Of a DNA stretch of 64,000 bases, positions 1 to 64,000 are shown one piece after another. Source of the stretch: Halolamina sediminis. Lineage in GTDB: Archaea > Halobacteriota > Halobacteria > Halobacteriales > Haloferacaceae. The stretch is from contig NZ_CVUA01000001.1 in NCBI RefSeq assembly GCF_001282785.1, forward strand, positions 2,542,001-2,606,000, read 5' to 3'. The number at the start of each line of letters is the position of its first letter. The stretch's first letter is position 1. Below the pieces are notes generated by a model, which was not told where the DNA came from, made no database searches, and saw only the letters and a list, made by a program, of their open reading frames with translations. The translations under genes were made by a program, and so were the position numbers.

Positions 1-264
1 ATCCCAGCCAAGCTCGCGTGCCACGTCGACGGCACGGGCGGCGTCTGGCTTGCTGTCGTCGTCCACCCACGCCCGGACTTCGCTCCGGGAGATGCCCTCG
101 AAGTCGTTCGATTGGTCGCTATTGATCGCACTCGCGACGCGCTGGGCGCCCCAGTCGTCGGGTTTCGTGGCAGCTTCGCGGTAGAGTTCGACGGCCGTCC
201 ACGGGTCTTTGCTCGGGTGGTTGTACGTCCGGGCGAGGGCTTTTGGAGTGATGAGCGGGGGCAT
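1..264 (-). CDS. Partial HTH-like haloarchaeal protein (N-terminal part)
   Basis: An open frame begins with ATG at 264 and runs off the left edge without a stop, giving 88 residues. The protein starts MPPLITPKALARTYN and has a region rich in helices that reads like a small DNA-binding module with the phrase RSEVRAWVDDDSKPDAARA. I recall similar N-termini in haloarchaeal proteins that carry a helix-turn-helix before a variable region, some linked to mobile DNA, but I cannot name a function. It lies 54 bp downstream of the pilin gene on the same strand. The missing C-terminal part would decide the family. Confidence 0.65.
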   Translation of the reverse strand, partial: MPPLITPKALARTYNHPSKDPWTAVELYREAATKPDDWGAQRVASAINSDQSNDFEGISRSEVRAWVDDDSKPDAARAVDVARELGWD

Positions 265-318
265 AGCTGTGGCTGTATGGGTTTTGTGTATAAAGAAAAA
301 CGGCGTGGGTGTGCCGTA

Positions 319-831
319 TTACTGCAGCGTGACGTCCTGCGACACAATCGTCGTTTCGGACGGCACGTGGATCACCTGAACTGTGTAGGTGGTTCCAGAC
401 GACAGGCTGCCAGATACACTCTTGTCATCCTGCATTGTGATTGTGTCACCCACACCGAACTCATCATCCGCAGCAGGTGCGGAGCCGTCACCATTCAGGC
501 TCAGATCGCCACTAGTCCCTGTGATACTTTTTGCGTTGGATCCGTCAGCGTTTCGTACAACGAATCTCAGATCACCCATAACGAGCGCGTCGCCTTGCTG
601 GTGAGAAAAGACGAACGCGTCGGTGGCGCCAGTTCCAGCACTGAAGTCTGTACTCGAATCACTGACGCCCACACTGCTCTGCGGCGCCTGATTCAGACTG
701 TCGCCCAGCCCCAGGACGAACGTCCCGATCACAGCTGCCAGAATCACTGTGATGGCAACCATGAGGATAACACCTATGACAGGTGAGACACCACGCTTCT
801 CTTCTAACATCGCTTTGATTTTCGCTTTCAT
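319..831 (-). CDS. Type IV pilin, DUF1628/Pilin_N family
   Basis: A 170-residue secreted pilin subunit. After a short charged leader comes EKRGVSPVIGVILMVAITV, the class III (type IV) pilin signature: a prepilin peptidase (PibD) site followed by a hydrophobic H-domain that forms the pilus core. The rest is Ser/Thr/Asp-rich with beta character, as in haloarchaeal adhesion pilins. I chose the ATG at 831 because the leader MKAKIKAMLEEKRG then sits directly before the H-domain; an upstream in-frame start would add about 34 atypical residues. No other pilus gene (pilB, pilC) is nearby, so it would be assembled by machinery encoded elsewhere. The exact pilus type (adhesive PilA or other) is not decidable. 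Confidence 0.88.
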   Translation of the reverse strand: MKAKIKAMLEEKRGVSPVIGVILMVAITVILAAVIGTFVLGLGDSLNQAPQSSVGVSDSSTDFSAGTGATDAFVFSHQQGDALVMGDLRFVVRNADGSNAKSITGTSGDLSLNGDGSAPAADDEFGVGDTITMQDDKSVSGSLSSGTTYTVQVIHVPSETTIVSQDVTLQ

Positions 832-1174
832 ATTGACCTTGCAACCCGGCAGTAGGGGCATAATACCGCACATCGACGAGCCCACGACCACCGCGTATAC
901 TCTCCCTACTTTGTGGGAGTACATAAGGGGCATGGCTTAATTATCACGAGCGAAAATACTGCCCGATGTGACAAATTACCAAAGACAGTGCCGGGGGTAT
1001 TCCCCGGACTGCCGGGTTGTAGGTAAGGCCCCGTACAGGGACCAATAGAACGGATGTGCCTGCCCGATATAACATCATCGGGACAACTATCAAACGAGAT
1101 ACCTTCCAACAGCCCGGCGTCGCCGAGACTTAACACACATCTGCCGTACTCCTGCCGGTAATGGTGGTGAAACT
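832..1174. other. Intergenic region upstream of pilin; one hairpin
   Basis: No convincing gene in these 343 bases. It must hold the pilin promoter on the minus strand. A G+C hairpin lies at 991-1007 (CCGGGG, five-base loop, CCCCGG). Nothing else stands out. Confidence 0.5.
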
Positions 1175-1312
1175 GTGGTCGAAAAGCGAGCGGACATCAC
1201 CGAGTCCCAAGTCAAGTACCTAGAGCGGGAGTTCGGTGATGAGTGTAAGTCGGACGCCGAAGTCTTCCGAACCCTCATCCGCGAACACAGGGTATGTCCC
1301 GACTACTCGCGC
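1175..1312 (+). pseudogene. 5' remnant of a small haloarchaeal protein
   Basis: A GTG at 1175 opens a frame whose first ~40 residues look like real haloarchaeal protein: VEKRADITESQVKYLEREFG, then KSDAEVFRTLIREH. I recall this as the start of a small family that continues with a coiled coil. After residue ~40 the frame turns into arginine/serine/proline-rich noise and runs antisense through the glmU gene up to 2695, so the original gene seems cut short at about 1300. The end given is approximate. It could also be a very short expressed peptide if a programmed stop existed, but none is seen. Confidence 0.35.
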
Positions 1313-1438
1313 TCGACGAGTACGCCGACGACGTGCCCGACAGTAGTTGCTCGCACGCGATCGAGAAACAGAACCGACGTATTCTCGCCGTGGGAGTCGC
1401 TTATTCACCCAATTGGCACACGAAATTCGGCGATACCG

Positions 1439-2638
1439 CTACTCCAACCGATCCCGCGTCACCGTCTCGTTCGGTTTCGTCCGCGTTCCAGCCCCCAGCT
1501 TCACACCTGCGTTGAGACTCGTATCGATCCCCGTCTTCGCCCCGTCGCCGACGACGACGCCGAACTTCCGCCGTCCCGTGTCGATCGACTCGCCTTTCAC
1601 TCGAACCCGGACGTGCTCGTCGTCGTGCCGGAGGTTCGCGACAGTGGTCCCCGCGCCGAAGTTCACGTCGGCGCCGAGCACCGAGTCGCCGACGTAGGAG
1701 AGGTGCCCACAGGCGGTGTCGGCCATCAGGATGGAGTTCTTCACCTCGACGGCGTTCCCCACGCGAACGTCAGGGCCGATCACGCTCGCCCCGCGGACGT
1801 ACGCGTTCGGTCCCACGTCCGCGCCCGCCTGCACGACGACCGGTCCCTCGATGTACGCGCCGTTGCGGACGCGAGCACCCTCCTCGACGACGACCGGCCC
1901 GTCGAGCGTCGCACGGGGTTCGACCGTTCCACGGAGATCGCGCTCCAGCCCGTCGAGCAGGTGTTCGTTCGCTTCGAGCAGCTCCCACGGCCGCCCCACG
2001 TCCAGCCACGGGCCGTCGTACTCGACGGCGGTCACGGCGCCGCCGGCGTCGATGTAGCGCTGCAGCGACTCGGTGATCTCGTACTCCCCGCGCTCACTCA
2101 GTTCGGTCGCCTCGATATGCGCGAACGCGTCGGGCTCGAACGCGTAGATGCCGAGGTTCGCAAGGTCGGTCGGCGGATCGGCAGGCTTCTCGACGACGTT
2201 CGTCACCCGAGTGCCGTCGAGCGAGACGACGCCGTAGTTCCGCGGGTCGTCGACGGGCTTGACCGCCATCGCGCTCCCCGCCGTCTCCGCGAGTTCGGTG
2301 ACGAGTTCGGGGTCGATCACCACGTCGCCGTTGAGCACGAGGAAGCGCTCGTCGACGTACTTGCTGGCCTGTTCGACGGCGTGGGCCGTCCCGAGCTGTT
2401 CGTCCTGCGTGACGTACGCCACCGGACTGCCGGCGTACTCCTCGCCGATGCGGTCGCGGACCTGATCGCCCTCGTAGCCGACGACGACGACGTAGCGTTC
2501 GACCGCGTCGGCACAGGCGTCGAGCACGTGTTCGAGCAGCGACTGGCCCGCGACCGGGAGCAGCGGTTTCGGGCGCGTCTCGGTGAGCGGGCGCATCCGC
2601 GTTCCCTGACCGGCGGCGACGACGACGGCGATAGTCAT
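1439..2638 (-). CDS. glmU: GlmU-type bifunctional sugar-1-P nucleotidyltransferase/acetyltransferase
   Basis: A 399-residue cytoplasmic enzyme. The N-terminal half is a nucleotidyltransferase with the signature VVVAAGQGTRMRPLTETRPK; the C-terminal ~170 residues are a left-handed beta-helix of hexapeptide repeats (for example GPVVVQAGADVGPNAYVRG). This architecture is that of archaeal GlmU: glucosamine-1-phosphate N-acetyltransferase plus UDP-GlcNAc pyrophosphorylase, making UDP-GlcNAc for glycan and N-glycosylation precursors. A glucose-1-phosphate thymidylyltransferase is a weaker alternative. The ATG at 2638 places the GxG loop ten residues in, as usual; an upstream in-frame start would add eight residues of no family character. 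It stands alone, convergent with nothing obvious. Confidence 0.85.
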   Translation of the reverse strand: MTIAVVVAAGQGTRMRPLTETRPKPLLPVAGQSLLEHVLDACADAVERYVVVVGYEGDQVRDRIGEEYAGSPVAYVTQDEQLGTAHAVEQASKYVDERFLVLNGDVVIDPELVTELAETAGSAMAVKPVDDPRNYGVVSLDGTRVTNVVEKPADPPTDLANLGIYAFEPDAFAHIEATELSERGEYEITESLQRYIDAGGAVTAVEYDGPWLDVGRPWELLEANEHLLDGLERDLRGTVEPRATLDGPVVVEEGARVRNGAYIEGPVVVQAGADVGPNAYVRGASVIGPDVRVGNAVEVKNSILMADTACGHLSYVGDSVLGADVNFGAGTTVANLRHDDEHVRVRVKGESIDTGRRKFGVVVGDGAKTGIDTSLNAGVKLGAGTRTKPNETVTRDRLE

Positions 2639-2801
2639 GGCCGGGGGAACGCCGACCGGCAACTTTGGCGTTCCGTTCGAGTGGCAGGAATATAGAACTG
2701 GATGGCTCTGTTACACCCCCAGCAGCGAACCTTGTGGTGAGCCTGCCCGGCAGAAGTACTGTCCCCGTAATCCTTATTCATACACAATTTCAACACAACG
2801 T

Positions 2802-3089
2802 ATGGCAGAAACGGAGTCTCCCCCTGACAAAACGACGGTGAACATCCGGATGACAGAGACGTTCCTCGAGGACGTCGATACGACGTGGGAGGAACAGGGG
2901 TTCAACAGCCGGAGCGAATTCATCCGGTTCGTGCTTCGGGACGCGCTCAAGCATCCCAAATTCACCCGTGCGGACCTGAAGGCGATGCTCACCAGCGAAG
3001 CAGAGATCCGTGAAGGGCGAACCCACAGTAGCGACGACGTGAAGGCCGCCTACGGTCTCGAGGAGACAGCACGCGACAGTGATGAGTGA
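2802..3089 (+). CDS. Ribbon-helix-helix antitoxin (ParD/CopG-like)
   Basis: A 95-residue protein with a ribbon-helix-helix fold: strand DKTTVNIRMTETFLEDVD followed by two helices and the phrase SRSEFIRFVLRDALKHP. Such proteins bind DNA as dimers and neutralise a partner toxin through their C-terminal tail, here acidic. The stop codon overlaps the following RelE/ParE-like gene by 8 bp, typical for a toxin-antitoxin operon in which the antitoxin is first and represses the pair. The ATG at 2802 is chosen because the upstream in-frame extension is cysteine/proline-rich and unlike the family. Confidence 0.85.
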   Translation: MAETESPPDKTTVNIRMTETFLEDVDTTWEEQGFNSRSEFIRFVLRDALKHPKFTRADLKAMLTSEAEIREGRTHSSDDVKAAYGLEETARDSDE

Positions 3090-3363
3090 GTGGGACTGGG
3101 AACTCACGGACACTGCACGGCGTGATTTTGACGGGCTGGACGACCACGCGCGCGATCGGATCGCCAGCAAGCTCGACGAGATCGTGACCGACGAATGGCG
3201 AGACCCGCCTGAGCATCTCGAACCACTGCAAGGGACGCCGCATCAAAAGCTCCGAATAGGCCCGTTCCGACTCGGATGTCGTACCGACCGAACCGAACAG
3301 ATCCTCTACGTGTTACGGATCCGAAAGCGCGGTGGCGACGCGTATCGCAGCGACGACGACTAA
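3082..3363 (+). CDS. RelE/ParE-family toxin
   Basis: A 93-residue basic/acidic mixed protein with the RelE/ParE layout: WELTDTARRDFDGLDDHARD helix, a central EHLEPLQGTPHQKLRIGPFR segment and the terminal strand ILYVLRIRKRGGDAYR. The family cleaves mRNA on the ribosome (RelE) or poisons gyrase (ParE); which applies here cannot be read from sequence. It overlaps its antitoxin gene by 8 bp. A GTG one codon upstream (3079) is an alternative start. A strong hairpin at 3382-3403 follows. Confidence 0.87.
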   Translation: MSEWDWELTDTARRDFDGLDDHARDRIASKLDEIVTDEWRDPPEHLEPLQGTPHQKLRIGPFRLGCRTDRTEQILYVLRIRKRGGDAYRSDDD

Positions 3364-3381
3364 CCGATTCCCGCAAGCGAC

Positions 3382-3403
3382 CTGCCGGCTGTTCAGCCGG
3401 CAG
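3382..3403. terminator. Perfect hairpin between convergent genes
   Basis: CTGCCGGCTG-TT-CAGCCGGCAG is a perfect 10-bp stem with a 2-nt loop, 18 bp after the relE-type stop and upstream of the convergent EF-1beta stop at 3526. It is placed to end transcription from either side. The role is inferred from position and structure only. Confidence 0.5.
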
Positions 3404-3525
3404 TTGTGTCTGGAAATGGGTTTCAACAGGGCCGACTGAGTAGGGCAGCGGCAGGCGAGCTAGGGAGAGAGACCAGCAGCGCTGTCGCTACGGAACGAGT
3501 GAACGGCGGAGAAACGTCGGTAGCC

Positions 3526-3792
3526 TTAGAGGCGGCCGACAGACTCGACGTTGATGCTCTCGACGCCCTCGACATCGCGGAACGCCTCCTCGACGGCCTC
3601 GGTGCCGCCCGCGTCGTCGGGGACGACGACCGTCGGGAGTAGCGCGGTCAGGCCAAAGGCCACGTCGTCACGCTGGAAGCCGCGGATCTCCGCGCCCTCC
3701 GGCAGTGCGTCCTCGAGCCGGTCCTCGAGATCGTCGAGTTCGATCTCGGGGTTCTCCGGCATCACCTTGATCTTGGCGGCGACGTCACCCAT
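3526..3792 (-). CDS. ef1b: Translation elongation factor 1-beta (aEF-1B)
   Basis: An 88-residue protein beginning [20 protein letters not shown], the standard archaeal aEF-1B opening. It is the nucleotide exchange factor that reloads EF-1A (aEF-Tu) with GTP during elongation. The length matches the family (about 88-90 aa) and the alpha-beta sandwich pattern with the closing [16 protein letters not shown] is intact. The zinc micro-protein gene ends just 1 bp upstream of its ATG, so the two are cotranscribed, an arrangement known from Haloferax volcanii (HVO_2752/HVO_2753). Confidence 0.95.
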
Positions 3793-3793
3793 C

Positions 3794-3973
3794 TTACGGC
3801 CCCCTGAACCCGCAGTCCGGGCACTCGTAGAGGTTGCTCTGCTTCCGGCACTTCGCGCATCGGAAGATGACGGTGCCACAGTCGGGGCACTTGAACCGGG
3901 CCGCGTTCGTCCCCGTGACGGAGATGCCACAGGAGACGCAGGATCGCTCCCCAGTCGTTTCTGCTTCGCTCAT
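3794..3973 (-). CDS. Four-C(P)XCG zinc-finger micro-protein (HVO_2753-like)
   Basis: A 59-residue protein with four cysteine pairs: CVSCG, CPDCG, CAKC and CPDCG, enough to bind two zinc ions. This is the HVO_2753 family, whose Haloferax member was structurally studied and affects swarming and biofilm formation; its position directly before the EF-1beta gene is conserved. The ATG at 3973 is preferred because the family starts with a short acidic stretch and then the first CxxC. It is expected to be cotranscribed with EF-1beta. The biochemical role is unknown; an RNA- or ribosome-associated function is only a guess from context. Confidence 0.92.
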
Positions 3974-4071
3974 GTCCCGAAAAGCGGGCGGGCGACGTTT
4001 AACGGTTACCTTCCCCGGCCGACGCGGGAGAGTTCGACAACGAAAAATATCGACACCACTAACGGAGCGAA

Positions 4072-4323
4072 CTATGCGTTCCGGTCGATCCACTCACAGA
4101 ACGCGTCGAACTCGTCCGCACCAGCACTCTTAGCGATACTCCGGAGTGTCCCTGTTCGTAGTTCGTCGTGTAGCGGAACGGTCACGTGTCGGCGGTCATC
4201 CTGGTTGGTTGGATGCTCGTAGTACAGCTGTGCGTGATCACCAGTTGTCCGTCGCCACTCGAACCCACCCGCCTTGACTAAAACCTTCACGACCTCCATT
4301 CCCGAAAACGTCCGCCTCGACAT
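4072..4323 (-). CDS. hicA: HicA-family mRNA interferase toxin
   Basis: An 83-residue protein with the double-stranded RNA-binding-like HicA fold: [20 protein letters not shown], then [11 protein letters not shown] in which the histidine is the expected catalytic residue, and [20 protein letters not shown]. HicA toxins cleave mRNA and are neutralised by HicB. Here the order is hicB then hicA, with the hicB stop overlapping the hicA ATG (TGATG), so translation is coupled. Length matches the family. This is the second toxin-antitoxin pair within 1.6 kb. Confidence 0.88.
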
Positions 4324-4592
4324 CAATCAAGTACGTCCGACGGTTCCTCGTCACCAGTCGTGTTCTTGGCCGGGTCGATACCCAGTTCCTGAAGCTCCTC
4401 GACGGTCGGCTCCCGACCAGCTTCCCCTTCGTGGAGCGCGACCGCATCGTCCAGATTCTCTAGCGCGCTCGTTCGTGACTCGCCCTGTGTCGTCACACCA
4501 GTTTCGACGTCCGTGGCGATCCACCAGTCCTCTTCGCGCCACAGCCGTATTTCGCCCGGGTGGTCTTGGTTGTCTCTCGTCGAACTGGCCAT
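4323..4592 (-). CDS. hicB: HicB-family antitoxin
   Basis: An 89-residue protein with the partial RNase H-like HicB fold: EIRLWREEDWWIATDVETGV followed by TTQGESRTSALENLDDAVAL. It lies directly upstream of hicA and overlaps it by one base (TGATG), so it is the cognate antitoxin. The C-terminus is acidic and carries no obvious ribbon-helix-helix, so DNA-binding autoregulation is uncertain. A related but partnerless HicB-like gene is at 42642-42941. Confidence 0.87.
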   Translation of the reverse strand: MASSTRDNQDHPGEIRLWREEDWWIATDVETGVTTQGESRTSALENLDDAVALHEGEAGREPTVEELQELGIDPAKNTTGDEEPSDVLD

Positions 4593-4683
4593 ACTGGGTA
4601 ATCATAGCACGACTCTGTGAATAAGGGTTGTGTCGACCCCGCCGCGTCCGAAACGTTTTGCCCGAGCCACCGGACTCCTCTCT

Positions 4684-5316
4684 ATGGACAGAGGACTGGG
4701 GCTGCTCGAGGGGGAGCGGCGGAACGCGCTGCTGGCGTGGGCGGTCCTCGGGTTCCTCCTGCTCGCGGCGACGATCGAACTGATCACGGGCGCGATCGTC
4801 TGGGCCGGGTTCGTGTTCGTGGTAGTCGCGCTCGGGGTGGTGCCGGCGGCCGCCGCCCGGGACTGGCGGGCGATGCTGCCGTGGGAGCTGCTCGGGCTCG
4901 CGGCGCTGCCGATGGCCGGCCGGGTGTTCGTTGCCGGGCGCTCGATCGGCGAGGTGACGCTCACCGGACGGGTGATGACGTTCGTCGCCGTCGCCGCGGT
5001 CGCGTTGATCGTCGCCGTGTTGCTGGACCAGTTCACGCAGATCCGGATGAACGACACGTTCGCGGTGGTGTTCGTCGCCGTCACGACCACCGCGGCGGCG
5101 GGGATCTGGGCGGTCGCACAGTGGCTCTCGGACATCTACCTCGCCACCGGCTTTCTCGACCGCCCCCACGCCGAGGAGGCACTGATGTGGGATTTCACCG
5201 CCGCGACGCTGGCGGGCGTGCTGTCGGGGGTGCTGTTCGCCTACTACTTCCGGCGGCGGTCGAGCGCCGGGAGCGGCCGCTCGAACAACGGCGAGAACCG
5301 GGGTGAGCTACAGTGA
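4684..5316 (+). CDS. Multi-spanning membrane protein, unknown
   Basis: A 210-residue integral membrane protein with about six hydrophobic spans, for example LGFLLLAATIELITGAIVWA and VMTFVAVAAVALIVAVLLDQ. It has no domain I recognise. The next gene starts with a GTG overlapping its stop by four bases (GTGA), so the two membrane proteins are translated together and may form a complex. The ATG at 4684 is preferred over an upstream in-frame start because it removes a basic, proline-rich leader. It starts 91 bp from the divergent hicB. Confidence 0.75.
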   Translation: MDRGLGLLEGERRNALLAWAVLGFLLLAATIELITGAIVWAGFVFVVVALGVVPAAAARDWRAMLPWELLGLAALPMAGRVFVAGRSIGEVTLTGRVMTFVAVAAVALIVAVLLDQFTQIRMNDTFAVVFVAVTTTAAAGIWAVAQWLSDIYLATGFLDRPHAEEALMWDFTAATLAGVLSGVLFAYYFRRRSSAGSGRSNNGENRGELQ

Positions 5317-5978
5317 AGCTCCGCGACCGGCTCGGGCTGAGCAAGCGCCACCAGCGGGTCGCCGCGCAGGCGATGCAGTACGGCCTGTTCGGCATGATCG
5401 CCGTCGGCTTCTACGAGGGCAGCGCGGGCGTGATGGTCAACGCCGGCGTCGGCTTCGTCGTCACGTACATCCCGGCGCTGCTGAAGCGGGATTACGACAT
5501 CGAGCTCGACCCGGCGTTGGTGCTCTGGATCACGCTCGCGGTGTTCCTCCACGGGTTCGGAACCGTCGGTCTCCCCGGCGCCGAGGCCCACCCGTACAGC
5601 TCGGTGCCGTGGTGGGACCACATGACCCACATGTTCTCGGCCAGCCTCGTCGCCGGCGCGGGCTACGTAACCGTCCGCGCGCTCGACGAACACACCGAGG
5701 CGGTGTCGTTCCCCTCGCGGTTCGTGTTCGTGTTCGTGCTACTGTTCACGATGGCGTTCGGGGTGTTCTGGGAGGTGATCGAGTTCGTGATCGCGCTGAC
5801 CGCCGAGGCGACGGGCGCGCCGTCGGTGCTGACCCAGTACGGGCTGGAGGACACGATGAAGGATCTGCTGTTCGACACGCTGGGTGGCATCGTCGTCGGC
5901 CTCTGGGGGACGGCGTACCTCACCGGGCTCACGGAGTCGGTGAGCGAACGCCTCGGCGGGCGCGGGGAGGCGGAGTAG
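5313..5978 (+). CDS. DUF2238/YjdF-like membrane protein
   Basis: A 221-residue membrane protein with a GTG start inside the end of the upstream gene (4-bp overlap). It carries the features I associate with the DUF2238/YjdF family: a WWDHMTHMFSASL motif between membrane spans and a later FGVFWEVIEFVIAL motif. His and Asp in the first and Glu in the second suggest a polar or metal site in the membrane, but no activity is known to me. It ends 49 bp before the convergent ribosomal protein L11 gene. Confidence 0.75.
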   Translation: MKLRDRLGLSKRHQRVAAQAMQYGLFGMIAVGFYEGSAGVMVNAGVGFVVTYIPALLKRDYDIELDPALVLWITLAVFLHGFGTVGLPGAEAHPYSSVPWWDHMTHMFSASLVAGAGYVTVRALDEHTEAVSFPSRFVFVFVLLFTMAFGVFWEVIEFVIALTAEATGAPSVLTQYGLEDTMKDLLFDTLGGIVVGLWGTAYLTGLTESVSERLGGRGEAE

Positions 5979-6027
5979 CGCCGGCAGCGGCGCTATCGGG
6001 GGAGAGAACGGAGAGAAGGTGGCCGAA

Positions 6028-6507
6028 TCAGGCCTCGGCGAACTGCTCGTCGTAGTCGCCGGCGTCGATGCGCTCCTTGAACGTTCGCGCGTTCTGCCCC
6101 TCGATGGTGACGCCCAGCGAGACACACGTCCCGGCGACCTCCTTGGCCGCGTTCTTGGTGTCGTAGGCGAGCAGGTCAGAGGACTTCTGCTCGGCGATCT
6201 TCCGGAGCTGATCGGCGCTCAGGTCGGCGACGAAATCCTCCTGGGGCTCGCCGGAGCCGGTGTCGAAGCCGGCCTCGTCCTTGATGAGCTCCGCCGTCGG
6301 CGGCACGCCGACCTCGATCGAGAACGAGCCGTCGTCGTCGTACTCGATAGTGACGGGGACCTCCATCCCGTCGAACGCGTCGGTCTCCTCGTTGATCTCC
6401 TGTACGACCGCCTGCACGTCGACGGGCGTCGGACCCAGCTCGGGGCCGAGCGGCGGGCCAGGGTCGGCCTCGCCGCCCGCGACGAGCACTTCGATGGTTC
6501 CAGCCAT
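6028..6507 (-). CDS. rpl11: Ribosomal protein L11 (uL11)
   Basis: A 159-residue ribosomal protein of the large-subunit stalk base. The start MAGTIEVLVAGGEADPGPPL and the downstream GPELGPTPVDVQAVVQEIN are diagnostic for archaeal L11, including the proline-rich turn of the N-terminal domain that contacts translation factors; the C-terminal domain binds the GTPase-associated region of 23S rRNA. It stands apart from L1, L10 and L12, as commonly seen in haloarchaea. The ATG at 6507 is fixed by the conserved N-terminus. Confidence 0.96.
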   Translation of the reverse strand: MAGTIEVLVAGGEADPGPPLGPELGPTPVDVQAVVQEINEETDAFDGMEVPVTIEYDDDGSFSIEVGVPPTAELIKDEAGFDTGSGEPQEDFVADLSADQLRKIAEQKSSDLLAYDTKNAAKEVAGTCVSLGVTIEGQNARTFKERIDAGDYDEQFAEA

Positions 6508-6602
6508 ACCCGAAACGTGCCCGGCGGACCGTAAAACGGTTTCTTTCCTGCCTCGGCCCGGAGCGACAGCGGTTTGGCCCTGCCGGGTACAGCAGGCAGC
6601 GT

Positions 6603-7001
6603 ATGCGCTCCCGCGCCCGAACGCTCGCACTCGTCGCCGGCGGCGGGTTCGCGGGCGCGAACGCGCGCTGGCTGCTCGCCGTCGCCCTCCCCGACCTCGG
6701 CGGCACGCTCGCGGCGAACGTCCTCGGCGCGTTCGCGCTGGGTGCCGTCGTCGCCACCGTCGCCGCGGGCCGACTCTCCCGCACAGTCAGACTCGCGCTC
6801 GCGACGGGGTTTCTCTCCTCCTTCACGACTTACTCCACCTTCGCCGTCGAATCCGCGCTGGCGGGTTCGCCCGCCCTGCTCGTCGGGAACGTACTCGCGA
6901 ACTACGCGCTGGGGTTCGCCGCAGCGGCGCTGGGGATGTGGCTCGCCCGCCGGATCGTCGACGCTGGCGGCGACGCCCGCGCCGGAGGTGAGTCGACGTG
7001 A
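6603..7001 (+). CDS. crcB1: Fluoride exporter CrcB/Fluc, subunit 1
   Basis: A 132-residue protein with four hydrophobic spans and the Fluc signature GFLSSFTTYSTFAVE, whose phenylalanines and threonine line the fluoride path. CrcB proteins are dual-topology dimeric fluoride channels that lower cytoplasmic fluoride. The next gene is a second CrcB overlapping by four bases, so the functional unit is probably a heterodimer with opposite subunit orientation. I looked for a crcB fluoride riboswitch between 6508 and 6602 and found none that I could recognise. Confidence 0.92.
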   Translation: MRSRARTLALVAGGGFAGANARWLLAVALPDLGGTLAANVLGAFALGAVVATVAAGRLSRTVRLALATGFLSSFTTYSTFAVESALAGSPALLVGNVLANYALGFAAAALGMWLARRIVDAGGDARAGGEST

Positions 7002-7354
7002 TCGCTCCCGCGCCCATCCTCGTCGGCCTCGGCGGCGCTCTCGGCGCCTCACTTCGCTACGCCGTCGGCGAGGCGCTCGCTGACGCCGACGCGCCGTTCC
7101 CGGCGTCGACGCTCGCGGTCAACACGCTCGGCACGTTCGCGCTGGGGCTGCTCACCGTCGCCGGCGCCGGCGACGACGCGCTGCTCCTGCTCGGCACCGG
7201 GACCTGTGGCGCGTTCACGACGTTCTCGTCGTTCTCGGTCGAGACCGTGCGGGCGTGGGAGGACGGCGATCGGCTGCTGGCGGTCGGCTACGCACTCGGG
7301 ACGCTCGCGCTGGCGGGCGTGGCGCTCGGGTTCGCCTGGGCGGTCGCCGGGTGA
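6998..7354 (+). CDS. crcB2: Fluoride exporter CrcB/Fluc, subunit 2
   Basis: A 118-residue CrcB homologue starting with GTG within the crcB1 stop (4-bp overlap). It contains GLGGALGASLRYAVG and the core motif GTCGAFTTFSSFSVET, the best-conserved part of the family. Translational coupling with crcB1 supports a heterodimeric channel. It ends just before relics of a broken ABC permease on the other strand. Confidence 0.92.
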   Translation: MIAPAPILVGLGGALGASLRYAVGEALADADAPFPASTLAVNTLGTFALGLLTVAGAGDDALLLLGTGTCGAFTTFSSFSVETVRAWEDGDRLLAVGYALGTLALAGVALGFAWAVAG

Positions 7355-7393
7355 GTGCCATCGCCGGAACGCACTCGTCGGTGCTTCCGGGAG

Positions 7394-7551
7394 TCAGATG
7401 TCCCGGCGGACGAAGATCACTTGGCTGACGACGAGGAGGACCGCCGTCATCCCGAGCAGCACGGCCGCACCGACCAGATCGTACGTTCCGTCGAGCAGGA
7501 CCTCGTTCGGGTCGAAGGCGCGATTCGTCGACGTCGCCCGAAAAGAGATCG
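7394..7551 (-). pseudogene. C-terminal relic of an ABC-2 type permease
   Basis: On the minus strand, a frame ending at 7394 encodes about 50 residues ending with VGAAVLLGMTAVLLVVSQVI and FVRRDI, which reads as the last membrane span and tail of an ABC-2 permease. An in-frame TGA at about 7552 and the neighbouring peptidase stop at 7567 leave no room for the rest, so it is a truncated leftover. The family assignment rests on this short tail only. Confidence 0.45.
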
Positions 7552-7566
7552 GTCAGGAGGCGCGAA

Positions 7567-8631
7567 TCAGATATCCACGTCGAACGACTCGTGCTCGCCG
7601 GCCCGCTCGGCCATCCCGGCACACAGCTCCGCGACCGCGTCCAGATCCTCCGTATCGACCACTTCGACCGGCGTATGCATGTACCGGTTCGGGATCCCGA
7701 CGTTCAGCGACGGCACGCCCCCACGTTGGGTGAACACGCCGTCGGCGTCGGTGCCCGTCCGGCTCCCGGCGGCCTGGAGTTGGTAGTCCACGTCGTCGTC
7801 CTCGCCCGACTCCCGGGCCAACTCGACCAGCTTCGGGTGGTTCGCACTGCCGCGGCCCACGACCGGCCCCTCGCTGAGCTCGACCGGGCCGCGGGCGCTG
7901 CCGGCCACGTCGGGGTTGTCGGTCGCGTGGGTCACGTCGACGGCGACGTAGGCGTCGGGGTTCACGTCGAACCCGACCATCTGGGCGCCGTTCAGGCCGA
8001 GCTCCTCCTGCACCGTCGAGACGGCGTAGACGGTCGCGTCGGCGCCCGCCTCGGCCGCGCGACGCAGCGCCTCGGCGGCGACCCACGTCCCGGCGCGGTT
8101 GTCCACCCCGCGGGCCGCGATGCGGCCGTTCGCGAGCTCCTCGACCTCGGAGGAGAACGTCACCGGGTCGCCGATCGATACGAGATCCTCGGCGTCTTCT
8201 TCGTCCTCGGCGCCCACGTCGACGAACTGCTCGCTGATGTCCTCGTACTCCTCCTCGCCCTGTCGCAGGTGGATCGCGGTCTGCCCGATCACGCCTTGGA
8301 CGGGCCCGTCGTCGGCGTGGACCGTGACGTGCTGGCCCTTCGAGACCGTGCGGTCCGAGCCGCCAACGCGGCTGATCCGGAGGAACCCGTCGTCGAGGAC
8401 GTCCCGGACGATGAACCCGATCTCGTCGGCGTGGCCGCCCACGGCGAACTCAGTGTCGACGTCGGGATCGCCCTCGTGGACTGCGACCGCGTTGCCGTAC
8501 GGGCCGGTCTCGACGCGGTCGGCGAACTGGGAGACGTAGTCGACCCAGACTCGCTGACCGCGTGTCTCGAACCCGGAGGGGCTCGGCGTGGTAAGCAGTT
8601 CGTCGAGAAACGCCCGCTGGCTGTCGTCCAT
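7567..8631 (-). CDS. M42-family metallopeptidase (aminopeptidase)
   Basis: A 354-residue cytoplasmic peptidase. The opening MDDSQRAFLDELLTTPSPSG and the metal-site motifs are those of family M42 (TET/glutamyl aminopeptidases): GGHADEIGF (His ligand), GVDNRAGTW (bridging Asp), STVQEELGLNGA (catalytic Glu and Glu ligand), VDVTHATD (Asp ligand) and RYMHTPVEVVD (His ligand). These binuclear zinc or cobalt enzymes assemble into dodecamers that degrade peptides released by the proteasome. An upstream ATG at 8658 adding nine residues is an alternative start. It is divergent from the membrane-protein gene at 8740. Confidence 0.92.
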   Translation of the reverse strand: MDDSQRAFLDELLTTPSPSGFETRGQRVWVDYVSQFADRVETGPYGNAVAVHEGDPDVDTEFAVGGHADEIGFIVRDVLDDGFLRISRVGGSDRTVSKGQHVTVHADDGPVQGVIGQTAIHLRQGEEEYEDISEQFVDVGAEDEEDAEDLVSIGDPVTFSSEVEELANGRIAARGVDNRAGTWVAAEALRRAAEAGADATVYAVSTVQEELGLNGAQMVGFDVNPDAYVAVDVTHATDNPDVAGSARGPVELSEGPVVGRGSANHPKLVELARESGEDDDVDYQLQAAGSRTGTDADGVFTQRGGVPSLNVGIPNRYMHTPVEVVDTEDLDAVAELCAGMAERAGEHESFDVDI

Positions 8632-8739
8632 GCGCGGTTGCTCGGCCGGGGCGCCCATCAGTCCGACGATGCCGGCCAAGCACGGTGGTTCTCGGTCAGC
8701 GCCCAAAACTGTATCACGCTCCCGACCGAACGGAACTGT

Positions 8740-9207
8740 ATGTCCGACAAACAGTTCACGCTTTTCGAACTCCACTTCCACGACGGCTTCCAACTCGGCC
8801 CGCGCAGCCTCGACCTCGACGACGGCACGGCCTCGAACGACGCGATCGACGAGTCGACGACCGACGCGGTCGAGGAGTCGAGCGAGGGTTCCGGACCGAG
8901 CGTGCTCGGCCCGCTGCTGGGACTGGGCGTCCTCGCCGGGGTCGCCTACGCCGTCCGGAAGCTGCTTTCCGACATCGACCCCGAGGGGCTGGACGCGCTC
9001 GACGACGTCGAGGAGGAGGTACAGGAGGCCACCGAGGATCTCGAGGCCGACGAGGACTCGGTGCCGATCGAGATCACCAGTCCAGACGAGGAAGAGAGCA
9101 GCGGGCTGCTCCGACTGCTCGCCGGCGCCGCCGTGTTGCTGGTGCTGTTCGCGCTCGGCGCGAAGAAGCTGCTGGGCGGGAGCGAGGAGATCGTCGTCGA
9201 GGAGTAA
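8740..9207 (+). CDS. Acidic two-span membrane protein, unknown
   Basis: A 155-residue protein: a polar N-terminus MSDKQFTLFELHFHDGFQLG, an acidic linker, one span (VLGPLLGLGVLAGVAYAV), a long acidic segment rich in Glu/Asp, and a second span (LLAGAAVLLVLFALGAKKLL) with an acidic tail. I do not recognise a family beyond similar haloarchaeal hypotheticals. It is divergent from the M42 peptidase gene and precedes the insertion-sequence remnant that opens the accessory tract. Confidence 0.72.
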   Translation: MSDKQFTLFELHFHDGFQLGPRSLDLDDGTASNDAIDESTTDAVEESSEGSGPSVLGPLLGLGVLAGVAYAVRKLLSDIDPEGLDALDDVEEEVQEATEDLEADEDSVPIEITSPDEEESSGLLRLLAGAAVLLVLFALGAKKLLGGSEEIVVEE

Positions 9208-9341
9208 ACTACCCCACCCTACTCGCTCACGGCGTCGCTATTCGCTTCGATTGGGGTCCGTCAGACTGCATTTGATGACCTTCATATGATCATTCACTGG
9301 GCGATACATTTTTACTCTGATAATCATAAGAACAGTTTGCG

Positions 9342-9363
9342 ACGTTCGACCCCGGCCGAACGT
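9342..9363. repeat. Inverted repeat, possible IS200/IS605 left-end hairpin
   Basis: ACGTTCG, eight bases, then CGAACGT form a 7-bp stem. It lies about 90 bp before the tnpB remnant, where an IS200/IS605-type element would have its subterminal left-end hairpin. That identity is inferred from position only; the region 9208-9452 holds no gene I can support. Confidence 0.35.
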
Positions 9364-9452
9364 GGCTATGTCAGAGGCAGCTTCAGTCAGTCATTCACCG
9401 ATCTGACGTTTTTACTCCGCTGGCGCCGCTATTTTCGGTATGAGTACGGACC

Positions 9453-10132
9453 GCCACGATCGGCCAGCAGTACCTCTACGAAGGACGCGATCTGTTCGCC
9501 CACTTCCGCGAAACCGCCGAGGAAATCGCTCGCCTGCAATCCAAACTCCGCGAAGACCGGTACAGCAGTCGCCGGATTCGACGCCTGTACTGTAAGCGGC
9601 CGCACCGACGCGACCACACACAGGACGCGCTCGTCCGCGACTTGATGGAACGACTGTACGACGAGGGTGTTGCCACCGTGTACGTGGGCGATCTCACCGA
9701 TGTGCTGTCGGCCCATTGGTCGGCAGCGGTGAACGAGAAAACACACCAGTTCTGGGCGTTTCGCTCATTCATCGATCGTCTCGCCACGACCGCCGAGGAG
9801 TACGGCATCACGGTCGAAATCGAGTCAGAAGCCTACACGACGGTAGAGTGCCCGGTGTGTGGCGAGCGCAACGGTACAGACCGGAACGGCCACGTGTTCC
9901 GGTGTTCGTGTGGCTACGAGGGCACGCCGATCTTGGTGCGTCGCGGACGTTCCTCGAACGGCAGGTTGACACGAATCTGGAAGCCGGGTCGATGGCACGG
10001 CCCGTGCGCCTCACGTAGCACAACCACAACTGGTCGGAGCTACCACACTCTCCCGAGAGGGCACGTCACGACGAGGAGCGCACAAACCGGAGTACCGCTG
10101 ATGGGAAACTTGCCTCCGTGGGGACGGCATAG
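9453..10132 (+). pseudogene. tnpB: TnpB remnant (IS200/IS605 family), C-terminal half
   Basis: Homology to the haloarchaeal TnpB family begins abruptly at about 9453 with [20 protein letters not shown] and continues through the central part ([17 protein letters not shown]) and the zinc finger (CPVCG ... CSCGYEG). One base is missing near 9925, moving the [14 protein letters not shown] block to the next frame; a TAG replaces a Trp codon at 10016-10018; the original stop is at 10130-10132. The N-terminal half with the first RuvC aspartate is gone. TnpB proteins are RNA-guided nucleases of IS200/IS605 elements; this one cannot be active. The right end of the element follows directly. Confidence 0.8.
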
Positions 10133-10182
10133 CCACCATCCCCACCGGAAGAATCCTACCCTTCAGGGGTGGGAGGATGTCA
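10133..10182 (+). mobile_element. Right end of IS200/IS605-type remnant
   Basis: Follows the tnpB remnant and contains an imperfect hairpin at 10155-10173 and the terminal block GGATGTCA at 10175-10182. The same terminal block in reverse (TGACATCC) sits at 11723-11730 at the end of the second element. In intact elements this segment also encodes the 3' part of the TnpB guide RNA, so the bases from 10183 would be the guide. The last three bases supply the stop codon of the beta-helix gene on the other strand. Confidence 0.6.
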
Positions 10183-11628
10183 AACCCACGCTTCTGGCCT
10201 GAAGTCGCCGGGTTCGGCCTCCATCTCGTCGATATGGCGCTCGCCGTCGGGTGTCACGAATGTGGTGTTTCGGATGGTCATCGTCGTATCCCGAAGAATG
10301 AGTGGATAGCCGGTGACATCGATGTGGGAGTCAACCAGTTCACAGTCTTCGGAGTAGGCTACTCGGATACCGTCCCGCTGCTCGCCCGGTTGCTCGATGG
10401 TACAATTCCGGAAGGTGGTACCGTCACGACCGTTTACTTGGATGGCGTACCCTCGGCCGGCTTTGCCGTCGACTGTTAGGTTTTCGAACGTCGGGCCGCC
10501 GAGGCCCTCCCCGGAGTAGTAGAACGCCTTGACGGCGGGGGTCCCGTCACTTTCCATTGTTATTTGTGAATTAGCTACTCGGGAACTCCCGCTGTCAGCA
10601 TGGAAGACGATGGCGCCGAAGCTGTTGGTGACAGCCGGTCCGAATCGGATTTCACAGTTCTCGACGACTTGATCGGCACCGCGGCGAAATCTGATCCCCC
10701 GGAGATTTGTCGAATGGGCTTCAGGTGCGGACTCAACGACGATCGTGTCGTCTCGGGCTGACGAGCCGGGAGTCCCGAGTCGGATATTGGAGACGTTGTT
10801 GTTCTCGAAGTGGCTACCGACAGTATGGACGGTCCCACCGCCGCCGTCGTCCACCCCCGGTGTGGAGCCATAGAGGCCGTTATCGGTAAACTCGCTAAGT
10901 TCACAGTTCTGGAACGTCACCTCTCCAGAGTGACGCACCCCAACGTAGGCACCGGTCATCCAGCCACTGTCCTCGATATTCTGGGCTCGGAAGTTCTCTA
11001 CGAGACCGACCCCCTCCGGGCTCCGGATGTCGATTCGGAACATCGTGATCTGCTCGCGGCAATTCCCCCTCGCGGTGACATCGCGAACTGTTGCGTCGCC
11101 CGAGGCGATAACGTTTATCGCCCCGCCGGCCTCTTCCCGCTCGAAGTCGAAATCAATCCCTTCGAGCAAGAAGTCGCTGACCATGGCAAACTGAATGTGT
11201 GGATCATCATTGACACAGCTACCCGCTGGCGCGACGAACGTCGGCCGCTCGTCTTGGGCTGCAGCGATACCGAAGTGGTCGTACCCCGTAAGTTCCATCG
11301 GCGGGAGCAGGTAGGTTCCTGCTGGGAACGATAGCAAAGTGTCGTCGGCCGCATACTGGTCAAGTATGCCGCTGATCGGTTCGTTACCTTCTGGATCGGC
11401 ACCAGCTTGAACAGCGTCGATGACCGTGCCGAACTCGTCGCCGTGGGGAACTGGCTCCTCCGGTGTCAGATCTTCACCTCGGGTGTTGTAAGCATCGATC
11501 GTTTCGAGAACCTCGGTGAGCGTTGCATCCCCGGCATTATACGCTGCGATAATCTCTAGGACGTCCTGGAACGTCACCACCATAGACCCGATCATTGTGG
11601 CTCGCTGTAACAGCTGACGTCGGTTCAT
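10180..11628 (-). CDS. Secreted right-handed beta-helix protein with dockerin-like N-terminus
   Basis: A 482-residue protein. It starts [18 protein letters not shown], a short Arg-Arg leader with a weak hydrophobic stretch, followed by a calcium-binding dockerin-like pair ([15 protein letters not shown] and [17 protein letters not shown]). The remainder is a parallel beta-helix with recurrent turns such as [20 protein letters not shown] and repeated N-containing ladders, as in pectate-lyase-like proteins; no catalytic residues are identifiable. The C-terminus ends EAWV and its stop codon is made by the end of the flanking insertion-sequence remnant, so the original C-terminus has probably been lost. 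It probably acts outside the cell. Confidence 0.75.
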
Positions 11629-11722
11629 CTACGGATATCCACTCTCTATATCGGTATTGTTATGCGCCGGTAAAGTCGGGTAAGCAGAGAATTATGGTGG
11701 ATCGGCTGCGTAGTGTCCTTAC

Positions 11723-11751
11723 TGACATCCTCCCACGGCTAAAGCCGTGGG
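11723..11751 (-). mobile_element. Right end of second IS200/IS605-type remnant
   Basis: TGACATCC at 11723-11730 is followed by a 9-bp hairpin at 11732-11751 (CCCACGGCT, AA, AGCCGTGGG). It matches the terminal block of the first remnant in opposite orientation. The tnpB remnant on the minus strand reads out into it. The two right ends therefore face each other across the beta-helix gene. Confidence 0.65.
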
Positions 11752-12879
11752 GTTCCCCCACTGGGGGTTGAATCCACGAGTAGCAGGAGGTTCGCAGGTT
11801 CGTCGTCGCGATGGACGATGACCTGCGTTTCGAGCTGTGCCAGTCCAGCCCCCGCCTCAGACAGCGGTTTCGAGAACTTGCCCAAGGCTCGTTTGCCGAG
11901 GTTCAGCGCACCGTTCTTGTCCGCGTTGTCGTCCAGCCCACACTCGGGACACTCAAAGCGTCCCTGCGTCTCTCGGACACCCTCGCAGGCACACCGGTTG
12001 CACGTCTCGACGTATCGTATTCTTCGACCAACTGCACGGCGATGCCTGCGTCGTGGGCTTTGTACTCAATGTAGTTGAGCAGGCGCGCGAACGGCATCTT
12101 GTGGACTTTATTGTTGACGTACCGTCCTTTATCATTGTCTTTGCGAATCCCGCCGAGGTCGCCCACGACGATGACCGCGTTCCACTCCACAGCGTCCTCC
12201 ACGATTTGGCGAGCAATCTTGTGGAGACGGTCGTCCACCTCCCGCGCTTCCGCCCCACCAATGCGCTCAACTACCTGCTGTCCCTGTCAAGGCTTCGCTT
12301 TCCCGATAGACTTCTGCAGTTGCTTGTAGTGTTCGCGGATACGGCGCACTTCCTCGCCGTAGAACGTGGTCTTGCGGTCGGAAAGGAACGCACAGGTAGC
12401 GACCCACCGTGTGCCCATGTCGATCCGTCATCGTACTCGTCTTGGACGGTCACAGACCGCTTGACGACGAGATGCACGTACCAGTCACGGCGGATGAGTT
12501 CACTGTCCCGAAAATCGCCCTCACGGACGAGTTGTTCGTCCTTGTACGGAACGTGGGCGGGGCACCAGATGGAGTTTCCCCGTCCACGTTCGGGGTCGTA
12601 GACGGTAACTTTGACCCACCACGACGAGAGAACAGTACCTTCGTCGTGAGCCACGCCGAACACGTCGTTGCGGAGAACGACGGATTGTTCGGTGTCAGTG
12701 TTCGGGTCTTTCTGTCGCTGGACTTTCGACGCCTGCTGGTCGGTCGCGGAGTAGCTGTCGGCGTCTCCGCCATGTACCTCGGTCTGGAACGCCTCGTACT
12801 CACGGGCGAGCAGGTCGGCTTTCCTGTTAGTCAGCGAGTGGAGTTTGACCCGAATCGTGGTTGAGACGGTCCGTTGCAT
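11739..12879 (-). pseudogene. tnpB: TnpB pseudogene (IS200/IS605 family) with frameshifts
   Basis: Nearly full-length TnpB family protein in pieces. The start at 12879 (MQRTVSTTIRVKLHSLTNRK) continues to DEYDD near 12425; the frame then changes and reads MGTRWVATCAFLSDRKTTFY, the first RuvC segment; a stop follows after SIGKAKP near 12295; the next piece carries VIVVGDLGGIRKDNDKGRYV; another shift near 12010 gives the zinc-finger part ECPECGLDDNADKNGALNLG. The stop at 11739 lies inside the right-end hairpin. At least two frameshifts and one nonsense codon make it inactive as read. The upstream tnpA fragment belongs to the same element. Confidence 0.85.
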
Positions 12880-12880
12880 A

Positions 12881-13081
12881 CTACTCACCTGCTTGCGCGT
12901 CGATATACTTCTCGATGATCTCACTGGATACGTCGCCCACACTTGAGACGAAGTACGAGCGCGTCCACAGTGACGGCAGGCCGAGGTCGAACTCGTCACG
13001 GAGGTGGCGAGAGGAGTAGCCCTTGACTTGTTGGCTTATCTTGTTCGGGGCGAGCGCTGGGTAATACTGGAGCGCGATCCC
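12881..13081 (-). pseudogene. tnpA: TnpA (Y1 transposase) C-terminal fragment
   Basis: About 65 residues ending just before tnpB: KISQQVKGYSSRHLRDEFDL, LPSLWTRSYFVSSVGD and VSSEIIEKYIDAQAGE. This is the C-terminal part of the IS200/IS605 TnpA single-strand transposase, including the helix with the tyrosine of KYIDAQ that is the expected nucleophile. The N-terminal HUH metal site is missing and the left end of the element is not recognisable, so it cannot transpose by itself. The upstream limit is approximate. Confidence 0.8.
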
Positions 13082-13195
13082 TACGCTGTCGACGAAAAGT
13101 GGTCGGGACTACCCGACATTGAGTGGGTGAGAGTTGACCAACTCAAACATTGTACCTCGATAAAGGCTCAACCAGCTACAGATTCACTGAACCGT

Positions 13196-14896
13196 TCACT
13201 CATAACGCGGGAAACGAAGGACAGCACGAGTTCCATCCAGATGGATACCGGCATCTAGAGTGAACGAGCCATGGGACTTGCGTACAATCAAATCCACCAG
13301 CCACAGTCCGATACCCGACCCATGCGTCAATGATGATTCACTTCTGAGATGGAGTGCTTCAAGTTCACTGTCAGCAATACCTGGACCGTCGTCTTCGAGC
13401 ACAAACACGCCATCAGACCCATCAGCGAAAACCGATATCCATAGCTGTGGCTCATTCTCTCCCTGGTGGTGTTGTATCGCGTTGTCGAACAACTCATCAA
13501 TCGCATCAGTCACGAGCGGATTCCCAGTAATCACAACATCGTCCCCGAAATCGGTCGTTACAGACGCTCTAGTTTCAGAACGTACGCGTTCTGTATGTTC
13601 ATGAGCGAGTGCACACAGGTCGACCTGTACCTGCTGCCGGTCAGCATCGACAAGCTTTCTGAGTTTAGTGGCTTTTTCACTGTGTGTGAGTAACTGGTCA
13701 CTGACTGCGCTGATTTGCGCAGTTTCAGTAGCATACTTTCCTTGCTCATCCTGATTCTCGATAGCCGTTACGTGAGCGTTGAGCACGTTAAGCCGATTTC
13801 TGAAGTTATGTCGCAATAACCGTGTGAATATCTCTTTCAGCAACTCGAGATCCTGTTCGCGGTCCCGTAACTCGGTCACTTCCCGGAACAGGAACAGTGA
13901 TCCAGCGCGTGATGACCCGCGTGTGACCGGGCGAACTGAGACGATGAAGTGACGTTTTTCCCCGTTTACAGTGAGGCTCAGGTCAGTGTTCTGTTGGAAA
14001 TCGTTCTGAAAGCTGGAGTGTAACTCTGGGTGGATTTTTGAGATTTCTTCGAATGGCCGGCCGATTACATCGCCATTGTGCGGAAATATCCCCTGTGCCG
14101 CCGGGTTGGCGTCGACGATTGACCCATCCTGATCGACCGTGACTACTGGGTCAGGCATCGTTTCAACCGCTTGTCGCCGGCTCACCGGAACCAAGCTGAA
14201 CAGTTGATGCCGATATAGTGCGAATCCCCACAGTAGCGCCGTGGTCAGAAATGTCACCGGGGTGAAATCAATATAGAGTGGAATCGAGTCGATGTTCCGG
14301 AATAGATGCGTTTGGAGAGCGCCGGGGAATCCGATGAGCCATCCTGCCAGAAGGAAAACCAGTTGCTGTCGGTGTTTCCCATGGGCTTCCCTGAGATCGG
14401 TGAGTAGTAGCCCAATCGGGAGCATTACGAGTACGATTGCGAACGCAATATGGACAAAGTACCAAGGACCGGGGACTAACTGGCTGATACCAACAGGGTT
14501 CACTGGGGTTGCCGCACGGAGAACGAGGTGATGCTGGGGGTTCGTAACCCCGAGCAAGAGCGTCACGATGGGAACAATGAGAGCGCCGACGAGTAGCCGT
14601 CGGTCCATCTCAGCCGGGTCATGACCCAAGTATTCCCAAATAAATAGCGGCCATCCGAATGCAACCAGCGATTGAAAGAAGAATCGAGCAGTTACATTGA
14701 GGTGCACTGGAAACACTCGCGCCGGCCATGTCACAAGCAGCAGCATAATAGACCAACCGATCATACCAAGTAGGCACAGGAGAAATCCTCGTCCACCAGG
14801 CTTCTCGCGATTACGATACGTATAGACAGCGACGCCGATAATCGGGACGATCGAGATGAACATCAGCAGGGCCATTGACTGTGCGCCCTGTCGCAT
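13196..14896 (-). CDS. Sensor histidine kinase: 7TM, PAS, HisKA, HATPase
   Basis: A 566-residue membrane sensor kinase. Residues 1-235 contain about seven hydrophobic spans. A PAS domain follows (about 240-345; VDQDGSIVDANPAAQGIF). The phospho-acceptor region is near 355-370, with His363 in LLRHNFRNRLNVLN. The ATP-binding domain has the N box DELFDNAIQH (468-477), G1 EDDGPGIADSE and G2 GSGIGLWLV. The layout is complete, so it should be active; the signal is unknown and no response regulator lies next to it. An ATG at 14875 is a possible shorter start. It sits between the IS remnant and the large secreted-protein operon. Confidence 0.9.
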   Translation of the reverse strand: MRQGAQSMALLMFISIVPIIGVAVYTYRNREKPGGRGFLLCLLGMIGWSIMLLLVTWPARVFPVHLNVTARFFFQSLVAFGWPLFIWEYLGHDPAEMDRRLLVGALIVPIVTLLLGVTNPQHHLVLRAATPVNPVGISQLVPGPWYFVHIAFAIVLVMLPIGLLLTDLREAHGKHRQQLVFLLAGWLIGFPGALQTHLFRNIDSIPLYIDFTPVTFLTTALLWGFALYRHQLFSLVPVSRRQAVETMPDPVVTVDQDGSIVDANPAAQGIFPHNGDVIGRPFEEISKIHPELHSSFQNDFQQNTDLSLTVNGEKRHFIVSVRPVTRGSSRAGSLFLFREVTELRDREQDLELLKEIFTRLLRHNFRNRLNVLNAHVTAIENQDEQGKYATETAQISAVSDQLLTHSEKATKLRKLVDADRQQVQVDLCALAHEHTERVRSETRASVTTDFGDDVVITGNPLVTDAIDELFDNAIQHHQGENEPQLWISVFADGSDGVFVLEDDGPGIADSELEALHLRSESSLTHGSGIGLWLVDLIVRKSHGSFTLDAGIHLDGTRAVLRFPRYE

Positions 14897-15000
14897 TTGT
14901 TATAATAGAACCATGTGTATTGGTATCAATAACCTTTTGGTACCCCTATGTTAGAAGACATGGATATGCTCTCGTGACCGCTTAGAGTTGGTCCCCGTCG

Positions 15001-15987
15001 CTACTCGTTATTGTTGTACCGCTCAATGATGATCAATACGTGCTGGAGTGTCACCTGTGCGCCGCCAGTATTTGGAACGGCTTCGCCGGAGTTGTAGTAC
15101 TCAATCGCGGTCAATAATTCGGCGAAACTGACCTCGCCGTCAGTGCCAGTGAGAGCGTCGATTACGTCCTTTGTTTCGGCAGTAACGGTCACCTCGACGG
15201 CGGTAGTTCCTCCATTCTGATCGGCCGTCTCGATGACGACCTCGAACGTGCCTGAACCCGCCTCAGTCCCTTCAACGGTGAACGTTGAAGTCGCCTCGGC
15301 GTCGTTCATCAGCGTGCCAATTTGGGCATTTTCCGGCGATACTGCTAGGAACGATGGCGGCGACAGCGAGACGGTCACGTCCCTGGCTGTCGCATCACCG
15401 ATATTGCGGACGGTTATCTCGACCTGCTTTGTCGAACCTGCCGCGAGCGTCTCGGGGACTGCCGCGGGGTTAACCACGGTGACCTTCGGTGGTGTCGTTG
15501 TCTCGTCGGCGACGCGTTCGACCGTCTCCGCAGTTTGCTCGAAGGTCTGTGTGGATTGAGAAACCGATTGGATCGTCTCACTTACAGATGAGGATGTTTG
15601 TTTCGCGGCAAGCGCGGTTCCCGCGCTGGCGAGAAGCATTCCCTGCTCCAATGCGAGCGCCGACTCGAGTTCGACCCGGGATCTGAGTTCAGACTGTGAT
15701 TCCTCGTCAAGGACAGCCGTCGCAAGCAGGTGTCGAGCCTTCTCAGTGAGAATCTGTTCGTCGGGGTCAGCTGTGGCAACTCGTTGGTCCAGTTCGTTGA
15801 TAACGGAGATCGCGACCTCCCAGTTTTCGTTTGCGAACGCCTGCTCCAGATCGGCCAACAATTCGGATAGTGAGCGTTCCTGAAGCGTTGACCGGAGTGT
15901 GGCTGCTGCCTCCGCAGCGCGTTCGATTTCCTGTGTGTGCGTGGCGGCCTGCAACTCTCGTACTTGTGATTCGATGGGTCGGGACAT
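15001..15987 (-). CDS. CARDB-like protein with C-terminal dockerin-like pair
   Basis: A 328-residue acidic protein. Residues 1-140 are helical and coiled-coil-like; around 145-165 is a Ser/Thr-rich stretch; then an immunoglobulin-like CARDB/NEW3-type domain (STKQVEITVRNIGDATARDV) of about 100 residues; the end is a dockerin-like pair, VSFAELLTAIEYYNSGEAVP and VTLQHVLIIIERYNNNE. It has no evident signal peptide. Its ATG overlaps the stop of the 1003-aa upstream gene (TAATG), so the two are made together. A role in binding that secreted partner is inferred from this coupling only. Confidence 0.72.
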   Translation of the reverse strand: MSRPIESQVRELQAATHTQEIERAAEAAATLRSTLQERSLSELLADLEQAFANENWEVAISVINELDQRVATADPDEQILTEKARHLLATAVLDEESQSELRSRVELESALALEQGMLLASAGTALAAKQTSSSVSETIQSVSQSTQTFEQTAETVERVADETTTPPKVTVVNPAAVPETLAAGSTKQVEITVRNIGDATARDVTVSLSPPSFLAVSPENAQIGTLMNDAEATSTFTVEGTEAGSGTFEVVIETADQNGGTTAVEVTVTAETKDVIDALTGTDGEVSFAELLTAIEYYNSGEAVPNTGGAQVTLQHVLIIIERYNNNE

Positions 15988-18900
15988 TAGGATGACCCCC
16001 CGTTAGTGTAGGACTGAACAGGCGCGTTATAGTACCGAACTCGGGCGTCGGCATCGCCAAGGATGACCTGGCCGATGGCAAGGAGCGCGTTTTGCCGAAG
16101 GGTCTTGACACCGAGCCAGCCCGCAGTTCCAGCACCGACCTGTGCAATGCTCCCCGCTATGTCTTGGATGATTGTGAGCGCGATGTTTCCGATGCCGAGC
16201 GTAATATCGACCCAGTCACCTTTCTGGATAGCGTGGATCAGCTTGGCTACTTCCTGTACGAAATTCCCCGGGACGAGGTTCGTCATCGTCTCGATTTCTT
16301 CGACCGTACTCTCGGCGATAGTGGAGGCGCGAGAATCCGCTTCGGATGCGGCTTGTTGTGCTTCTTCTGTCGATCCGAGTAGACCGCGTTCGGTGAGAGA
16401 AGAGGCATCCAACTCGTCGAAGAGGGCCTCCAGACCACCTTGAAGGCCGACTGTACCGGAACTGAGCCCCGGAGGGACGGTCTTGGCATATCCGTACCCG
16501 TCAGTGGTCGAGATGAGTTCTAGGCCCGCTGTACCGGACAGGACGCCAGCGCGGATCCCGTCGGCGAACTCATCGAGGGTCGCGTCAACCGCTTGGTCGA
16601 CTTCCGCCTCGACGTTGCTCGCCAGCTCAGTCTCACTCGGGACTGAGTCCCCCGCCGTAGCTTCGTCGTAGGCGGCTTGTGTTTCGGTCTCAACCGTATC
16701 TCGCAGTTCCGTCGATTGCTCATTCGAGAGGGTGTCAGTCCGCATCAGATCCTTGAGGGTATCTCCAATCTTGGACAGAGCGGTATCAAGCCAGTCTTTC
16801 AACCGGCGTGCACTGACCGGCGAGGTACTGGGGAGGTTATCGGCGATGCTGTCGGCAACCTTGTTAAGTGGGATAACTGCGAGAGCAAGATCGATCGCCA
16901 GTGAGGCGGTGACACGAGCAGTCTTCCGAGCGACGTTGTAGGCTGTCGTATCCGACGACTCGTGAATCGCTGACGGACTCGCAAGCACCTCGAGGGTCCG
17001 CTGGATGACCGTCTCTGCAGCTGTGAGACGGTCAACCACTTGTTTCGTTGTCGTCGCTTCAATCGAACCGCTGTTCGCGGCTGATTCGAGTCCGGCAATG
17101 TGGGCCTTCGCGTAGGCTTCGTCACCATCGACGGTCGTCCCATTGACGGTCCGGTTCTGGAGTAGTGGATCGGCTGCGAGCGAGTCGATGTGACCTGCAA
17201 TCGTGAGCTTTTCGTCCGCGCTCAGCGCGACAGTGACGGTCTTCGAAGCTGTGGCCGAGCGATCGGTCTCGTCGTAGACAGTCAGTGATATTTCTTGATC
17301 GCCAAGGTCTGAATAGGTCCACACCGCGGTCTTTCCTGTGGCATCGATCGTCCCGTCACCTGTGAAGTCCCACTCATAGCGAGCGATCGTGGTATCGGGG
17401 TCACTGCTTGCGGAGGCGTCGACGCTGATTTCGCCCCCGACAGCCGGCTCTGGTGGCGATACCTCGAATGCGGCCGACGGTGACTCGCCCGAGACGCTCA
17501 CCGTTCGCGTTGCCTGAGCCGTGGCGCCGTCACTATCCGTGACCGTGAGACTAACTGAGTAGTCGCCGAGTGAGCCGTAACTGTGGGTGACCGTCTTCCC
17601 AGTCATGTTCGACCCGTCGCCGAAGGACCAATCATAGGTCGCGATCGAACCGTCCGAATCCGACGAGCCTGATGCGTCGAAGGTGATCGATTCCCCCACC
17701 GATGGTTGGGAGGGAGAGAAATCAAACGAAGCCGTCGGTGCTGCGTTAAGCGTCGTGTCTCCATCGATGGCCAACACGTAGCCTGGAGCGTTGTAGGTCG
17801 ATGTTACCGTGTGGACTCGCCCAGCCGTGACGGCCGGCGGCGCACCTGTGTCTTCGCCCGTATTGTATGACCAGAGTTGCGTACCCGAGTCCGCATCGAA
17901 GGCGTAGTATACCCCGTTACTCGATGCGTAGACGACCCCGTCGGCGACGAGGCCACCGTGTGCGGTACTGCCGGCGAGGTTTCGGGACCACTGTACCTCT
18001 CCAGTCGCAGTGTTGACGGCGTACAGATCGTCAAAGCCCACGTACAGCGTCCCGTCGGCAACGCCCATCGGCCCCATAGCGTTGCTCCCGCTCCCGAGCG
18101 TAGTATGCCAGACTGACGACCCATCACTTGCGTTTCGGGCAAACAACTCTCCCACGCCGCCGAGGTAGACGTACCCATTCGCGACGACAGGGGCAGCACG
18201 TCCCGGATTATAGGTGAAGTCCCACGTCTTCGACCCATCACTCACCGACAGCGCCGAGACTCGATCAGGATTCCGTGCAGGAGTATCAAGGAGGTATACT
18301 AACCCGTTGGCGACCGCAGGGGGATAGCCCCCTACCGGACTGACGTCCGTCTGCTCCCAAGTGACCGATCCGCTATTCGTATCGATGGCGACGAGTTTGT
18401 TAGAGCCGATGTACACCGTGCCGTCGGCGACAGTGGGCGCAACCGAGTATCGTGGCACATAGTACGGAATCTTCGTTCGCCAGCGTCGCTCGCCAGTAGC
18501 TGTATCAAGCGCCACCAGATACCCTGCGTTTACATCTTGGATATTCTCGCCGATGTACAAGGTATCGTTCACGATTGCGGGCGTCCCGGAAGATGGATCA
18601 GCCAGGGATTTCTTCCATACTAGATCTCCGTCGGCATTGACTGCGTAGAGCGTACCTGCGGAGTTGAAGAAGACAGTGTCATCATACTCTGCGGCGTCGA
18701 GGTCTGTTTGGAAGTCGTCGTTGCAGCCGCCAGAGTTCACCGGTTCGACTAGCAGCGGCTTCTCTCGAACATCAGGAGGGGAGTACAGAAAATACGGGAA
18801 GTTAAAGCCAGAGTCTTCATCTTTCTCGATTAGCACCGGGCCGATTCCACCGGTACTGCTCTGTGTAGAGTTGAAGCCTCTAGCAGTGGCTGGTGAGGCG

Positions 18901-18998
18901 GCAAGTGTGCTGAGAATACCCACGGAAAATGACTTCAAGATTGTTCGGCGGTCAGGAGTTTTCCAGGTCGTCTCCAGACTCGTTCGTTGATCATCCAT
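15987..18998 (-). CDS. Tat-exported PQQ beta-propeller/PKD protein with helical C-domain
   Basis: A 1003-residue secreted protein. An N-terminal Tat-like signal (TPDRRTILKSFSVGILSTLA) is followed by a PQQ-type beta-propeller with repeats such as TGERRWRTKIPYYVPRYSVA and DGSKTWDFTYNP (about residues 85-415). Two PKD domains follow, each with the DxSGSSDSDGSIATYDWSFG-type motif (about 420-590). The last ~400 residues are helical with two hydrophobic segments near the end and match nothing I know. It heads a two-gene operon with the CARDB-like gene. PQQ propellers without a dehydrogenase often serve as scaffolds. The upstream 290 bp are AT-rich. Confidence 0.8.
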   Translation of the reverse strand: MDDQRTSLETTWKTPDRRTILKSFSVGILSTLAASPATARGFNSTQSSTGGIGPVLIEKDEDSGFNFPYFLYSPPDVREKPLLVEPVNSGGCNDDFQTDLDAAEYDDTVFFNSAGTLYAVNADGDLVWKKSLADPSSGTPAIVNDTLYIGENIQDVNAGYLVALDTATGERRWRTKIPYYVPRYSVAPTVADGTVYIGSNKLVAIDTNSGSVTWEQTDVSPVGGYPPAVANGLVYLLDTPARNPDRVSALSVSDGSKTWDFTYNPGRAAPVVANGYVYLGGVGELFARNASDGSSVWHTTLGSGSNAMGPMGVADGTLYVGFDDLYAVNTATGEVQWSRNLAGSTAHGGLVADGVVYASSNGVYYAFDADSGTQLWSYNTGEDTGAPPAVTAGRVHTVTSTYNAPGYVLAIDGDTTLNAAPTASFDFSPSQPSVGESITFDASGSSDSDGSIATYDWSFGDGSNMTGKTVTHSYGSLGDYSVSLTVTDSDGATAQATRTVSVSGESPSAAFEVSPPEPAVGGEISVDASASSDPDTTIARYEWDFTGDGTIDATGKTAVWTYSDLGDQEISLTVYDETDRSATASKTVTVALSADEKLTIAGHIDSLAADPLLQNRTVNGTTVDGDEAYAKAHIAGLESAANSGSIEATTTKQVVDRLTAAETVIQRTLEVLASPSAIHESSDTTAYNVARKTARVTASLAIDLALAVIPLNKVADSIADNLPSTSPVSARRLKDWLDTALSKIGDTLKDLMRTDTLSNEQSTELRDTVETETQAAYDEATAGDSVPSETELASNVEAEVDQAVDATLDEFADGIRAGVLSGTAGLELISTTDGYGYAKTVPPGLSSGTVGLQGGLEALFDELDASSLTERGLLGSTEEAQQAASEADSRASTIAESTVEEIETMTNLVPGNFVQEVAKLIHAIQKGDWVDITLGIGNIALTIIQDIAGSIAQVGAGTAGWLGVKTLRQNALLAIGQVILGDADARVRYYNAPVQSYTNGGSS

Positions 18999-19021
18999 GC
19001 ACTGTGTTCACAAAGCCCATG

Positions 19022-19246
19022 GAAACATAGTTTTGTGTTTATATGTGTGAAAAGCATATAAAATGAATAATTATCAACTCAGCTTCTACGGATATCTATC
19101 AAGGTGACACAGTAGCTTAGCGCGATTCTAGATATTCATAAACAGTGGCCTATTCTTGAATAGCTAGCTATCCTACCTATCTATCAATTGTCCCAATATT
19201 TATTTGTAAAATAGTGGGCTATTACTAGATAGAATCTGTGGCCAAA
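19022..19246. other. AT-rich intergenic region between the secreted-protein operon and parA
   Basis: Clearly lower GC than its surroundings. It includes the 12-bp perfect palindrome ATAGCTAGCTAT at about 19160 and an AATAG...CTATT inverted pair near 19211-19223. The word ATAG recurs and leads into the tandem iterons at 19247. The promoter of the 1003-aa gene must lie at the left side. No gene is seen. Confidence 0.5.
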
Positions 19247-19291
19247 ATAGCTCGGATAGTAATGATAGCACGAATAGCCCAAATAGCCCGT
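19247..19291 (+). repeat. Five tandem 9-bp ATAG iterons abutting parA
   Basis: ATAGCTCGG, ATAGTAATG, ATAGCACGA, ATAGCCCAA, ATAGCCCGT: five copies with an exact 9-bp period, ending at the base before the ATG at 19292. Such iterons before parA are typical of partition-site or autoregulatory ParB/ParA binding arrays. The period of nine also keeps frame with the downstream gene: from a GTG at 19238 it would read K-IAR-IVM-IAR-IAQ-IAR, so a coding origin for the periodicity cannot be excluded. Confidence 0.65.
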
Positions 19292-20165
19292 ATGAAGGAA
19301 AGTGACACAGAGCCGCGCGCGGTGTCGGTGGTATGCTCAAAGGTGGAGTCGGGAAGTCCACTCTGTCGGTTAATCTCTCCCGGCAGCTCGCGGCCGACGG
19401 CTACAACGTGCTGCTCATCGACCTTGACCCGAACGGCCACGCCAGCGTCGGGTTGGGCGTTGAGGAGATCTACCACGACTCCGAAGAGACCATCGGCGAC
19501 GTGTTCTTCGACAGCGCCGATCCGCAGTCGGTGATTCACAACACCGACTACGAGTTCGATATGATCCCGTCAAGTGATGACCTCGAGCAGGTAGAGCGCG
19601 AGATCGTGGTTGGCGACGTGTTCCAGCCGTCGGCACTCTTGAAGCGAGAGGTTGTCGAGCCGCTCCTCGGTTACGAGTACGACTACATCGTGAGCGATTC
19701 GCCGGCCTATCGTTCCCGACTCCCTGATAACGCCTTGTCGCGACGGGGAACCTCATCCTCCCGCTCGCGCCTGCTAACGAGGCGATGTCTGGACTGGAGC
19801 CCACCATCGAACGCTAGATCGGCTCGCTCCGACAGCATATGGACGTCGACGTCCTCGCACTCATCCCGAATATGCTGAATGAGCGGATCGACCAGCAAAC
19901 CCAAGACCGACAACTCCTGGAACGGCTGAACAGCCACAAGTCGCTGCAGGACCGGATCCCTAACTTCGCCCGGATCACCGACTGGGGGGCCGTCGATGCT
20001 GGCGACTACTCACCGTCACCGGGGATCAGGGACCGCAATTCGATCACGAAAGCGTACGGCAAGCGGATGCCACTCCTCGACTACGACCCTGCGTGCGACC
20101 AGATCAAGTGCTTCGAAGAGCTTGCCTACATCGTCGAGACGGGGCAGGTGGTGCGCCATGGCTGA
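19292..20165 (+). pseudogene. parA: ParA/Soj-type partition ATPase, frameshifted
   Basis: The pieces together make a full ParA: MKESDTEPRAVSVV (from 19292), then, one frame on, MLKGGVGKSTLSVNLSRQLA with the deviant Walker A, VLLIDLDPNGHASVGLG (Walker A' partner region) and YDYIVSDSPAYRSRLPDNAL. Near 19735 the frame changes again to ATGNLILPLAPANEAMSGLE, with an internal TAG at 19815-19817, and ends with PNFARITDWGAVDAGDYSPS. Two frameshifts and one nonsense codon make it inactive as read. ParA proteins segregate plasmids or chromosomes. With the iterons it marks an integrated plasmid-like segment. The next gene starts inside its end. Confidence 0.85.
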
Positions 20166-20508
20166 CGATGACCCATTCACCGATCTCGGTGACACCTTGG
20201 ACGATAACGGCAATGACGGCGACGACGAGGCTGAACTGGGAGCCGAACCAGACGCTCCTAACGTTCATGACCCGATGGCCACGCCAGCATTCTCCTACGA
20301 CGAGGCCAAGCAGCGGCCGGTCTACGCCCGAGAAGAAACTATCGACCACTTCGATGCATGGATGCGCTACGAGCTCGAAGGCAAACTGAGCGAGCGTGGG
20401 TATCAGGACATCTACGTCCGAGAGTTAACTGACACACTCCTCCGAACCGTCGTCGAGGAGGAGCTAGTCGAGAAAGTGGCGAAACGGTTTGAAGGGGCTC
20501 GAGAGTAG
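20158..20508 (+). CDS. ParA-linked acidic protein, unknown
   Basis: A 116-residue protein that starts inside the end of the parA pseudogene (8-bp overlap). The first 45 residues are strongly acidic (DDPFTDLGDTLDDNGNDGDD); the rest is helical, with YAREETIDHFDAWMRYELEG and YVRELTDTLLRTVVEEELVE. By position it should be the partition partner (ParB-like role or a regulator), but I see no DNA-binding motif. The gene is intact although parA is broken. I place similar genes behind parA on haloarchaeal plasmids from memory, without certainty. Confidence 0.68.
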   Translation: MADDDPFTDLGDTLDDNGNDGDDEAELGAEPDAPNVHDPMATPAFSYDEAKQRPVYAREETIDHFDAWMRYELEGKLSERGYQDIYVRELTDTLLRTVVEEELVEKVAKRFEGARE

Positions 20509-20564
20509 CACGGCGTCGTTCTCGCCGAAACTACTACTCTTGCTTAGCGCGGCAGTCAAAGTAA

Positions 20565-20684
20565 ATGCCCAACCCCATCAAGTCCACCGGTGCCGACGCC
20601 GTCGCGCTCCAAGTCACTCGTGAGGCTCGGGTTGCCGAGTTCGTCGACGAACAGGACGGGATGCGGCCCGACTGGCACCGGTGA
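20565..20684 (+). CDS. 39-aa hypothetical peptide
   Basis: An ATG at 20565 opens a 39-residue frame (MPNPIKSTGADAVALQVTRE ... QDGMRPDWHR) with haloarchaeal codon use. Its stop TGA overlaps the GTG start of the following gene (GTGA), which supports coupled translation. I do not recognise it. Confidence 0.5.
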   Translation: MPNPIKSTGADAVALQVTREARVAEFVDEQDGMRPDWHR

Positions 20685-20989
20685 ACGACGATGCCTTCGA
20701 CGGAATGCTGTTTGTGGTCGACTCAGAGCGTGTCGACGACGCCGACGTGGTCGAGTTCGTAATCGCGGCTGCGAAGGATACTGACTCGATCTACCCTGCG
20801 GGCGCTGTCTCGATCAGCATCCGCGGCGAGGGGTATCAGGTCCCGTTACCAGGCGCCGACGATTCTGGGTTTCACGTCGACGACGACGCACCGTGTTCGT
20901 CGGCGCATGGCATGTTGGTAGTCGTCCACGAAGGGAACAAGCGACTGGCGCGGGATCTCCAGACCATTCGAGAAGGGCAGATGGCGTAG
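20681..20989 (+). CDS. Hypothetical protein of the parA locus
   Basis: A 102-residue protein with a GTG start overlapping the upstream small frame by four bases. It is acidic and mixes strands and helices: MNDDAFDGMLFVVDSERVDD, AGAVSISIRGEGYQVPLPG, then a histidine-containing region and the helical tail KRLARDLQTIREGQ. No signal peptide or membrane span. Coupling with the 39-aa frame suggests one short operon. Function unknown. Confidence 0.6.
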   Translation: MNDDAFDGMLFVVDSERVDDADVVEFVIAAAKDTDSIYPAGAVSISIRGEGYQVPLPGADDSGFHVDDDAPCSSAHGMLVVVHEGNKRLARDLQTIREGQMA

Positions 20990-21335
20990 CGGAGTGGAAG
21001 TGAAAATAACGAGATATAATCGCCTGGCAGCACCCGGTTCTTCACTTGAACAGATGGGGAGCTCCCACAGCGAGAAGCTTGACATAGTAGTTGAGGCTGG
21101 TCGCCTCAATGCATACGGTTCTCAAATCTTTTCGTCGTCTCACGTGATGGGTGAAGCGTACTGTCTATCAAGCAAGCAGTAGAAATGCGATACACGACTT
21201 CGAAAGGAGTCTTGCACGATAGATCCTCTGGGCTCAGGAGAACTTCTTCCGCTTAATGAACGAACTTGTTTGCCTCCAATCACCACTTAATGCTCTCCCC
21301 ATACTATTTTCATCCTGTTTGACAACCAATGAGGC
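20990..21335. other. Gene-poor spacer
   Basis: About 345 bases with lower GC than the core segments. A 62-residue plus-strand frame at 20994-21182 has no family likeness and no coding look, so it is not called. The promoter of the membrane protein at 21336 must lie at the right side. Confidence 0.4.
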
Positions 21336-22459
21336 ATGGGTGAACAATCGAGCGAGACAACTCGTACTGACGTGTTCACCGTCACAGAAGCCGAGGTTAC
21401 ACCCGACCCACCGCTCAATGAGTCATTTGACAAGGACTTGTGGCTCGACAGGCTGGCCCGCCGTATCGGCTTTGGCTGGCTATCACAACGCCTTCCGGGA
21501 GATATTCCTCCCTCGTACCTGTTTGCAGTCATCTTGGTTGGTACTATCGTCCCGACCATCAACACCTATGCTACCTCGTAGGCGATCCTGTTGTCTACAT
21601 CGAGAACCCGTTGTTCGTTCTACAACCGCTTGCCCTCGTTGGCGGTGTGTTTGGGGCCCGCGCTCTCCGCCACCGGTACCACAGAGTCACCCAGGAGATG
21701 AAAATTGAGGAACGAACCGACAACCCCGAACCATTGCTCAACATTGTCCCGAGCTGGTTACCATGGGCCCTCTTTATCGCAGCATTGCTCCAGATCGCCG
21801 TGCGCGTGTGGGCACTCGGCGGCTTTTCGGCCATTTATCGAGAAGGCGGACTAACGATGGTTATCGGCTGGGGTATCTTGAACCCGCTTTGGTCTGCACT
21901 CGCAGTACAGTTCGTCGCCGTGTACCTCGCCATCGAGTTCATCGCGCCGTGGCGGTTATACCATTCGGATATTGGGATCGATTTCCTTGATCCCGAAGGC
22001 CTCGGAGGGCTCCGACCGATCGGTGAACTCGTCAAGCACGCGTATTATTACATGGTCGCCGGACTAGTTGCGTTCGCCCTTGTCCTATACGGTCCTATCG
22101 TTTCGGCGGCGAGTTGGGGCCCAACAGCAACGACGAGTATCGTGTTCACTGTAATCTGGCTCGGTACTGTTGCGACGGTCGCGTTCGCTGTGTTCATTCT
22201 GCACCTGTTTATGCGCAAGGAGAAACGTCTTGAACTACATCGCCTGAACGAGATACGTCGAGAAATCATCGACAAACCGTGGGACATCAAAGCCTACAAT
22301 GTTGATGAGGAAAAGCAGGATCAACTCAATGAGTTACAACAACGAATCGACACGGTGAGCGCTACACAAGAGTACCCAGCGACGTTCAGTATCTGGTCGC
22401 AACTCCTGATTAGTATCGTGCTCCCAAAGGCCTTCCAGTTGTTGCTGGCCTCGGTGTGA
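21336..22459 (+). pseudogene. Haloarchaeal multi-span membrane protein with one frameshift
   Basis: Two frames join to one protein of about 374 residues. Frame one runs from ATG 21336 (MGEQSSETTRTDVFTVTEAE) to a TAG near 21581, ending IVPTINTYATS. The next frame picks up with YLVGDPVVYIENPLFVLQPL and continues with several spans, for example LPWALFIAALLQIAVRVWAL and TTSIVFTVIWLGTVATVAFA, to the stop at 22459. A single missing base near 21575 explains it. It may be a decayed gene, a sequencing error or, less likely, programmed frameshifting; no slippery run is visible at the junction. Function unknown. Confidence 0.75.
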
Positions 22460-22593
22460 ACCGCCTCGGGCTCAAGCCCCGAGATAATTACCTTGCTCAT
22501 CTGTAGATGCCGACACGGTAGTCTGCTGTGCAAGAGTCGCGTACTGTGTTCAGTACGACGTAACAATCCTTTCCCGAACCTGAATAAGAGGAT

Positions 22594-22713
22594 TCAACTG
22601 TCGTTGCGGATCTCATCCCACACATCCCGACAGTCACCGCAAAGATAGCCTGTGAAACCATCAACGTCGTAACGCTCGATGTTGGTGGTATTTCCGCACC
22701 GTTCACACTTCAC
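22594..22713 (-). CDS. 39-aa zinc-finger micro-protein
   Basis: A short frame from GTG at 22713 to TGA at 22594 encodes MKCERCGNTTNIERYDVDGF followed by TGYLCGDCRDVWDEIRNDS. The two CxxC pairs (CERC and CGDC), 23 residues apart, form a plausible single zinc site. Such two-CxxC micro-proteins are numerous in haloarchaea. An in-frame TTG two codons upstream is another start. Role unknown. Confidence 0.65.
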   Translation of the reverse strand: MKCERCGNTTNIERYDVDGFTGYLCGDCRDVWDEIRNDS

Positions 22714-22938
22714 AGCCAATCGTCTTCTTCCTCTCGTAATAACATCACGATCCACTAAACGAGGTTAGAAAGCACACTTACTGAGCGGCTGTTTCACTCC
22801 AAATCAGACAGAGATAATCCCATGGCGGTGTGATCCGGCAGGACTCCCGTAGAGGGAGAAGCCCGACAGTATCACCCATCTTCCGCGTCGCTGAAACCGT
22901 TCGCTCCGCAACCGTGGGTAATCCAACGGCTAAACGGT

Positions 22939-22956
22939 GTCAACGCCAATGTTGAC
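22939..22956. promoter_or_regulatory. Inverted repeat, possible autoregulatory operator
   Basis: GTCAAC-GCCAAT-GTTGAC is a perfect 6-bp inverted repeat with a 6-bp spacer, ending 6 bp before the ATG of the antitoxin-like gene at 22963. Position and symmetry suit a dimeric repressor site. No binding partner is proven. Confidence 0.4.
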
Positions 22957-22962
22957 GTAACG

Positions 22963-23356
22963 ATGGCAACAGCTGATGAGCAGATTCGGGTAAGTGGCCG
23001 GATGAAGCGCATCCTCGACCGGCACCGCGCCGAAGGCGAGGGCTACAACGACGTGCTTGAGCGCGTCCTCGAGCGTGGCCTACGTTTACGCGGACCTCCG
23101 CAGCGGAGCACCAGAGCAGGCTGTCGAAGAGGCGCTGGACGGCGCCGACGGCCGCGCCGAGCTCTTCGATCTATACCACGAGTGGGACGTGACGCCATCG
23201 GCGATGAACACGAACTCCGGGCGAGGCGTGGTGAAGCGACTGTGTAGCGACCTCAACGGCGACGATGATTTTGTAGGGAGCTTGAGTACAGCAGATCGAA
23301 TCACGACTACCTCGAACCCCACGGTGCCCGGCGCGGGGTCGGGAAGGTGCTGGTGA
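22963..23356 (+). pseudogene. Antitoxin-like 5' end fused out of frame to an unknown 3' part
   Basis: The first ~44 residues from ATG 22963 (MATADEQIRVSGRMKRILDR ... YNDVLERVLER) resemble the start of a small haloarchaeal antitoxin-type family (I recall it as DUF7557). From about 23075 the coding look shifts one frame: VAYVYADLRSGAPEQAVEEA, ELFDLYHEWDVTPSAMNTNS, until about 23290. No toxin gene follows. The simplest reading is a deletion that joined two genes, leaving a broken antitoxin. If the first frame is used, it makes a 94-residue protein with an arginine-rich tail, which looks unnatural. Confidence 0.5.
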
Positions 23357-23558
23357 AACAGCGTGGATTGGAGTGACAGTATCTTAGAAGGGGAGTGCCC
23401 GAAAGGGTGGACAATCTCCCACACCAGCGCCGCCGTAGCAGCAATGCAAGGGCAATACTACGGTCAAGGCGCCATTCTGAGACTATGATTAAGAAGGAAT
23501 CAATCTTCTGCTTACAAAAGGGAAAAGCGGGTGGCAGAACCGGTATAACGGTTAGTCG

Positions 23559-23795
23559 TTAGTCGCCGAGGCGATCCTCGGCTGCAAGGACACTCTCGAT
23601 TGTGAGGTCCTCAGGAATGGCATCGACAATCGCTACACGATGCGCATCGCTCGGTGGGCGAACGCCTCGTTCCCAGCTGCCGACCGTCGCCCGTGTCACA
23701 CCGACCACCTCGGCAAACTCTTTTCGACTCTCCTGGCGCGTCTCACGGATCAAACGGATCCCAGCCGGCGGAAGTTCAGGGGCGATATCAGGCAT
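23559..23795 (-). CDS. XRE-family HTH regulator
   Basis: A 78-residue protein that is essentially one XRE helix-turn-helix: PAGIRLIRETRQESRKEFAE, then VVGVTRATVGSWERGVRPPS. The second and third helices (AEVVGVTRATVGSWERG) are the typical recognition unit. It stands alone in a gene-poor stretch of the accessory tract, with no partner toxin seen on either side. Probably a local transcription regulator or a solitary antitoxin. Confidence 0.82.
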   Translation of the reverse strand: MPDIAPELPPAGIRLIRETRQESRKEFAEVVGVTRATVGSWERGVRPPSDAHRVAIVDAIPEDLTIESVLAAEDRLGD

Positions 23796-24072
23796 AGTGT
23801 ACTGACATTCCCCACGAATAGGTTAGATTTTGTGGATCGAGAAGTACACTCGAGACCGCGATGCAGCTGGGCATCCAGCTCCATCCACTGGACTCTTACT
23901 TTTGGATGCCACATGAATTCTCGATACGGTCACATGCTGTCGGTCCAGCGTCCACAACTAGGAAGAGAAAATGAAGTTTGATTAAATAAGGGTCAATTCT
24001 GCTCTGAACGGTGAGGCTATCGTCTCGAATGGTCCGTAATCCTGATTGGGGCGAGTCCGTTCTTTCCGGCAA

Positions 24073-24309
24073 ATGAGCTCAACTGATTCTATTCCACCCG
24101 AAAGGCAAGTGCTAGAGTACATTGAAGACCAACTCAGTGCAGGACAAACATTTGCTAAGAGTCGACATATTGCTGGTAAAGTTGAGATCTCGGCAAAGCA
24201 GGTAGGGGCAGTAATGAGCTCAATCGAAGACTACGAGTCTAGCCTTCAGGTGAAGAAGTGGGGTGGCTCCTCCGATGGGACAACGTGGTACATCAAACGT
24301 GTTGAGTAA
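24073..24309 (+). CDS. Winged-helix protein of the DUF7123 type
   Basis: A 78-residue protein that fits a small winged helix: ERQVLEYIEDQLSAGQTFAK, SRHIAGKVEISAKQVGAVMS, then the wing KKWGGSSDGTTWYIKR. I recall this layout, with its KEVG-like recognition helix and W-Y wing, as the haloarchaeal DUF7123 family. Likely a DNA-binding regulator; targets unknown. The ATG at 24073 is chosen because the residues before it are not conserved in character. No operon partner. Confidence 0.72.
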   Translation: MSSTDSIPPERQVLEYIEDQLSAGQTFAKSRHIAGKVEISAKQVGAVMSSIEDYESSLQVKKWGGSSDGTTWYIKRVE

Positions 24310-24387
24310 GACTAACTTGGGGGTTTTACTCGCGTTCGCTGAACACGCCAGCAAGGAACTTCCTTACGATCTGGGCCCCAGGATGGG

Positions 24388-25216
24388 TCACTCATTACCG
24401 ACGAGATGCTCGGGAATTGCTTCTGGGTCGGCGTAGGTCGGCTGGCAAATGAGGCGCTCAGCTAACTCCCGTTCACCGTTGAGACGTTCAGCAACACCGG
24501 GGATATGGCCGGTTGCGACGATACCCAAGACATCGTCGTGCTCCTCGGCGAGCCAGTGGAGGTGACCCGCGATACACGCGTCCCGCTTATCGATGTGCGT
24601 ATCTACGAACCGCGGAAGCCACGGACGTCTGACGTTGACGACAGCCTTTGCCCCGTCCGGGCCAAACTGTTCCCTTGCGGCTTTCCGTTGGTCGGCATCC
24701 ACGGGGTTGGTTGCGCCGTGGAAGCATTTGGATAGTCGACGTACGGGGTCGCCCACTCACCGACCTTCCACACGTCGCGTTCGAGTAACTCCCATCGCTT
24801 GCCGGCGTCGATCCGGTCACGATGTACCGTGTATTCCCGGCGAAGTCCGCGAAGCCAGCCGAGCACGTCGGCTACGATCGCCCGCGCGTTTTCGTCCATC
24901 GACTCCGCGAACGGCCGGTCGAGAAGCGCAACGTCTGCGGCCACATCCGCGGCGACACGTGCCGCGACGAACATCTCGTCGACCTACCAGATGTCTCCGT
25001 CGATCGGTCGCCGTTTCAACAGCAGTCCAGGACCCGTGACTGGCTCCCGCAGGTCGAGGGCTGCGCTGAGCGACCACTCAGGCTCCTCGTCGAAGACGTG
25101 CGGTGGCAGTTCGACGCCGACCACATCTGCCTCGTAGTCACGAATCACTTCTTCGACGCGGTCGATACTCTCGTCGGTGTGTGGGTAGTGCCGAGAAGCT
25201 CGACCGTCTCCGTCAT
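24388..25216 (-). pseudogene. TraB/PrgY-family pseudogene
   Basis: The start at 25216 reads MTETVELLGTTHT, the conserved TraB opening, then shifts frame into IDRVEEVIRDYEADVVGVEL and PHVFDEEPEWSLSAALDLRE, hits a TAG after RRPIDGDIW near 24980, continues as VDEMFVAARVAADVAADVAL and RAIVADVLGWLRGLRREYTV, shifts again near 24730, and ends with AGHLHWLAEEHDDVLGIVAT up to 24388. TraB homologues are membrane-associated proteins of unclear role named after the enterococcal pheromone-shutdown protein. Two frameshifts and one stop make it inactive. Confidence 0.8.
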
Positions 25217-25477
25217 CTGTCGGGCTAACGTGATAGATTCCTAACCCATGAATGGGTGTGGTACGCGCTCCGGATGTCGTACTCGTTGATGCGGTTTACC
25301 GACTCGGCGGAGTGTGTCGTGGTTGGTGAGCTACTGGCTTCTGAATTTCCGGTGAATGGGACGCCACTTCGAATCTAAACAGACGGAGCCGTCGCTACTC
25401 CGTATAGCGTTCGAAAGAAATGAAGGCGGAAGACCGGCGTGAGCCGGTGGTTAGTTACTGGGAGTCGCGAGAGTCAG

Positions 25478-28036
25478 TTACTCTCGGCGACCGGCCAGCA
25501 GCGCGGCGGCGAGCAGGGCGACCAGCGCGACAGCGACGCCGAAGCCGGGCGTCGTCGTCGTGGTGGTCTCCGTGTCAGGCTCCTCGGTCTCCGTATCCGG
25601 AGCCTCGGTGTCCGTCTCCGGAGCCTCGGTGGCCGTGGCCGTCGCGGTTGCCGTCGCCGTCTCAGTAGCCGTGGCGGTTGCCGTCGCAGTCGCGGTCTCC
25701 GTACCGACCTGTTCGACGACCTCGCCGTCGACCTGCGTCAGCTCACTGCCGACTTTGCGCACGCTCACAGTGAACGTGTCGCCAGCGGACTGATCGCTGA
25801 AGTCGAACGTCGCTTCGAAGTTACCGTCAGCACCAACGGTGACGGTGTCCGTGTGGTAGAAGCCCGGCTGCGTGTCAACCGAGCGCACACGGATCGTCAG
25901 TTCCGAACCGGGTGCCTGGTTCGTCTGGCCTGCGATCGTCTGGCTCTCAGCAGCCTCGACCTGAACAGGCTCGCTTGCGAACGTCGTCGACGTCGACTCG
26001 ACATCGAAGGTCGCACTTACGGACTCGTGGTCGTCATCGCTCTCGGAGCCCAGGAGACGGTCGTCAGCAACCGTGAAGGTTGCCTCGAACTCGTCACCAT
26101 CTGCGACCTCGACATCGTCGCCGTTACGCTCGAAGTCAGCGCTCTCGAGGTCGACGAGGACGTAGTAGGTCCCGTCGCCGCTGATCACGTCGATCGCGTT
26201 AAGCGAACTCGTGACGTTCAGCGTTTTCGGATCACGGTTCTGGATCTGGTTCGTCTGCTCAACCGAGAGGCCGAGACTGCCCGATTCGATGGCATCCGCA
26301 AAGCCACCGTCGGCGTCGACCAGACCCTCGATCCCCGTCGCGGAGATCTCGTGGATCGCGTAGTCACCCATCGTGATGGAGCTGTCCTGCGTGACAGCAC
26401 CAGCGTCGACGAGTTCCGAGACGTCGGCGGCGGTAACCGCGCCGTCCTCGTTCGCGTCGAGGTCAGCGTTACCGGGCGCCGTCCACATGGTCATTTCGTC
26501 AGTCGAACGCTCGCCGAGGTACAGGGTACTCAGCTCCTGCGGCTCGTCAAGCGTCTGGGATGCAGAGCCTGCCGTACTCACAGCAAGCGTGTAGTCACCC
26601 TGCGCTGCGATCGCGCTCAGCGTCGACTGACCGTTCAGCTCCGCGGTGTCGTCCTCACCAGCAGCGCTGACGATCGCACTCTCGTCCGCGTCAGCGTTGC
26701 CCGCGAGGTAGGTGTTGAACTCAACCGTCACCTGGCCATCATCGTCGCCGTCTTCGAAGGAGACGTTCGCCTGGTAGCCGTCCTCGTTCTGGTTACCAAT
26801 GACGAGCGTCCCACTCGTGGCAGCGCCGGTGAGATCAACCGTGATCTCTGCGACGCTCCCCTGCGGCGTGTTCAGCGAGCCGGTGTGGTTGAAGGAAGCG
26901 GCACCTTCGCTGGTGTCGCTAACGTCGATGTCGGCCGAAGCCGTCGCATCCGTGTCAGCGACAGCGAAGTCGAAGCTGTAGTTGCCAGCATCAACCTCAG
27001 CGAAGTTGACATCGTACTCGGTGCCATCGCCGACGTTCTCGACAACAACACCGTCATCCGAAGCTTCGCCGTCGTCGTCGACGTCAGTGTTTTCGACGTC
27101 GAAGATGTCGGCGAGCTCATCGTCGTCAAGGTCGTCAGAGGTCACGACAACGTTGAAGTCCGAACCGCGGTTGTCGGACTCGAAGTCAATCGTCGTGTCG
27201 CCAGCTGCACCGATGTTGCCCACTTCGTCAGCACCGAACGACGCGGAGAACTCCTGGTCGATGACGTCGAAGGAGAGGTCAGCGGAGCCCGCCCCGTCGT
27301 TCGTGATGTAGTAGCTACCCGTGTCGAGGCCGCCCGTGTCGATGACGATCAGGCCGTTGTCCTGAACGTTCAGGGTTCGCTCGGCCGTGTTGGAGTCATC
27401 AGGCGAGCCACTGCGAAGGACGTACTGGTCCGAGCCAGTGTCGCCCGCCGTGTCGAAGACGACGTTCTCACCGGAGAAGACGATCGCACCGTCGGACGTC
27501 TCCTCAGGCTCGTCGTCTTCCGGCGGCTCCGGCGTCGGCGTCGGCGTGCCGTCGTCAGAACCGGTGGTTTCGATGGTCGTGGAACCGATATCCGCTTCAG
27601 TATCGCCACTGTAAGCGGTGCCGGTAATTTCGTACTGCGCGTTGGCAGTGTCCTCAGTCGTGACAGTGTACGTGATCACGACCTCCGCGTTAGCGGCGAC
27701 CTCGCCGAGGGAGACCACAAGGCCATCCTCAGTCGGCTGGTTGAGAACGGGAGTGACTTCCTCACCGTCAACCTCAACCGTCGCTGCGCTTGCACTCTGG
27801 ACAGCCGGACTAAAGGCTTCTTCAACCGTCAGTCGGCCGCCATCGCCGTCCATCTGCACGGTAGTTGTAACCGTTACCTCTCCGCCAGGACTCACGGACG
27901 AGTCACTGACAGTACGCTCGGCGTCGGCAACTCCTGCAACCGCTGTACCCGCAAACGCTGCGGACACCGCGATCACCGAAGTCACCATCAGCGCAGCCAT
28001 CAGTAGGCTACGCATCTTCTTAGTTTTGTCTGTCAT
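25478..28036 (-). CDS. csg: S-layer-type surface glycoprotein with PGF-CTERM anchor
   Basis: An 852-residue exported protein. The signal KKMRSLLMAALMVTSVIAVS is the haloarchaeal surface-glycoprotein type. The body has repeated acidic beta domains and a stretch with DANEDGAVTAADVSELVDAG that reads as a calcium-binding dockerin-like site. Near the C-terminus is a Thr-rich stalk with TATATATATATE-type repeats and TEAPETDTEAPDTE, the place for O-glycosylation, followed by PGFGVAVALVALLAAALLAG and basic residues: a PGF-CTERM signal processed by archaeosortase ArtA and lipid-anchored. Length and layout match major S-layer glycoproteins. It lies 27 bp downstream of a second surface glycoprotein gene and shares its promoter. 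Confidence 0.88.
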   Translation of the reverse strand: MTDKTKKMRSLLMAALMVTSVIAVSAAFAGTAVAGVADAERTVSDSSVSPGGEVTVTTTVQMDGDGGRLTVEEAFSPAVQSASAATVEVDGEEVTPVLNQPTEDGLVVSLGEVAANAEVVITYTVTTEDTANAQYEITGTAYSGDTEADIGSTTIETTGSDDGTPTPTPEPPEDDEPEETSDGAIVFSGENVVFDTAGDTGSDQYVLRSGSPDDSNTAERTLNVQDNGLIVIDTGGLDTGSYYITNDGAGSADLSFDVIDQEFSASFGADEVGNIGAAGDTTIDFESDNRGSDFNVVVTSDDLDDDELADIFDVENTDVDDDGEASDDGVVVENVGDGTEYDVNFAEVDAGNYSFDFAVADTDATASADIDVSDTSEGAASFNHTGSLNTPQGSVAEITVDLTGAATSGTLVIGNQNEDGYQANVSFEDGDDDGQVTVEFNTYLAGNADADESAIVSAAGEDDTAELNGQSTLSAIAAQGDYTLAVSTAGSASQTLDEPQELSTLYLGERSTDEMTMWTAPGNADLDANEDGAVTAADVSELVDAGAVTQDSSITMGDYAIHEISATGIEGLVDADGGFADAIESGSLGLSVEQTNQIQNRDPKTLNVTSSLNAIDVISGDGTYYVLVDLESADFERNGDDVEVADGDEFEATFTVADDRLLGSESDDDHESVSATFDVESTSTTFASEPVQVEAAESQTIAGQTNQAPGSELTIRVRSVDTQPGFYHTDTVTVGADGNFEATFDFSDQSAGDTFTVSVRKVGSELTQVDGEVVEQVGTETATATATATATETATATATATATEAPETDTEAPDTETEEPDTETTTTTTPGFGVAVALVALLAAALLAGRRE

Positions 28037-28063
28037 TTTTGTGTTTGGTCTGTGGTAGGTTTG

Positions 28064-30682
28064 TTATGAGCTCGTACTGAAGGCAATCGCAACCTCTGTG
28101 AGCTCATCCTGGGTGATATCGCCCGCACTGAAGGCGATTGCTGCATCAGTCAGTTCGTCCTGACTGATCTCACCATCGTTGTTCTCGTCGAACTGGTCGA
28201 CGACACTGGTCTCACCGTTGGATGATTCGACCGTCAGCGTCGCCGTCTGCTCACCATCATCAGTGTACACGCCGTGCGTGTAGTCACCAGCGTCAAGGCT
28301 ACTGGTGCTGATGTTGGTGAACTCGACGGTGGTGGTCTCGCTGCCGTTCAGCGTGACCTCCTCACTTGCGAGGGTGTCACCGCCAACCTGGAACTCGACA
28401 GTCTGCGTGTCATCGACGACACCATCGTTCGTGATGGTGGCGGACACGGTGATGTTGTCACCCTGCGTGACGGTGACATCCTGCGGGTTCAGGTCGGAGA
28501 CCTGGAAGTCAGCCGGGTTCGGGGTAGCACCAACAACGACGATGTCGTTGGTGGTCGTACCCGCCGGGATGCTATCAACCGTCGTCGCCTGACCGGTCAG
28601 GTTGGTTTCAACGGTCGTGGCGACCATACGGTACTGCTCACCGGACCGGACGTCGGTGAACACGTAGGAACCGGAGTCCCCAATCGTGGACGTCCGGTTC
28701 TCACCGCTCATCGTCTTGACAGGCTCGTATTCGCCCGTCGTGCTGTTGTTGACGAACAGCTGAACGGTTGCCTGGCCTCGAGCCAGTGCATTGTCGTTTT
28801 CGTTAACAACGTCACCGGTGATCGAGCCAGTACCGAAGACACTGACACTAGCCTGCTCGCTACCAGTGGTGTTGTATTCGGTACCTTCATCGCTGGTCGT
28901 CATTGCGGTGATGTTCGTATCACCGGTGTTCTTCGCAGTGAACGTGACCTTCGCTTCACCGTCCGCGTTCGTAGTCACGTTGTCACTGTTCGGGTCAACC
29001 GGACCCAGGTTGGTGGGGCTGACCTCGATCTCTTGGTCTTCGGCAACGTTCCAGTCGAGCGAGGAGCCCTTCTGGCGCTGCTCAACGTGGACCGTCGCGT
29101 TGACCGTGGAGTCGATCGGCGCTTCAACCGACTTCTGGTCCTCGACAGTCACGTTAAGGCGGTATTCCTGAGCCGGGCCGCCGGCTTCCAGGATGAAGTC
29201 GTGATTCTCCGTGGCGTCTTCGTAGACGGTCTGGGTTTCGTTGGCTGCCACCCAGGCACCGACACCCATGTCGGTTTCGTTATCCGCGTTGTAGCCGCTT
29301 GCGAGCACGTACACGTTGACAGTATCGTTGCCGCCTTCAGCGACGATACCCTCAATCGAGTACTCACCGTCGGCATTTGTCTGGCTCACCAGATACTCCT
29401 GGTTCTCCTGTGCGTATGTGAGCGTCTGGTTTTCGCCCTGGTAGGCAACCCAGACAGTCGCACCGGAGACAGCTTCCGTCTCGTTGTTAACCACGTCGCC
29501 TTTCACCTGCGCGTTACCTTCCACCGGACGGAAGGTTGCAGTGCTCGACGCGTTGACGCTCGAGTTACTATCGAGCTCGAACTCGATGTCGAACTCGCCC
29601 ACTTCAGTGCTGTTTGCGGTGAACGTCGCCAGACCGCTGGCGTTCGTGTCCACACTGATCTCAGTGAAGTTACCGTCGGCGAGTTCAGTTTCGTCGCCAA
29701 GAACAACCGTCGCGCCCTCGTAGGCGCTCGGGGAGTTCTCTCGGTCGTCCGTCGTCACGTTGACAGTGTAGGACACCTGGTCCTCACCGTCTGCGACGGC
29801 GGTCGTATCGGACTCAACAATCTCGATGTTGTCCGGATTGATGATTTTCTCGACAACGAGGTTCGCGGACGTGGTCGAGCCAGCCGCAACCTCGTTATCC
29901 TTACTGGTCGCTGTCTCGTAGTCCTCGGCCAGGACCTTGATATCGTACTCGCCTTCGGGGAGTCGCAGCGTGTATTCCCCGTTCTCGTTAGTCGTCGTCG
30001 ATGCCTGCAGGTCCATCGACGCGTTCGTTGCCTGAACAGTCACACCAGTAACGTCGTTGTTGTTCGAATCGGAGACACGACCAGACAGGTAACCCGTGTC
30101 CGAAGAGTCGTCGTCGTCGGTGTCGTAGACACCGAGAGTGGCGATCTCCGTGGAATCAACGTTGTCTGCACCGTTGTCGACGAAGGACGCGTTAATCCCG
30201 AACTCAGTATATTTACTGACTTCGGGTGCTTCCGTAGTCACATCGAGCTTGAATTCGATGTCACTGGTTGTGCCGCTGTCGTTCGCGATAGTGAACTGAA
30301 CCGTGTTATCGTCGACGAGATTCGCATCATCCTCGATGGAGATGCTGTTGTCATCTTCGTCTTCAGCCGACACACCGTTCACCGAGAAGCTCTGCATCGA
30401 GGCGAGCTCGTCGGGGAACGTGACGTTGACCGTGTCCGTGTTACCGTTGTTGGTAACGTTGGTGACGGTGAAGTTCACCAGATGGTTGTTCGTTACTGTG
30501 CCTTCTGTAACATTACCTGGATCAAGGGCATCACCCTGGATAGAACCAGAGTTACCCGCGCCAGGGTTTGCTTCGTTAGCCGCGACAGCTGTTCCACCGA
30601 GCGCAATGGTACCTCCGAAGACGGAGAATACCATCAATGCTGTGAGGAACAGCGCGCGAATTTTTTGATTTCCTTCTGTCAT
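28064..30682 (-). CDS. Surface glycoprotein with Cna-B/CarboxypepD-like repeats, no C-terminal anchor
   Basis: An 872-residue exported protein with the haloarchaeal S-layer-type signal (KIRALFLTALMVFSVFGGTI). The body has many N-glycosylation sequons, a CARDB-like domain near the C-terminus (NPQDVTVTQGDNITVSATIT) and several carboxypeptidase regulatory-like folds, recognisable by YLSGRVSDSNNNDVTGVTVQ and ENGEYTLRLPEGEYDIKVLA. The C-terminus is an EF-hand-like unit, DQFDENNDGEISQDELTDAA plus a second half, and not a PGF-CTERM. It heads the two-gene operon with the S-layer gene. It could be a secondary lattice protein held by the anchored partner. Confidence 0.83.
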   Translation of the reverse strand: MTEGNQKIRALFLTALMVFSVFGGTIALGGTAVAANEANPGAGNSGSIQGDALDPGNVTEGTVTNNHLVNFTVTNVTNNGNTDTVNVTFPDELASMQSFSVNGVSAEDEDDNSISIEDDANLVDDNTVQFTIANDSGTTSDIEFKLDVTTEAPEVSKYTEFGINASFVDNGADNVDSTEIATLGVYDTDDDDSSDTGYLSGRVSDSNNNDVTGVTVQATNASMDLQASTTTNENGEYTLRLPEGEYDIKVLAEDYETATSKDNEVAAGSTTSANLVVEKIINPDNIEIVESDTTAVADGEDQVSYTVNVTTDDRENSPSAYEGATVVLGDETELADGNFTEISVDTNASGLATFTANSTEVGEFDIEFELDSNSSVNASSTATFRPVEGNAQVKGDVVNNETEAVSGATVWVAYQGENQTLTYAQENQEYLVSQTNADGEYSIEGIVAEGGNDTVNVYVLASGYNADNETDMGVGAWVAANETQTVYEDATENHDFILEAGGPAQEYRLNVTVEDQKSVEAPIDSTVNATVHVEQRQKGSSLDWNVAEDQEIEVSPTNLGPVDPNSDNVTTNADGEAKVTFTAKNTGDTNITAMTTSDEGTEYNTTGSEQASVSVFGTGSITGDVVNENDNALARGQATVQLFVNNSTTGEYEPVKTMSGENRTSTIGDSGSYVFTDVRSGEQYRMVATTVETNLTGQATTVDSIPAGTTTNDIVVVGATPNPADFQVSDLNPQDVTVTQGDNITVSATITNDGVVDDTQTVEFQVGGDTLASEEVTLNGSETTTVEFTNISTSSLDAGDYTHGVYTDDGEQTATLTVESSNGETSVVDQFDENNDGEISQDELTDAAIAFSAGDITQDELTEVAIAFSTSS

Positions 30683-30991
30683 CTTTTTCTAGATCTTTTT
30701 ACTTCAGCGGTAACAACGGCCACTCCAATCTCGGGCCCAGTTAACTGGGCCAAATGTCCCGGAGCTACTGGCTGTCACCATGGGTAGGGGCATTCACAAC
30801 CAGTTTCCCTCGTTATAAATGTCTTGTGGATAATCGTGGTTTGTGGCACCGAGCCACATGACCAAAAAGTGGCGCAGTATTGCGGTTTGGGCTCTCCGTT
30901 ATCCAAATCGTATCCTACGCTGTTGAAATACCACCCGCGAGCATCCATTCTGAGCCAGACGGCAGATTATCCACCATTAACGTCATATCGG
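30683..30991. promoter_or_regulatory. Divergent promoter region: surface operon and moxR
   Basis: A 309-base region. An 18-bp perfect palindrome GGCCCAGTTAACTGGGCC lies at 30734-30751. On the minus strand a TATA-like ATTTATAA at 30813-30820 would start transcription about 25 bases on, near 30790, giving the surface-glycoprotein mRNA a leader of about 105 nt that contains the palindrome; the Haloferax S-layer gene also has a long leader. The moxR promoter must be in the right part. The start site is inferred, not shown. Confidence 0.55.
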
Positions 30992-31966
30992 ATGCCCTAT
31001 ACCTACTCCCAAATGGATCCTGAAGCTGCTGCCGATCGAGCTGAAGACGTGATCGACGAACTGAGCGCGGCGGTCGTCACTGACCGCGCGTTCCTCGAAA
31101 CGGTGATGACCGGCGTGCTCGCTGGCGGCCACGTGCTGCTCGAGGACGTCCCGGGCACGGGAAAGACGCTTGCCGCCCGCAGTCTCGCTGGTGCGCTGAA
31201 CCTCTCTTTTACACGGATCCAGTTCACCCCGGACCTCTTACCGGCAGACATCACCGGCTCCAACGTGTTCGACGAGAGTTCGGGCAATTTTCAGTTCGCG
31301 GAGGGACCGATCTTCGCGAACGTGGTGCTGGCCGACGAGATCAATCGTGCGCCCCCCAAAACACAGGCCGCGCTACTGGAGGCGATGGGTGAGGGGCAGG
31401 TCTCCGTCGACGGCGAAACCCACCAGCTTCCGGACCCCTTTATCGTCATCGCGACGCAGAACCCCGTTGAGCAGGAAGGGACGTTCGGCCTGCCAGAGGC
31501 CCAGCGCGACCGCTTCATTGTGAAAACGTCGATGGGCTACCCCGAGTTCGACGGCGAGATGGAGCTCATCGATCGCCGTGCGGGCCGCACCGAGTCGGTG
31601 CCCAGCGTCTCAGCGGTTGCCGACACGGCAACGGTCCGCGACCTGCGAGCGGTGCCGGAGACAGTCACTGCCGAGCAGAACGTCCGAGAGTATCTCGTGA
31701 AACTTGGGCGAGCGACCCGCGAGCACCGCCACGTCTCTGTCGGCGTCTCGCCCCGCGGGATCCAGCACCTGTTCGAGGCAAGCCGTGCTTACGCGACGTT
31801 GCAGGGCCGTACGTATCTCGTGCCGGACGACGTAAAGCGGACCGTCGACGACGTGTTCCCCCACCGACTCGTACTGACTGCGGAGGCCGAGATCGAAGGT
31901 GTCGACGCCGCTGACGTGCTGGAAGACGTGAAGGGGCAGATTCCCGTGCCCACGATGGAGGCCTAG
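30992..31966 (+). CDS. moxR: MoxR-family AAA+ ATPase
   Basis: A 324-residue cytoplasmic AAA+ ATPase. Walker A is LLEDVPGTGKT, Walker B is NVVLADEINRAPPKTQ, sensor 1 is FIVIATQNPVEQEGTFGLPE and the arginine-finger region is EAQRDRFIVKT. MoxR proteins act as chaperones for maturation of metalloenzymes or large secreted complexes and usually sit with DUF58 and transglutaminase genes, as here: the four opposing genes (31963-38513) complete that set, although moxR is convergent rather than in the same operon. Its stop overlaps the end of the DUF7519-like gene by four bases. An ATG at 31013 is an equally possible start. Confidence 0.9.
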   Translation: MPYTYSQMDPEAAADRAEDVIDELSAAVVTDRAFLETVMTGVLAGGHVLLEDVPGTGKTLAARSLAGALNLSFTRIQFTPDLLPADITGSNVFDESSGNFQFAEGPIFANVVLADEINRAPPKTQAALLEAMGEGQVSVDGETHQLPDPFIVIATQNPVEQEGTFGLPEAQRDRFIVKTSMGYPEFDGEMELIDRRAGRTESVPSVSAVADTATVRDLRAVPETVTAEQNVREYLVKLGRATREHRHVSVGVSPRGIQHLFEASRAYATLQGRTYLVPDDVKRTVDDVFPHRLVLTAEAEIEGVDAADVLEDVKGQIPVPTMEA

Positions 31967-33558
31967 CGGGCGAGCACCAGACTCGCAAGGAACGCCACGC
32001 CGACCGCCGCGAATAGCGCTACTGCGGCCGCCGACTCGGTGGCGATGGCCACGGGGGTCATCGAGACAGCTGCCATCCCGAACCCAGCGGTGACTACGCC
32101 GATCAGTGCGGCAGTGAGCACGCGCACGAACTGCACTGGGAGCGATGGTGCCCGGCGTCCAACGTCTCGGCCAAGACTAACGCCGAAGCGGCCGAGGTCC
32201 CAAACGACAACGGCACCGATCAGCGTACCAAGCGACGCCGGCAGCGGTGCGCCGAGTGCCGCCCCGAACCCACCGGCTCCGAGCAGGCCGCCACTCGCGA
32301 GTGCATGACCGCTGTGACGCCCCGGTACTACTTGGAACAGCATCCCGAGACGGAGCATTGCCAGCGATAATGCGGCCGTGATCCCACCCAGTGCGACGAG
32401 TCCCAGTGCAACGACCTCACCGGTGTAGTATTCGATTACGCTGTCGACTTGCTGGAGCACTACCTCGCCGACTGTTCCGGGGAGCGCAGTCTCTAAACGT
32501 CCCAATAGCGTGTTCAGGATCAGGTCATGACCCATCCAGCCGACGGCCAACGCGAGCCCCGTGCCAGCAACAATGGCGATCTTCCCGAGATGCTTCCGGA
32601 TGCCGGCGTGATGGAGCCGTCGGATCAGGCGGACCAACACGACGACGATGACACTGACGACCAGCAGTCTCGTTGCTAGCCAGCGCAGGAACGGTGCACG
32701 TGCGAGGCCATCAAGCAGACCGACCACGGGCGGCGGGACCAACGCCCAGAGCTCGACGTAGGCCGGTCCGAGCAGGATACGCGCGCCGATGAGCAGGACC
32801 CCGACCATGACGCCGATGGTGGTGCGCCCGAGCGTCGACTGGAGCTGTTCGAACGACTTGATCGCGGCATCGTCGTCGCCGGCGCGATCGTCGAGCAGTT
32901 CCGCGACCGGGAGCGCCGCCAACGCAGCCCGCAGTGCGAGTAGTGCCAGCGAGGCGATCAGCAGAAAGCTCCCGAGCGGTGGCACTGCCGTCGCGTCGGG
33001 GAGCAGTTCTGGGATCGTCTCAGGCAGCGGGAGGTCGGCGAACGGCTCCATCTCCTCCCTCTGCCGGACGGTGTTCCCGATCAGCGCAGCCGCCACCGCG
33101 AGCAGCCCCACTGTGCTCAGCAGCGTACTCCATGTGGCTGCAGTCACGCTGTCGCGGTCGGCGGCATCATTTGGGATCGCCACCGCGCCGAATCCAGCGA
33201 GTACGACGCTCACCCCGACGAACACTGTTCCCTGTGGTGCGAAGCCGGCCAGCTGGGCGATTAGCGTGTAGCCCAGCCCTGCGAACAGCAGGCCGCCGGC
33301 CAGCGGGGCGACGGCAACGCCCAGGAGCGTGCCGAGAGCGGCGGGGCGTGCCCGGCTGGCTAGCCAGACGACCACCGCGATACCGGCGCCGCCAACCGTC
33401 GCGACCGCCAGTGAGTCCACCACACCCAGTGCGTCCGCCAACAGCCAGCATGCGACGGCGACGATCGCCACCGCGAGCGCCGAGCCAGCACGCGGCGGTC
33501 GCCAGTTCGTCTCGGACACTGTCGTCACGGCCTCCTCGTCGTTGGGCTCGGCTGCCAT
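31963..33558 (-). CDS. DUF7519-like multi-span membrane protein
   Basis: A 531-residue protein with about a dozen hydrophobic spans after a short acidic N-terminus (MAAEPNDEEAVTTVSETNWR), e.g. LGTLLGVAVAPLAGGLLFAG and HSGHALASGGLLGAGGFGAA. I recall this gene as DUF7519 in the haloarchaeal MoxR locus. It is the last gene of the operon and starts with an ATG overlapping the DUF58 stop (TGATG). Its job is unknown; co-occurrence with DUF58 and transglutaminase genes suggests part of a membrane complex. Confidence 0.75.
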   Translation of the reverse strand: MAAEPNDEEAVTTVSETNWRPPRAGSALAVAIVAVACWLLADALGVVDSLAVATVGGAGIAVVVWLASRARPAALGTLLGVAVAPLAGGLLFAGLGYTLIAQLAGFAPQGTVFVGVSVVLAGFGAVAIPNDAADRDSVTAATWSTLLSTVGLLAVAAALIGNTVRQREEMEPFADLPLPETIPELLPDATAVPPLGSFLLIASLALLALRAALAALPVAELLDDRAGDDDAAIKSFEQLQSTLGRTTIGVMVGVLLIGARILLGPAYVELWALVPPPVVGLLDGLARAPFLRWLATRLLVVSVIVVVLVRLIRRLHHAGIRKHLGKIAIVAGTGLALAVGWMGHDLILNTLLGRLETALPGTVGEVVLQQVDSVIEYYTGEVVALGLVALGGITAALSLAMLRLGMLFQVVPGRHSGHALASGGLLGAGGFGAALGAPLPASLGTLIGAVVVWDLGRFGVSLGRDVGRRAPSLPVQFVRVLTAALIGVVTAGFGMAAVSMTPVAIATESAAAVALFAAVGVAFLASLVLAR

Positions 33559-35039
33559 CACCGGCCACCCCCATTGATTGCCGCGGCCACCGCCGAGAGC
33601 GACCGCTCGGCAGGCCAGTCGATCACGCGCTCGCAGACGCCGCGGCCCTCCCGGAGCCGAATCTCCCGCCGAGCACCGTGGAGGCGGCCGCCAGCGCTTG
33701 CCTCGCCGGTCGGATCTGGTGAGAGCAGTGTCGGTTCGTTGCCGACTACCGCGGCCCGCTTCGCGTACGATAGTGGTGCCCGGCCGACAAGCGGCGAGAC
33801 GATCAGTAACTCCGCACGCTCGGGGAACTGTGCGATCAGCCCCGAGACGTCGCGGCGGTCCGGCTCGGATTCGTTCTCGGCGAGCGAGGTGAGCGCAGTA
33901 TTGGCTGCGGTGCGGCGGGCAGCCACATCGGCGGCGGCCGAGAACACTGCGTCGGCGGCGTGCTGGCCTGTTTCGGTGCCGGCGTTCTCGACCCAGAGTG
34001 CATTGCCGGCCTCCCGGATCGACATTTCGACGTCGGCGGCGTCGACGCCAAGCACGGCGAGCGAGACGCGGTGGCCTAGCCCACGGTAGTGCTCGACGGC
34101 CGCCTCAGCGGCGTAAGCGGCGTACTCAGCGCCGGTCGGATGGGTCGGTGCGAAGGATCGCCGAGTCTCGGATCGGACGTCGAGCAGTACGATTTCCCGG
34201 GCTGCGCGTTCCTGTCTGAACTCCGTGGTAACTAGGTCGCCAGTTTTTGCGTACTGCCGCCAATTCACTCGGTTCTGGGCGTCGCCTGGACGGTACTCCC
34301 GCGTGGAGTGGAACTCCAGCCCTTCGCCACCTTGATCGCTCTGGGTCACCCCGGTCCGGAGCTTCGTCGCCTGATCCAGCCCGTCGAGGGCCGCCGGATC
34401 AGTGCAGTTGACGGAGTCGGCACCGCTGACGGTCGCCGAAAGTGTCGCGGTGTCAGTGCCCAACAGCGAGCGCGCGACCAGCCGTGCATCGCCGAACGCG
34501 AAGTCCCCGCGCTTGGCGATCACAGTGTAGGAGAACGAGCCGGTAGAGCCGGGCCGCAGCGCCAGCGATGCCCGGGCAGACCCGTCAGTAACGGCCAATT
34601 CCTTGGGAACGCTATCGACGATCCGGAGGTCCGTCACCACCGAGTCGCCGGTGTTGGTGACCGATACCGTCACCTCGACGGGATCGCCGGGGGTCAGCTG
34701 CCGGTCATCGACGGTGCGCTTCACGTCGATCGAGAGGTCCCCAGGCAGCGTTGATAGCGCGGCGTACCCTACGTAGACGAATGGGATCGTGGCGCCGGCG
34801 ACCAGCGTCGCTTTGGCGTAGAACAGTCCCAGACCAAGCAGGAAGAGGCCACCGACGAGCCAGACGCTCCAGGGGCCGATGCGGCGCACGCGGCGTAGAA
34901 GCGTCAGTGTAGAGCCAGTCGATTCTGCCGCTCCAGCTGTCCCAGTCTCGCTCGGTGTCGCGTCATCGCCGGACTGGGATGGGGTCGGCTGGCCGGTCGT
35001 GTCCTGTTCTTCGCGCGATCGCTGCGTTGCGTCACTCAT
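33558..35039 (-). CDS. DUF58-domain membrane-anchored protein
   Basis: A 493-residue protein: a polar N-terminus, two spans (WSVWLVGGLFLLGLGLFYA and a following one), a CARDB-like beta domain (PVEVTVSVTNTGDSVVTDLR) and a C-terminal DUF58 domain with the hallmark EFHSTREYRPGDAQNRVNWR followed by a vWA-like fold. DUF58 proteins accompany MoxR ATPases and are thought to be partners or substrates of the AAA+ chaperone. The ATG at 35039 overlaps the end of the DUF7269-like gene by 8 bp. Third gene of the operon. Confidence 0.88.
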   Translation of the reverse strand: MSDATQRSREEQDTTGQPTPSQSGDDATPSETGTAGAAESTGSTLTLLRRVRRIGPWSVWLVGGLFLLGLGLFYAKATLVAGATIPFVYVGYAALSTLPGDLSIDVKRTVDDRQLTPGDPVEVTVSVTNTGDSVVTDLRIVDSVPKELAVTDGSARASLALRPGSTGSFSYTVIAKRGDFAFGDARLVARSLLGTDTATLSATVSGADSVNCTDPAALDGLDQATKLRTGVTQSDQGGEGLEFHSTREYRPGDAQNRVNWRQYAKTGDLVTTEFRQERAAREIVLLDVRSETRRSFAPTHPTGAEYAAYAAEAAVEHYRGLGHRVSLAVLGVDAADVEMSIREAGNALWVENAGTETGQHAADAVFSAAADVAARRTAANTALTSLAENESEPDRRDVSGLIAQFPERAELLIVSPLVGRAPLSYAKRAAVVGNEPTLLSPDPTGEASAGGRLHGARREIRLREGRGVCERVIDWPAERSLSAVAAAINGGGR

Positions 35040-35697
35040 CTGTCTCCTCCTCGATCGGTGTTCGCGTGGCGGCGTCGGGGGCGGTTGCGAGCGTGGCGAC
35101 GGCGTCAATGCTGCGAACGAGACGTCGCCGGCCTTCGGCGGCCTCGTCAAGCCACCCGCGCAGCCGAGCGAGCAGTGGTACCGGGGCGGCGTCGCCCAGG
35201 AACCCTGCCGCGAGGTCGTCATCGGTCCACGCACCCTGTTCGATCCGACGGCGGGCCGCTTCGGGGCTTTCGCCTGCGGTCTGGAGTGCCGAAACGGCAG
35301 TCTCCCGAAGATCATTGCGGTACTGACGGGCATCGTCAAGCGACTCGACGCCGTCGAGTGCCTCGTCGGCAGCGTAGCCCGTGACGGTCGCCGGGTCGAC
35401 GTTAACGGACTCCGGGAGTCGCTCGTCGTCGCCGACGAGAACTGGGTCCGCCTCGCCGGTCGTACCCGAGAGCTTCCGGATCGCGACGACTAGCAGTGCC
35501 ATGGCGGCGATGGCGCCGACCGCCGTGTTCAGTAGCTGGTCCGTGTCGTACTCCGAAATCTGGTCGTAGATGGGTGTCAGCACGCCTTCGGCCGGAGCGA
35601 GCAGTTCGGGCGCGAGCAGCAGCGCGGCTGCGACGCCAAGCAGGGCCAGCAAGGTGAGTGTGAGTAGCCCGCGTCGGAGCAGGCCGAGTACACTCAC
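35032..35697 (-). CDS. DUF7269-like small membrane protein
   Basis: A 221-residue protein with a GTG start overlapping the stop of the transglutaminase gene (4 bp). Two hydrophobic spans near the N-terminus (LLTLTLLALLGVAAALLLA, then AVGAIAAMALLVVAIRKLSG) are followed by an acidic helical cytoplasmic part with RQYRNDLRETAVSALQTAGE. I recall it as DUF7269 of the same conserved haloarchaeal operon. Function unknown; it links the transglutaminase and the DUF58 protein by gene order. Confidence 0.72.
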   Translation of the reverse strand: MSVLGLLRRGLLTLTLLALLGVAAALLLAPELLAPAEGVLTPIYDQISEYDTDQLLNTAVGAIAAMALLVVAIRKLSGTTGEADPVLVGDDERLPESVNVDPATVTGYAADEALDGVESLDDARQYRNDLRETAVSALQTAGESPEAARRRIEQGAWTDDDLAAGFLGDAAPVPLLARLRGWLDEAAEGRRRLVRSIDAVATLATAPDAATRTPIEEETDE

Positions 35698-38513
35698 GCG
35701 GCATCACCTCCGGATTCGTCACCGTCATCTGCTGCCTGTTCGGAGTTAATCGACTCCATGGCCTCCTCGGCGACTTCCTGTCGCGTGGTGGGATCAGCGC
35801 TGTCGTAGGTGACTTCCCGGTAAGCGTCCCGTAGGCGCGTGACCGGGCCGGCAGGAAGGTTGGCATCCTCCACCGCGTATCGGGCAATTTCGCCCGGCGT
35901 CAGGGTGCGTACCTGTCGGAGTGGGAGGATACTGAGGAACCGCTGCCACGCCTGGCTGATCCGCTCACGGGCGGCCACAGTCTCGGGATCTGCCTCAGTC
36001 GTGTCCCCGACGCTTGATCCAGCTCCCGCCGTCGGCTCACTGGCTCGAAGGTTTCGGAGCCACGCGAGCAGTCGTTCCGGGAGTGACTGGATAGCCACGA
36101 CAGTTGTGGTGGCCCACGCAGTGAGGGAAGTGATGATGATCTGTGCGACTTCGCCGGGGGTCTTGGTGCGCTTCCGGAGCGCCTGTGCGAGTTCGACGAG
36201 TCGGTCTTTGGCGTTCGAGAGTGCCGCGATCACTGCTTCGACGCCACGACTCAGCGCGTCGGCCAGTGAGACGACCGTGACCAGGATCAGTTGGTAGCCC
36301 CGTCTGATGCTCCCCCCCGCCCGCGCGAGCAAGCTCCGGGGGGTGATCCCACGGTAGTACGCGATCCCGAACACTGCGCCGACGCCGGCTAATACACCTC
36401 CGACAACTTGTGCCAACGTGCTGAATAGCCCCTTGACGTCGACCGACGCGCGCTGACCGTGCGCGCTCACGGCGAGCGTGACCGAGTCGGTGGGGGGCAG
36501 CCGCCCGACCGCGGAGCCGTCGATGCCAGTGGTACCGACGGCCTCGCCGTCGATCGAGACGGTGGCGTTGGGGAGCGCTTCGTCACCGAGGGTGGCGTTA
36601 AGCGTTACCGGCGCAAACGGAATCGTTGCGGGCCAGCCCACGCTGTAGTTGAGTTCGAGCGAGCGGATCGTGACGGTCTCGGAGCCTTCGGTGCTGCCGC
36701 GGCTAACAGCGTACTCGTACTCCCCCGGATCGTTGGGAAGTCGGAACTCGAAGCGGCCTTGGGCGTCGGTACGGCCGATCTGATCGCCGTTCAGCGTCAC
36801 ATTGCCGTCGCGAACGGGCACATCGTCGATGGTTGCGACCAGCGTCACCCGGGCGTCACTGCGCACCTCGCCGACGAACGAAATCGAGGCGTTGGTGTTG
36901 AGCGTGAATGTGGTGTTCTCGCTAGTCTGGACCGCGTAGCCGTCGACGGCTCGCGGCGCGTCAGCTGGGGGCGGCAGCACGCCCGCAGTGTCGGTCCGTA
37001 CTGTCACGTCCAACTGTGCGGTGTATGGTACTCTGGCGACGACGGTCCCCTCGTTGTCGGTCCGGCCGACAGGCTCACCGTTGAACAGCACTTCGGCGCC
37101 GACAACTGGCTCACCTTCGCGCAGCACGGTCACCTCGACAGTGGCACCGGGGACGGCGGTCCTGTTGAGCGTCACGTTCAGTGGCGGTTCACTCTCGGTG
37201 GGCGTCGCGGTGGGTGTCGGCGTGGGCGTGGAGCTGTCTGTCGGGGTTGGTGTTGGGGTCGGTGTGGGGGTTGGCGTTGGGGTGGATGTCGAGGCCAATG
37301 TCCCCGTTCCAGTCCCGGTTCCAGTCGGCGTTCCAGTCCCGGTCCCAGTCCCGGTTCCAGTTCCCGTGCCTGTGCCAGTGGTCGTCTCGGTAGTCGTCGA
37401 CTCAAGGGCCTCGTTCTCGGCAGACTGGCGTGCCGAGCTCGGGGTTGGATCGAAACGGACCCAGCCGATCTCGGGGAAGTACACTTCAACCCACGCGTGT
37501 GCGTGCATCCCTCGGACGGTGTACTCGTTGGGGCCGGTCTGTTCGCCCGTCGCGTAGCCCACGACGTAGCGTGCGGGGATACCCTGTGAGCGCAGCATCG
37601 TCGTCATCGCGGTAGCAAAGTACTCGCAGTAGCCCTGATTCATCTCGAACACGAACTGCGAGGTGATCGTGCCGTTCTCGCGATCGTGGCTCGCGTTCAG
37701 TGAGTACTCTTTGTTCGACTCCAGCCACGACTCGATCTGGGTTGCCGTCTCGTAGGGAGTCTCCGATTCGGTGGTGAGTTCGGTCGTGAACGCGGCGACC
37801 TGCTGGGTGTCGTTGCCGGCGGGAAGGTCGGTGTAGGTCGACTCCACCTCGTTAGGGTAGTCCTCGCCGGCCGAGCGAAGCAGGCCGGGATCGTCTGGCG
37901 GCGCTACGGACTCGCCGACGTAGGTCGTGTCGGCCGGCATTGGCTCCTGACTCGAGATCGACCGCCCCGGCTCCAACTGGAGTGCATCGCTCTCGAGGGA
38001 GAGTGACTGCGGTCGCCAGACAGTCGGGAGCGCCGTCGCCGACTTGGCGAGCGTCACCTCGTAGTTGATCCGCTCGCCTGCGGCACCCTCGACAGGGGTA
38101 GTCCCGTCGAACGGCTGGGCGTCGCCAGTACGCTCCCACCCCTGCCCGGTGTAGCGGTCGAACGAGCCGGTACGCCAGTAGCTGGGTTGCTCGCTCCTGA
38201 CGACGAAGTGGACTTCCTGGTTCAGGCTGTTGTAAGCATTCGACGCGGTCGAGCCTTGGCTGCTTCCAGCATTCATCTGGCTGTCCGCCGATAGTGCGCC
38301 AAGCCCGCCCGACGCTAGACTCGTGGCGCCGCTATCTTCCCCGCCTAGCGGCTGGCCAAGGTTGAACTGTGCGGCAGGCGCTCCACCGCCGCCCACGAAC
38401 AGCGGCAGCGCCACGCTGGCGAGCACGACTGCGGCGACACAGACCAACGTCAACAGGACGCGCCACCACCGGCGGTCGCCTCCGAGTTCGACGGCTCCCT
38501 TGTCGTCGCTCAC
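35694..38513 (-). CDS. Transglutaminase-like membrane protein with DUF4129-type C-terminus
   Basis: A 939-residue protein and first gene of the operon. One N-terminal span (WWRVLLTLVCVAAVVLASVA) leads to an extracellular transglutaminase-like domain: NQGYCEYFATAMTTMLRSQG (Cys nucleophile), GMHAHAWVEVYFPEIGW (His) and VRFDPTPS (Asp). Then come low-complexity GTGTGTGTGT and TPTPTPTP linkers (about residues 375-440; bases 37180-37390), carboxypeptidase-regulatory-like beta repeats, a span (AQVVGGVLAGVGAVFGIAYY) and a C-terminal helical DUF4129-like region. The catalytic triad is complete, so it may crosslink or cleave envelope proteins. It lies downstream of the S-layer operon. Confidence 0.88.
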   Translation of the reverse strand: MSDDKGAVELGGDRRWWRVLLTLVCVAAVVLASVALPLFVGGGGAPAAQFNLGQPLGGEDSGATSLASGGLGALSADSQMNAGSSQGSTASNAYNSLNQEVHFVVRSEQPSYWRTGSFDRYTGQGWERTGDAQPFDGTTPVEGAAGERINYEVTLAKSATALPTVWRPQSLSLESDALQLEPGRSISSQEPMPADTTYVGESVAPPDDPGLLRSAGEDYPNEVESTYTDLPAGNDTQQVAAFTTELTTESETPYETATQIESWLESNKEYSLNASHDRENGTITSQFVFEMNQGYCEYFATAMTTMLRSQGIPARYVVGYATGEQTGPNEYTVRGMHAHAWVEVYFPEIGWVRFDPTPSSARQSAENEALESTTTETTTGTGTGTGTGTGTGTGTPTGTGTGTGTLASTSTPTPTPTPTPTPTPTDSSTPTPTPTATPTESEPPLNVTLNRTAVPGATVEVTVLREGEPVVGAEVLFNGEPVGRTDNEGTVVARVPYTAQLDVTVRTDTAGVLPPPADAPRAVDGYAVQTSENTTFTLNTNASISFVGEVRSDARVTLVATIDDVPVRDGNVTLNGDQIGRTDAQGRFEFRLPNDPGEYEYAVSRGSTEGSETVTIRSLELNYSVGWPATIPFAPVTLNATLGDEALPNATVSIDGEAVGTTGIDGSAVGRLPPTDSVTLAVSAHGQRASVDVKGLFSTLAQVVGGVLAGVGAVFGIAYYRGITPRSLLARAGGSIRRGYQLILVTVVSLADALSRGVEAVIAALSNAKDRLVELAQALRKRTKTPGEVAQIIITSLTAWATTTVVAIQSLPERLLAWLRNLRASEPTAGAGSSVGDTTEADPETVAARERISQAWQRFLSILPLRQVRTLTPGEIARYAVEDANLPAGPVTRLRDAYREVTYDSADPTTRQEVAEEAMESINSEQAADDGDESGGDAA

Positions 38514-38808
38514 GTGTTTCGTTTTCTACCTTTAGCCCGGGGGTCATGAATGATGCGATAGGGATAACTACGTCTATTCGGGCGTTTGTCGCCAGCTCCA
38601 CGCGACCGACTGTTCGCTTCGAGAAACGATAGAATTTCTCGCTTCTGTCGAATCCCATCATTCCTGCTTCATTTACAGTGCAACAGCCGGTATACAGGAC
38701 CTCTTACTCATCGGGCGGGTCTACCGACGGTCCGGATACTGACTTGCGATGCTTCCACTCACACGCATGTCGACGCACCTCACGGTCGCCGGCGTTGATG
38801 CCACAACC
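38514..38808. other. Intergenic spacer upstream of the transglutaminase operon
   Basis: About 295 bases. Besides the promoter of the operon on the minus strand (short AT-rich words near 38520-38530 and 38630), I see no gene or clear repeat. Confidence 0.4.
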
Positions 38809-38967
38809 TTACTTCGCTTCGATCGAGATGTCCTCCGACGCACACTGGGGACAGTGTGACCACCGATCGGCGTTTTTCCCATTCCCGGTCCTGATAGGGA
38901 GAACATCAGTTTTCGCCATACAGTCGAAACACGTGATCCGGACCGCATCAGTGACGCTGTAAGGCAT
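38809..38967 (-). CDS. Zinc-ribbon micro-protein, copy A
   Basis: A 52-residue frame from ATG 38967 to TAA 38809: MPYSVTDAVRITCFDCMAKT, then a polar middle, then RWSHCPQCASEDISIEAK. Two CxxC pairs (CFDC and CPQC) make one zinc site. A close paralogue follows upstream at 39065-39223 in the same orientation; they agree in VTDAVRITC, AKTDV, RWSHCP and SEDISIE. Selection for protein is shown by changes outside the motifs with conservation of frame and length. Function unknown. Confidence 0.75.
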   Translation of the reverse strand: MPYSVTDAVRITCFDCMAKTDVLPIRTGNGKNADRWSHCPQCASEDISIEAK

Positions 38968-39064
38968 ATCCGGAAGTGGTTGCTGGCCTCAGAAAAGCAC
39001 ATAGGTGATGACATTCCCCAAAGCGTCGACACACTTCATGTTCGCCGACATCGACGACGCAACC

Positions 39065-39223
39065 TTACGCCGGCTCGATCGAGATGTCCTCCGATCCACA
39101 GCGGGGGCAGTGCGACCACCGTTCAGGATCCTTGCAGTTGCCGGATTGGACAGGATCGACATCAGTTTTCGCCGTACAGTGGAGGCACGTGATCCGCACA
39201 GCGTCGGTAACGGTGGACGCCAT
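39065..39223 (-). CDS. Zinc-ribbon micro-protein, copy B
   Basis: A 52-residue paralogue of the gene at 38809-38967, with the same length and a 97-bp gap between them: MASTVTDAVRITCLHCTAKT ... RWSHCPRCGSEDISIEPA. The CxxC pairs are CLHC and CPRC. The duplication is in tandem, probably one transcript. The next upstream gene on the same strand is the dockerin-like secreted protein at 39342. Confidence 0.75.
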   Translation of the reverse strand: MASTVTDAVRITCLHCTAKTDVDPVQSGNCKDPERWSHCPRCGSEDISIEPA

Positions 39224-39341
39224 ATCGAGGAGTGATTCCTCGACACCCGAAAAGCATACCGGTGCTCAACTATCCCGATCGCTCGGGCGATACCGCCGTT
39301 GAGTGGCCGAACGAGTTGCATCTCCGGATCCTCGGGATCGC

Positions 39342-39761
39342 TTATTGCGTCCAGCGCCGGAGTGCGAGCGCGGCTGTCAACAGCAACAGGACAAACATGA
39401 CGTCGACGCCGTCGACGCTAGCGACCTGGAGTGTCTGCGTAGTGGGGCCGATCGTTGTCACGGTAAGCGTACCTTCCGACGAACAGTCGGCGACAACATC
39501 GCCGCTGTTGTATAACTCGATCACGCGGAGCAGCTCCGGAAACTCGACCTCGATGCCGCTGATCGAGCCGTTGCTGTTGTACGCATCGATCACCGTCAGG
39601 AGGTCTCGGAACCCGACCTCACAATCCGCACCGGGGATCGGGACCGGTGCTGCCGTTTCTGTCTGCATAGTGGTGGAGGCTACGGCCGTGGATGGTGCGA
39701 AGGCGGCCATGAGCACCAACACAGCAACGGCCCATACGCGAGAATCCACCATACGTGTCAT
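39342..39761 (-). CDS. Small secreted dockerin-like protein with C-terminal anchor
   Basis: A 139-residue protein: signal peptide (SRVWAVAVLVLMAAFAPSTA), then two dockerin-like half-repeats, CEVGFRDLLTVIDAYNSNGS and VEFPELLRVIELYNSGDVVA, a beta-rich spacer and a C-terminal hydrophobic span (VMFVLLLLTAALALRRWTQ). The half-repeats match those at the N-terminus of the beta-helix protein (10180-11628) and the C-terminus of the CARDB-like protein (15001-15987), so it may dock onto or recruit those. The two cysteines (CEVG and DCSS) flanking the pair may bond. An ATG at 39752 is another start. Confidence 0.78.
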   Translation of the reverse strand: MTRMVDSRVWAVAVLVLMAAFAPSTAVASTTMQTETAAPVPIPGADCEVGFRDLLTVIDAYNSNGSISGIEVEFPELLRVIELYNSGDVVADCSSEGTLTVTTIGPTTQTLQVASVDGVDVMFVLLLLTAALALRRWTQ

Positions 39762-39917
39762 TTAATTGTGGTTCGTGAAGAAGAGTGCTCCGGACGCGGC
39801 GATTAACACAGAAGTGAGCCATGAAGCCCGAGTACTCTCTCCCACCATCGACGACTGCGTCACCTGCGATAGGTCAGTCCGCCAAACAGCGGGAACGTGA
39901 CCAGCATGTCGGACCCG

Positions 39918-40091
39918 TCAAGTATCCCGGTCGGCGTACTCGAGGTAGCCCTGCAGGAGTTCCTGCCTGTCGAACCCATCGTGGGTCGGTCCGCTCTCGG
40001 GGGCGGTTCCGAAGGTCACAACGAACTCGTCGAGGCTGACCCGCTCGATGCGTGCAGCCTTGTACGCGATGCCGTCCAAGTGGTAGGTGCG
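39918..40091 (-). pseudogene. C-terminal relic of an unknown gene
   Basis: A minus-strand frame closed by TGA at 39918 reads HLDGIAYKAARIERVSLDEF, VVTFGTAPESGPTHDG, RQELLQGYLEYADRDT, which has good haloarchaeal protein character. Upstream it is cut by a TAG at 40092-40094, right where insertion-sequence debris begins. I do not recognise the family. It could be the tail of a gene broken by the insertion. Confidence 0.4.
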
Positions 40092-40264
40092 CTAAGCAAG
40101 TGGGCGATCGGTGGCATGAGCAGCTGCTTTGGAAACTCACTCTGGAAGGCGTCCGGCGAGGGGCCGGACGATGGATCCTCGTTACAGTTGGCGCTGGAAT
40201 CGTACTCCAAGCGCCATCCAGCAGTTGTGAATCGAGCCGTATGAGCTTTCTGGCCCTGTCTTCT

Positions 40265-40437
40265 ATCCGGATTCGCTCGATGCAGAGACCGTCGGTCGTC
40301 GTGCAGGTGATATCGTGGAGTGTCACGAGTGTGAGTTGGACGACAACGCAGACAAGAATGGTGCACTGATATCGGAATGCAAGCCTTGGGCAAGTTCTTA
40401 AGATCAGAGGGTCCACCTGGCATGACGCTGAGGGGCG
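40265..40437 (+). pseudogene. TnpB C-terminal remnant
   Basis: Plus-strand pieces of TnpB: ECHECELDDNADKNGAL (second half of the zinc finger and the RuvC-III block) and, one frame on, IGMQALGKFLRSEGPPGM, which matches the NLGKRALGKFSKPLSEAGAG end of the tnpB pseudogene at 11739-12879. The rest of the element is lost. Its second frame happens to run on into the metalloprotease frame, so care is needed in choosing that gene's start. Limits are approximate. Confidence 0.6.
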
Positions 40438-40469
40438 AAGCTTTTGCCCGCCGCCCGCCCAGTAGGGGT

Positions 40470-41468
40470 ATGGATCTCTTCCGCAGCGTCGGCGCCGTGG
40501 CGTCGGCTTCCGGCGACGGCGTCGTCGACTGGGCGGCGGTCTCCGAGGCCGCCAAGTCCGGGACCGACCCCGGCTCGCTCGACCTCTCGGCGGCCGACCG
40601 CGAGGGGTACGCGACCGACGTCCGCGACGCCCGGGACCGCATCCGCGAGGTCGGCGGCGTCGAGTTCGACGTGCCCGAGACGGTGTCGCTCCAGAACCGC
40701 CACCACTGGATCGACGCCAACGTCGACACGTTCCGGCGGCTGATCGAGCCGATGGCCGAGGAGTTCGACCAGCCGCTGTTCCCCGGTGCCTCCCGCGTCG
40801 TCAACACGGGCTCGATGTCGTTCTCGCTTGCCTTCCTCGGCCGGCACGTCCTCGGGCAGTACGACCCGCTCCTGCTGGCGGAGGCCGACCGCGGCCGAAC
40901 GTCGCCGCGGTCCGCGTCTACCGACGACGGCCCGACCCACGAACTGTACTTCGTCCACCCGAACATCGAGCGCACCGCCAGAGAACTGAACGTCGACTTC
41001 CCGCGGTTCCGGCGCTGGATCGCGTTTCACGAGGTGACCCACGCCGCGGAGTTCGGTGCCGCGGAGTGGCTGCCGGGCTACCTCGAATCACGGATGCGCG
41101 ACACGGTGACCGAACTCGCTGCCGGCGGGCTGAACCGCGAGGCGTTCTCCGAGCTCGACGCCGCGATGACCGCCGTCGAGGGGTACGCCGAACTGCTGAT
41201 GGATCGGGCGTTCGACGAGGAGTACGACGACCTTCGCCGGAAAATCGACGCCCGGCGGGGCGGCGGCGGACCGGTCGATCAGCTGATCCGGCGGCTGCTC
41301 GGGCTCGGGCTCAAGCGCCGGCAGTACGAACGCGGCGCGGCGTTTTTCACCGCTGTCGCCGACGCCGAGGGGCTGGAGACCGCCGGGAGAGTGTGGGACC
41401 GCCCGGAGAACCTCCCGACGGACGCGGAACTCGACGATCCCGAGCGCTGGCTCGCCCGGATCGAGTAG
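40470..41468 (+). CDS. Zincin-type metalloprotease (DUF2342 / F420-associated)
   Basis: A 332-residue protein with the zincin motif FHEVTHAAEFG (HExxH) and, about 60 residues on, AAMTAVEGYAELLMDRAFDE, whose glutamate is the usual third ligand. I know this as the DUF2342/zincin-2 family, often annotated as coenzyme F420 biosynthesis-associated from gene neighbourhood in actinobacteria and haloarchaea; cofC, cofG and cofH lie within 13 kb here. No signal peptide. The ATG at 40470 is chosen because upstream in-frame residues derive from tnpB debris. Confidence 0.82.
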   Translation: MDLFRSVGAVASASGDGVVDWAAVSEAAKSGTDPGSLDLSAADREGYATDVRDARDRIREVGGVEFDVPETVSLQNRHHWIDANVDTFRRLIEPMAEEFDQPLFPGASRVVNTGSMSFSLAFLGRHVLGQYDPLLLAEADRGRTSPRSASTDDGPTHELYFVHPNIERTARELNVDFPRFRRWIAFHEVTHAAEFGAAEWLPGYLESRMRDTVTELAAGGLNREAFSELDAAMTAVEGYAELLMDRAFDEEYDDLRRKIDARRGGGGPVDQLIRRLLGLGLKRRQYERGAAFFTAVADAEGLETAGRVWDRPENLPTDAELDDPERWLARIE

Positions 41469-41696
41469 CTACCACTCCCGCTCGGACATGTCCGGCGTGT
41501 CGGGCATCACGTCCCGGAGGTTCCGGACGACGAACCACGTCACGACGGCGCCGACGACGAGTCCCCCGACGCCCGCGAGCAGTGCAAAGCGGGTGCTGGA
41601 GCCGGCCTGAATCGACACGAGCACGCCGGAGAGACCGATGAGCAGCACGAAGCCGGCCTGCAGCACCAGCGAGCCGTTGTTCCCGTCACCGCCCAT
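41469..41696 (-). CDS. Small two-span membrane protein
   Basis: A 75-residue protein with two spans: LVLQAGFVLLIGLSGVLVSI and FALLAGVGGLVVGAVVTWFV, and an acidic C-terminus (DVMPDTPDMSEREW). It ends back to back with the metalloprotease gene (stop codons adjacent at 41468/41469) and is divergent from the acetyltransferase. Function unknown. Confidence 0.7.
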   Translation of the reverse strand: MGGDGNNGSLVLQAGFVLLIGLSGVLVSIQAGSSTRFALLAGVGGLVVGAVVTWFVVRNLRDVMPDTPDMSEREW

Positions 41697-41811
41697 CGCA
41701 CAGCCTCCCGTTCATGGCTCCAGAGAGGGCGTTCGACGGCTTGAACGCGGCGGTTGCGCCGCCCTGTGCCAGCCCACAAGACACCTATACCCCGCACTCG
41801 CCCCCGAACGT

Positions 41812-42624
41812 ATGGGCGAACACGCAGCCGTCGCGGCCATCGACGATCCCGTCACAGTCGAGCGAATCGCCGCCGATCTCCGCGATCTGGGCGTCGATGC
41901 GGGTGACACCCTCCTCGTCCACACCTCGCTCTCCGAACTCGGCTGGGTCGCCGGCGGGCCACAGGCCGTCGTCGACGCGCTCCAGCGCATCGTGACCGCG
42001 GACGGAACCGTCGTGATGCCGACCCACTCGACGCAGTACAGCGACCCGTCGGTCTGGACGAACCCCCCGGTCCCGGACGACTGGATCCCGCAGATCCGCG
42101 AGTCGATGCCGGCGTTTCGGCCCGCGGTGACGCCGAGCCGCGGGATGGGCGCGGTCGCGGAGTGTTTCCGTGACTACCCGGAGACGGTGCGGAGCAGCCA
42201 CCCGCTGTACTCCTTCGCGGCGTGGGGCGCCGACGCCGAAGCGATCGTCGCGGACCACAGCTTCGAGAACGCGATGGGCGAGGAGTCCCCGCTCGCGCGG
42301 GTGTACGACCGCGACGGCTCGGTGCTGCTGCTCGGGACCGACCACGCGTCGAACACGTCGCTGCACCTCGCGGAGTACCGCGCCGACATCGACGCCGAGC
42401 GAGTGACCGAGACCGCGCCGGTCCTACAGGACGGCGAGCGAACGATGGTCGAGTGGACCGACATCGACCACGAGAGCGGCGACTTCCTCGTGGCCGGGTC
42501 GACGTTCGAGGGCGAGCATCCCGAGTCGGTCGAGACGGGGGAAGTCGGGGCGGGGGCGGCGACGCTCGTCGACCAGCCGGCGCTGGTCGACTTCGCCGCC
42601 GAGTGGCTGAGCGAGCATCGCTAA
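41812..42624 (+). CDS. AAC(3)-family N-acetyltransferase
   Basis: A 270-residue protein of the aminoglycoside 3-N-acetyltransferase (Antibiotic_NAT) family: DTLLVHTSLSELGWVAGGPQ at the start, DGTVVMPTHSTQYSDPS, then the active-site region SSHPLYSFAAWG and LLLGTDHASNTSLHLAEYRA. Members use acetyl-CoA to acylate amines. In archaea the substrate is unknown and resistance cannot be inferred; FrbF-like or YokD-like roles are alternatives. Convergent with the HicB-like gene. Confidence 0.85.
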   Translation: MGEHAAVAAIDDPVTVERIAADLRDLGVDAGDTLLVHTSLSELGWVAGGPQAVVDALQRIVTADGTVVMPTHSTQYSDPSVWTNPPVPDDWIPQIRESMPAFRPAVTPSRGMGAVAECFRDYPETVRSSHPLYSFAAWGADAEAIVADHSFENAMGEESPLARVYDRDGSVLLLGTDHASNTSLHLAEYRADIDAERVTETAPVLQDGERTMVEWTDIDHESGDFLVAGSTFEGEHPESVETGEVGAGAATLVDQPALVDFAAEWLSEHR

Positions 42625-42641
42625 GTCGCCACTGTGGGAGC

Positions 42642-42941
42642 TCAGGGGGTTCGGTGGCACTCTTCCGGCCTTCCTACCTCATCCAGGTCGATTCCTAGAC
42701 CTTCCAGCACGTCCTTTTCCACTTCCCGGGAGTCGATGGACTCGCCCGCCTCACCAGTGTGGAGGGCCACCGCTTCGTCGAGCATCGCCAGCGCCCCTTC
42801 ACGGGTTTCGCCGACCGAAGCAACGCCCAGATCTTCGTCGACAGCCGACCAGTTCCCGGCGTCCTCGTTCCACGACAACGAGATGTTGCGAGACGCTGGG
42901 TGGGCAGCGGTCGAACCGTGTTTCGGTGTGTCAGTGCCCAT
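42642..42941 (-). CDS. Orphan HicB-like protein
   Basis: A 99-residue protein resembling the HicB at 4323-4592: ASRNISLSWNEDAGNWSAVD, then ASVGETREGALAMLDEAVAL and a charged tail. Both share the block GESRTSALENLDDAVALHEG / GETREGALAMLDEAVALHTG. No hicA follows at 42625-42641 or precedes, so the toxin is lost or elsewhere. Its start at 42941 is 99 bp from the divergent helicase gene. It might act on a trans-encoded HicA. Confidence 0.78.
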   Translation of the reverse strand: MGTDTPKHGSTAAHPASRNISLSWNEDAGNWSAVDEDLGVASVGETREGALAMLDEAVALHTGEAGESIDSREVEKDVLEGLGIDLDEVGRPEECHRTP

Positions 42942-43039
42942 ACGCGTACGTGGCGCCATCGCGGCAAAATCGTTCGGTCGACTCCTCGCCGACTCCGCTG
43001 ACCGACACCGTTTACCTCCGGGACCCACTCCACCCCACA

Positions 43040-45805
43040 ATGCGAATCCGGGGACCGATCGTCGACGTTGGCGAGCCACGGACCGCGGGCGGGTCCGACC
43101 TCGTCGAGCTCACGATCCGGCCCGAGCGCGGCGCCGCCGACCCGACGACGGTGACGCTGTGGAACAAGTGGGCCGAGACCGCCGACTACGCCGAGGAAGG
43201 GATGGAGCTGCTCGTCACCGACGCCGAGGAGTCGGCGTTCCGCGGCGAGACCACCTACGAGACGACGCCCGACTCGTGGGTCGTCCTCGAACCGGAGTTC
43301 CTCGTCGACGTGACCGCCGTACGCTCGTGGGTGCAGTGCCCGCGGATGTACTACCTGAACAAGCTCTCCGGCGTCCCGCTCAAGTACCCCGTCGTGAAGG
43401 GGACCGTCGTCCACGAGGTGTTCGGCGACCTGCTCCGCGGGCGCGACCTCGACGACGCCATCGACCACCGCGTTGCGGAGGCGGGCCTCGAACTCGGCGC
43501 ACTGGGCTACGACCGCGAGGAGGTCGAGAACGAGGTTCGCAGGAACGCCGCCGCTGTGGAGGGATGGCTCGAACAGGGCACCCTCACCGAAGAGGACACG
43601 TGGCGCTCGGAGTACACGCTGATCTCGCCGACGTTCGGGCTGAAGGGGCGCGCCGACGCGCTGCGCCGTGGGATGCCCGTGGAACTCAAGACCGGGAAGA
43701 ACACCAAACGCGAGCCGCGGTTCCAGGACAAGATGCAGGCGGCCTGCTACGCGCTGATGCTCGAAGAGCAGGGCGTCGAAGCGGACACTGGCACGCTGCT
43801 GTACACGAAGAACACCGTGCTCGAACGCAGCGAGGAGACGGGCGACCTCGCGCCGGCGAAGGAGTTCTCCGTCGGCCCGGGGCTGCTGAAGTTCGTCGTC
43901 CGCACCAGAAACGAGCTGGCGGCGATGGAGTTCGACGCCTCGGTGCCGACGGGGTTCGAGGCCGACGCCAACTGTCAGTACTGCTTCGAGCAGGACACCT
44001 GCATGGTCGTCTCCGGCCGGCTCGATCAGGAGTCCAAAGCCGGGCAGATCGGTCAGCCGCTCCCGCCCGAGGAGCGCGCGTACGTCGAGGGGTTCTACCG
44101 AGGAATCGAGGCCGAGCGCCGCGAGGTCCACGCCGAGTACCGCAAGCTCTGGGAGCAGAACGCCGAGGAGCGCGCCGCCGACGACCGCGCGCTGCTCGAC
44201 CTCGAACCGCTGGGGCGGGAGGAGCTCCCGGGCGGGCGCTGGCGCCTGCGAGCCCGCAAGCCCGACGACGCCGTCTCGAAGCTCCGGGAGGGCGACGTGG
44301 CGCTGGCCAGCGACGGCGACCCCGTCTCGGGTCACGCCGAACTCTGCCGGATTCAGTCGCTCGGAACGGGGAAAGCCGGCGCCGAGATCGTCGTCGAGGC
44401 CGACGAGCCCGTCGCCGTGTGCCGGCTCGACGTCTACCCCTCCGAACTCTCGGTGGATCGGATGCTCACCGCGCTCCACGACGGCGTGCTGAAGGGCGAT
44501 CCCGACCGGAAGGACGTGCTGTTCGGCCGAAGGGAACCGGAGTTCTCGGGGCCCGAACGCGAGTACATCGACAACAACGAGGCCCAGAACGACGCCGTCA
44601 ACCTCGCGACCCGCGCCGAGGACTTCGCGCTGGTCCACGGTCCGCCCGGGACGGGGAAGACGTACACCATCGCGCAGACGGTGAAAGCGATGATCGAGCA
44701 GGGCGAACGCGTGCTGCTCTCTGCGTTCACCAACCGCGCGGTCGACAACGCGCTCGAAGCGGTCCGTGAGGCTGGCGTCGACGACGAGGAAATCGTCCGC
44801 GTCGGCACCGATTCCGGCATCCGCGAGGACATGACGGACCTCCACCTCGAGGAGGCCGGCGACCCGGGCGAGCGCATCGCGGAGCTGAAGGAGGCGTCGC
44901 TGGTGGCCGCGACGACCGCCTCCTGTGGCTCGCGGGTGATGCGCGAGGAGGCGTTCGACGTGGCACTGGTCGACGAGGCGTCCCAGCTCACCGAGCCGGC
45001 GACGCTCGCGGCGATCAACCTCGCCGAGCGGTTCGTCCTCGTCGGCGACCACGAGCAGCTTCCCCCGGTGGTGCAGGCCGAGGGCGGCGAGACGTGGACC
45101 GAGGGGTTCGGCGGTCCCACGGCCGCGGATGGTGGGACGGCGACCGAAGGACGTGGATCGATCGGCGGCGACGACCGGGCGCCCCGGCTCGACCTTTCGA
45201 CCTCGCTGTTCGAGCGCCTCCACGAACTCGCGCCCGAGGCGTCGGTGCTGCTGGACCGGCAGTACCGGATGGCCCAGCGCATCCAGGCGTTCCCCTCCCG
45301 GGAGTTCTACGACGGCGCGCTCCGACCCGCGAACGGCGACGTGGCCGCACAGCAGATCTCGGACCTCTCCGATGTCGACGCGGACGCGCTGCCCCCGAGT
45401 CTGCGCGACCCCGTCGCGTTCGTCGATCCAGACGGGGCGCGCGAGGGGAACACCAACCCCGCGGAGGCCGACCGCGTCGCCGAGATCGTCGAGCAGTTCG
45501 TCGCCGCGGGCGTCGACGAGGACGACATCGGCGTGATCGCCCCGTTCCGGGCACAGGTCGCGGAGATCTCTCGCCGGGTCGACGCCACGGTCGACACGGT
45601 CGACCGCTTCCAGGGGTCGAGCGAGGAGGTGATAATCGTCTCCTTCGTCGCGACGGGCGAGCTCTCGGGGCCGATCTACGACGATCCGCGGCGGATGAAC
45701 GTCGCGCTCACGCGGGCGAAGAAGTCGCTCGTGCTCGTCGGCGACGCCGGCGCGCTCGGCTCCGAGCCGTTCTACCAGCGCATGTTGGAGTGGGCACGTC
45801 GGTAA
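43040..45805 (+). CDS. dna2: Cas4/Dna2-type nuclease fused to SF1 helicase
   Basis: A 921-residue protein. N-terminal Cas4-like PD-(D/E)XK nuclease: first cysteine C100 in VQCPRMYYL, nuclease motifs GRADAL and PVELKTGK near 210-225, and the remaining iron-sulfur cysteines in CQYCFEQDTC (about 312-321). The C-terminal half is an UPF1/DNA2-type SF1 helicase: HGPPGTGKTYTIA (534), FDVALVDEASQL (about 638), DHEQLPPV, LDRQYRM and the final MNVALTRAKKSLVLVG. It matches the archaeal Dna2 architecture used in replication and end resection. No cas gene is near, so a CRISPR role is unlikely. The ATG at 43040 gives a natural N-terminus. Confidence 0.92.
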   Translation: MRIRGPIVDVGEPRTAGGSDLVELTIRPERGAADPTTVTLWNKWAETADYAEEGMELLVTDAEESAFRGETTYETTPDSWVVLEPEFLVDVTAVRSWVQCPRMYYLNKLSGVPLKYPVVKGTVVHEVFGDLLRGRDLDDAIDHRVAEAGLELGALGYDREEVENEVRRNAAAVEGWLEQGTLTEEDTWRSEYTLISPTFGLKGRADALRRGMPVELKTGKNTKREPRFQDKMQAACYALMLEEQGVEADTGTLLYTKNTVLERSEETGDLAPAKEFSVGPGLLKFVVRTRNELAAMEFDASVPTGFEADANCQYCFEQDTCMVVSGRLDQESKAGQIGQPLPPEERAYVEGFYRGIEAERREVHAEYRKLWEQNAEERAADDRALLDLEPLGREELPGGRWRLRARKPDDAVSKLREGDVALASDGDPVSGHAELCRIQSLGTGKAGAEIVVEADEPVAVCRLDVYPSELSVDRMLTALHDGVLKGDPDRKDVLFGRREPEFSGPEREYIDNNEAQNDAVNLATRAEDFALVHGPPGTGKTYTIAQTVKAMIEQGERVLLSAFTNRAVDNALEAVREAGVDDEEIVRVGTDSGIREDMTDLHLEEAGDPGERIAELKEASLVAATTASCGSRVMREEAFDVALVDEASQLTEPATLAAINLAERFVLVGDHEQLPPVVQAEGGETWTEGFGGPTAADGGTATEGRGSIGGDDRAPRLDLSTSLFERLHELAPEASVLLDRQYRMAQRIQAFPSREFYDGALRPANGDVAAQQISDLSDVDADALPPSLRDPVAFVDPDGAREGNTNPAEADRVAEIVEQFVAAGVDEDDIGVIAPFRAQVAEISRRVDATVDTVDRFQGSSEEVIIVSFVATGELSGPIYDDPRRMNVALTRAKKSLVLVGDAGALGSEPFYQRMLEWARR

Positions 45806-45943
45806 GAAGCGTCAATAGTCGAATGTGAACCTTCAAGTTTAGGTCAGTTGACGGGAGATTTCGCCGGTCAGCGTGGGGCTGGCCCACAAGCCTTTTGTTC
45901 GGGTTCCCCGTCACTCCCGATTAACGATGAGGGGAGCGCACGC

Positions 45944-47128
45944 ATGAAGCTGGCAATGATCGGGTTCGGTCAGGCCGGCGGGAAGATCGTCGACAAGTTC
46001 GTCGGCTACGACGCCGAGAACGGCTCGAACATCGTTCGGGCCGCCGTCGCGGTCAACACGGCCAAGGCCGACCTGATGGGGCTCGACAACATCCCGGAGA
46101 GCCAACGGGTGCTCATCGGGCAGTCCCGGGTGAAGGGCCACGGCGTCGGCGCCGACAACGAACTCGGCGCCGAGATCGCCGAGGAGGACATGGACGAGGT
46201 GCAGGGGGCCATCGACTCCATCCCGGTTCACGAGGTCGACGCGTTCCTCGTGGTCGCCGGCCTCGGCGGCGGGACGGGCAGCGGCGGCGCGCCCGTGATC
46301 TCCAAACACCTCAAGCGAATCTACACCGAGCCCGTCTACGGGCTGGGGATCCTGCCGGGCTCGGACGAGGGGGGTATCTACACCCTCAACGCCGCGCGAT
46401 CGTTCCAGACGTTCGTTCGTGAGGTGGACAACCTCATGGTGTTCGACAACGACGCGTGGCGGAAGACCGGGGAGTCCGTCCAGGGCGGCTACGACCAGAT
46501 CAACGAGGAGATCGTCCAGCGCTTCGGGCTGCTGTTCGGCGCGGGTGAGGTCGAGCAGGGCGGGGAAGTCGCCGAAAGCGTCGTCGACTCTTCGGAGATC
46601 ATCAACACGCTCTCCGGCGGCGGCGTCTCCACCGTCGGCTACGCCAGCGAGGAGGTCGAGAACGCCGGCGGCGGCAACGGCGGCCTGCTCTCCCGGCTCA
46701 CCGGCGGCGAGGAGGAAGACGAGCTCGACACCGCCCACACGACCAACCGGATCACCAGCCTCGTCCGGAAGGCGGCGCTCGGACGGCTCACGCTGCCCTG
46801 CGAGATCGAGGGTGCCGAGCGCGCGCTGCTGGTGATGGCCGGCCCGCCGAAGTACCTCAACCGCAAAGGCATCGAGCGCGGGCGGAAGTGGCTCGAGGAG
46901 CAGACCGGCTCGATGGAGGTCCGCGGTGGCGACTACCCCGTTCGGGGGGCGAACTTCGTCGCCAGCGTGATCCTGCTGTCGGGCGTGAACAACGTCCCGC
47001 GGATCAAGGAGCTCCAGCAGGTCGCGATCGAGGCCCAGGAGAACATCGAGGACATCCAGGAGGAGAGCGAGGAGAACCTCGACGAGCTCGTCAACGACGA
47101 CGACGACGAACTCGAGTCGCTGTTCTGA
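45944..47128 (+). CDS. cetZ1: CetZ tubulin-like GTPase
   Basis: A 394-residue cytoskeletal GTPase. The N-terminus MKLAMIGFGQAGGKIVDKFV and the tubulin signature VAGLGGGTGSGGAPVISKHL (from about residue 104) identify a CetZ rather than FtsZ; the C-terminal acidic tail ENLDELVNDDDDELESLF is typical of CetZ1. CetZ1 controls cell shape and rod formation needed for motility in Haloferax. Length agrees with CetZ1. The following cofC gene is 13 bp away, a conserved neighbourhood. Confidence 0.93.
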   Translation: MKLAMIGFGQAGGKIVDKFVGYDAENGSNIVRAAVAVNTAKADLMGLDNIPESQRVLIGQSRVKGHGVGADNELGAEIAEEDMDEVQGAIDSIPVHEVDAFLVVAGLGGGTGSGGAPVISKHLKRIYTEPVYGLGILPGSDEGGIYTLNAARSFQTFVREVDNLMVFDNDAWRKTGESVQGGYDQINEEIVQRFGLLFGAGEVEQGGEVAESVVDSSEIINTLSGGGVSTVGYASEEVENAGGGNGGLLSRLTGGEEEDELDTAHTTNRITSLVRKAALGRLTLPCEIEGAERALLVMAGPPKYLNRKGIERGRKWLEEQTGSMEVRGGDYPVRGANFVASVILLSGVNNVPRIKELQQVAIEAQENIEDIQEESEENLDELVNDDDDELESLF

Positions 47129-47141
47129 GCACGCTTCCCTC

Positions 47142-47756
47142 GTGCACGTCGTCGTTCCCTTCGCTGCCGACCGTCCGAAGACCCGTCTCGCCGACACGCT
47201 CGACACCGACGAGCGACGCGAGTTCGCCGACGCGATGCTTCGGGACGTGCTCGCGGCGCTCGACGCGGTCCCGCGGCCCCTCGACGTGACGGTGCTCTCG
47301 ACGGGTCCCGTCGACGCCGTGGATGCCGCGGTCGAGATCGACGAGCGCGCGCTCACACCCGCCGTGAACGACCGCCTCGATACGGCGCCGACGGCGGTCG
47401 TGATGGCCGACCTCGCGCTCGCGACCTCCGACGCGCTCGCGGACCTGCTCGGCGCCGAGGCCGACCTCGCGATCGCCGCCGGGCTCGGCGGCGGCACGAA
47501 CGCCCTGCTCGCTCGTGATCCGGCGTTTCACGTCGACTACCACGGCACCTCCTACTGCGATCACCTCGCGATCGCCCGCGAGGCAGGGCTCTCGATCCGC
47601 GAGGTGGACTCGCGGCTGCTCGCGGTCGACATCGACGAGCCTGCAGACCTGCCGGAGCTGTTGCTCCACGGCGACGGCGCGGCGCGGGACTGGCTGGAAG
47701 ATGCCGGGTTCGAGCTCTCGGTCGGCGGCGGGCGGGTCGAGGTGGTCCGGGAGTGA
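47142..47756 (+). CDS. cofC: 2-phospho-L-lactate guanylyltransferase CofC
   Basis: A 204-residue nucleotidyltransferase with GTG start. It opens MHVVVPFAADRPKTRLADTL and has VMADLALATSDALADLL and AAGLGGGTNALLARDPAF, motifs of CofC. The enzyme activates 2-phospholactate with GTP for coenzyme F420 assembly. It starts 13 bp after cetZ and 52 bp before cofG, forming an F420 operon. Confidence 0.9.
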   Translation: MHVVVPFAADRPKTRLADTLDTDERREFADAMLRDVLAALDAVPRPLDVTVLSTGPVDAVDAAVEIDERALTPAVNDRLDTAPTAVVMADLALATSDALADLLGAEADLAIAAGLGGGTNALLARDPAFHVDYHGTSYCDHLAIAREAGLSIREVDSRLLAVDIDEPADLPELLLHGDGAARDWLEDAGFELSVGGGRVEVVRE

Positions 47757-47808
47757 GCCGGGCCGCCGGGGTGAAAGCTTCTTACTCGTCCCCCCGCCAC
47801 CTCCGAGC

Positions 47809-48975
47809 GTGATCCCGGGCGCCGACGAGTACGGTATCGACCTCTCGGTCAGCGACGCCGAGGTCGACCGCCTGCTCGACGTGACGCCCGACGACGTCTC
47901 GGCGGCCGACGCGCTGACGTTCTCCCGGAACGTGTTCATCCCGCTCACCACCGCCTGCCGCTACACCTGCACCTACTGCACCTACTACGACGTGCCGGGC
48001 GAGGCCGACCTCATGTCGCCCGCAGAGATCCGCGAGGAGTGCCGCATCGGCGCCGACGCGGGCTGTACGGAGGCGCTGTTCACGTTCGGCGACGACCCCG
48101 ACGACCGCTACACCGCGATCCACGACCAGCTGGCCGAGTGGGGCCACGGCTCGATCCACGAGTACCTGCGCGAAGCCTGCGAGATCGCGCTGGAGGAGGG
48201 GCTGCTCCCCCACGCCAACCCCGGCGACCAGACCCCCGAGCAGATGGCGGAAGTCGCCGACGTGAACGCCTCGATGGGCGTGATGCTGGAGACGACCGCG
48301 GACGTACAGGCCCACTCGGGCGGCCGGCGCAAGACGCCCGGCCAGCGGCTCAACACCATCAAGAACGCCGGCGAGCTCGGCGTCCCGTTCACCACGGGGA
48401 TCCTCGTCGGCATCGGCGAGGGGTGGCGCGACCGTGCCGAGAGCCTGCTCGCGATCAGGGAGCTCCACGAGCGCTACGATCACGTGCAGGAGGTGATCGT
48501 CCAGAACGTCGTCCCGAACGAGCGCTCGGACTTCGAGAAACCCAGTCTCGAGACGATGCGCCGGACGGTCGCGATGGCCCGCGCCGCGCTGCCCGAAGAG
48601 GTCTCGGTGCAGGTGCCGCCGAACCTCTCGCCAGCCCGCGACCTGCTCGACTGCGGCGTCGACGACCTCGGCGGCGTCTCGCCGATCACGGACGACTACA
48701 TCAACCCCGACTACGAGTGGCCCGCACTGCGGGAACTGGGCGAGATCGCCGATAGCGCGGGCGTCCCGCTGTACGAACGACTCCCGACGTACGACCGTTA
48801 CCTCCCGGCGGATCTGCGCCGGGAGGGGTTCGACGGCCGCGTCGCCGACCCGCCCGCGAACGGCGGCGAGTGGCTGCCCCAACCGGTCCGCGAGCGCGTC
48901 GCCGAGGACGACGCCCACGGCCGGCGGTTCCGGGCGGTCGCGCGGCGGGCGGGACCCTTGTCGGTCCCAGAGTAA
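47809..48975 (+). CDS. cofG: FO synthase subunit CofG
   Basis: A 388-residue radical SAM protein with GTG start. The cluster motif is CRYTCTYC (residues 50-57). Downstream GVMLETTADVQAHSGGRRKT and GVPFTTGILVGIGEG are diagnostic. With CofH it makes 7,8-didemethyl-8-hydroxy-5-deazariboflavin, the chromophore of F420. It follows cofC; its partner cofH is at 52316-53665 on the opposite strand. Confidence 0.95.
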   Translation: MIPGADEYGIDLSVSDAEVDRLLDVTPDDVSAADALTFSRNVFIPLTTACRYTCTYCTYYDVPGEADLMSPAEIREECRIGADAGCTEALFTFGDDPDDRYTAIHDQLAEWGHGSIHEYLREACEIALEEGLLPHANPGDQTPEQMAEVADVNASMGVMLETTADVQAHSGGRRKTPGQRLNTIKNAGELGVPFTTGILVGIGEGWRDRAESLLAIRELHERYDHVQEVIVQNVVPNERSDFEKPSLETMRRTVAMARAALPEEVSVQVPPNLSPARDLLDCGVDDLGGVSPITDDYINPDYEWPALRELGEIADSAGVPLYERLPTYDRYLPADLRREGFDGRVADPPANGGEWLPQPVRERVAEDDAHGRRFRAVARRAGPLSVPE

Positions 48976-49177
48976 GCCGACTGTCGGCGATATCTGTTCC
49001 CGGAGCTTGCTGCGCTGAGTTACTACCGAAGTGAGGATCATTCGCTAAGTGCAGGTGAGCTACTCTCCGCGAGCGAACGAAGTGAGCGAGCGGGCCGAGG
49101 AGGCCCCGAAGGGGCCGACGACGGCTTTTGGTCGAGCTTTTGCCAGGGAGCGAGCGAAGGAGTCCCACGGGGGACAT
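48976..49177. other. Spacer with imperfect low-complexity hairpins
   Basis: Between cofG and the pentapeptide gene (convergent). Contains GCGAGCGAACGAAGTGAGCG followed by GGGCCGAGGAGGCCCCGAAG, imperfectly palindromic words common in haloarchaeal spacers. It may end transcription from both sides. No gene. Confidence 0.35.
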
Positions 49178-50926
49178 TCAGCGGGCCGCCCGTCGGCCGA
49201 GAATGAAAACAAGCAACGCGAGCAGCAACGCGCCGCTGACCGTCTCGACGGTAGTCAGCACCCGTCCAACGCCGACCGGTTCGAAGCCGCCGAAGCCGAA
49301 GGCCGTGAACACGAGCGTCGAGTAGTAGATTAGTCCCGCCAGCAAGGAGGGATCCGCCGCGAGGCTCGCGTACGTTATCGGATCCCCGCCGACTGGCTGA
49401 ACCCACCCGCCGAGGGGGTAGATTAACGCGAAGCCGAAAATCGTGATGGCGCTGTATCCGACGGCGCGCCACGGGCTCTCGCCGTAGAGCAGCGTGGCGC
49501 GCGCCACCGACGCCCGACACCAGCGGGCACCAGCGACGAGAGTTTCCTCTGCGCTCTCACCTTCGCTCGTCGCCCTCTCCCAGTAGCCCCGCCGCTGGAG
49601 GTCCTGCCGGCGGACGAAACACCGGCTCTGTAGGCGGGGAAGCGCGTGTCTCCGGCCGAGTTCCTCCAGTGCCCGGTAGTAGCTCTTGGCCTTGTCGATG
49701 TCTCCTTCCCCGTCCCCGTAGTCAGGGTCGTAAACACAAAGCGGGCGCGAGCGGACGGCCGTGAGAGTGTACTCGGATCGCCCCGTCGCCGGCTGGCCGA
49801 GGAACGCGGTGTCCTCGTCAACCCGCACGTCTCCGAGGACCGCACCGGCGAGTTTGGCCCCCCGCAAGTCCGCACCGAAGAGGGTCGCCCGACTCAGGAG
49901 CGCCCGCTCGAAGGTCGCGTCGTGGAGGGTGGCGTCGACGAAGGACGCGTCAGTCAGATCGGCTCCGGCGAAGTTCGCACCGGGGAGCGACACATCCTCG
50001 AAGTCAGCGTCGCCGTCGAAAACCGCGTCGCGGAACTTCGCGTCGCCGGGCGCGTCCCATCCGAACTGGACACCGCCCACGAAGGTCGCCCCGTCGAACC
50101 TGAGGGCCCCGAACTCGATGCGAGTGAACGTCGTATCCCGCTCGAAGGTGGTTCGCGTGAAATCGCTTTTTCCCGCGAATGTGACACCGCGGAACCGGGC
50201 GTCGTCCGCGAATGTGGCGCGGCGAAACCGGGCCGTCGACTCGAACATCGCGTCGCGAAAGTTTCCGTACCCGTCGAACTCTGCACTTTCGAACTTGGCG
50301 ACCCCGCCGAAGACGGTTTTGTAGAAACTGGCGCCCTCCGGAAAGGCGGCCATGGCGAACAGTGCCCTTTCCCCGAACTCGGCTCCGGTGAAGAGGGCGT
50401 GCCCCCCGAAACGAGTCTTGGAGAATACGGCATCCCCGGCGAAGGATGCTCCCCGGAACGTGGTTGCGCTCTCGAAAACTGTCTCGTGAAAGGACGCGTC
50501 GTCCCCGATTACGGTGCCGGCGAATCGAACGTCGCCCTCGAACACCGTATCGCCCCAGTCGACATCCCCCGAGACCTCGGCGTGGGACAGGTCCAAGTCC
50601 CCGATAACCCGCTCGGTGCGCCGGTCCCCAGGGGCGAGAGACCAGAACGTCGCGTTAACGAACTGCTGGGCCCGGTTCCGTTCCGTTTCGCTCCCGTACT
50701 CGGCGTCCATCACGTCGAGCAGGGCGTCGAGTGCCTCCCCTTCGGCCTTCGCGTCAAGCGGGCGGTGGAAGACACAGAACTTCTCCTCCTCGCTCGTATC
50801 GTGGGGGCACATCCAGACACCGTCGTCGTTCAGCACTTCATCGGAGACGTAGCACGTCTCCGCGCCGTCCCCATCCCACGTCTCGGGATCCAGGACGTAC
50901 GCACAGCCGCCATCCGTGTCAATCAC
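49178..50926 (-). CDS. Pentapeptide-repeat protein fused to two-span ion channel
   Basis: A 582-residue protein with GTG start. Residues 1-110 have a Cys/His-containing head (CPHDTSEEEKFCVFHRPLDA). About 110-400 are pentapeptide repeats, a square beta-helix: SFHETVFESATTFRGASFAG, LPGANFAGADLTDASFVDAT. A helical linker follows, and the last ~110 residues have a span (YSAITIFGFALIYPLGGWVQ), a pore-loop-like FTAFGFGGFEPVGVGRVL and a last span (SGALLLALLVFILGRRAAR). The loop resembles the TxGFGD-type filter of two-span cation channels. The fusion suggests a gated channel with a beta-helix sensor; selectivity is not certain. Confidence 0.82.
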   Translation of the reverse strand: MIDTDGGCAYVLDPETWDGDGAETCYVSDEVLNDDGVWMCPHDTSEEEKFCVFHRPLDAKAEGEALDALLDVMDAEYGSETERNRAQQFVNATFWSLAPGDRRTERVIGDLDLSHAEVSGDVDWGDTVFEGDVRFAGTVIGDDASFHETVFESATTFRGASFAGDAVFSKTRFGGHALFTGAEFGERALFAMAAFPEGASFYKTVFGGVAKFESAEFDGYGNFRDAMFESTARFRRATFADDARFRGVTFAGKSDFTRTTFERDTTFTRIEFGALRFDGATFVGGVQFGWDAPGDAKFRDAVFDGDADFEDVSLPGANFAGADLTDASFVDATLHDATFERALLSRATLFGADLRGAKLAGAVLGDVRVDEDTAFLGQPATGRSEYTLTAVRSRPLCVYDPDYGDGEGDIDKAKSYYRALEELGRRHALPRLQSRCFVRRQDLQRRGYWERATSEGESAEETLVAGARWCRASVARATLLYGESPWRAVGYSAITIFGFALIYPLGGWVQPVGGDPITYASLAADPSLLAGLIYYSTLVFTAFGFGGFEPVGVGRVLTTVETVSGALLLALLVFILGRRAAR

Positions 50927-51088
50927 AACACACTCGGCCCCCGCACATCCCTTTAAACTACGGGTCGGCGGTCATTACGCACCGGCCTCGTGGATACCAA
51001 CGACCGCTCAGCGGTCGAGCGTACTCTGCGATACTTCTCGCTTTCGTGCCTTGAGGAACAGGTCCTTCGCCTCGTCTGTCGAAATCGG

Positions 51089-51346
51089 TTATCCGTCTCC
51101 CTCGGACTGGTAGGGCTCGCCAACCGCGTGCTGGGGGAGGGTGCTCATCACCTCGCTCGCGAGATCCTCGGCGGAGTCGAACCGCTCGGCGCCCGAGTCG
51201 CCGACCACGTCCGCCAACTGCTCGGTGCCGTCAGCCAGTAGCAGCGTGACGTCCCCGCAGGCGTCGACGGCCGCCGCGCGATCGACCGGGTAGTCGAGGT
51301 CGGCCAGCGCCGCGTCGAGTTCGTTGAGTTTGATCTCTCGGTCCAC
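51089..51346 (-). CDS. DUF5789-family small protein
   Basis: An 85-residue acidic protein with GTG start at 51346 (VDREIKLNELDAALADLDYP). It continues DVTLLLADGTEQLADVVGDS and ends LPQHAVGEPYQSEGDG, the pattern I associate with haloarchaeal DUF5789. Upstream in-frame residues are not of this family, so the GTG is preferred over longer starts. Divergent from the MscS gene with about 98 bp between them. Function unknown. Confidence 0.82.
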   Translation of the reverse strand: MDREIKLNELDAALADLDYPVDRAAAVDACGDVTLLLADGTEQLADVVGDSGAERFDSAEDLASEVMSTLPQHAVGEPYQSEGDG

Positions 51347-51444
51347 ACCGGTCCGTGGGGCGCCACACGCATAGTTGTACACTGCGTACTCGGGGGCGAT
51401 CCGAGGCCAGTAGCTCTTTGCGACGGGCGGTCTTGCCGTCGCGT

Positions 51445-52314
51445 ATGCAGACACTCACCGCACTGCAGTTCGGGCTGAGCGGCGAGCTGTTCGGCGTCTC
51501 GCTGTCGGCGCTGGCCGGCCGGGTGCTGGCGTTCGTCGCCGGCTTCCTCGTCACGATGCTGATCGGCCGCGTCGTCCTGATACCGCTGCTGCTCCGTGTC
51601 TTGCGGGCTCGGGGTTTCACCGAGGCGCTGCGCGGGCTAACGAAAAGCGCCGCCAACGCGCTGGTGCTGTTCGCGGCCGTCGCCGTCGCGTTCATGGCCG
51701 CCGGCTTCCCCAGCTTCCTCACCGCGGCGGCGACGCTGTCGGGCGCGCTCGCGCTCGCGCTCGGCTTCGCCGCGCAGGACCTCGTCGGTAACTTCGTCGC
51801 CGGCGTGTTCATCATCAAGGACAAGCCGTTCGAGGTGGGCGACTGGATCGAGTGGAACGACAACTCCGGCCGGGTCGAGCAGATCGACCTCCGGGTGTCG
51901 ACGGTCCGGACGTTCGACAACGAGCGCATCACGGTTCCGAACAGCGAGCTCGCGAACAACGCGATCACCAACCCCGTAGCCTACGAGACGCTCCGACAGA
52001 AGTTCGTGTTCGGGATCGGCTACGACGACGACATCGAGCTCGCCCGCGAGGCGATCGTCGAGGAGATCACCGCCGTCGACGGCGTGCTGACCGATCCGGA
52101 GGTGACCACCCGCGTCACCGAACTCGGCGACTCCGCGGTCGGCATCCAGGCGCGGTTCTGGATCGACGACCCCGACCGCGGCGACTACGTCGCGGTCCGC
52201 AGCGAGGCGGTCAAAGCGGTAAAGGAGCGCTTCGACGACGAGGGGATCGACATGCCGTACGTCCACCGCCAGCTGGTGGGCGAAGTGGACGTAAACGAGC
52301 ACACCGAGTCCTAG
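51445..52314 (+). CDS. MscS-family mechanosensitive channel
   Basis: A 289-residue membrane protein. Three spans in the first 110 residues, the last being the pore helix with LSGALALALGFAAQDLVGNF, followed by the MscS beta domain: GVFIIKDKPFEVGDWIEWND and TFDNERITVPNSELANNAIT. The C-terminal cytoplasmic alpha/beta vestibule is complete. It opens under membrane tension to release osmolytes after hypo-osmotic shock, relevant for a halophile. It ends 1 bp before the convergent cofH stop. Confidence 0.93.
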   Translation: MQTLTALQFGLSGELFGVSLSALAGRVLAFVAGFLVTMLIGRVVLIPLLLRVLRARGFTEALRGLTKSAANALVLFAAVAVAFMAAGFPSFLTAAATLSGALALALGFAAQDLVGNFVAGVFIIKDKPFEVGDWIEWNDNSGRVEQIDLRVSTVRTFDNERITVPNSELANNAITNPVAYETLRQKFVFGIGYDDDIELAREAIVEEITAVDGVLTDPEVTTRVTELGDSAVGIQARFWIDDPDRGDYVAVRSEAVKAVKERFDDEGIDMPYVHRQLVGEVDVNEHTES

Positions 52315-52315
52315 C

Positions 52316-53665
52316 TCAGTCCAGCAGCGGCGTCCCGTCGGCCTGCGGCCCCAGCTTCGGCCCGTACGGCCCGCCGTCGATCTCGACACGGCGGGTCTGC
52401 TCGTAGTCCGTCGAGCGTTCGGCGAGCGGGCGGCCGATCGCGCTCACCATCTCCGCGTAGTCGGCGACGCTGCGGAACTCGCCGTACTCGCCGCCGGCGC
52501 GCTTGGTGATCTCCTCGGAGAGGATCGTCCCCATGAAGTCGTCGGCACCGCAGTTGAGCAGTTTGAGGCCGTGCTCGTCGCCTGACTTCACCCAGGAGGA
52601 CTGGATGTGCTCGACGTTGTCCAAGAAGAGGCGCGCGACGGCGACGAGCAGTTCGTCCTCGTCCCGGGTGGCGCCGCCGTCGACGACGCCCGCCTCGTAC
52701 AGCGGCGTGTTCTGGTGGATGAAGGAGAGCGGAACGAACTCCGTGATCGCGCCCGTGCGGTCCTGCAGGTCCCGGATCACCTGGAGGTGTTTCGCACGGT
52801 GCATCTCGTTCTCGACGTGGCCGTACATCATCGTCGAGGTGACGGGCAGCCCCGCGGCGGCGGCGCCCTCCATCGCGTCGACCCACTCGCCGGTGTCCAT
52901 CTTCCCCGGGCAGATCACGTCCCGCACCTCGTCGACGAGGATCTCCGCCGCGGTACCGGGCGCCGAATCGAGTCCCGCCTGGCGGAGCCGGCCGTAGATC
53001 GACTCGTAGGAGCGGTCGGTCCCCCGGCGGGCGTGGTACGCCTCCTCCGGCGTCATCGAGTGGAGGTGGACGCCGCCGACTGACATCGCCTCCAGCTGCT
53101 CGACGTACGTCCCGGGGTCGGTCTCGTAGCGCTCGGGGGGTTTGTAGTTCACCGCCCGGGCCGGGTCGTCGTAGCCTTCGAGGATCTCCCGGTGTTCCGC
53201 GTCCAGCGCGAACGCGGGGTGGAGGCCCGAGACGGACGTGACCTCGTAGATGCCGCGTTCGAGGCCGTCACGCACCGCCTCGCGACTCTCGGCGGGCGTC
53301 TTGGTGAACCCCGAGTGCTCGACGTCGGATCCCTTCTCGAACGCGCTGTCGGGGTTCTTGAAGTTACAGAACAGACAGCCCGTGTTGCAGGCGGTCGTGA
53401 CGTTGTTGTTGAGGTTCGCGACGAACGTCACCGTGTCGCCGACCGCCTCGGCGCGCCGGCGGTCCGCGAGTTCGAGCACGCGCTCCTTCCGTGCGGGGTC
53501 GACCCCCGGCGACTCGGTGCCGGTCGTCAGCAGTTCGACGGCGTCGTCGACGGTCAGTCGCTCCCCGTCGGCGGCCTTGGCGAGCGCGTTCTCGAACGAC
53601 TGGTCGCTCTCGGGGAGGTGCTCGAACTCCAGCGCCCCCTCGTCGAGATCCGCCGCCGTGGTCAT
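52316..53665 (-). CDS. cofH: FO synthase subunit CofH
   Basis: A 449-residue radical SAM enzyme with cluster motif CNTGCLFC (C93, C97, C100). Other marks are HLHSMTPEEAYHARRGTDRS, ICPGKMDTGEWVD and FVPLSFIHQNTPLYEAG. It couples tyrosine to the ribityl pyrimidine in FO synthesis, with CofG finishing the ring. The ATG at 53665 gives a natural acidic N-terminus; an upstream in-frame stretch is arginine-rich noise. It lies 1 bp from the mscS stop, convergent. Confidence 0.94.
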   Translation of the reverse strand: MTTAADLDEGALEFEHLPESDQSFENALAKAADGERLTVDDAVELLTTGTESPGVDPARKERVLELADRRRAEAVGDTVTFVANLNNNVTTACNTGCLFCNFKNPDSAFEKGSDVEHSGFTKTPAESREAVRDGLERGIYEVTSVSGLHPAFALDAEHREILEGYDDPARAVNYKPPERYETDPGTYVEQLEAMSVGGVHLHSMTPEEAYHARRGTDRSYESIYGRLRQAGLDSAPGTAAEILVDEVRDVICPGKMDTGEWVDAMEGAAAAGLPVTSTMMYGHVENEMHRAKHLQVIRDLQDRTGAITEFVPLSFIHQNTPLYEAGVVDGGATRDEDELLVAVARLFLDNVEHIQSSWVKSGDEHGLKLLNCGADDFMGTILSEEITKRAGGEYGEFRSVADYAEMVSAIGRPLAERSTDYEQTRRVEIDGGPYGPKLGPQADGTPLLD

Positions 53666-53823
53666 ACAGGGAGGGAACGGCCGAGCGTGAAAAACCGCGC
53701 GGTGCGGGCAACCCCGGCGGGACCGCGCCCATCGAATCACGACCGTGCATACCTCCACCCGAAGCGAAGGGGTCCTGCCCACCGATGTGAAGATTCAAGG
53801 TCGCTCCCGCCCCTGCTCCGCGT

Positions 53824-54864
53824 GTGACCAGCGTCAAGGAGTTCCGCGTCGACCGGGAGCCGACCGACGACGAACTGGGTCGGGGGCGGTTCGTGTTCAC
53901 CGACGACTACTCCGTGTTCGACTGGGGGCCGATGCCCGACACGATCCCCGAGAAGGGCCGGAGCCTCTGTACGATGGGCGCGGACAACTTCGAACGCCTC
54001 GCCGACGCCGGCGTACCGACTCACTACCGCGGCGTGGTCGACCCCGCGGACGCCGGCGTCGACGCGCCGCCGACGGCCGGCCTCGACGCCGTCTCCGGCC
54101 CACCCCGGCAGATGGCGATCGACCTCACGGTCGTCCCGGAGCTCCCCCACGGCACGGACGGGTACGAGTACGACGCCTTCCACGCGAGCGCCGGGAGCCA
54201 CTACCTCGTCCCCCTCGAAATCGTCTTCCGGAACGAGGTGCCCGTCGGCTCCAGCCTCCGGACGCGGAAGGAGCCCGAGGACGTGGGGCTCAACCGCCAC
54301 CGCTGGCCCGACGAGGCCGTCTCACTGCCCGAGCCGATCGTCGAGTTCTCCACGAAGTTCGAGGAGCAGGACCGCTACCTCGACGAGCGCGAGGCCGAGG
54401 CGATCGCCGGCCACGCCGACCTCGACGACCTGCGGGAGACCGCGCTGGCGGTGAACGACGCCATCACAGAGCGCGCCGCGGAGACCGGGTTCGTCCACGA
54501 GGACGGGAAGATCGAGTGTCTCTGGGTCAACGGCGAGATCCGCGTCGCCGACGTGGCGGGCACGTTCGACGAGAACCGCTTCGCCTACGGCGGACAGGAG
54601 CTGTCGAAGGAGGTGCTCCGGCAGTTCTACAAGGCCTACGACCCCGACTGGGTCGCTGCGGTGAAAGATGCCAAAGCCGTCGCGGCCGAGGAGGGCGTCG
54701 CCGACTGGAAGTCGTTCTGCGAGGAGGCGCCCGACGAACTGCCGGCCGACGTGCGCGAGGTCGCCGGCGAGATGTACGCCGCGGGGACGAACGCCTACAC
54801 GGGCTGGGAGTGGTTCGAGGCGCCCGGGATCGACGAGGCGGTCGATGCGGTTCAGGAGCTGTAA
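53824..54864 (+). CDS. purC: SAICAR synthetase PurC (haloarchaeal long form)
   Basis: A 346-residue enzyme with GTG start. It contains FTDDYSVFDWGPMPDTIPEK, NEVPVGSSL and GKIECLWVNGEIRVADVAGT, the SAICAR synthetase fold and active site. It joins aspartate to CAIR in purine synthesis. It is longer than bacterial PurC (about 240 aa), as is usual in haloarchaea. PurS and purQ lie 3.7 kb downstream on the same strand, separated by two lipoprotein genes. Confidence 0.9.
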   Translation: MTSVKEFRVDREPTDDELGRGRFVFTDDYSVFDWGPMPDTIPEKGRSLCTMGADNFERLADAGVPTHYRGVVDPADAGVDAPPTAGLDAVSGPPRQMAIDLTVVPELPHGTDGYEYDAFHASAGSHYLVPLEIVFRNEVPVGSSLRTRKEPEDVGLNRHRWPDEAVSLPEPIVEFSTKFEEQDRYLDEREAEAIAGHADLDDLRETALAVNDAITERAAETGFVHEDGKIECLWVNGEIRVADVAGTFDENRFAYGGQELSKEVLRQFYKAYDPDWVAAVKDAKAVAAEEGVADWKSFCEEAPDELPADVREVAGEMYAAGTNAYTGWEWFEAPGIDEAVDAVQEL

Positions 54865-54904
54865 CGGTCAACACTTTTCCCGGTCGCGCCGGGGGTTTCG
54901 GGGT

Positions 54905-56149
54905 GTGCTGCCCTCCACCGACAGCCCAATCGACCGACGCGCCGCGCTCGCGACGGGCGTCGCCGCCGCGTCGTCGCTCGCCGGCTGTACGTCCGTTCGC
55001 GAACTCCGACGGCTGTACGACGACCCGCACACCCACCACAGCGACGCTGCCCTCGGCGACCCACCCGAGCCGTGGCCGACGCTGGGCCACGACAGCCGCC
55101 GGACCGGGGCTCGGGAGACGGCGCCGGCGATTGGCGACGAGCCGACCGTCGAACGCGTCGGCGCCGGCGGCGGCGAGTTCCGGGACAACGCCCCGGCAGT
55201 AACCACAGAGGCAGTGTACGCGACCACGGTATCGTACGGGGAGAACGACCGAACCAGAGGGTTCGCTGCGACCGGCCGTGACGGCGAGCCATGGTGGGAC
55301 CGACAGTGGGCAAACGACGACCCCCCCGCGCCGCCGACGATCCAAGGAGAGACCGCGCTGCTCTCCCGTGCCGGCAGGACCGTCGCCGTCGACCGCCGGA
55401 CCGGGGAGGTCCGCTGGGAGTACGCCGCCGGTAACGCCGACGGCGCCCCGACAGCGGTCGGGGAGACGGTGTTCCTCCCCGGCCGGCGGCTGCTCGCACT
55501 CGACGGCGTCACCGGCGAGCGCCGCTGGGCGGCCGACGACCTACCGAACCCGCCCGGCCCGGTCGCGGCGACCGACTCGACCGTGTTCGCGGAGAGCGAC
55601 GGGACGCTCTCCGCGGTCGACGCCGCGGACGGGAGCGTCCGCTGGGAGGAGAGCGTTCCCGAACCGAGCTACGACGCGCCGGTCGTCGGCGACGCGGTCG
55701 TCGCGATGATGGGTTCGGAGGGGCTCCTACAGGCGATCCCGCGGACCGACGAGGCCGAACGCTGGCAACGACAGGTCCCCGGCGGGCAGGTCGCGCCGTC
55801 GATCGCCGACGGCCGCGTGCTCGCGGTCAGTGACACGAACGACAGCCTCCTCGCGTTCGACGCCCGCACCGGCGAGACGGACTGGACGACGGATCTCGGC
55901 CCGACGGTCGACACTCGGGTCGCCGTCGGCGGCGAGACGGCGTTCGTGATGGGGTACGACGAGTCGGTCGAGGAGGACTCGCTGTTCTGTATCGACACGA
56001 CGAGCGGGACGGTTCGCCGCACCGTGTCGCTCCGAACCGCCGCCGACGAACCGCTGGCGACCGAAGGAACGGGCGTCGCGCTCGCCGACGACGGCGTACT
56101 GTTCCCGGCGGGCGTCGACGGGGAGTACGGGATCTATCGGCTCGGCTGA
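54905..56149 (+). CDS. PQQ-repeat beta-propeller lipoprotein
   Basis: A 414-residue protein with GTG start. Signal: DRRAALATGVAAASSLAGCT, a Tat-type lipoprotein signal with the lipobox LAGC. The body is a beta-propeller with PQQ-like blades: RTGEVRWEYAAGNADGAPTA, TGERRWAADDLPNPPGPVAA, DGSVRWEESVPEPSYDAPVV. No catalytic residues are seen; probably a surface scaffold or a binding protein. It begins 40 bp after purC, and the next lipoprotein gene starts 54 bp downstream. Confidence 0.85.
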   Translation: MLPSTDSPIDRRAALATGVAAASSLAGCTSVRELRRLYDDPHTHHSDAALGDPPEPWPTLGHDSRRTGARETAPAIGDEPTVERVGAGGGEFRDNAPAVTTEAVYATTVSYGENDRTRGFAATGRDGEPWWDRQWANDDPPAPPTIQGETALLSRAGRTVAVDRRTGEVRWEYAAGNADGAPTAVGETVFLPGRRLLALDGVTGERRWAADDLPNPPGPVAATDSTVFAESDGTLSAVDAADGSVRWEESVPEPSYDAPVVGDAVVAMMGSEGLLQAIPRTDEAERWQRQVPGGQVAPSIADGRVLAVSDTNDSLLAFDARTGETDWTTDLGPTVDTRVAVGGETAFVMGYDESVEEDSLFCIDTTSGTVRRTVSLRTAADEPLATEGTGVALADDGVLFPAGVDGEYGIYRLG

Positions 56150-56203
56150 GCGCTGCAGACAGGCGGAGGAAACGTTTTCCCCGCCGCGTGAGAGTCGAAC
56201 GTC

Positions 56204-57781
56204 ATGTTCGACGGCCTGCGACGCCGCTCAGTTCTGGCCGTGGCTGCGGGCGTCACCTCGCTGTCGGGGTGTGCCGGCGAGTCGCCCGAAGACGCCACCG
56301 AGAACGGCGAGACGGCCACCGCGACAGCGACGCCCGAAACGACGGCCACCGACCGAGGACCGACCGTGGATATCGAAGGGACGGTCGCCGCGTCGTCGAT
56401 CAGGGCCGGCGAACGCGTCGTCGCAGACGTGACCGTGACCAACGAGGGCGACGAGGGCGAGGTGACGCTGACGCTCCGCCTCGGCGACGACGCCGTGGGC
56501 CAGCAGACGGTGACGCTCGGGACGGACGAGTCGACGACCGTCGAGTTCGAAACGTCGCCGGTCGATCGCTACGGTACGATCGAACTCACGGTCAACGGCG
56601 TCTCGATCGGGACAGTCGAGGTGACGCATCCGCCGGAGATCCACGTCGATCCGGACGGGAACGACGACGACGCCGGGACGGCAACGGCACCGGTGGCGAC
56701 GATCCAGGCGGGGGTCGAGCGCGCGCAACCGGGCGAGACCGTTCGTGTCCACACCGGAGAGTACCGAGGGCCCGTGCTGACCCGTCGGAGCGGCGAGCCG
56801 GACGCCCCCATCACGATCACCGGACCCGCCGACGCAGTGCTGAAGCCGAACCCCGAGGACTGGCGCGGCATGTTCGAGGTTCACCACAGCCACGTCCATT
56901 TAGAGGGGCTGACGATCGACGGCCTGCTCGACCCCGACGCGCCGGAGACCGCGTCGTCGTACGTGGACAAGGCGTTGATTACCGTCTCGCCGCCATCTCG
57001 GAGCGACCCCTCGCCGGTCAGCGACGAGTACCTGACAGACATCGTCGTCACGCCCGACCGCCTCGGCAACACCCAGCGGAACATGGTCATCGTCTGGCGG
57101 ACCGAGGGGGTCGAGATCGGCGAGTTCGAGGTGATCGGTCCCGCGGGCGCCGGCTGGGTTTTCAACGACAAGGAGGAGCACATCGGCGAGATCGTCTACC
57201 TCGGACAGGCACCGGCGAACGTGATTCAGGACTTCGACTGGTACCCGTGGGGGCGGTACGACGAGACCAACGACGTCCACGTCCACCACATCGACAACGC
57301 CGCGGGCCACCCACACTCCGAACTGGTCGACGCCAAACTCGGTACCCACGACGTGACGGTGGAGTACTGCACGGACGCCGGCGGCTCCCAGAACAACGAG
57401 ACGTACACGGTGTCGACGGTCGCGCTTCGAGGCCACGACGCGACCGTGCGCTGGAATCGGCTCGCCGACGGCGCCGGCCACGGGATCGAAATCCGCGACC
57501 GCCGCGGCTACAACGGCCCCCGGATCGAGGCCGAGCCCCGCCACGCCGTCGAGCGCGCGGGGACGGGTAACGACATCTACGGCAACCAGATCACTGGGTT
57601 CGACGGCGAGGCGGTGACGATCACCGAGTGGGTCGACGGCGAACCGTTCGAACAGGGCTACATCTGCGGCAACGAGATCAAGGGCGAGACCGACTTCGCC
57701 CCCGAGTCGGACTGTGGTGACGCGGTGCCGGGCGGCGATGGCCTCGGCCACCTCGGCGGCGACAGCCCGTGGGAGACCTAG
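56204..57781 (+). CDS. Lipoprotein with CARDB and parallel beta-helix domains
   Basis: A 525-residue exported protein: Tat-like lipoprotein signal RRRSVLAVAAGVTSLSGCAG, a Thr/Ala-rich linker, a CARDB-like domain (AGERVVADVTVTNEGDEGEV), then DPDGNDDDAGTATAPVATIQ, the start of a right-handed parallel beta-helix that contains GEPDAPITITGPADAVLKPN. Such folds occur in polysaccharide lyases and epimerases. No catalytic site is obvious. A short distance from the PQQ lipoprotein suggests cotranscription. Confidence 0.8.
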   Translation: MFDGLRRRSVLAVAAGVTSLSGCAGESPEDATENGETATATATPETTATDRGPTVDIEGTVAASSIRAGERVVADVTVTNEGDEGEVTLTLRLGDDAVGQQTVTLGTDESTTVEFETSPVDRYGTIELTVNGVSIGTVEVTHPPEIHVDPDGNDDDAGTATAPVATIQAGVERAQPGETVRVHTGEYRGPVLTRRSGEPDAPITITGPADAVLKPNPEDWRGMFEVHHSHVHLEGLTIDGLLDPDAPETASSYVDKALITVSPPSRSDPSPVSDEYLTDIVVTPDRLGNTQRNMVIVWRTEGVEIGEFEVIGPAGAGWVFNDKEEHIGEIVYLGQAPANVIQDFDWYPWGRYDETNDVHVHHIDNAAGHPHSELVDAKLGTHDVTVEYCTDAGGSQNNETYTVSTVALRGHDATVRWNRLADGAGHGIEIRDRRGYNGPRIEAEPRHAVERAGTGNDIYGNQITGFDGEAVTITEWVDGEPFEQGYICGNEIKGETDFAPESDCGDAVPGGDGLGHLGGDSPWET

Positions 57782-57916
57782 CTCGTGATCGGTATCTCGA
57801 CCGACGGGCGTACGCGTGGAGGACAACGACCCCGTCCGGGGCGACGAGTCGAGCGAAGGGGGCTCGTCGCCCGTCGACGCCGAGTACGGGATCGACCGAC
57901 TCGAGTGAGCGCGGTC

Positions 57917-58180
57917 TCAGCGCAGCGAGGGCAGGAGCAGCAGGGCGAGAAAGAGGTGCCAGACAATCGCCGCGTAACGGGCCTTCGAGTTTGTCTCGGG
58001 CTGGGGCGGGTGCCGGAACACGGCGTCGTAGACGAACACCGTCGCGAGAAGCGCGCCGGCGAGCAGGCCGAGCCGGAACGCCACGGAGGTAGCTGCGCCC
58101 ACCAGCGACCCGCCGGCGAGGCTGGCCGCGATGGCGATCAGGATCTTGTCGTAGTAGCCGAGCGAGTGATCTACCCCCAT
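57917..58180 (-). CDS. Small membrane protein
   Basis: An 87-residue protein with about three spans: KILIAIAASLAGGSLVGAAT, RLGLLAGALLATVFVYDAVF and YAAIVWHLFLALLLLPSLR. The ATG at 58180 gives a natural soluble start (MGVDHSLGYYDK). Antisense frames over it are noise. Function unknown; similar haloarchaeal proteins exist as far as I recall. Confidence 0.75.
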   Translation of the reverse strand: MGVDHSLGYYDKILIAIAASLAGGSLVGAATSVAFRLGLLAGALLATVFVYDAVFRHPPQPETNSKARYAAIVWHLFLALLLLPSLR

Positions 58181-58248
58181 GGTTGGCAGTAGGCGCTCGC
58201 GCCCGAAAAGCGTACCACCGGTTCCCGCCGCGGTGGATGCGACCGCGG

Positions 58249-58533
58249 TCACTCCGCGACGGCCGCCGCCGGCCACACCGTCACGAGCGTGCCCGTGAGA
58301 GCGACGAGACTGATCGCGCCAAACGCCGCGCTCGGGCCGCTCGCGTCGACGGCGTAGCCGAACGCCGGCAGGGGGATCGCGCTGCCGAGCATCACGCCGA
58401 CGCTGACCACCGCGAAGTTCGTCCCGACGGTGTCGTCGGCCGAGAGCGCATCTGTCAGGCCGTCCCGCGCCGGCCCGGCGAGGCTCCGGGCGGCGGGGTA
58501 CCCACGAGCGTGTATATACGGCGGCGACCACAA
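58249..58533 (-). pseudogene. C-terminal relic of an MFS transporter
   Basis: A minus-strand frame ending at 58249 encodes GLTDALSADDTVGTNFAVVS and VSVGVMLGSAIPLPAFGYAV, then DASGPSAAFGAISLVALTGT, the last two spans of a major facilitator protein. The N-terminal ten spans are absent; upstream lies purS on the other strand. So it is a truncated copy. The start is not meaningful. Confidence 0.65.
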
Positions 58534-58566
58534 CCCCTTTTACGCACGGACGAACATACCAAGTCG

Positions 58567-58824
58567 ATGACCGCCTACACCGCGACGGTGACGGTGCGGC
58601 TGAAGCGCGGCGTGCTCGACCCGGAGGCCGAGACGACCCAGAAGACCCTCGAACGGCTGGGGTTCGAGCTCGCGGACCTGCGCTCGGCCGACCAGTTCGA
58701 GGTGGATCTGGACGCCGACGACGCCGATAGCGCCGCCGAGCGCGCCGACGAGATGGCCCGGCGGCTGCTCGCGAACCCCACGCTCCACGACTACGACGTG
58801 GTGGTGGAGGAACAGGCAGAATGA
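58567..58824 (+). CDS. purS: Phosphoribosylformylglycinamidine synthase subunit PurS
   Basis: An 85-residue protein of the PurS fold: MTAYTATVTVRLKRGVLDPE, ETTQKTLERLGFELADLRSA and the last helix with NPTLHDYDVVVEE. It is a small subunit that bridges PurL and PurQ in FGAM synthetase. It precedes purQ by about 55 bp. Confidence 0.94.
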   Translation: MTAYTATVTVRLKRGVLDPEAETTQKTLERLGFELADLRSADQFEVDLDADDADSAAERADEMARRLLANPTLHDYDVVVEEQAE

Positions 58825-58879
58825 CCGTTTCTCTCTCCGACGGCGACGGACAGGGTTCCGCCACCCGGAGGTGGCTTTC

Positions 58880-59557
58880 GTGACGGTCGCAGTCGTCCAG
58901 TTCGGCGGGTCGAACTGCGACCGCGACGCCGTGCGTGCGCTCGACCGTATCGGCATCGACGCCGAGCGCGTCTGGCACGAGGACGGCCTGCCCGCCGACA
59001 CCGAGGGTGTCGTCCTGCCCGGTGGTTTCTCCTACGGCGACTACCTCCGGGCGGGCGCGATGGCCGCCCACTCGCCGATCATGGACGAAGTACGGGCGGC
59101 CGCCGAGGACGGGACGCCCGTGCTCGGCGTCTGCAACGGCGCCCAGATCGGCAGCGAGAGCCGGCTCACCCCGGGTGCGTTCACCACCAACGCCAGCGCG
59201 CGGTTCCAGTGTGAGGACGTGTTCCTGCGCGTGGAGAACGCCGACACGCCGTGGACGGCGGCGTACGACGAGGGCGAGGTGCTCTCGCTCCCGATCGCCC
59301 ACGGCGAGGGCCGATTCGAGATCGAGGCCGAGCGGTACGACGAACTGGTCGACGACGATCGCGTGCTGTTCCGCTACTGCGACGCCGACGGGAACGTGAC
59401 CGACGCCGCGAATCCCAACGGCTCGACGGGGAACGTGGCGGGTGTGTTGGGTGAACGGGAGACGGTGGCCGTGTTGATGCCGCATCCGGAGCGGGCGTCG
59501 TTGGCCGAGTTAGGCGGGAGTACGGACGGGCAGGGCGTGCTGGAAGGGTTCGCGTGA
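58880..59557 (+). CDS. purQ: Phosphoribosylformylglycinamidine synthase subunit PurQ
   Basis: A 225-residue glutamine amidotransferase (class I). The start VTVAVVQFGGSNCDRDAVRA is conserved; the nucleophile C85 is in VLGVCNGAQIG; the His/Glu pair is in VLMPHPERASLAELGG. It supplies ammonia to FGAM synthetase with PurL (not in this window). A GTG at 58871 would add three residues. GTG 58880 is preferred. Confidence 0.95.
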   Translation: MTVAVVQFGGSNCDRDAVRALDRIGIDAERVWHEDGLPADTEGVVLPGGFSYGDYLRAGAMAAHSPIMDEVRAAAEDGTPVLGVCNGAQIGSESRLTPGAFTTNASARFQCEDVFLRVENADTPWTAAYDEGEVLSLPIAHGEGRFEIEAERYDELVDDDRVLFRYCDADGNVTDAANPNGSTGNVAGVLGERETVAVLMPHPERASLAELGGSTDGQGVLEGFA

Positions 59558-59995
59558 ATTTCTGGTTTTAGCTTCCGTCGACGCGAGGTTCACGGAGCCG
59601 ACAGCAACAGCATCCCGACGCTAGACCACTTGTGACCGCCGTGCGGCGGGCATGAAGCCCGGCGCAGCACGGAATCCCCACCCCTCCCCCCGCGAGCGTC
59701 GACGAGAATCTTCGATTCTCGGCTGCCAACCAGAACGCGAAGCGTTCTGGTGACGCCGACCGCTGGCGCTCGCGAGGCGTCCACCGCCACCGCACCGCGG
59801 TCGCTGTCGGCGCGAAGCGCGAGGGATGACCGACTGAGCGAAGCGAAGGAGGGAGTCGGTTGGGGAGGTCTGTGGGCTGTGCGGGGCGGTGCGGTCACAA
59901 GTGGTCAAGCATCGAGACGCTGTCGCTGTTCGCGGCCTCGAAGGACGAAAACACGCAAAAAGCTATCCAAACCCCACCAAACCCGAAACCGAAAA
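59558..59995. repeat. Non-coding block bounded by ~45-bp imperfect inverted repeats
   Basis: A 438-base spacer without a gene I can support. GACCACTTGTGACCGC at 59624-59639 is repeated in inverse as GCGGTCACAAGTGGTC at 59891-59906 (16 bp perfect). The flanks outside also pair with about one mismatch in four: AGCGTCGGGATGCTGTTGCT against AGCATCGAGACGCTGTCGCT. Inside are short hairpins (GAATCTTCGATTC and CAGAACGCGAAGCGTTCTG). It may be a MITE-like insertion or a recombination product. Confidence 0.6.
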
Positions 59996-61075
59996 CTACC
60001 GAGCCAGCGGCATGTTGAACGACTGCTCCTCCTCAAGCACTAGCTCCCACGTGAACTCACACTCGCACTCCACCTGCTCGAACACCGATGGATCCTGCCG
60101 CAGGTCGAAGTCCTTGATCGCGCGCTGCACACGGTCGTCGCACTCGCCGCAGTTGTGCGAGCCACGATCCGACCCGTGGCCCACCGGATCGGACACCACG
60201 ATCGCGTCGACGTCCGTCGTCGTCCGGAGCACCTCCGCGACTGACCAGAGCCACGGCGGGCGGTAGCCGCCCTCGTAGAACAGCTCGTCCACCATCGTGT
60301 AGCGCTGGACGTTACAGGGGTTCATCGAGACGGTGTGACAGCCCTCGACGGCACCACAGCGTCGCACGCTCGACTTCATGTCCTCGAGCGCCTCCTGCTC
60401 CGAGAGGAACGGCGGCTTCATCAGCAGGTACGCCTTCACGCCGGCGTCGCCCGCCCGCGCCTCCGCGCAGGCGTCCTCGAAGTCCGCGAAGTCGAAGTAC
60501 TTGTTCACGCAGTCGTGGCGCACGCGGTCCGTGGCTGTCTCCAGCCCCACCGCCACGTCGGTTTCGAGCCCCTGCTCGGTGAACTCCCGGACCTTCTCGC
60601 GGTCGACGAAGTCGGGGAGGGACTCGACGACGATGCGATCCCGATCCGCGAACGTCTCGGCGATCGCCTGCCGAGTCTCGGCGGACACCTCGCGCTCGTC
60701 GAGGAACGAGCCGGAGGTGTAGATCTTGATCAGGCCAGACTCCTCGTCGGCCTCCTCGGCCTCGTGATCGAGACAGTGCTGGATCTGGTCCATCAGCGCG
60801 TCGTGGCTCACGCTGCCACCCTCGACCGACTCAGCGACGTAGCCACACATCGTACAGCCGCCGGCGCGGGCCCAGCGACAGCCGCCGGTGTTGAGGATGA
60901 TCGTCAGGCTCTGGTACACCCCGTCGGGGGTGTTGTCCTCGTCGATCCAGACTCGCGTGGGCTCGCGGGGGTCGTAGCTCTGGTCGTTCTCCGCGCGGAT
61001 GTCGCGCATCACCTGGTTGTGCGCGTCCATCCCCCGCCCGCGTTCGTACACTTCGGGCGTCGGCTCGCTGCTCAT
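59996..61075 (-). CDS. raSEA: Archaeosine synthase radical SAM subunit RaSEA
   Basis: A 359-residue radical SAM enzyme. The cluster motif GCRWARAGGCTMCGY (C66, C74, C77) and SLTIILNTGGCRW are diagnostic of RaSEA, which with ArcS converts preQ0-lysine to archaeosine at position 15 of archaeal tRNA. Other marks are TSGSFLDEREVSAETRQAIA, AVGLETATDRVRHDCVNKYF and the C-terminal CGECDDRVQRAIKDFDLRQD. No arcS or arcTGT is near. It ends next to the inverted-repeat block. Confidence 0.92.
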   Translation of the reverse strand: MSSEPTPEVYERGRGMDAHNQVMRDIRAENDQSYDPREPTRVWIDEDNTPDGVYQSLTIILNTGGCRWARAGGCTMCGYVAESVEGGSVSHDALMDQIQHCLDHEAEEADEESGLIKIYTSGSFLDEREVSAETRQAIAETFADRDRIVVESLPDFVDREKVREFTEQGLETDVAVGLETATDRVRHDCVNKYFDFADFEDACAEARAGDAGVKAYLLMKPPFLSEQEALEDMKSSVRRCGAVEGCHTVSMNPCNVQRYTMVDELFYEGGYRPPWLWSVAEVLRTTTDVDAIVVSDPVGHGSDRGSHNCGECDDRVQRAIKDFDLRQDPSVFEQVECECEFTWELVLEEEQSFNMPLAR

Positions 61076-61124
61076 GGCTGAACTCCGCCGGGCACGGGGA
61101 AAACGGCTTCGACAGGCCGGGACG

Positions 61125-61490
61125 CTACGAGCCCGCGTCCTCGGGGGGCGACGACGGCCCGAACACCCGCCACGCGGCGACGCCCGCCACTGCGCCGACG
61201 GCGTCGGCGACCAGATCGAGCCCGGACACCCCCCGTCCCGGGACGAACCCCTGCAGGAGTTCGACGCCGCCGCCGAACGCGGTCACGACGACCCCGACGG
61301 CGAGCATCGCCCGGCCCGTTCGCGAACGCAGCGCGAACAGGCTCGCCGCCGCGAGCACCGCGTAGCCGACGACGTGGAGGAGCTTGTCGACGCCGACGGG
61401 GCCGATCGTGCCGCCGCCACCGCCGCCCGGCACGAGCGAAGCGGCGAGGACGACAACCGCGACTGCGATCGGGAGCCAACGACGATCCAT
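61125..61490 (-). CDS. VanZ-family membrane protein
   Basis: A 121-residue membrane protein with four spans: LPIAVAVVVLAASLVPG, then VGVDKLLHVVGYAVLAAASL with the VanZ DKxxHxxxY-like motif, and VELLQGFVPGRGVSGLDLVA with the E-x3-Q...D motif. VanZ relatives confer glycopeptide tolerance in bacteria, but in archaea the job is unknown. It is divergent from the next gene. Confidence 0.87.
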   Translation of the reverse strand: MDRRWLPIAVAVVVLAASLVPGGGGGGTIGPVGVDKLLHVVGYAVLAAASLFALRSRTGRAMLAVGVVVTAFGGGVELLQGFVPGRGVSGLDLVADAVGAVAGVAAWRVFGPSSPPEDAGS

Positions 61491-61576
61491 AGCCGTGAGT
61501 GGATCGGTGGGTCCAAAGCCATTGTGTGCCGTGGTCGTCGGGTGGGTTTATGCGGGGCGAGGCGGAACGCCCGACA

Positions 61577-61969
61577 ATGTCCGGAGCCGACTCCTCCACC
61601 GGCCTCCTCTCGGGGAACCGTGAGCTGTTGATCACCGCCGGCGTCAGCGTGCTGGCGTTGGTGCTCCTACTCGGCGTGTTCGGCTTCGGCGGCGTCGTCG
61701 GGATCTTCGGGTTCGTCGTCTACACCGCCGTCTGGCTGGCGCTCGCCGCGTTCGTGCTGTGGCTGTTCTACCGCCTCGTCGTCGCCGTCGAGCGGATCGC
61801 CCACGCACAGCAGCGGATCGCCGCCGCGAAGAACCCCCCGAGCGGCTCGCAGGTCACCGCAGAGAACGGGACCGACGGCGACGATACCGGCGAAACCGAC
61901 ATCGACGGAACGGACGCCGACGGAGACGCAGTCGACGAATCCGACGCCGACGGGAACGACGCTGCGTAG
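61577..61969 (+). CDS. Two-span membrane protein with acidic tail
   Basis: A 130-residue protein: LLITAGVSVLALVLLLGVFG and VVYTAVWLALAAFVLWLFYR are two spans, followed by a charged helix (RLVVAVERIAHAQQRIAAAK) and a Asp/Thr-rich tail with DGTDADGDAVDESDADGN. No known family. It ends 50 bp before the S9 peptidase gene and may be cotranscribed. Confidence 0.75.
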   Translation: MSGADSSTGLLSGNRELLITAGVSVLALVLLLGVFGFGGVVGIFGFVVYTAVWLALAAFVLWLFYRLVVAVERIAHAQQRIAAAKNPPSGSQVTAENGTDGDDTGETDIDGTDADGDAVDESDADGNDAA

Positions 61970-62019
61970 CTTTCACCGCCTTCACAGGAACTTTCACACG
62001 TCCACCGCACTCGTAGACG

Positions 62020-63840
62020 ATGAGCGGCAAGAAACGGTTCACCCCCGAAGAGTTGGCCCGCCTCCCCGAGTTCCACCACCCCCGCGTGGGGCCGGACGGC
62101 GAACGCATCGCGTTCTACTACGACGGTAGCGGCCGCAACGAACTGTACGTGCAGGAAGTCGAGCGCGGCGAGCGCCGGCAGATCAGCGACGGGGAGGTCC
62201 CCCGCGCCGCGCGCTGGCCGATCGCGTGGGGTGCCGACGGCGAACGGGTGTTCTTCCACCTCGACGACGACGGCGACGAACAGAACGACATCTGGGCGAT
62301 CGACCTCGACGGCGACGCCGAGCCGGTGATCGAGACACCCGGACAGGCGTCGCTGCAGGACGTGGCCGACGACGGCCGGCTGCTCTACGCCAGCGACGAG
62401 GGCGAGCAGATGAACCTCTACCTGTTCGACCCCGCGGCCGGCGAGTCCGAGCAGCTGACCGAGAACGACGAGCCGGTCCGGGGCGGGAGCTTCGCGCCCG
62501 CCGACGACCGGATCGCCTACATGACCAACGAGACGGAGGCGATGGAGAACCGCGACGCGTACGTGATGGATCTGGAGCGCCGCGAGTCGCGCCGGCTCGA
62601 CATCGGCGAGACGGGCTCCCAGACCGCCGCGGTCGACTGGCACCCCGACGGCGAGCGCCTGCTCGTCCGCGACGACACGGAGGACTTCACCAACGCCGGC
62701 GTGTACGATCTGGGGAGTGACGAGGTGCGGTGGCTCAGCGCCGGCGACGCCGAGGAGTCGCCGGAGGCGTTCGGGCCCGACGGCGACCGGGCGTACGCCC
62801 TGCGCAGCGAGAACGCCGGCCGGGCACCGATCGTCTACGACCTCGACGGCGGCGAGTCCGAGCCGCTCGACCTCGCCGAGGGTGTCGCCTCGCTGGCCGG
62901 CGGCGAGCACTTCCTCACCGACGGCCGGCCCGTGTTCACCCAGACGACGCCCGACACGCGCTCGTCGCTGCTGGCGTACGACGACGGCGCGACCGAGACG
63001 CTGATCGAGCCCGACTACGGCGACATCGACCCCGACGCGTTCGTCGACGCCGAGTACGTCACCTACGAGTCCGCGGACGGGCTGGAGATCGGCGCGCTGC
63101 TGTACGACGCGCGGGACCGGCCTGACGGCGAGGAGAGTGAGGAAACCCCCGGCGTCGTGAAGGTTCACGGCGGCCCGCACGGCCAGTCGATGCAGTCGTT
63201 CGACCTCTACGCCCAGTTCCTCGTGAGCGAGGGGTACTCGGTGCTGCTGCCGAACTACCGCGGCTCGGTCGGCCGCGGGCGGGAGTTCCAGCAGGCGATC
63301 CTCGGCGACTGGGGCGGCAGCGAGCAGGAGGATATCGCCGCCGGCGGCCGGTGGCTGGGCGACCGCGAGTTCGTCGACGAGGACCGGCTCGCGGTGTTCG
63401 GCGGCTCCTATGGCGGCTACTCGGCGTACTGCCAGCTCACGATGCACCCCGAGATCTGGACGACCGGGGTGGCATGGATCGGCATCACCGACCTCGAACT
63501 ACTGTACGAGGAGTCGATGCCCCACTTCAAGGCGACGCTGGAACAGCAGCTCGGCGACCCCGAAGAGAACGAGGCGCTCTGGCGGGAGCGCTCGCCGATC
63601 ACCCACGTCGGCGACATGGAGGCGCCGGTGTTCGTCGTCCACGGCGTCAACGACCCGCGCTGCCCGATCTCGCAGGCGCGGGTGTTCCGCGACGCGCTAC
63701 AGGAGCGCGGCTGGGAGATGGGGCCGGACGGCGACTTCGAGTACGAGGAGCTCGAGGAGGAGGGCCACGGGAGCTCCGACGCCGAGCAGAAAGTGCGGGC
63801 GTTCGGGCTGATCGGGGAGTACCTCGAGCGGCGGCTCTAA
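62020..63840 (+). CDS. S9-family prolyl oligopeptidase-like peptidase
   Basis: A 606-residue peptidase. N-terminal beta-propeller (WD40/TolB-like; DIWAIDLDGDAEPVIETPGQ) of about 350 residues followed by an alpha/beta hydrolase with the nucleophile in FGGSYGGYSAYCQL (about Ser464), the Asp in VVHGVNDPRCPIS and the His in EEEGHGSSDAEQKV. Typical of acylaminoacyl-peptidase or prolyl oligopeptidase of family S9. No signal peptide, so probably cytoplasmic peptide turnover. The 72-nt tandem structured repeats start 1 bp after its stop. Confidence 0.93.
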   Translation: MSGKKRFTPEELARLPEFHHPRVGPDGERIAFYYDGSGRNELYVQEVERGERRQISDGEVPRAARWPIAWGADGERVFFHLDDDGDEQNDIWAIDLDGDAEPVIETPGQASLQDVADDGRLLYASDEGEQMNLYLFDPAAGESEQLTENDEPVRGGSFAPADDRIAYMTNETEAMENRDAYVMDLERRESRRLDIGETGSQTAAVDWHPDGERLLVRDDTEDFTNAGVYDLGSDEVRWLSAGDAEESPEAFGPDGDRAYALRSENAGRAPIVYDLDGGESEPLDLAEGVASLAGGEHFLTDGRPVFTQTTPDTRSSLLAYDDGATETLIEPDYGDIDPDAFVDAEYVTYESADGLEIGALLYDARDRPDGEESEETPGVVKVHGGPHGQSMQSFDLYAQFLVSEGYSVLLPNYRGSVGRGREFQQAILGDWGGSEQEDIAAGGRWLGDREFVDEDRLAVFGGSYGGYSAYCQLTMHPEIWTTGVAWIGITDLELLYEESMPHFKATLEQQLGDPEENEALWRERSPITHVGDMEAPVFVVHGVNDPRCPISQARVFRDALQERGWEMGPDGDFEYEELEEEGHGSSDAEQKVRAFGLIGEYLERRL

Positions 63841-63841
63841 C

Positions 63842-64000
63842 CGATCACGGCGAGCAACCTGGCGGAACCTCTGTGTTCCGCCCACGGAGCCGATGCCGTG
63901 ATCGTGTTGTAGCCAGTCACGGCGCGTGACCGCTCGCCGGCTCCGTCCGGCGAGCACGGAACTCGATGCCGTGACTGTGTGTAACCAGCCACGGCGCGTG
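63842..64000 (+). repeat. Tandem 72-nt structured repeats (possible ncRNA array), continues past edge
   Basis: Three units begin at 63842, 63914 and 63986: exact 72-base period; the third is cut by the window edge. Unit 1 outer stem CGATCACGGC / GCCGTGATCG (63842-63851, 63895-63904); unit 2 CAGTCACGGC / GCCGTGACTG (63914-63923, 63968-63977): changes at two stem positions are compensated. Inner hairpin: unit 1 GGCGGAA / TTCCGCC (63861-63867, 63876-63882), unit 2 CTCGCCGG / CCGGCGAG (63933-63940, 63947-63954), at the same place with different sequence. The hairpin loop (CTCTGTG; CTCCGT) can pair with the following CACGGA word. This pattern speaks for RNA (or DNA) structure kept by selection. 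Identity unknown. Confidence 0.75.

What the first reader, a model, noticed from the sequence alone, without database searches (positions are those of the whole stretch)
19238..19291. Five exact 9-bp ATAG iterons ending at the parA start codon
ATAGCTCGG, ATAGTAATG, ATAGCACGA, ATAGCCCAA, ATAGCCCGT abut the ATG, and ATAG palindromes lie upstream in an AT-rich region. This looks like a partition site or ParA/ParB operator from an integrated plasmid. Because nine is a multiple of three, the repeats also read as IAR-like tripeptides from GTG 19238, so either a DNA site or an N-terminal peptide repeat is possible.
Basis: partly seen in the sequence, partly recalled or inferred. Interest (0 to 1): 0.6.

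Follow-up and report, generated by a model that had tools for sequence, protein, structure and literature searches.

The report
Nine-base plasmid partition repeats in haloarchaea
The five short repeats are a surviving piece of a DNA site that salt-loving archaea keep next to a plasmid-sorting gene pair; its exact nine-base rhythm is shared by distant relatives even where the letters differ, so it is probably the handle by which these plasmids are pulled apart when cells divide.

Summary
In detail: five ATAG boxes exactly 9 bp apart (19247-19286). Two more (19211, 19229) share the phase, and a minus-strand set (CTAT 19096-19180) lies upstream. The parA is a pseudogene; a small intact gene, ORF2 (20158-20508), follows it. 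Close relatives carry the same site, many on plasmids. In distant ParA-ORF2 pairs (ParA 36-54% identical) the arrays are upstream and non-coding. In upstream DNA of 40 loci, 4-mers recur at 9, 18, 27 and 36 bp (z 51, 48, 39, 24), while the word differs between subfamilies. A control insensitive to codon rhythm finds the signal at 54 of 57 parA starts, against 3 of 41 and 4 of 35 stretches 2-3 kb away. Word similarity follows ORF2 more than ParA. Best reading: a centromere and operator bound by ORF2, working like other ParA-plus-small-partner systems, with a new 9-bp geometry and an adaptor without a known family. DNA binding and partition are inferred. Nine searches of open-licence papers listed no description.

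The parts
19247..19291 (+). Five ATAG-N5 units in strict 9-bp phase (the reported iterons)
   Evidence: Positions; 0 of 100 shuffles; same array at parA of close relatives
19211..19232 (+). Two further ATAG boxes (19211, 19229) in the same 9-bp phase; 19229 matches the ATAG that precedes the start codon in relatives
   Evidence: all seven boxes equal mod 9; alignment
19096..19180 (-). Upstream minus-strand array: CTAT at 19096, 19150, 19168, 19177, all in one 9-bp phase
   Evidence: matching inverted CTAT arrays in relatives
19160..19171 (.). ATAGCTAGCTAT palindrome (opposed ATAG/CTAT boxes)
   Evidence: opposed boxes recur in relatives
19234..20165 (+). parA pseudogene (type Ib-like ParA ATPase). 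Start ATG of relatives reads ATC at 19234; 5-bp deletion after 19295; 1-bp deletions near 19329 and 19733; TAG at 19815-19817. Alternative start ATG 19292
   Evidence: Pfam AAA_31 7e-23; fragments 80% and 82% identical to L012 ParA; lesions by alignment to relatives; TAG read
20158..20508 (+). ORF2, intact 116-aa gene overlapping the parA end: N-terminal DPF.DL motif, acidic linker, C-terminal helical domain; proposed centromere-binding adaptor
   Evidence: C-terminal domain AF2 mean pLDDT 81.7; homologue after ParA in 12 of 12 distant array loci
20509..20620 (.). Stretch after ORF2 where relatives carry a further set of ATAG/CTAT boxes; none is left in the window

Best explanation
The repeats are part of a double-stranded DNA site of a haloarchaeal ParA-ORF2 plasmid partition cassette. 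Shown here: boxes repeat at 9 bp and its multiples around the parA promoter region and 5' end (window type ATAG-N5), with an inverted set upstream and, in relatives, another set after ORF2; the 9-bp rhythm is kept across divergent ParA-ORF2 pairs while the word changes. Inferred: ORF2 (C-terminal DNA-binding domain, acidic linker, N-terminal DPF.DL motif) binds side by side along the array, one unit per 9 bp. The loaded array acts as the centromere, and by covering the promoter and start of parA it also represses the operon. The ORF2 N-terminus touches the ParA ATPase on the nucleoid and moves the plasmid. Changing the word would set specificity between coexisting plasmids. In the window's subfamily the site runs into parA, so the same DNA also encodes Asn/Asp-Ser-x repeats. 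The window copy is a decayed remnant, probably from a plasmid, with a dead parA, an intact ORF2 and a partly kept site.
For: (1) In 40 ParA-ORF2 loci, identical 4-mers in the 450 bp upstream of parA (300 bp for the window; 462 bp for L041, whose end lies a few bases inside the likely start) recur 575, 582, 440 and 344 times at 9, 18, 27 and 36 bp against about 76-84 in shuffles (z 51, 48, 39, 24); every other distance from 5 to 40 has z of at most 8.3, that at 14 bp. (2) Codon-insensitive control: 54 of 57 loci have the 9-bp signal within -450..+150 of parA, against 3 of 41 and 4 of 35 in stretches 2-3 kb away; in the 64-kb window the three best of 637 stretches start at 19001, 19101 and 19201. 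(3) Loci chosen without regard to repeats: 12 of 12 plasmid loci found by ORF2 and 10 of 10 found by ParA with an ORF2 have p<0.01 (weakest L041, L044, L241). (4) Of 69 four-copy ATAG arrays in 48 genomes (of 391 searched) 46 lie within 2.5 kb of a ParA, and 12 of 12 distant ParAs fetched with arrays have an ORF2 homologue directly after them. (5) Where the array is coding, codons are bent to the DNA word, array stretch vs gene body: Asn AAT:AAC 111:5 vs 113:220, Arg AGR:CGN 26:4 vs 8:529, Ile ATA:ATC/ATT 34:5 vs 9:446. (6) In the window lineage the frame across the array has shifted, yet all boxes keep the 9-bp phase. (7) Word similarity follows ORF2 (partial r 0.37) more than ParA (0.21) over 38 loci.
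Against: No binding, footprint or plasmid-loss data exist here. The ORF2 C-terminal model (pLDDT 82) has no significant fold match, so a DNA-binding fold is not shown. 23 of 69 arrays are not within 2.5 kb of a ParA match; some of these look like unrelated coding repeats, some lie elsewhere on ParA-bearing contigs. Four of 60 loci miss the upstream test: L003, L038, L103, L049. A first control was poor: 11 of 27 upstream regions of other genes also scored, several next to par or overlapping codons. The word/ORF2 correlation is modest and may share a base-composition effect. Many loci are related, so counts are not independent. The window's site lacks the downstream set, and its parA is dead.
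Confidence: 0.77

Rival explanations
1. The array is only a transcriptional operator: ORF2 or ParA binds it to autoregulate the parA-ORF2 operon, and the centromere lies elsewhere.
For: Boxes surround the parA promoter region and start. Operator and centromere can be distinct sites: in TP228, ParG binds both parH and an operator upstream of parFG (PMC7308502 passages).
Against: The site is larger than an operator needs: many boxes, inverted sets, and another set after ORF2, about 1.2-1.4 kb from the start of parA. Extra arrays occur elsewhere on the same contigs.
Confidence: 0.13
2. The repeats are replication-origin iterons bound by an Orc1/Cdc6 or Rep protein that happen to sit beside parA.
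For: An orc1/cdc6 gene is in the fetched stretch in some loci (L057, L058, L243), and one array lies near an Orc1-like ORF (L063; likeness judged by eye).
Against: Only 3 of 15 annotated ParA-ORF2 stretches show orc1/cdc6, whereas ORF2 follows ParA in 12 of 12 distant array loci. The word follows ORF2.
Confidence: 0.05
3. The repeat is a protein feature, an N-terminal repeat of ParA (IAR as read, or N/D-S-x in relatives), and the DNA regularity is a by-product.
For: In 31 of 31 non-redundant close relatives (L003-L039) an in-frame ATG precedes the array, so the peptide is probably made.
Against: Distant ParA-ORF2 pairs carry the arrays in non-coding DNA. Inverted copies lie upstream and copies lie after ORF2. 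Rare codons (ATA, AGA, AGG) are used to keep ATAG, while residues vary N/D and S/R. IAR is not the conserved frame.
Confidence: 0.03

Closest known systems
pSM19035 delta/omega (ParA delta, small ribbon-helix-helix ParB omega, parS heptads)
   Same: ParA plus a very small partner; parS made of 7-10 contiguous short iterons that overlap promoters, at several places on the plasmid; unstructured N-terminus of the partner contacts ParA (PMC4498918 passages)
   Different: 7-bp iterons there, 9-bp here; ORF2 shows no sequence match to a solved structure and no proven ribbon-helix-helix; here the site can run into the parA coding sequence
TP228 ParF-ParG-parH
   Same: ParA-type ATPase, small dimeric partner with flexible N-terminal tail, centromere of degenerate tetramer boxes between spacers, separate repressor role (PMC7308502 passages)
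   Different: parH is described as tetramer boxes with AT-rich spacers (exact pitch of 8 bp is recalled, not seen); here a 4-base box with a 5-base spacer, on both strands and on both sides of the operon
SegAB of Sulfolobus and other archaea
   Same: Archaeal ParA-type ATPase followed by an overlapping gene for a small DNA-binding protein, with sites upstream of the cassette (PMC5120986 passages)
   Different: SegB sites are imperfect palindromes, not 9-bp arrays; SegB is chromosomal and ribbon-helix-helix (PMC9178275 passages); ORF2 profiles returned no SegB chain at E up to 10
Soj/ParA genes of Halobacterium pNRC100/pNRC200
   Same: Same family: the pNRC100 ParA (VNG_RS12540) carries the full ATAG/CTAT site and is followed by VNG_RS12535; soj expression was studied in cdrS mutants (PMC7439475 passages)
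   Different: The passages read there mention the ATPases but no site or partner; whether VNG_RS12540 is sojA, sojB or another soj gene was not resolved

Membership tests
Type Ib-like plasmid partition system (ParA without N-terminal HTH, small partner, iteron centromere) | ParA-family ATPase with the KGGVGKST motif and no N-terminal DNA-binding domain | tested here: met
   L012 ParA: AAA_31 7.3e-29 from residue 30, PHROG 'ParA-like partition protein' 1.7e-39. The window copy is broken.
Type Ib-like plasmid partition system (ParA without N-terminal HTH, small partner, iteron centromere) | Small partner gene directly downstream, coupled to parA | tested here: met
   ORF2 overlaps the parA end in the window, and an ORF2 starting near the parA stop was found in 31 of 31 non-redundant relatives (which looked from 25 bases before to 15 after the stop); homologue after ParA in 12 of 12 distant array loci
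Type Ib-like plasmid partition system (ParA without N-terminal HTH, small partner, iteron centromere) | Short direct-repeat array at the promoter of the operon | tested here: met
Type Ib-like plasmid partition system (ParA without N-terminal HTH, small partner, iteron centromere) | Partner is a ribbon-helix-helix or similar DNA-binding protein that binds the array | tested here: inconclusive
   C-terminal domain: extended segment then helices 19-39, 47-60, 64-75; no significant structural match. Binding not tested.
Type Ib-like plasmid partition system (ParA without N-terminal HTH, small partner, iteron centromere) | Cassette stabilises a plasmid | not testable with these tools
   Needs plasmid-loss assays
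SegAB | Partner homologous to SegB | tested here: inconclusive
   Profiles A2 and A3 against PDB sequences gave no SegB chain at E up to 10; no direct SegB comparison was run
SegAB | Palindromic sites upstream of segA | tested here: not met
   Sites are 9-bp direct-repeat arrays; opposed ATAG/CTAT pairs exist as well, but the dominant rhythm is 9 bp
pSM19035 delta/omega | 7-bp iteron pitch | tested here: not met
   No signal at 7 or 14 bp comparable to 9 bp: z -1.3 at 7, 8.3 at 14, 51 at 9

The most novel reading that the evidence does not exclude
Haloarchaea share an undescribed class of plasmid centromere, built on a fixed 9-bp pitch whose word is free to change. It is read by a new family of small adaptor proteins (ORF2) that co-diversify with the word, giving plasmid-specific sorting addresses. 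In one widespread subfamily the centromere has moved into the parA gene and is simultaneously protein-coding.
Probability: 0.6. Interest if true: 0.72.

Novelty: new variant of a known kind. Interest (0 to 1): 0.62.

Why it matters
A 2016 review listed the nature of centromeres on archaeal chromosomes and plasmids as an open question (PMC5120986, passage seen). If right, this gives a ready-made candidate centromere and adaptor for haloarchaeal megaplasmids, including pNRC100, which can be tested by ordinary genetics. It suggests how several megaplasmids in one cell avoid cross-talk (same geometry, different words), and gives a rule (9-bp pitch next to a ParA-ORF2 pair) for finding centromeres by computer. 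The dual-coding subfamily is a clear case where a DNA-binding site would dictate the codons of a protein.

Tried and rejected
Peptide-repeat reading (IAR): rejected, because relatives read another frame and arrays are non-coding in distant pairs. Codon periodicity as the cause: coding stretches show all multiples of 3 about equally, whereas the upstream DNA stands out only at multiples of 9. A first control on 27 upstream regions of other genes was contaminated (11 of 27 scored; several touch the par site or overlap coding sequence), so it was replaced by the codon-insensitive distance profile. Chance tandem repeat: rejected.

Led nowhere: ParA scan of viral contigs, 5 pattern matches and no relative. 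ORF2 against phage records found nothing. Full-length ORF2 fold had low confidence, pLDDT 57. PDB and viral fold searches of the better C-terminal model gave no significant match; the best VIA row had Z 2.5, and the TraM DNA-binding domain appeared at Z 2.0, too weak to use. PDB sequence searches with ORF2 profiles gave only chance rows. Nine paper searches listed no description of a haloarchaeal partition site; the library lacks most subscription journals. Papers were seen as search listings, plus passages from PMC7308502, PMC5120986, PMC8305020, PMC2841640, PMC7439475, PMC9178275 and PMC4498918.

Rows dropped: duplicates L014, L018, L025, L032, L033, L039 from counts of close relatives; L040 (truncated parA, no ATG seen upstream) from most counts; of 54 loci, L052-L056 (bacterial) were not used in the repeat statistics; of 17 annotated plasmid stretches, L236 and L242 were left out of the parA-start tests (in L236 the annotated ParA is not next to the matched ORF2; in L242 no ParA is annotated at the match), and L057-L059 were read separately. 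The ParA list was truncated by the tool, and I entered by hand the rows on contigs bearing arrays.

Full report
What is in the window. ATAG stands at 19247, 19256, 19265, 19274 and 19283, exactly 9 bp apart, and the last unit abuts ATG 19292. Two more ATAG boxes (19211, 19229) fall in the same phase, and CTAT boxes (ATAG on the other strand) at 19096, 19150, 19168 and 19177 share a phase of their own. Shuffled sequence never gave the 4-copy pattern (0 of 100), and the 3-copy pattern is found only here in the 2.84-Mb contig. Downstream, parA is a pseudogene: the start of relatives reads ATC at 19234, there is a 5-bp deletion after 19295, single-base deletions lie near 19329 and 19733, and a TAG stands at 19815. 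Its pieces remain 80-82% identical to a relative. A second gene, ORF2 (20158-20508, 116 aa), is intact.

Close relatives. A scan of bacterial and archaeal genomes found 38 close relatives (L003-L040, 72-80% identity), many on plasmids; 31 of the first 37 are non-redundant. They carry the same ATAG array at the 5' end of parA. In these 31 plus the window, ATAG averages 5.4 per sequence in the last 100 bp before the MLKGG codon; CTAT averages 3.3-3.5 per 100 bp in the two bins further upstream (-300 to -100); and ATAG (about 2.2) and CTAT (about 1.9) rise again 1200-1300 bp downstream, after ORF2. In most other 100-bp bins either box averages 0.6 or less. So the site flanks the operon: an inverted set upstream, a direct set at the start, and a mixed set after ORF2. 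pNRC100 of Halobacterium salinarum has all of it.

Coding or not. Codon choice shows that DNA is what is kept: Asn AAT:AAC 111:5 in the N-terminal stretch against 113:220 in the gene body; Asp GAT:GAC 74:13 against 382:623; Ser AGY:TCN 156:48 against 138:321; Arg AGR:CGN 26:4 against 8:529; Ile ATA:ATC/ATT 34:5 against 9:446 (Fisher p 6e-18 or less; rows are related, so p is nominal). In the window lineage a 5-bp deletion puts the array in another frame, or outside the gene if ATG 19292 (MKESDTEPRAVSV) was the start, yet the phase is unbroken.

Distant relatives. The 4-copy pattern was searched in 391 genomes of the class: 48 have it, in 69 separate arrays, of which 46 in 34 genomes lie within 2.5 kb of a ParA match. 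The other 23 include coding repeats, arrays elsewhere on ParA-bearing contigs, and cases not explained. Twelve distant ParA loci with arrays were fetched (ParA 36-52% identical to L012). All 12 have an ORF2 homologue directly after parA (E 4e-6 to 1e-17), and the arrays lie upstream of parA there. A search with one such ORF2 finds 99 of 72,556 plasmid records; the organisms listed are haloarchaeal, and most listed matches are annotated 'hypothetical protein' or not at all. No Pfam family matches it.

The 9-bp rule. In upstream DNA of 40 ParA-ORF2 loci, identical 4-mers recur 575, 582, 440 and 344 times at 9, 18, 27 and 36 bp, against 76-84 in shuffles (z 51, 48, 39, 24). At every other distance from 5 to 40 bp z is at most 8.3. 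The words differ: ATAG-N5 in the window type, ATAGGTGCA-like in Natrialbaceae, CACCTNAG or TACCTNAG types, GATTATNNN in Haloferax, TGTRCAA types (words read by eye from these outputs). Locus by locus, 56 of 60 have p<0.01; the misses are L003, L038, L103 (its array is 1.9 kb away) and L049, whose partner gene looks different. Loci picked only by ORF2 (12 of 12) or by ParA with an ORF2 (10 of 10) pass, L041, L044 and L241 weakly. A first control was unsatisfactory (11 of 27 regions scored), because several regions touch the par site or contain codons. A codon-insensitive score gives 54 of 57 loci at parA, 3 of 41 at +2.6 to +3.2 kb and 4 of 35 at -2.6 to -2.0 kb, and in the window its three best of 637 stretches begin at 19001, 19101 and 19201.

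The reader protein. ORF2 has a conserved N-terminal DPF.DL motif, an acidic linker of variable length and a C-terminal domain. Folded alone with 29 sequences, that domain gives mean pLDDT 81.7: an extended stretch and three helices. No PDB or viral model matches significantly, so a ribbon-helix-helix fold is possible but unproven. Over 38 loci, word similarity correlates with ORF2 similarity (Spearman 0.48) more than with ParA similarity (0.38); partial values are 0.37 (Mantel p 0.001) and 0.21 (p 0.015).

How it most likely works. ORF2 binds the boxes in register, one unit per 9 bp, forming a partition complex that the ParA ATPase moves over the nucleoid; occupancy at the promoter and 5' end of parA also tunes expression. 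The DNA site and its tie to ParA-ORF2 are shown here; binding, movement and repression are inferred from systems of similar anatomy: delta/omega with 7-bp iterons and ParF-ParG with tetramer boxes. An operator-only role and a replication-origin role remain as rivals, the latter weakened because only 3 of 15 annotated stretches have orc1/cdc6.

Novelty. Nine searches of open-licence papers listed no haloarchaeal partition site, and a 2016 review names archaeal plasmid centromeres as an open question. I file it as a new variant of a known kind: ParA plus small partner plus iteron site, with a new pitch, an adaptor family without a model, and a subfamily whose site is protein-coding.

Noticed in passing
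L002 (G000:C1 about 1838559, own genome, chromosomal): A second ParA (37% to L012 ParA) with its own 110-aa ORF2-like gene; its upstream DNA also has a weak 9-bp signal (1 of 300 shuffles as high). Possible chromosomal version of the system.
   Followed up: partly
L105-L112; L095 1085-1150; L103 1516-1560: Further ATAG 9-bp arrays far from parA, several on contigs that also carry a ParA-ORF2 pair (for example G191 C6 has three array places). They may be secondary centromere sites.
   Followed up: partly
L069, L070, L092: 4-copy ATAG arrays without a ParA motif in the fetched 3 kb, lying near ORFs that look (recalled motif, not searched) like CARF/Csa3-type regulators.
   Followed up: no
L049 upstream of parA: A ParA with a different kind of partner gene lacks the 9-bp rhythm and instead has GTAC-containing repeats at about 12-13 bp.
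   Followed up: partly
window 22939-23366 and 23822-23962: Short DNA matches to plasmid genes annotated VapB-family antitoxin, site-specific integrase and IS6 transposase, in keeping with a decayed mobile region.
   Followed up: no
window 25478-28036 and 15987-18998: A large surface protein with DUF7827 and a PGF-CTERM tail, and a PQQ-repeat plus PKD-domain protein, flank the par remnant.
   Followed up: no
window 8801-9200 and 46001-46300: Next-best 9-bp scores in the window (about 5, half of the par site); probably coding repeats.
   Followed up: no

Follow-up and report, generated by a model that had tools for sequence, protein, structure and literature searches.

Several short repeats are tied to stop codons or gene ends. 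Integron attC sites are imperfect palindromes that directly follow a stop codon in a fixed orientation and carry the boxes RYYYAAC and GTTRRRY, and the MIRU of mycobacteria are dispersed, tandem intergenic minisatellites associated with stop codons, which occur in operons at stop/start overlaps. The REPs measure 20-40 bp and bear a tag, GTAG or CGTC (PMC3733652), and about 11% of those of Escherichia coli are found within 15 nt of a stop codon (PMC12306157). In this bacterium, REPs located less than 16 nt from the stop codon were reported to lower translation and to stall ribosomes (Liang et al. 2015, as cited in PMC12306157). In the haloarchaeon Haloquadratum walsbyi, the SMRs are mobile repeats 80-110 bp long that have inverted termini, cause no target duplication and are moved by an unknown mobiliser; they are commonly >95% identical within a type, and those of type A (about 110 bp) insert into IS605-type/PATE palindromes (PMC3119063). 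In Haloferax volcanii, hairpins were located just upstream of 503 transcript ends, one that was tested terminated, and the median 3' UTR measures 97 nt (PMC7237163). Here, we describe repeats of Halolamina that share traits with each of these systems, starting from an array behind a peptidase gene of Halolamina sediminis. The window is a stretch of 64,000 nucleotides, positions 2542001-2606000 of the contig (genome G000).

Results

An array of four units follows the S9 peptidase gene

A sequence-only reading of the window had pointed to three units spaced 72 nt apart right after an S9 peptidase gene, and the sequence indeed places their starts at 63841, 63913 and 63985. The stem pairs quoted as evidence of pairing, CGATCACGGC/GCCGTGATCG, CAGTCACGGC/GCCGTGACTG, GGCGGAA/TTCCGCC and CTCGCCGG/CCGGCGAG, are present as written. 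Extension to the right revealed the rest of unit 3 and a fourth unit past position 64000: the array consists of four and ends just beyond the window. The features are as follows, in window positions unless the contig is named, P1 to P3 being the helices described below.

62020-63840, + strand: gene of an S9 family peptidase (606 aa), whose TAA stop (63838-63840) adjoins the array
63841-63906, + strand: unit 1, stop-codon-anchored structured repeat (covariance model R1, 78.3 bits, E 1.2e-15)
63842-63851, + strand: unit 1, P1 5' strand (partner strand 63895-63904)
63854-63858, + strand: unit 1, P2 5' strand GCAAC (consensus GYGAC), facing 63886-63890 (covariation at 15-49 and 18-46)
63861-63868, + strand: unit 1, P3 5' strand (partner strand 63875-63882)
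63869-63874, + strand: unit 1, conserved apical loop (consensus CYCCGT, from alignments A1/A4 and column frequencies)
63875-63882, + strand: unit 1, P3 3' strand (partner strand 63861-63868)
63886-63890, + strand: unit 1, P2 3' strand GGAGC (consensus GGARC), facing 63854-63858
63895-63904, + strand: unit 1, P1 3' strand (partner strand 63842-63851)
63913-63979, + strand: unit 2 (model R1, 87.5 bits, E 6.2e-18), with P1 63914-63923/63968-63977, P2 63926-63930/63958-63962, P3 63933-63940/63947-63954 and loop 63941-63946
63985-64000, + strand: first 16 nt of unit 3, which continues to contig position 2606051
contig 2606057-2606123, + strand: unit 4, the last of the array; a convergent gene has its stop 17 nt further on

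Taken singly, units 1 to 4 fold more stably than their dinucleotide shuffles (z of -5.1, -5.7, -3.1 and -4.2). The S9 gene has orthologs in Halolamina that are 87-92% identical, and its end carries units in H. sediminis, Halolamina rubra and genome G195, with a downstream neighbor that differs among the three, so that the units go with the S9 gene. The same gene end is free of units in G178, G196 and Halolamina pelagica, and in the latter two the S9 stop codon directly adjoins the stop of a convergent gene.

The units form a family confined to Halolamina

A covariance model built from 38 units (R1) retrieved 69 units in 34 clusters from this genome, a number far above chance, where a plain nucleotide search had given 27 matches. 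All seven Halolamina genomes harbor the family, with 19-103 units each (73 in G197), so that the many homologous arrays expected of a genuine element do exist. Roughly every second cluster consists of one unit only. The units are 64-67 nt long, typically ~66 nt, and the period of 72 nt is a local property of the S9 array, as other arrays have periods of 70-73 nt.

A search of haloarchaeal genomes had been suggested; homologs were found throughout Halolamina, and elsewhere only four weak single matches were obtained. Two of them, marginal, came from a search of 195 genomes of the order with strict filters, and two from a family-level sample of 40 genomes, including 37 from other genera, to which a better model and looser filters were applied. 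Because both searches came back nearly empty outside Halolamina, we consider the family as essentially genus-specific. Seventeen loci gave no Rfam match at gathering score, in line with the sequence-only reading, which had assigned the array to no known RNA class, and permissive thresholds yielded chance-level matches only. The literature searched on Halolamina repeats contained nothing relevant. The units make up a real family, previously unclassified within Rfam and the literature searched, with a putative function and with kinship to REP-like/3'-UTR elements.

Covariation supports a fold of three stacked helices

The proposal of a structured element with compensatory changes was borne out by covariation across units. 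In an unsupervised analysis of 251 unique units (Neff about 97 at 80% identity), the eight highest corrected mutual information values among 2080 column pairs were those of the P3 pairs 21-28/35-42; the outer P1 pairs ranked next and, together with the P2 pairs 15-49 and 18-46, fell within the top 18. P2 (GYGAC/GGARC) had escaped the sequence-only reading and was found by covariation. It comprises pair 15-49 (CG 122, UG 57, UA 45, CA 10), pair 18-46 (CG 181, GC 20) and G14-C50, with G16 A17 facing G47 A48; these GA/GA positions plausibly form tandem G.A pairs, which would be non-Watson-Crick.

Applied to 110 diverse units, the three-helix model left 88.1% of the cells paired and showed two-sided changes in 19 of its 21 pairs; none of 500 shuffles reached its covariation score and none its paired fraction, and the paired share dropped to 28-50% when the model was slid along the alignment. 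P2 alone exhibited 30 double-change cells versus 12.4 in shuffled alignments (0/500 reached this number), and its paired cells and covariation score exceeded those of all shuffles. These results support a unit predicted to stack three helices, P1 of 10 bp, P2 of about 5 positions and P3 of 8 bp, with the conserved CYCCGU loop on top.

The sequence-only reading had also proposed a pseudoknot between the hairpin loop and CACGGAG downstream of it. The complementarity is present, over 7 positions in unit 1 and partially in unit 2, but the pairing gains no support from covariation: for loop positions 29-34 with 44-49, 209 of 500 shuffles reached the observed score in the 110 diverse units, and across the 251 units the paired fraction equaled the expectation for independent columns. 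We reject the pseudoknot because covariation is absent and because its 3' segment is the P2 strand, which does covary; with no linker on either side, it would in addition be incompatible with a full 8-bp P3 in the same unit. A kink-turn, which needs a three-nucleotide bulge next to tandem G.A pairs, does not fit either, since the covarying Watson-Crick pairs 15-49 and 18-46 flank GA/GA on both sides and no bulge adjoins it. Archaeal H/ACA or C/D guides and SECIS elements were also discarded, given that ACA and C/D boxes are absent and that the stop codon varies.

Two structural variants were seen. One unit (L220:2523-2566, at a site orthologous to L146) has no P3 and keeps P1 and P2. At six loci (L128, L085, L224, L234, L237 and L262), P1 takes in bases of a TGA stop codon (TGAGCCACGGC...GCCGTGGCTC).

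Units are anchored in sense orientation to stop codons

Placement was examined with our own codon-usage gene caller in four genomes, where 85 of 121 clusters (~70%) start between -4 and +3 nt from a same-strand stop codon: 76 begin 0-3 nt past the stop codon, for which a random intergenic position and orientation would give 0.42%, and in nine others unit and stop codon overlap by 1-4 nt. The gap between stop codon and unit is 0 nt in 55 cases, 1 nt in 21, 2 nt in 16 and 3 nt in 2, and TAA, TAG and TGA all occur as anchoring stops. Since some clusters have a well-placed stop triplet without a called gene, we also counted triplets regardless of gene calls and found one ending at most 3 nt from the unit in 119 of 148 clusters.

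The host genes, ~1% of all genes, are housekeeping genes, including those of lipoyl synthase, ATP synthase, pyrophosphatase, SOD, the proteasome, aconitase and MCM. The MCM helicase gene ahead of one array (L152:389-3034) holds an intein (Intein_splicing domain). Same-strand downstream genes are mostly at least 60 nt away, so the units sit between transcription units. The downstream gene lies on the same strand in 72 of the 121 clusters and on the opposite strand in 49; this is no excess at convergent pairs, and a role as convergent-gene insulator was rejected. Runs of four T follow 28% of the arrays versus 15% of other gene ends. Readthrough of the stop codon, or any coding use of the units, is contradicted by the gaps to the stop, by the unit lengths of 64-67 nt and the periods of 70-73 nt, which keep no frame, and by the stop triplets that the spacers carry.

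A minority of ~9 of the 121 clusters adjoin a divergent promoter instead of a stop codon: they touch its upstream edge, at 40-46 nt from the start codon of the divergent gene. Such arrays precede a DRG-like GTPase gene (L136, L210 and L268) and a RIO1 kinase gene (L123, L231 and L252, with a hairpin chain in between at L123), and are also seen at L242 and L265; these sites recur in other species.

Given their sense anchoring to many unrelated 3' ends, the units behave as 3'-UTR elements or as stop-codon-targeted repeats. The sequence-only reading had instead envisaged a free-standing tandem small RNA, a ribozyme or a ligand-binding element, which does not agree with units that follow, in sense, a large number of unrelated housekeeping genes. 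The compact conserved fold, the conserved unpaired core and the tandem occurrence would suit a stand-alone tandem sRNA, a self-cleaving ribozyme or a ligand-binding element; yet the frequent single copies, together with the lack of a pseudoknot and of an Rfam class, make us regard this possibility as very improbable.

Recurrence at gene ends and growth of the arrays

For 24 of 33 loci of this genome, one or more of three other species also carry an array at the equivalent gene end, a count that includes one match via a paralogous M28 peptidase. At the shared loci, coding sequences are mostly 81-95% identical, and first units are 67% identical versus 59% for random units. Identity between units is 72% within an array and 62% between arrays. 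The spacers contain a stop-like triplet in 57% of the cases, compared to 21% after shuffling, and are similar to the sequence on the 5' side of the array in which they lie (2.75 of 6 positions versus 1.94; p < 1/5000 by permutation). Hence, an array lengthens by tandem duplication of a unit together with its stop-proximal flank.

Such features are also those of a selfish REP-like or small mobile repeat, a palindromic DNA that would prefer the stop-codon position, expand in tandem and have no role for the cell, its pairing being kept since mobility needs a folded single strand. The units are dispersed, palindromic, extragenic, tandem and genus-restricted, the same site can be filled or empty between species, the stop-like triplets of the spacers and their likeness to the flank suggest that the repeat takes the stop region along or copies it, and H. 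walsbyi offers a precedent with its mobile repeats of 80-110 bp with inverted termini (PMC3119063). Against such a selfish origin without use, species have gene ends in common far more often than independent insertion predicts, and the covarying internal helix with its plausible non-Watson-Crick core exceeds what a simple palindrome needs. Furthermore, no dedicated transposase was found: the Y1/IS200-type transposase domain (PF01797) is absent from G195 and from G197 (79% complete) and broken in G000, and the flanking genes surveyed contain no transposases. An IS200/IS605 element as mobiliser was rejected, since its presence does not correlate with units and G197 has its 73 units without TnpA. 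A palindromic repeat of the same genome that bears a CGTC tag is, in contrast, not anchored to stop codons. On balance, a purely selfish repeat is a possibility that we hold to be nearly as likely as a 3'-UTR element, and the two do not conflict, since the first may describe the origin and the second the use.

Other repeats and mobile traces in the genome

The CGTC-type repeat is dispersed and palindromic, consists of hairpin chains with alternating GACG(T) and TGCCA linkers and resembles CGTC-tagged REP dimers. Dimers of this kind with CCA-like tails have been surveyed, and the survey lists bacterial phyla only (PMC3733652). We observed the repeat at L123:2870-3030 (contig 170569-170729), L150:3146-3266, L129:3280-3400 and L127:3014-3045 and, by pattern match, within the window at 59745-59755; some units contain a copy of it within the P3 loop or P1. 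Right before the CGTC-type hairpin pair of the window, a longer repeat (about 59625-59760) ends with CCCCACCCCTCCCCC(C)GCG, and similar ones were seen in L318, L334, L336 and L339; our guess is that it may belong to IS1341/TnpB-type elements, as their right end or guide RNA. An IS200-type transposase fragment (12893-13084) lies in a region of the window (about 10-25 kb) for which few genes are predicted from codon usage and which is possibly a mobile island.

RNA or DNA as the level of action

At paired columns, the sense strand shows 257 G.U versus 159 A.C overall, and 70 versus 31 in P2. A strand-neutral count of G.U to A.C gives 44:23 in P3 and 119:93 in P1, and the down-weighting of related units brings the comparison to 20.5 versus 16.1 effective. 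Because the G.U excess nearly vanishes after down-weighting and is slight in P1, palindromy at the DNA level is compatible with these counts. The units might accordingly serve as BIME-like chromosomal sites between transcription units, recognized by gyrase or a nucleoid protein or extruded as cruciforms; the perfect inverted repeats between transcription units, the units that adjoin promoters instead of stop codons and the weak asymmetry in P1 would fit. We nevertheless judge such a DNA-level site improbable, considering the strict anchoring of the 5' end and the sense orientation with respect to stop codons, the lack of excess at convergent gene pairs (72 same-strand, 49 opposite) and the internal covariation of P2. 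The sense orientation, the stop anchoring, the internal helix and the G.U excess of the sense strand favor RNA, and we consider a function as RNA likely.

Discussion

The units of Halolamina have a fold supported by covariation, are anchored to stop codons in one orientation, recur at orthologous gene ends, multiply locally in tandem and are confined to one genus. The best explanation, to which we give close to an even chance, is that they constitute a putative Halolamina-specific family of structured, hypervariable 3'-UTR RNA elements that act on mRNA ends or on translation termination. Our current working hypothesis is that transcripts would run from the gene into the units, which would form the beginning of the 3' UTR, in keeping with the 97-nt median 3' UTR and the hairpins ahead of transcript ends in H. 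volcanii (PMC7237163), and that P1 would have to be opened by any ribosome that terminates at the stop codon. Once the ribosome has gone, the compact hairpins would refold and mark the end of the mRNA, where they would most likely slow 3'-to-5' decay and/or help to define the transcript end, while a protein perhaps reads the conserved P2/loop core. P3 and the outer part of P1 would be free to vary as long as they pair, hence a hypervariable sequence at a fixed place.

An origin as a mobile repeat, followed by retention for a 3'-UTR role, is compatible with this proposal, and the restriction to one genus would be expected of a recent repeat no less than of a functional element. Some observations count against a 3'-UTR role: the promoter-edge clusters (~9/121) are left unaccounted for, the S9 gene end lacks a unit in H. 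pelagica and G178, which means that sites are gained or lost, and only ~1% of genes carry a unit. A bolder version of the 3'-UTR reading, which we find unlikely, would be a putative class of archaeal 3'-UTR RNAs that sense or control the end of translation: the terminating ribosome would open the base helix at the stop and let it refold upon release, a protein or the ribosome itself would read the P2/loop core, and the fate of the mRNA would thereby be tied to termination.

Few prokaryotic repeats are known to lie at one fixed distance and in one orientation from stop codons, and even fewer occupy the same sites in different species while their sequence changes within the limits set by pairing. 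Should the family have a function, it would be a lineage-specific 3'-UTR module retrofitting many housekeeping mRNAs at once, and would provide a natural mutational series for the effects that structures at stop codons have on archaeal termination, mRNA decay and transcript ends. Should it be selfish, the targeting of stop codons without an obvious transposase would pose a puzzle of mobilisation like that of the haloarchaeal SMRs.

Compared with the MIRU, which also favor stop codons, the Halolamina units are located between transcription units and possess a covarying fold. They differ as well from attC sites: RYYYAAC/GTTRRRY boxes are not apparent by eye in alignments A1/A4, there are no cassette arrays and the hosts are fixed housekeeping genes. 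With the SMR/PATE of H. walsbyi, they have in common to be short haloarchaeal repeat elements, whereas in contrast to SMR-A they measure 66 nt, occur in tandem behind housekeeping stops and are only about 60-70% alike. The terminator-proximal hairpins of H. volcanii (PMC7237163) are likewise hairpins of a haloarchaeon, lying near transcript ends, but they are not described as a repeated conserved family and are not anchored to stop codons. The resemblance extends to the REP/BIME of enterobacteria, dispersed extragenic palindromes in many copies, of which REPs are found in the 3' regions of mRNAs. The Halolamina unit is distinguished from a REP by its 66 nt, its three helices and the lack of a GTAG/CGTC tag in the consensus, and from the REPs of E. 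coli by the fact that most clusters stand within 3 nt of a stop codon in one fixed orientation. The stop-proximal REPs of E. coli are the nearest experimental precedent for the mechanism proposed here.
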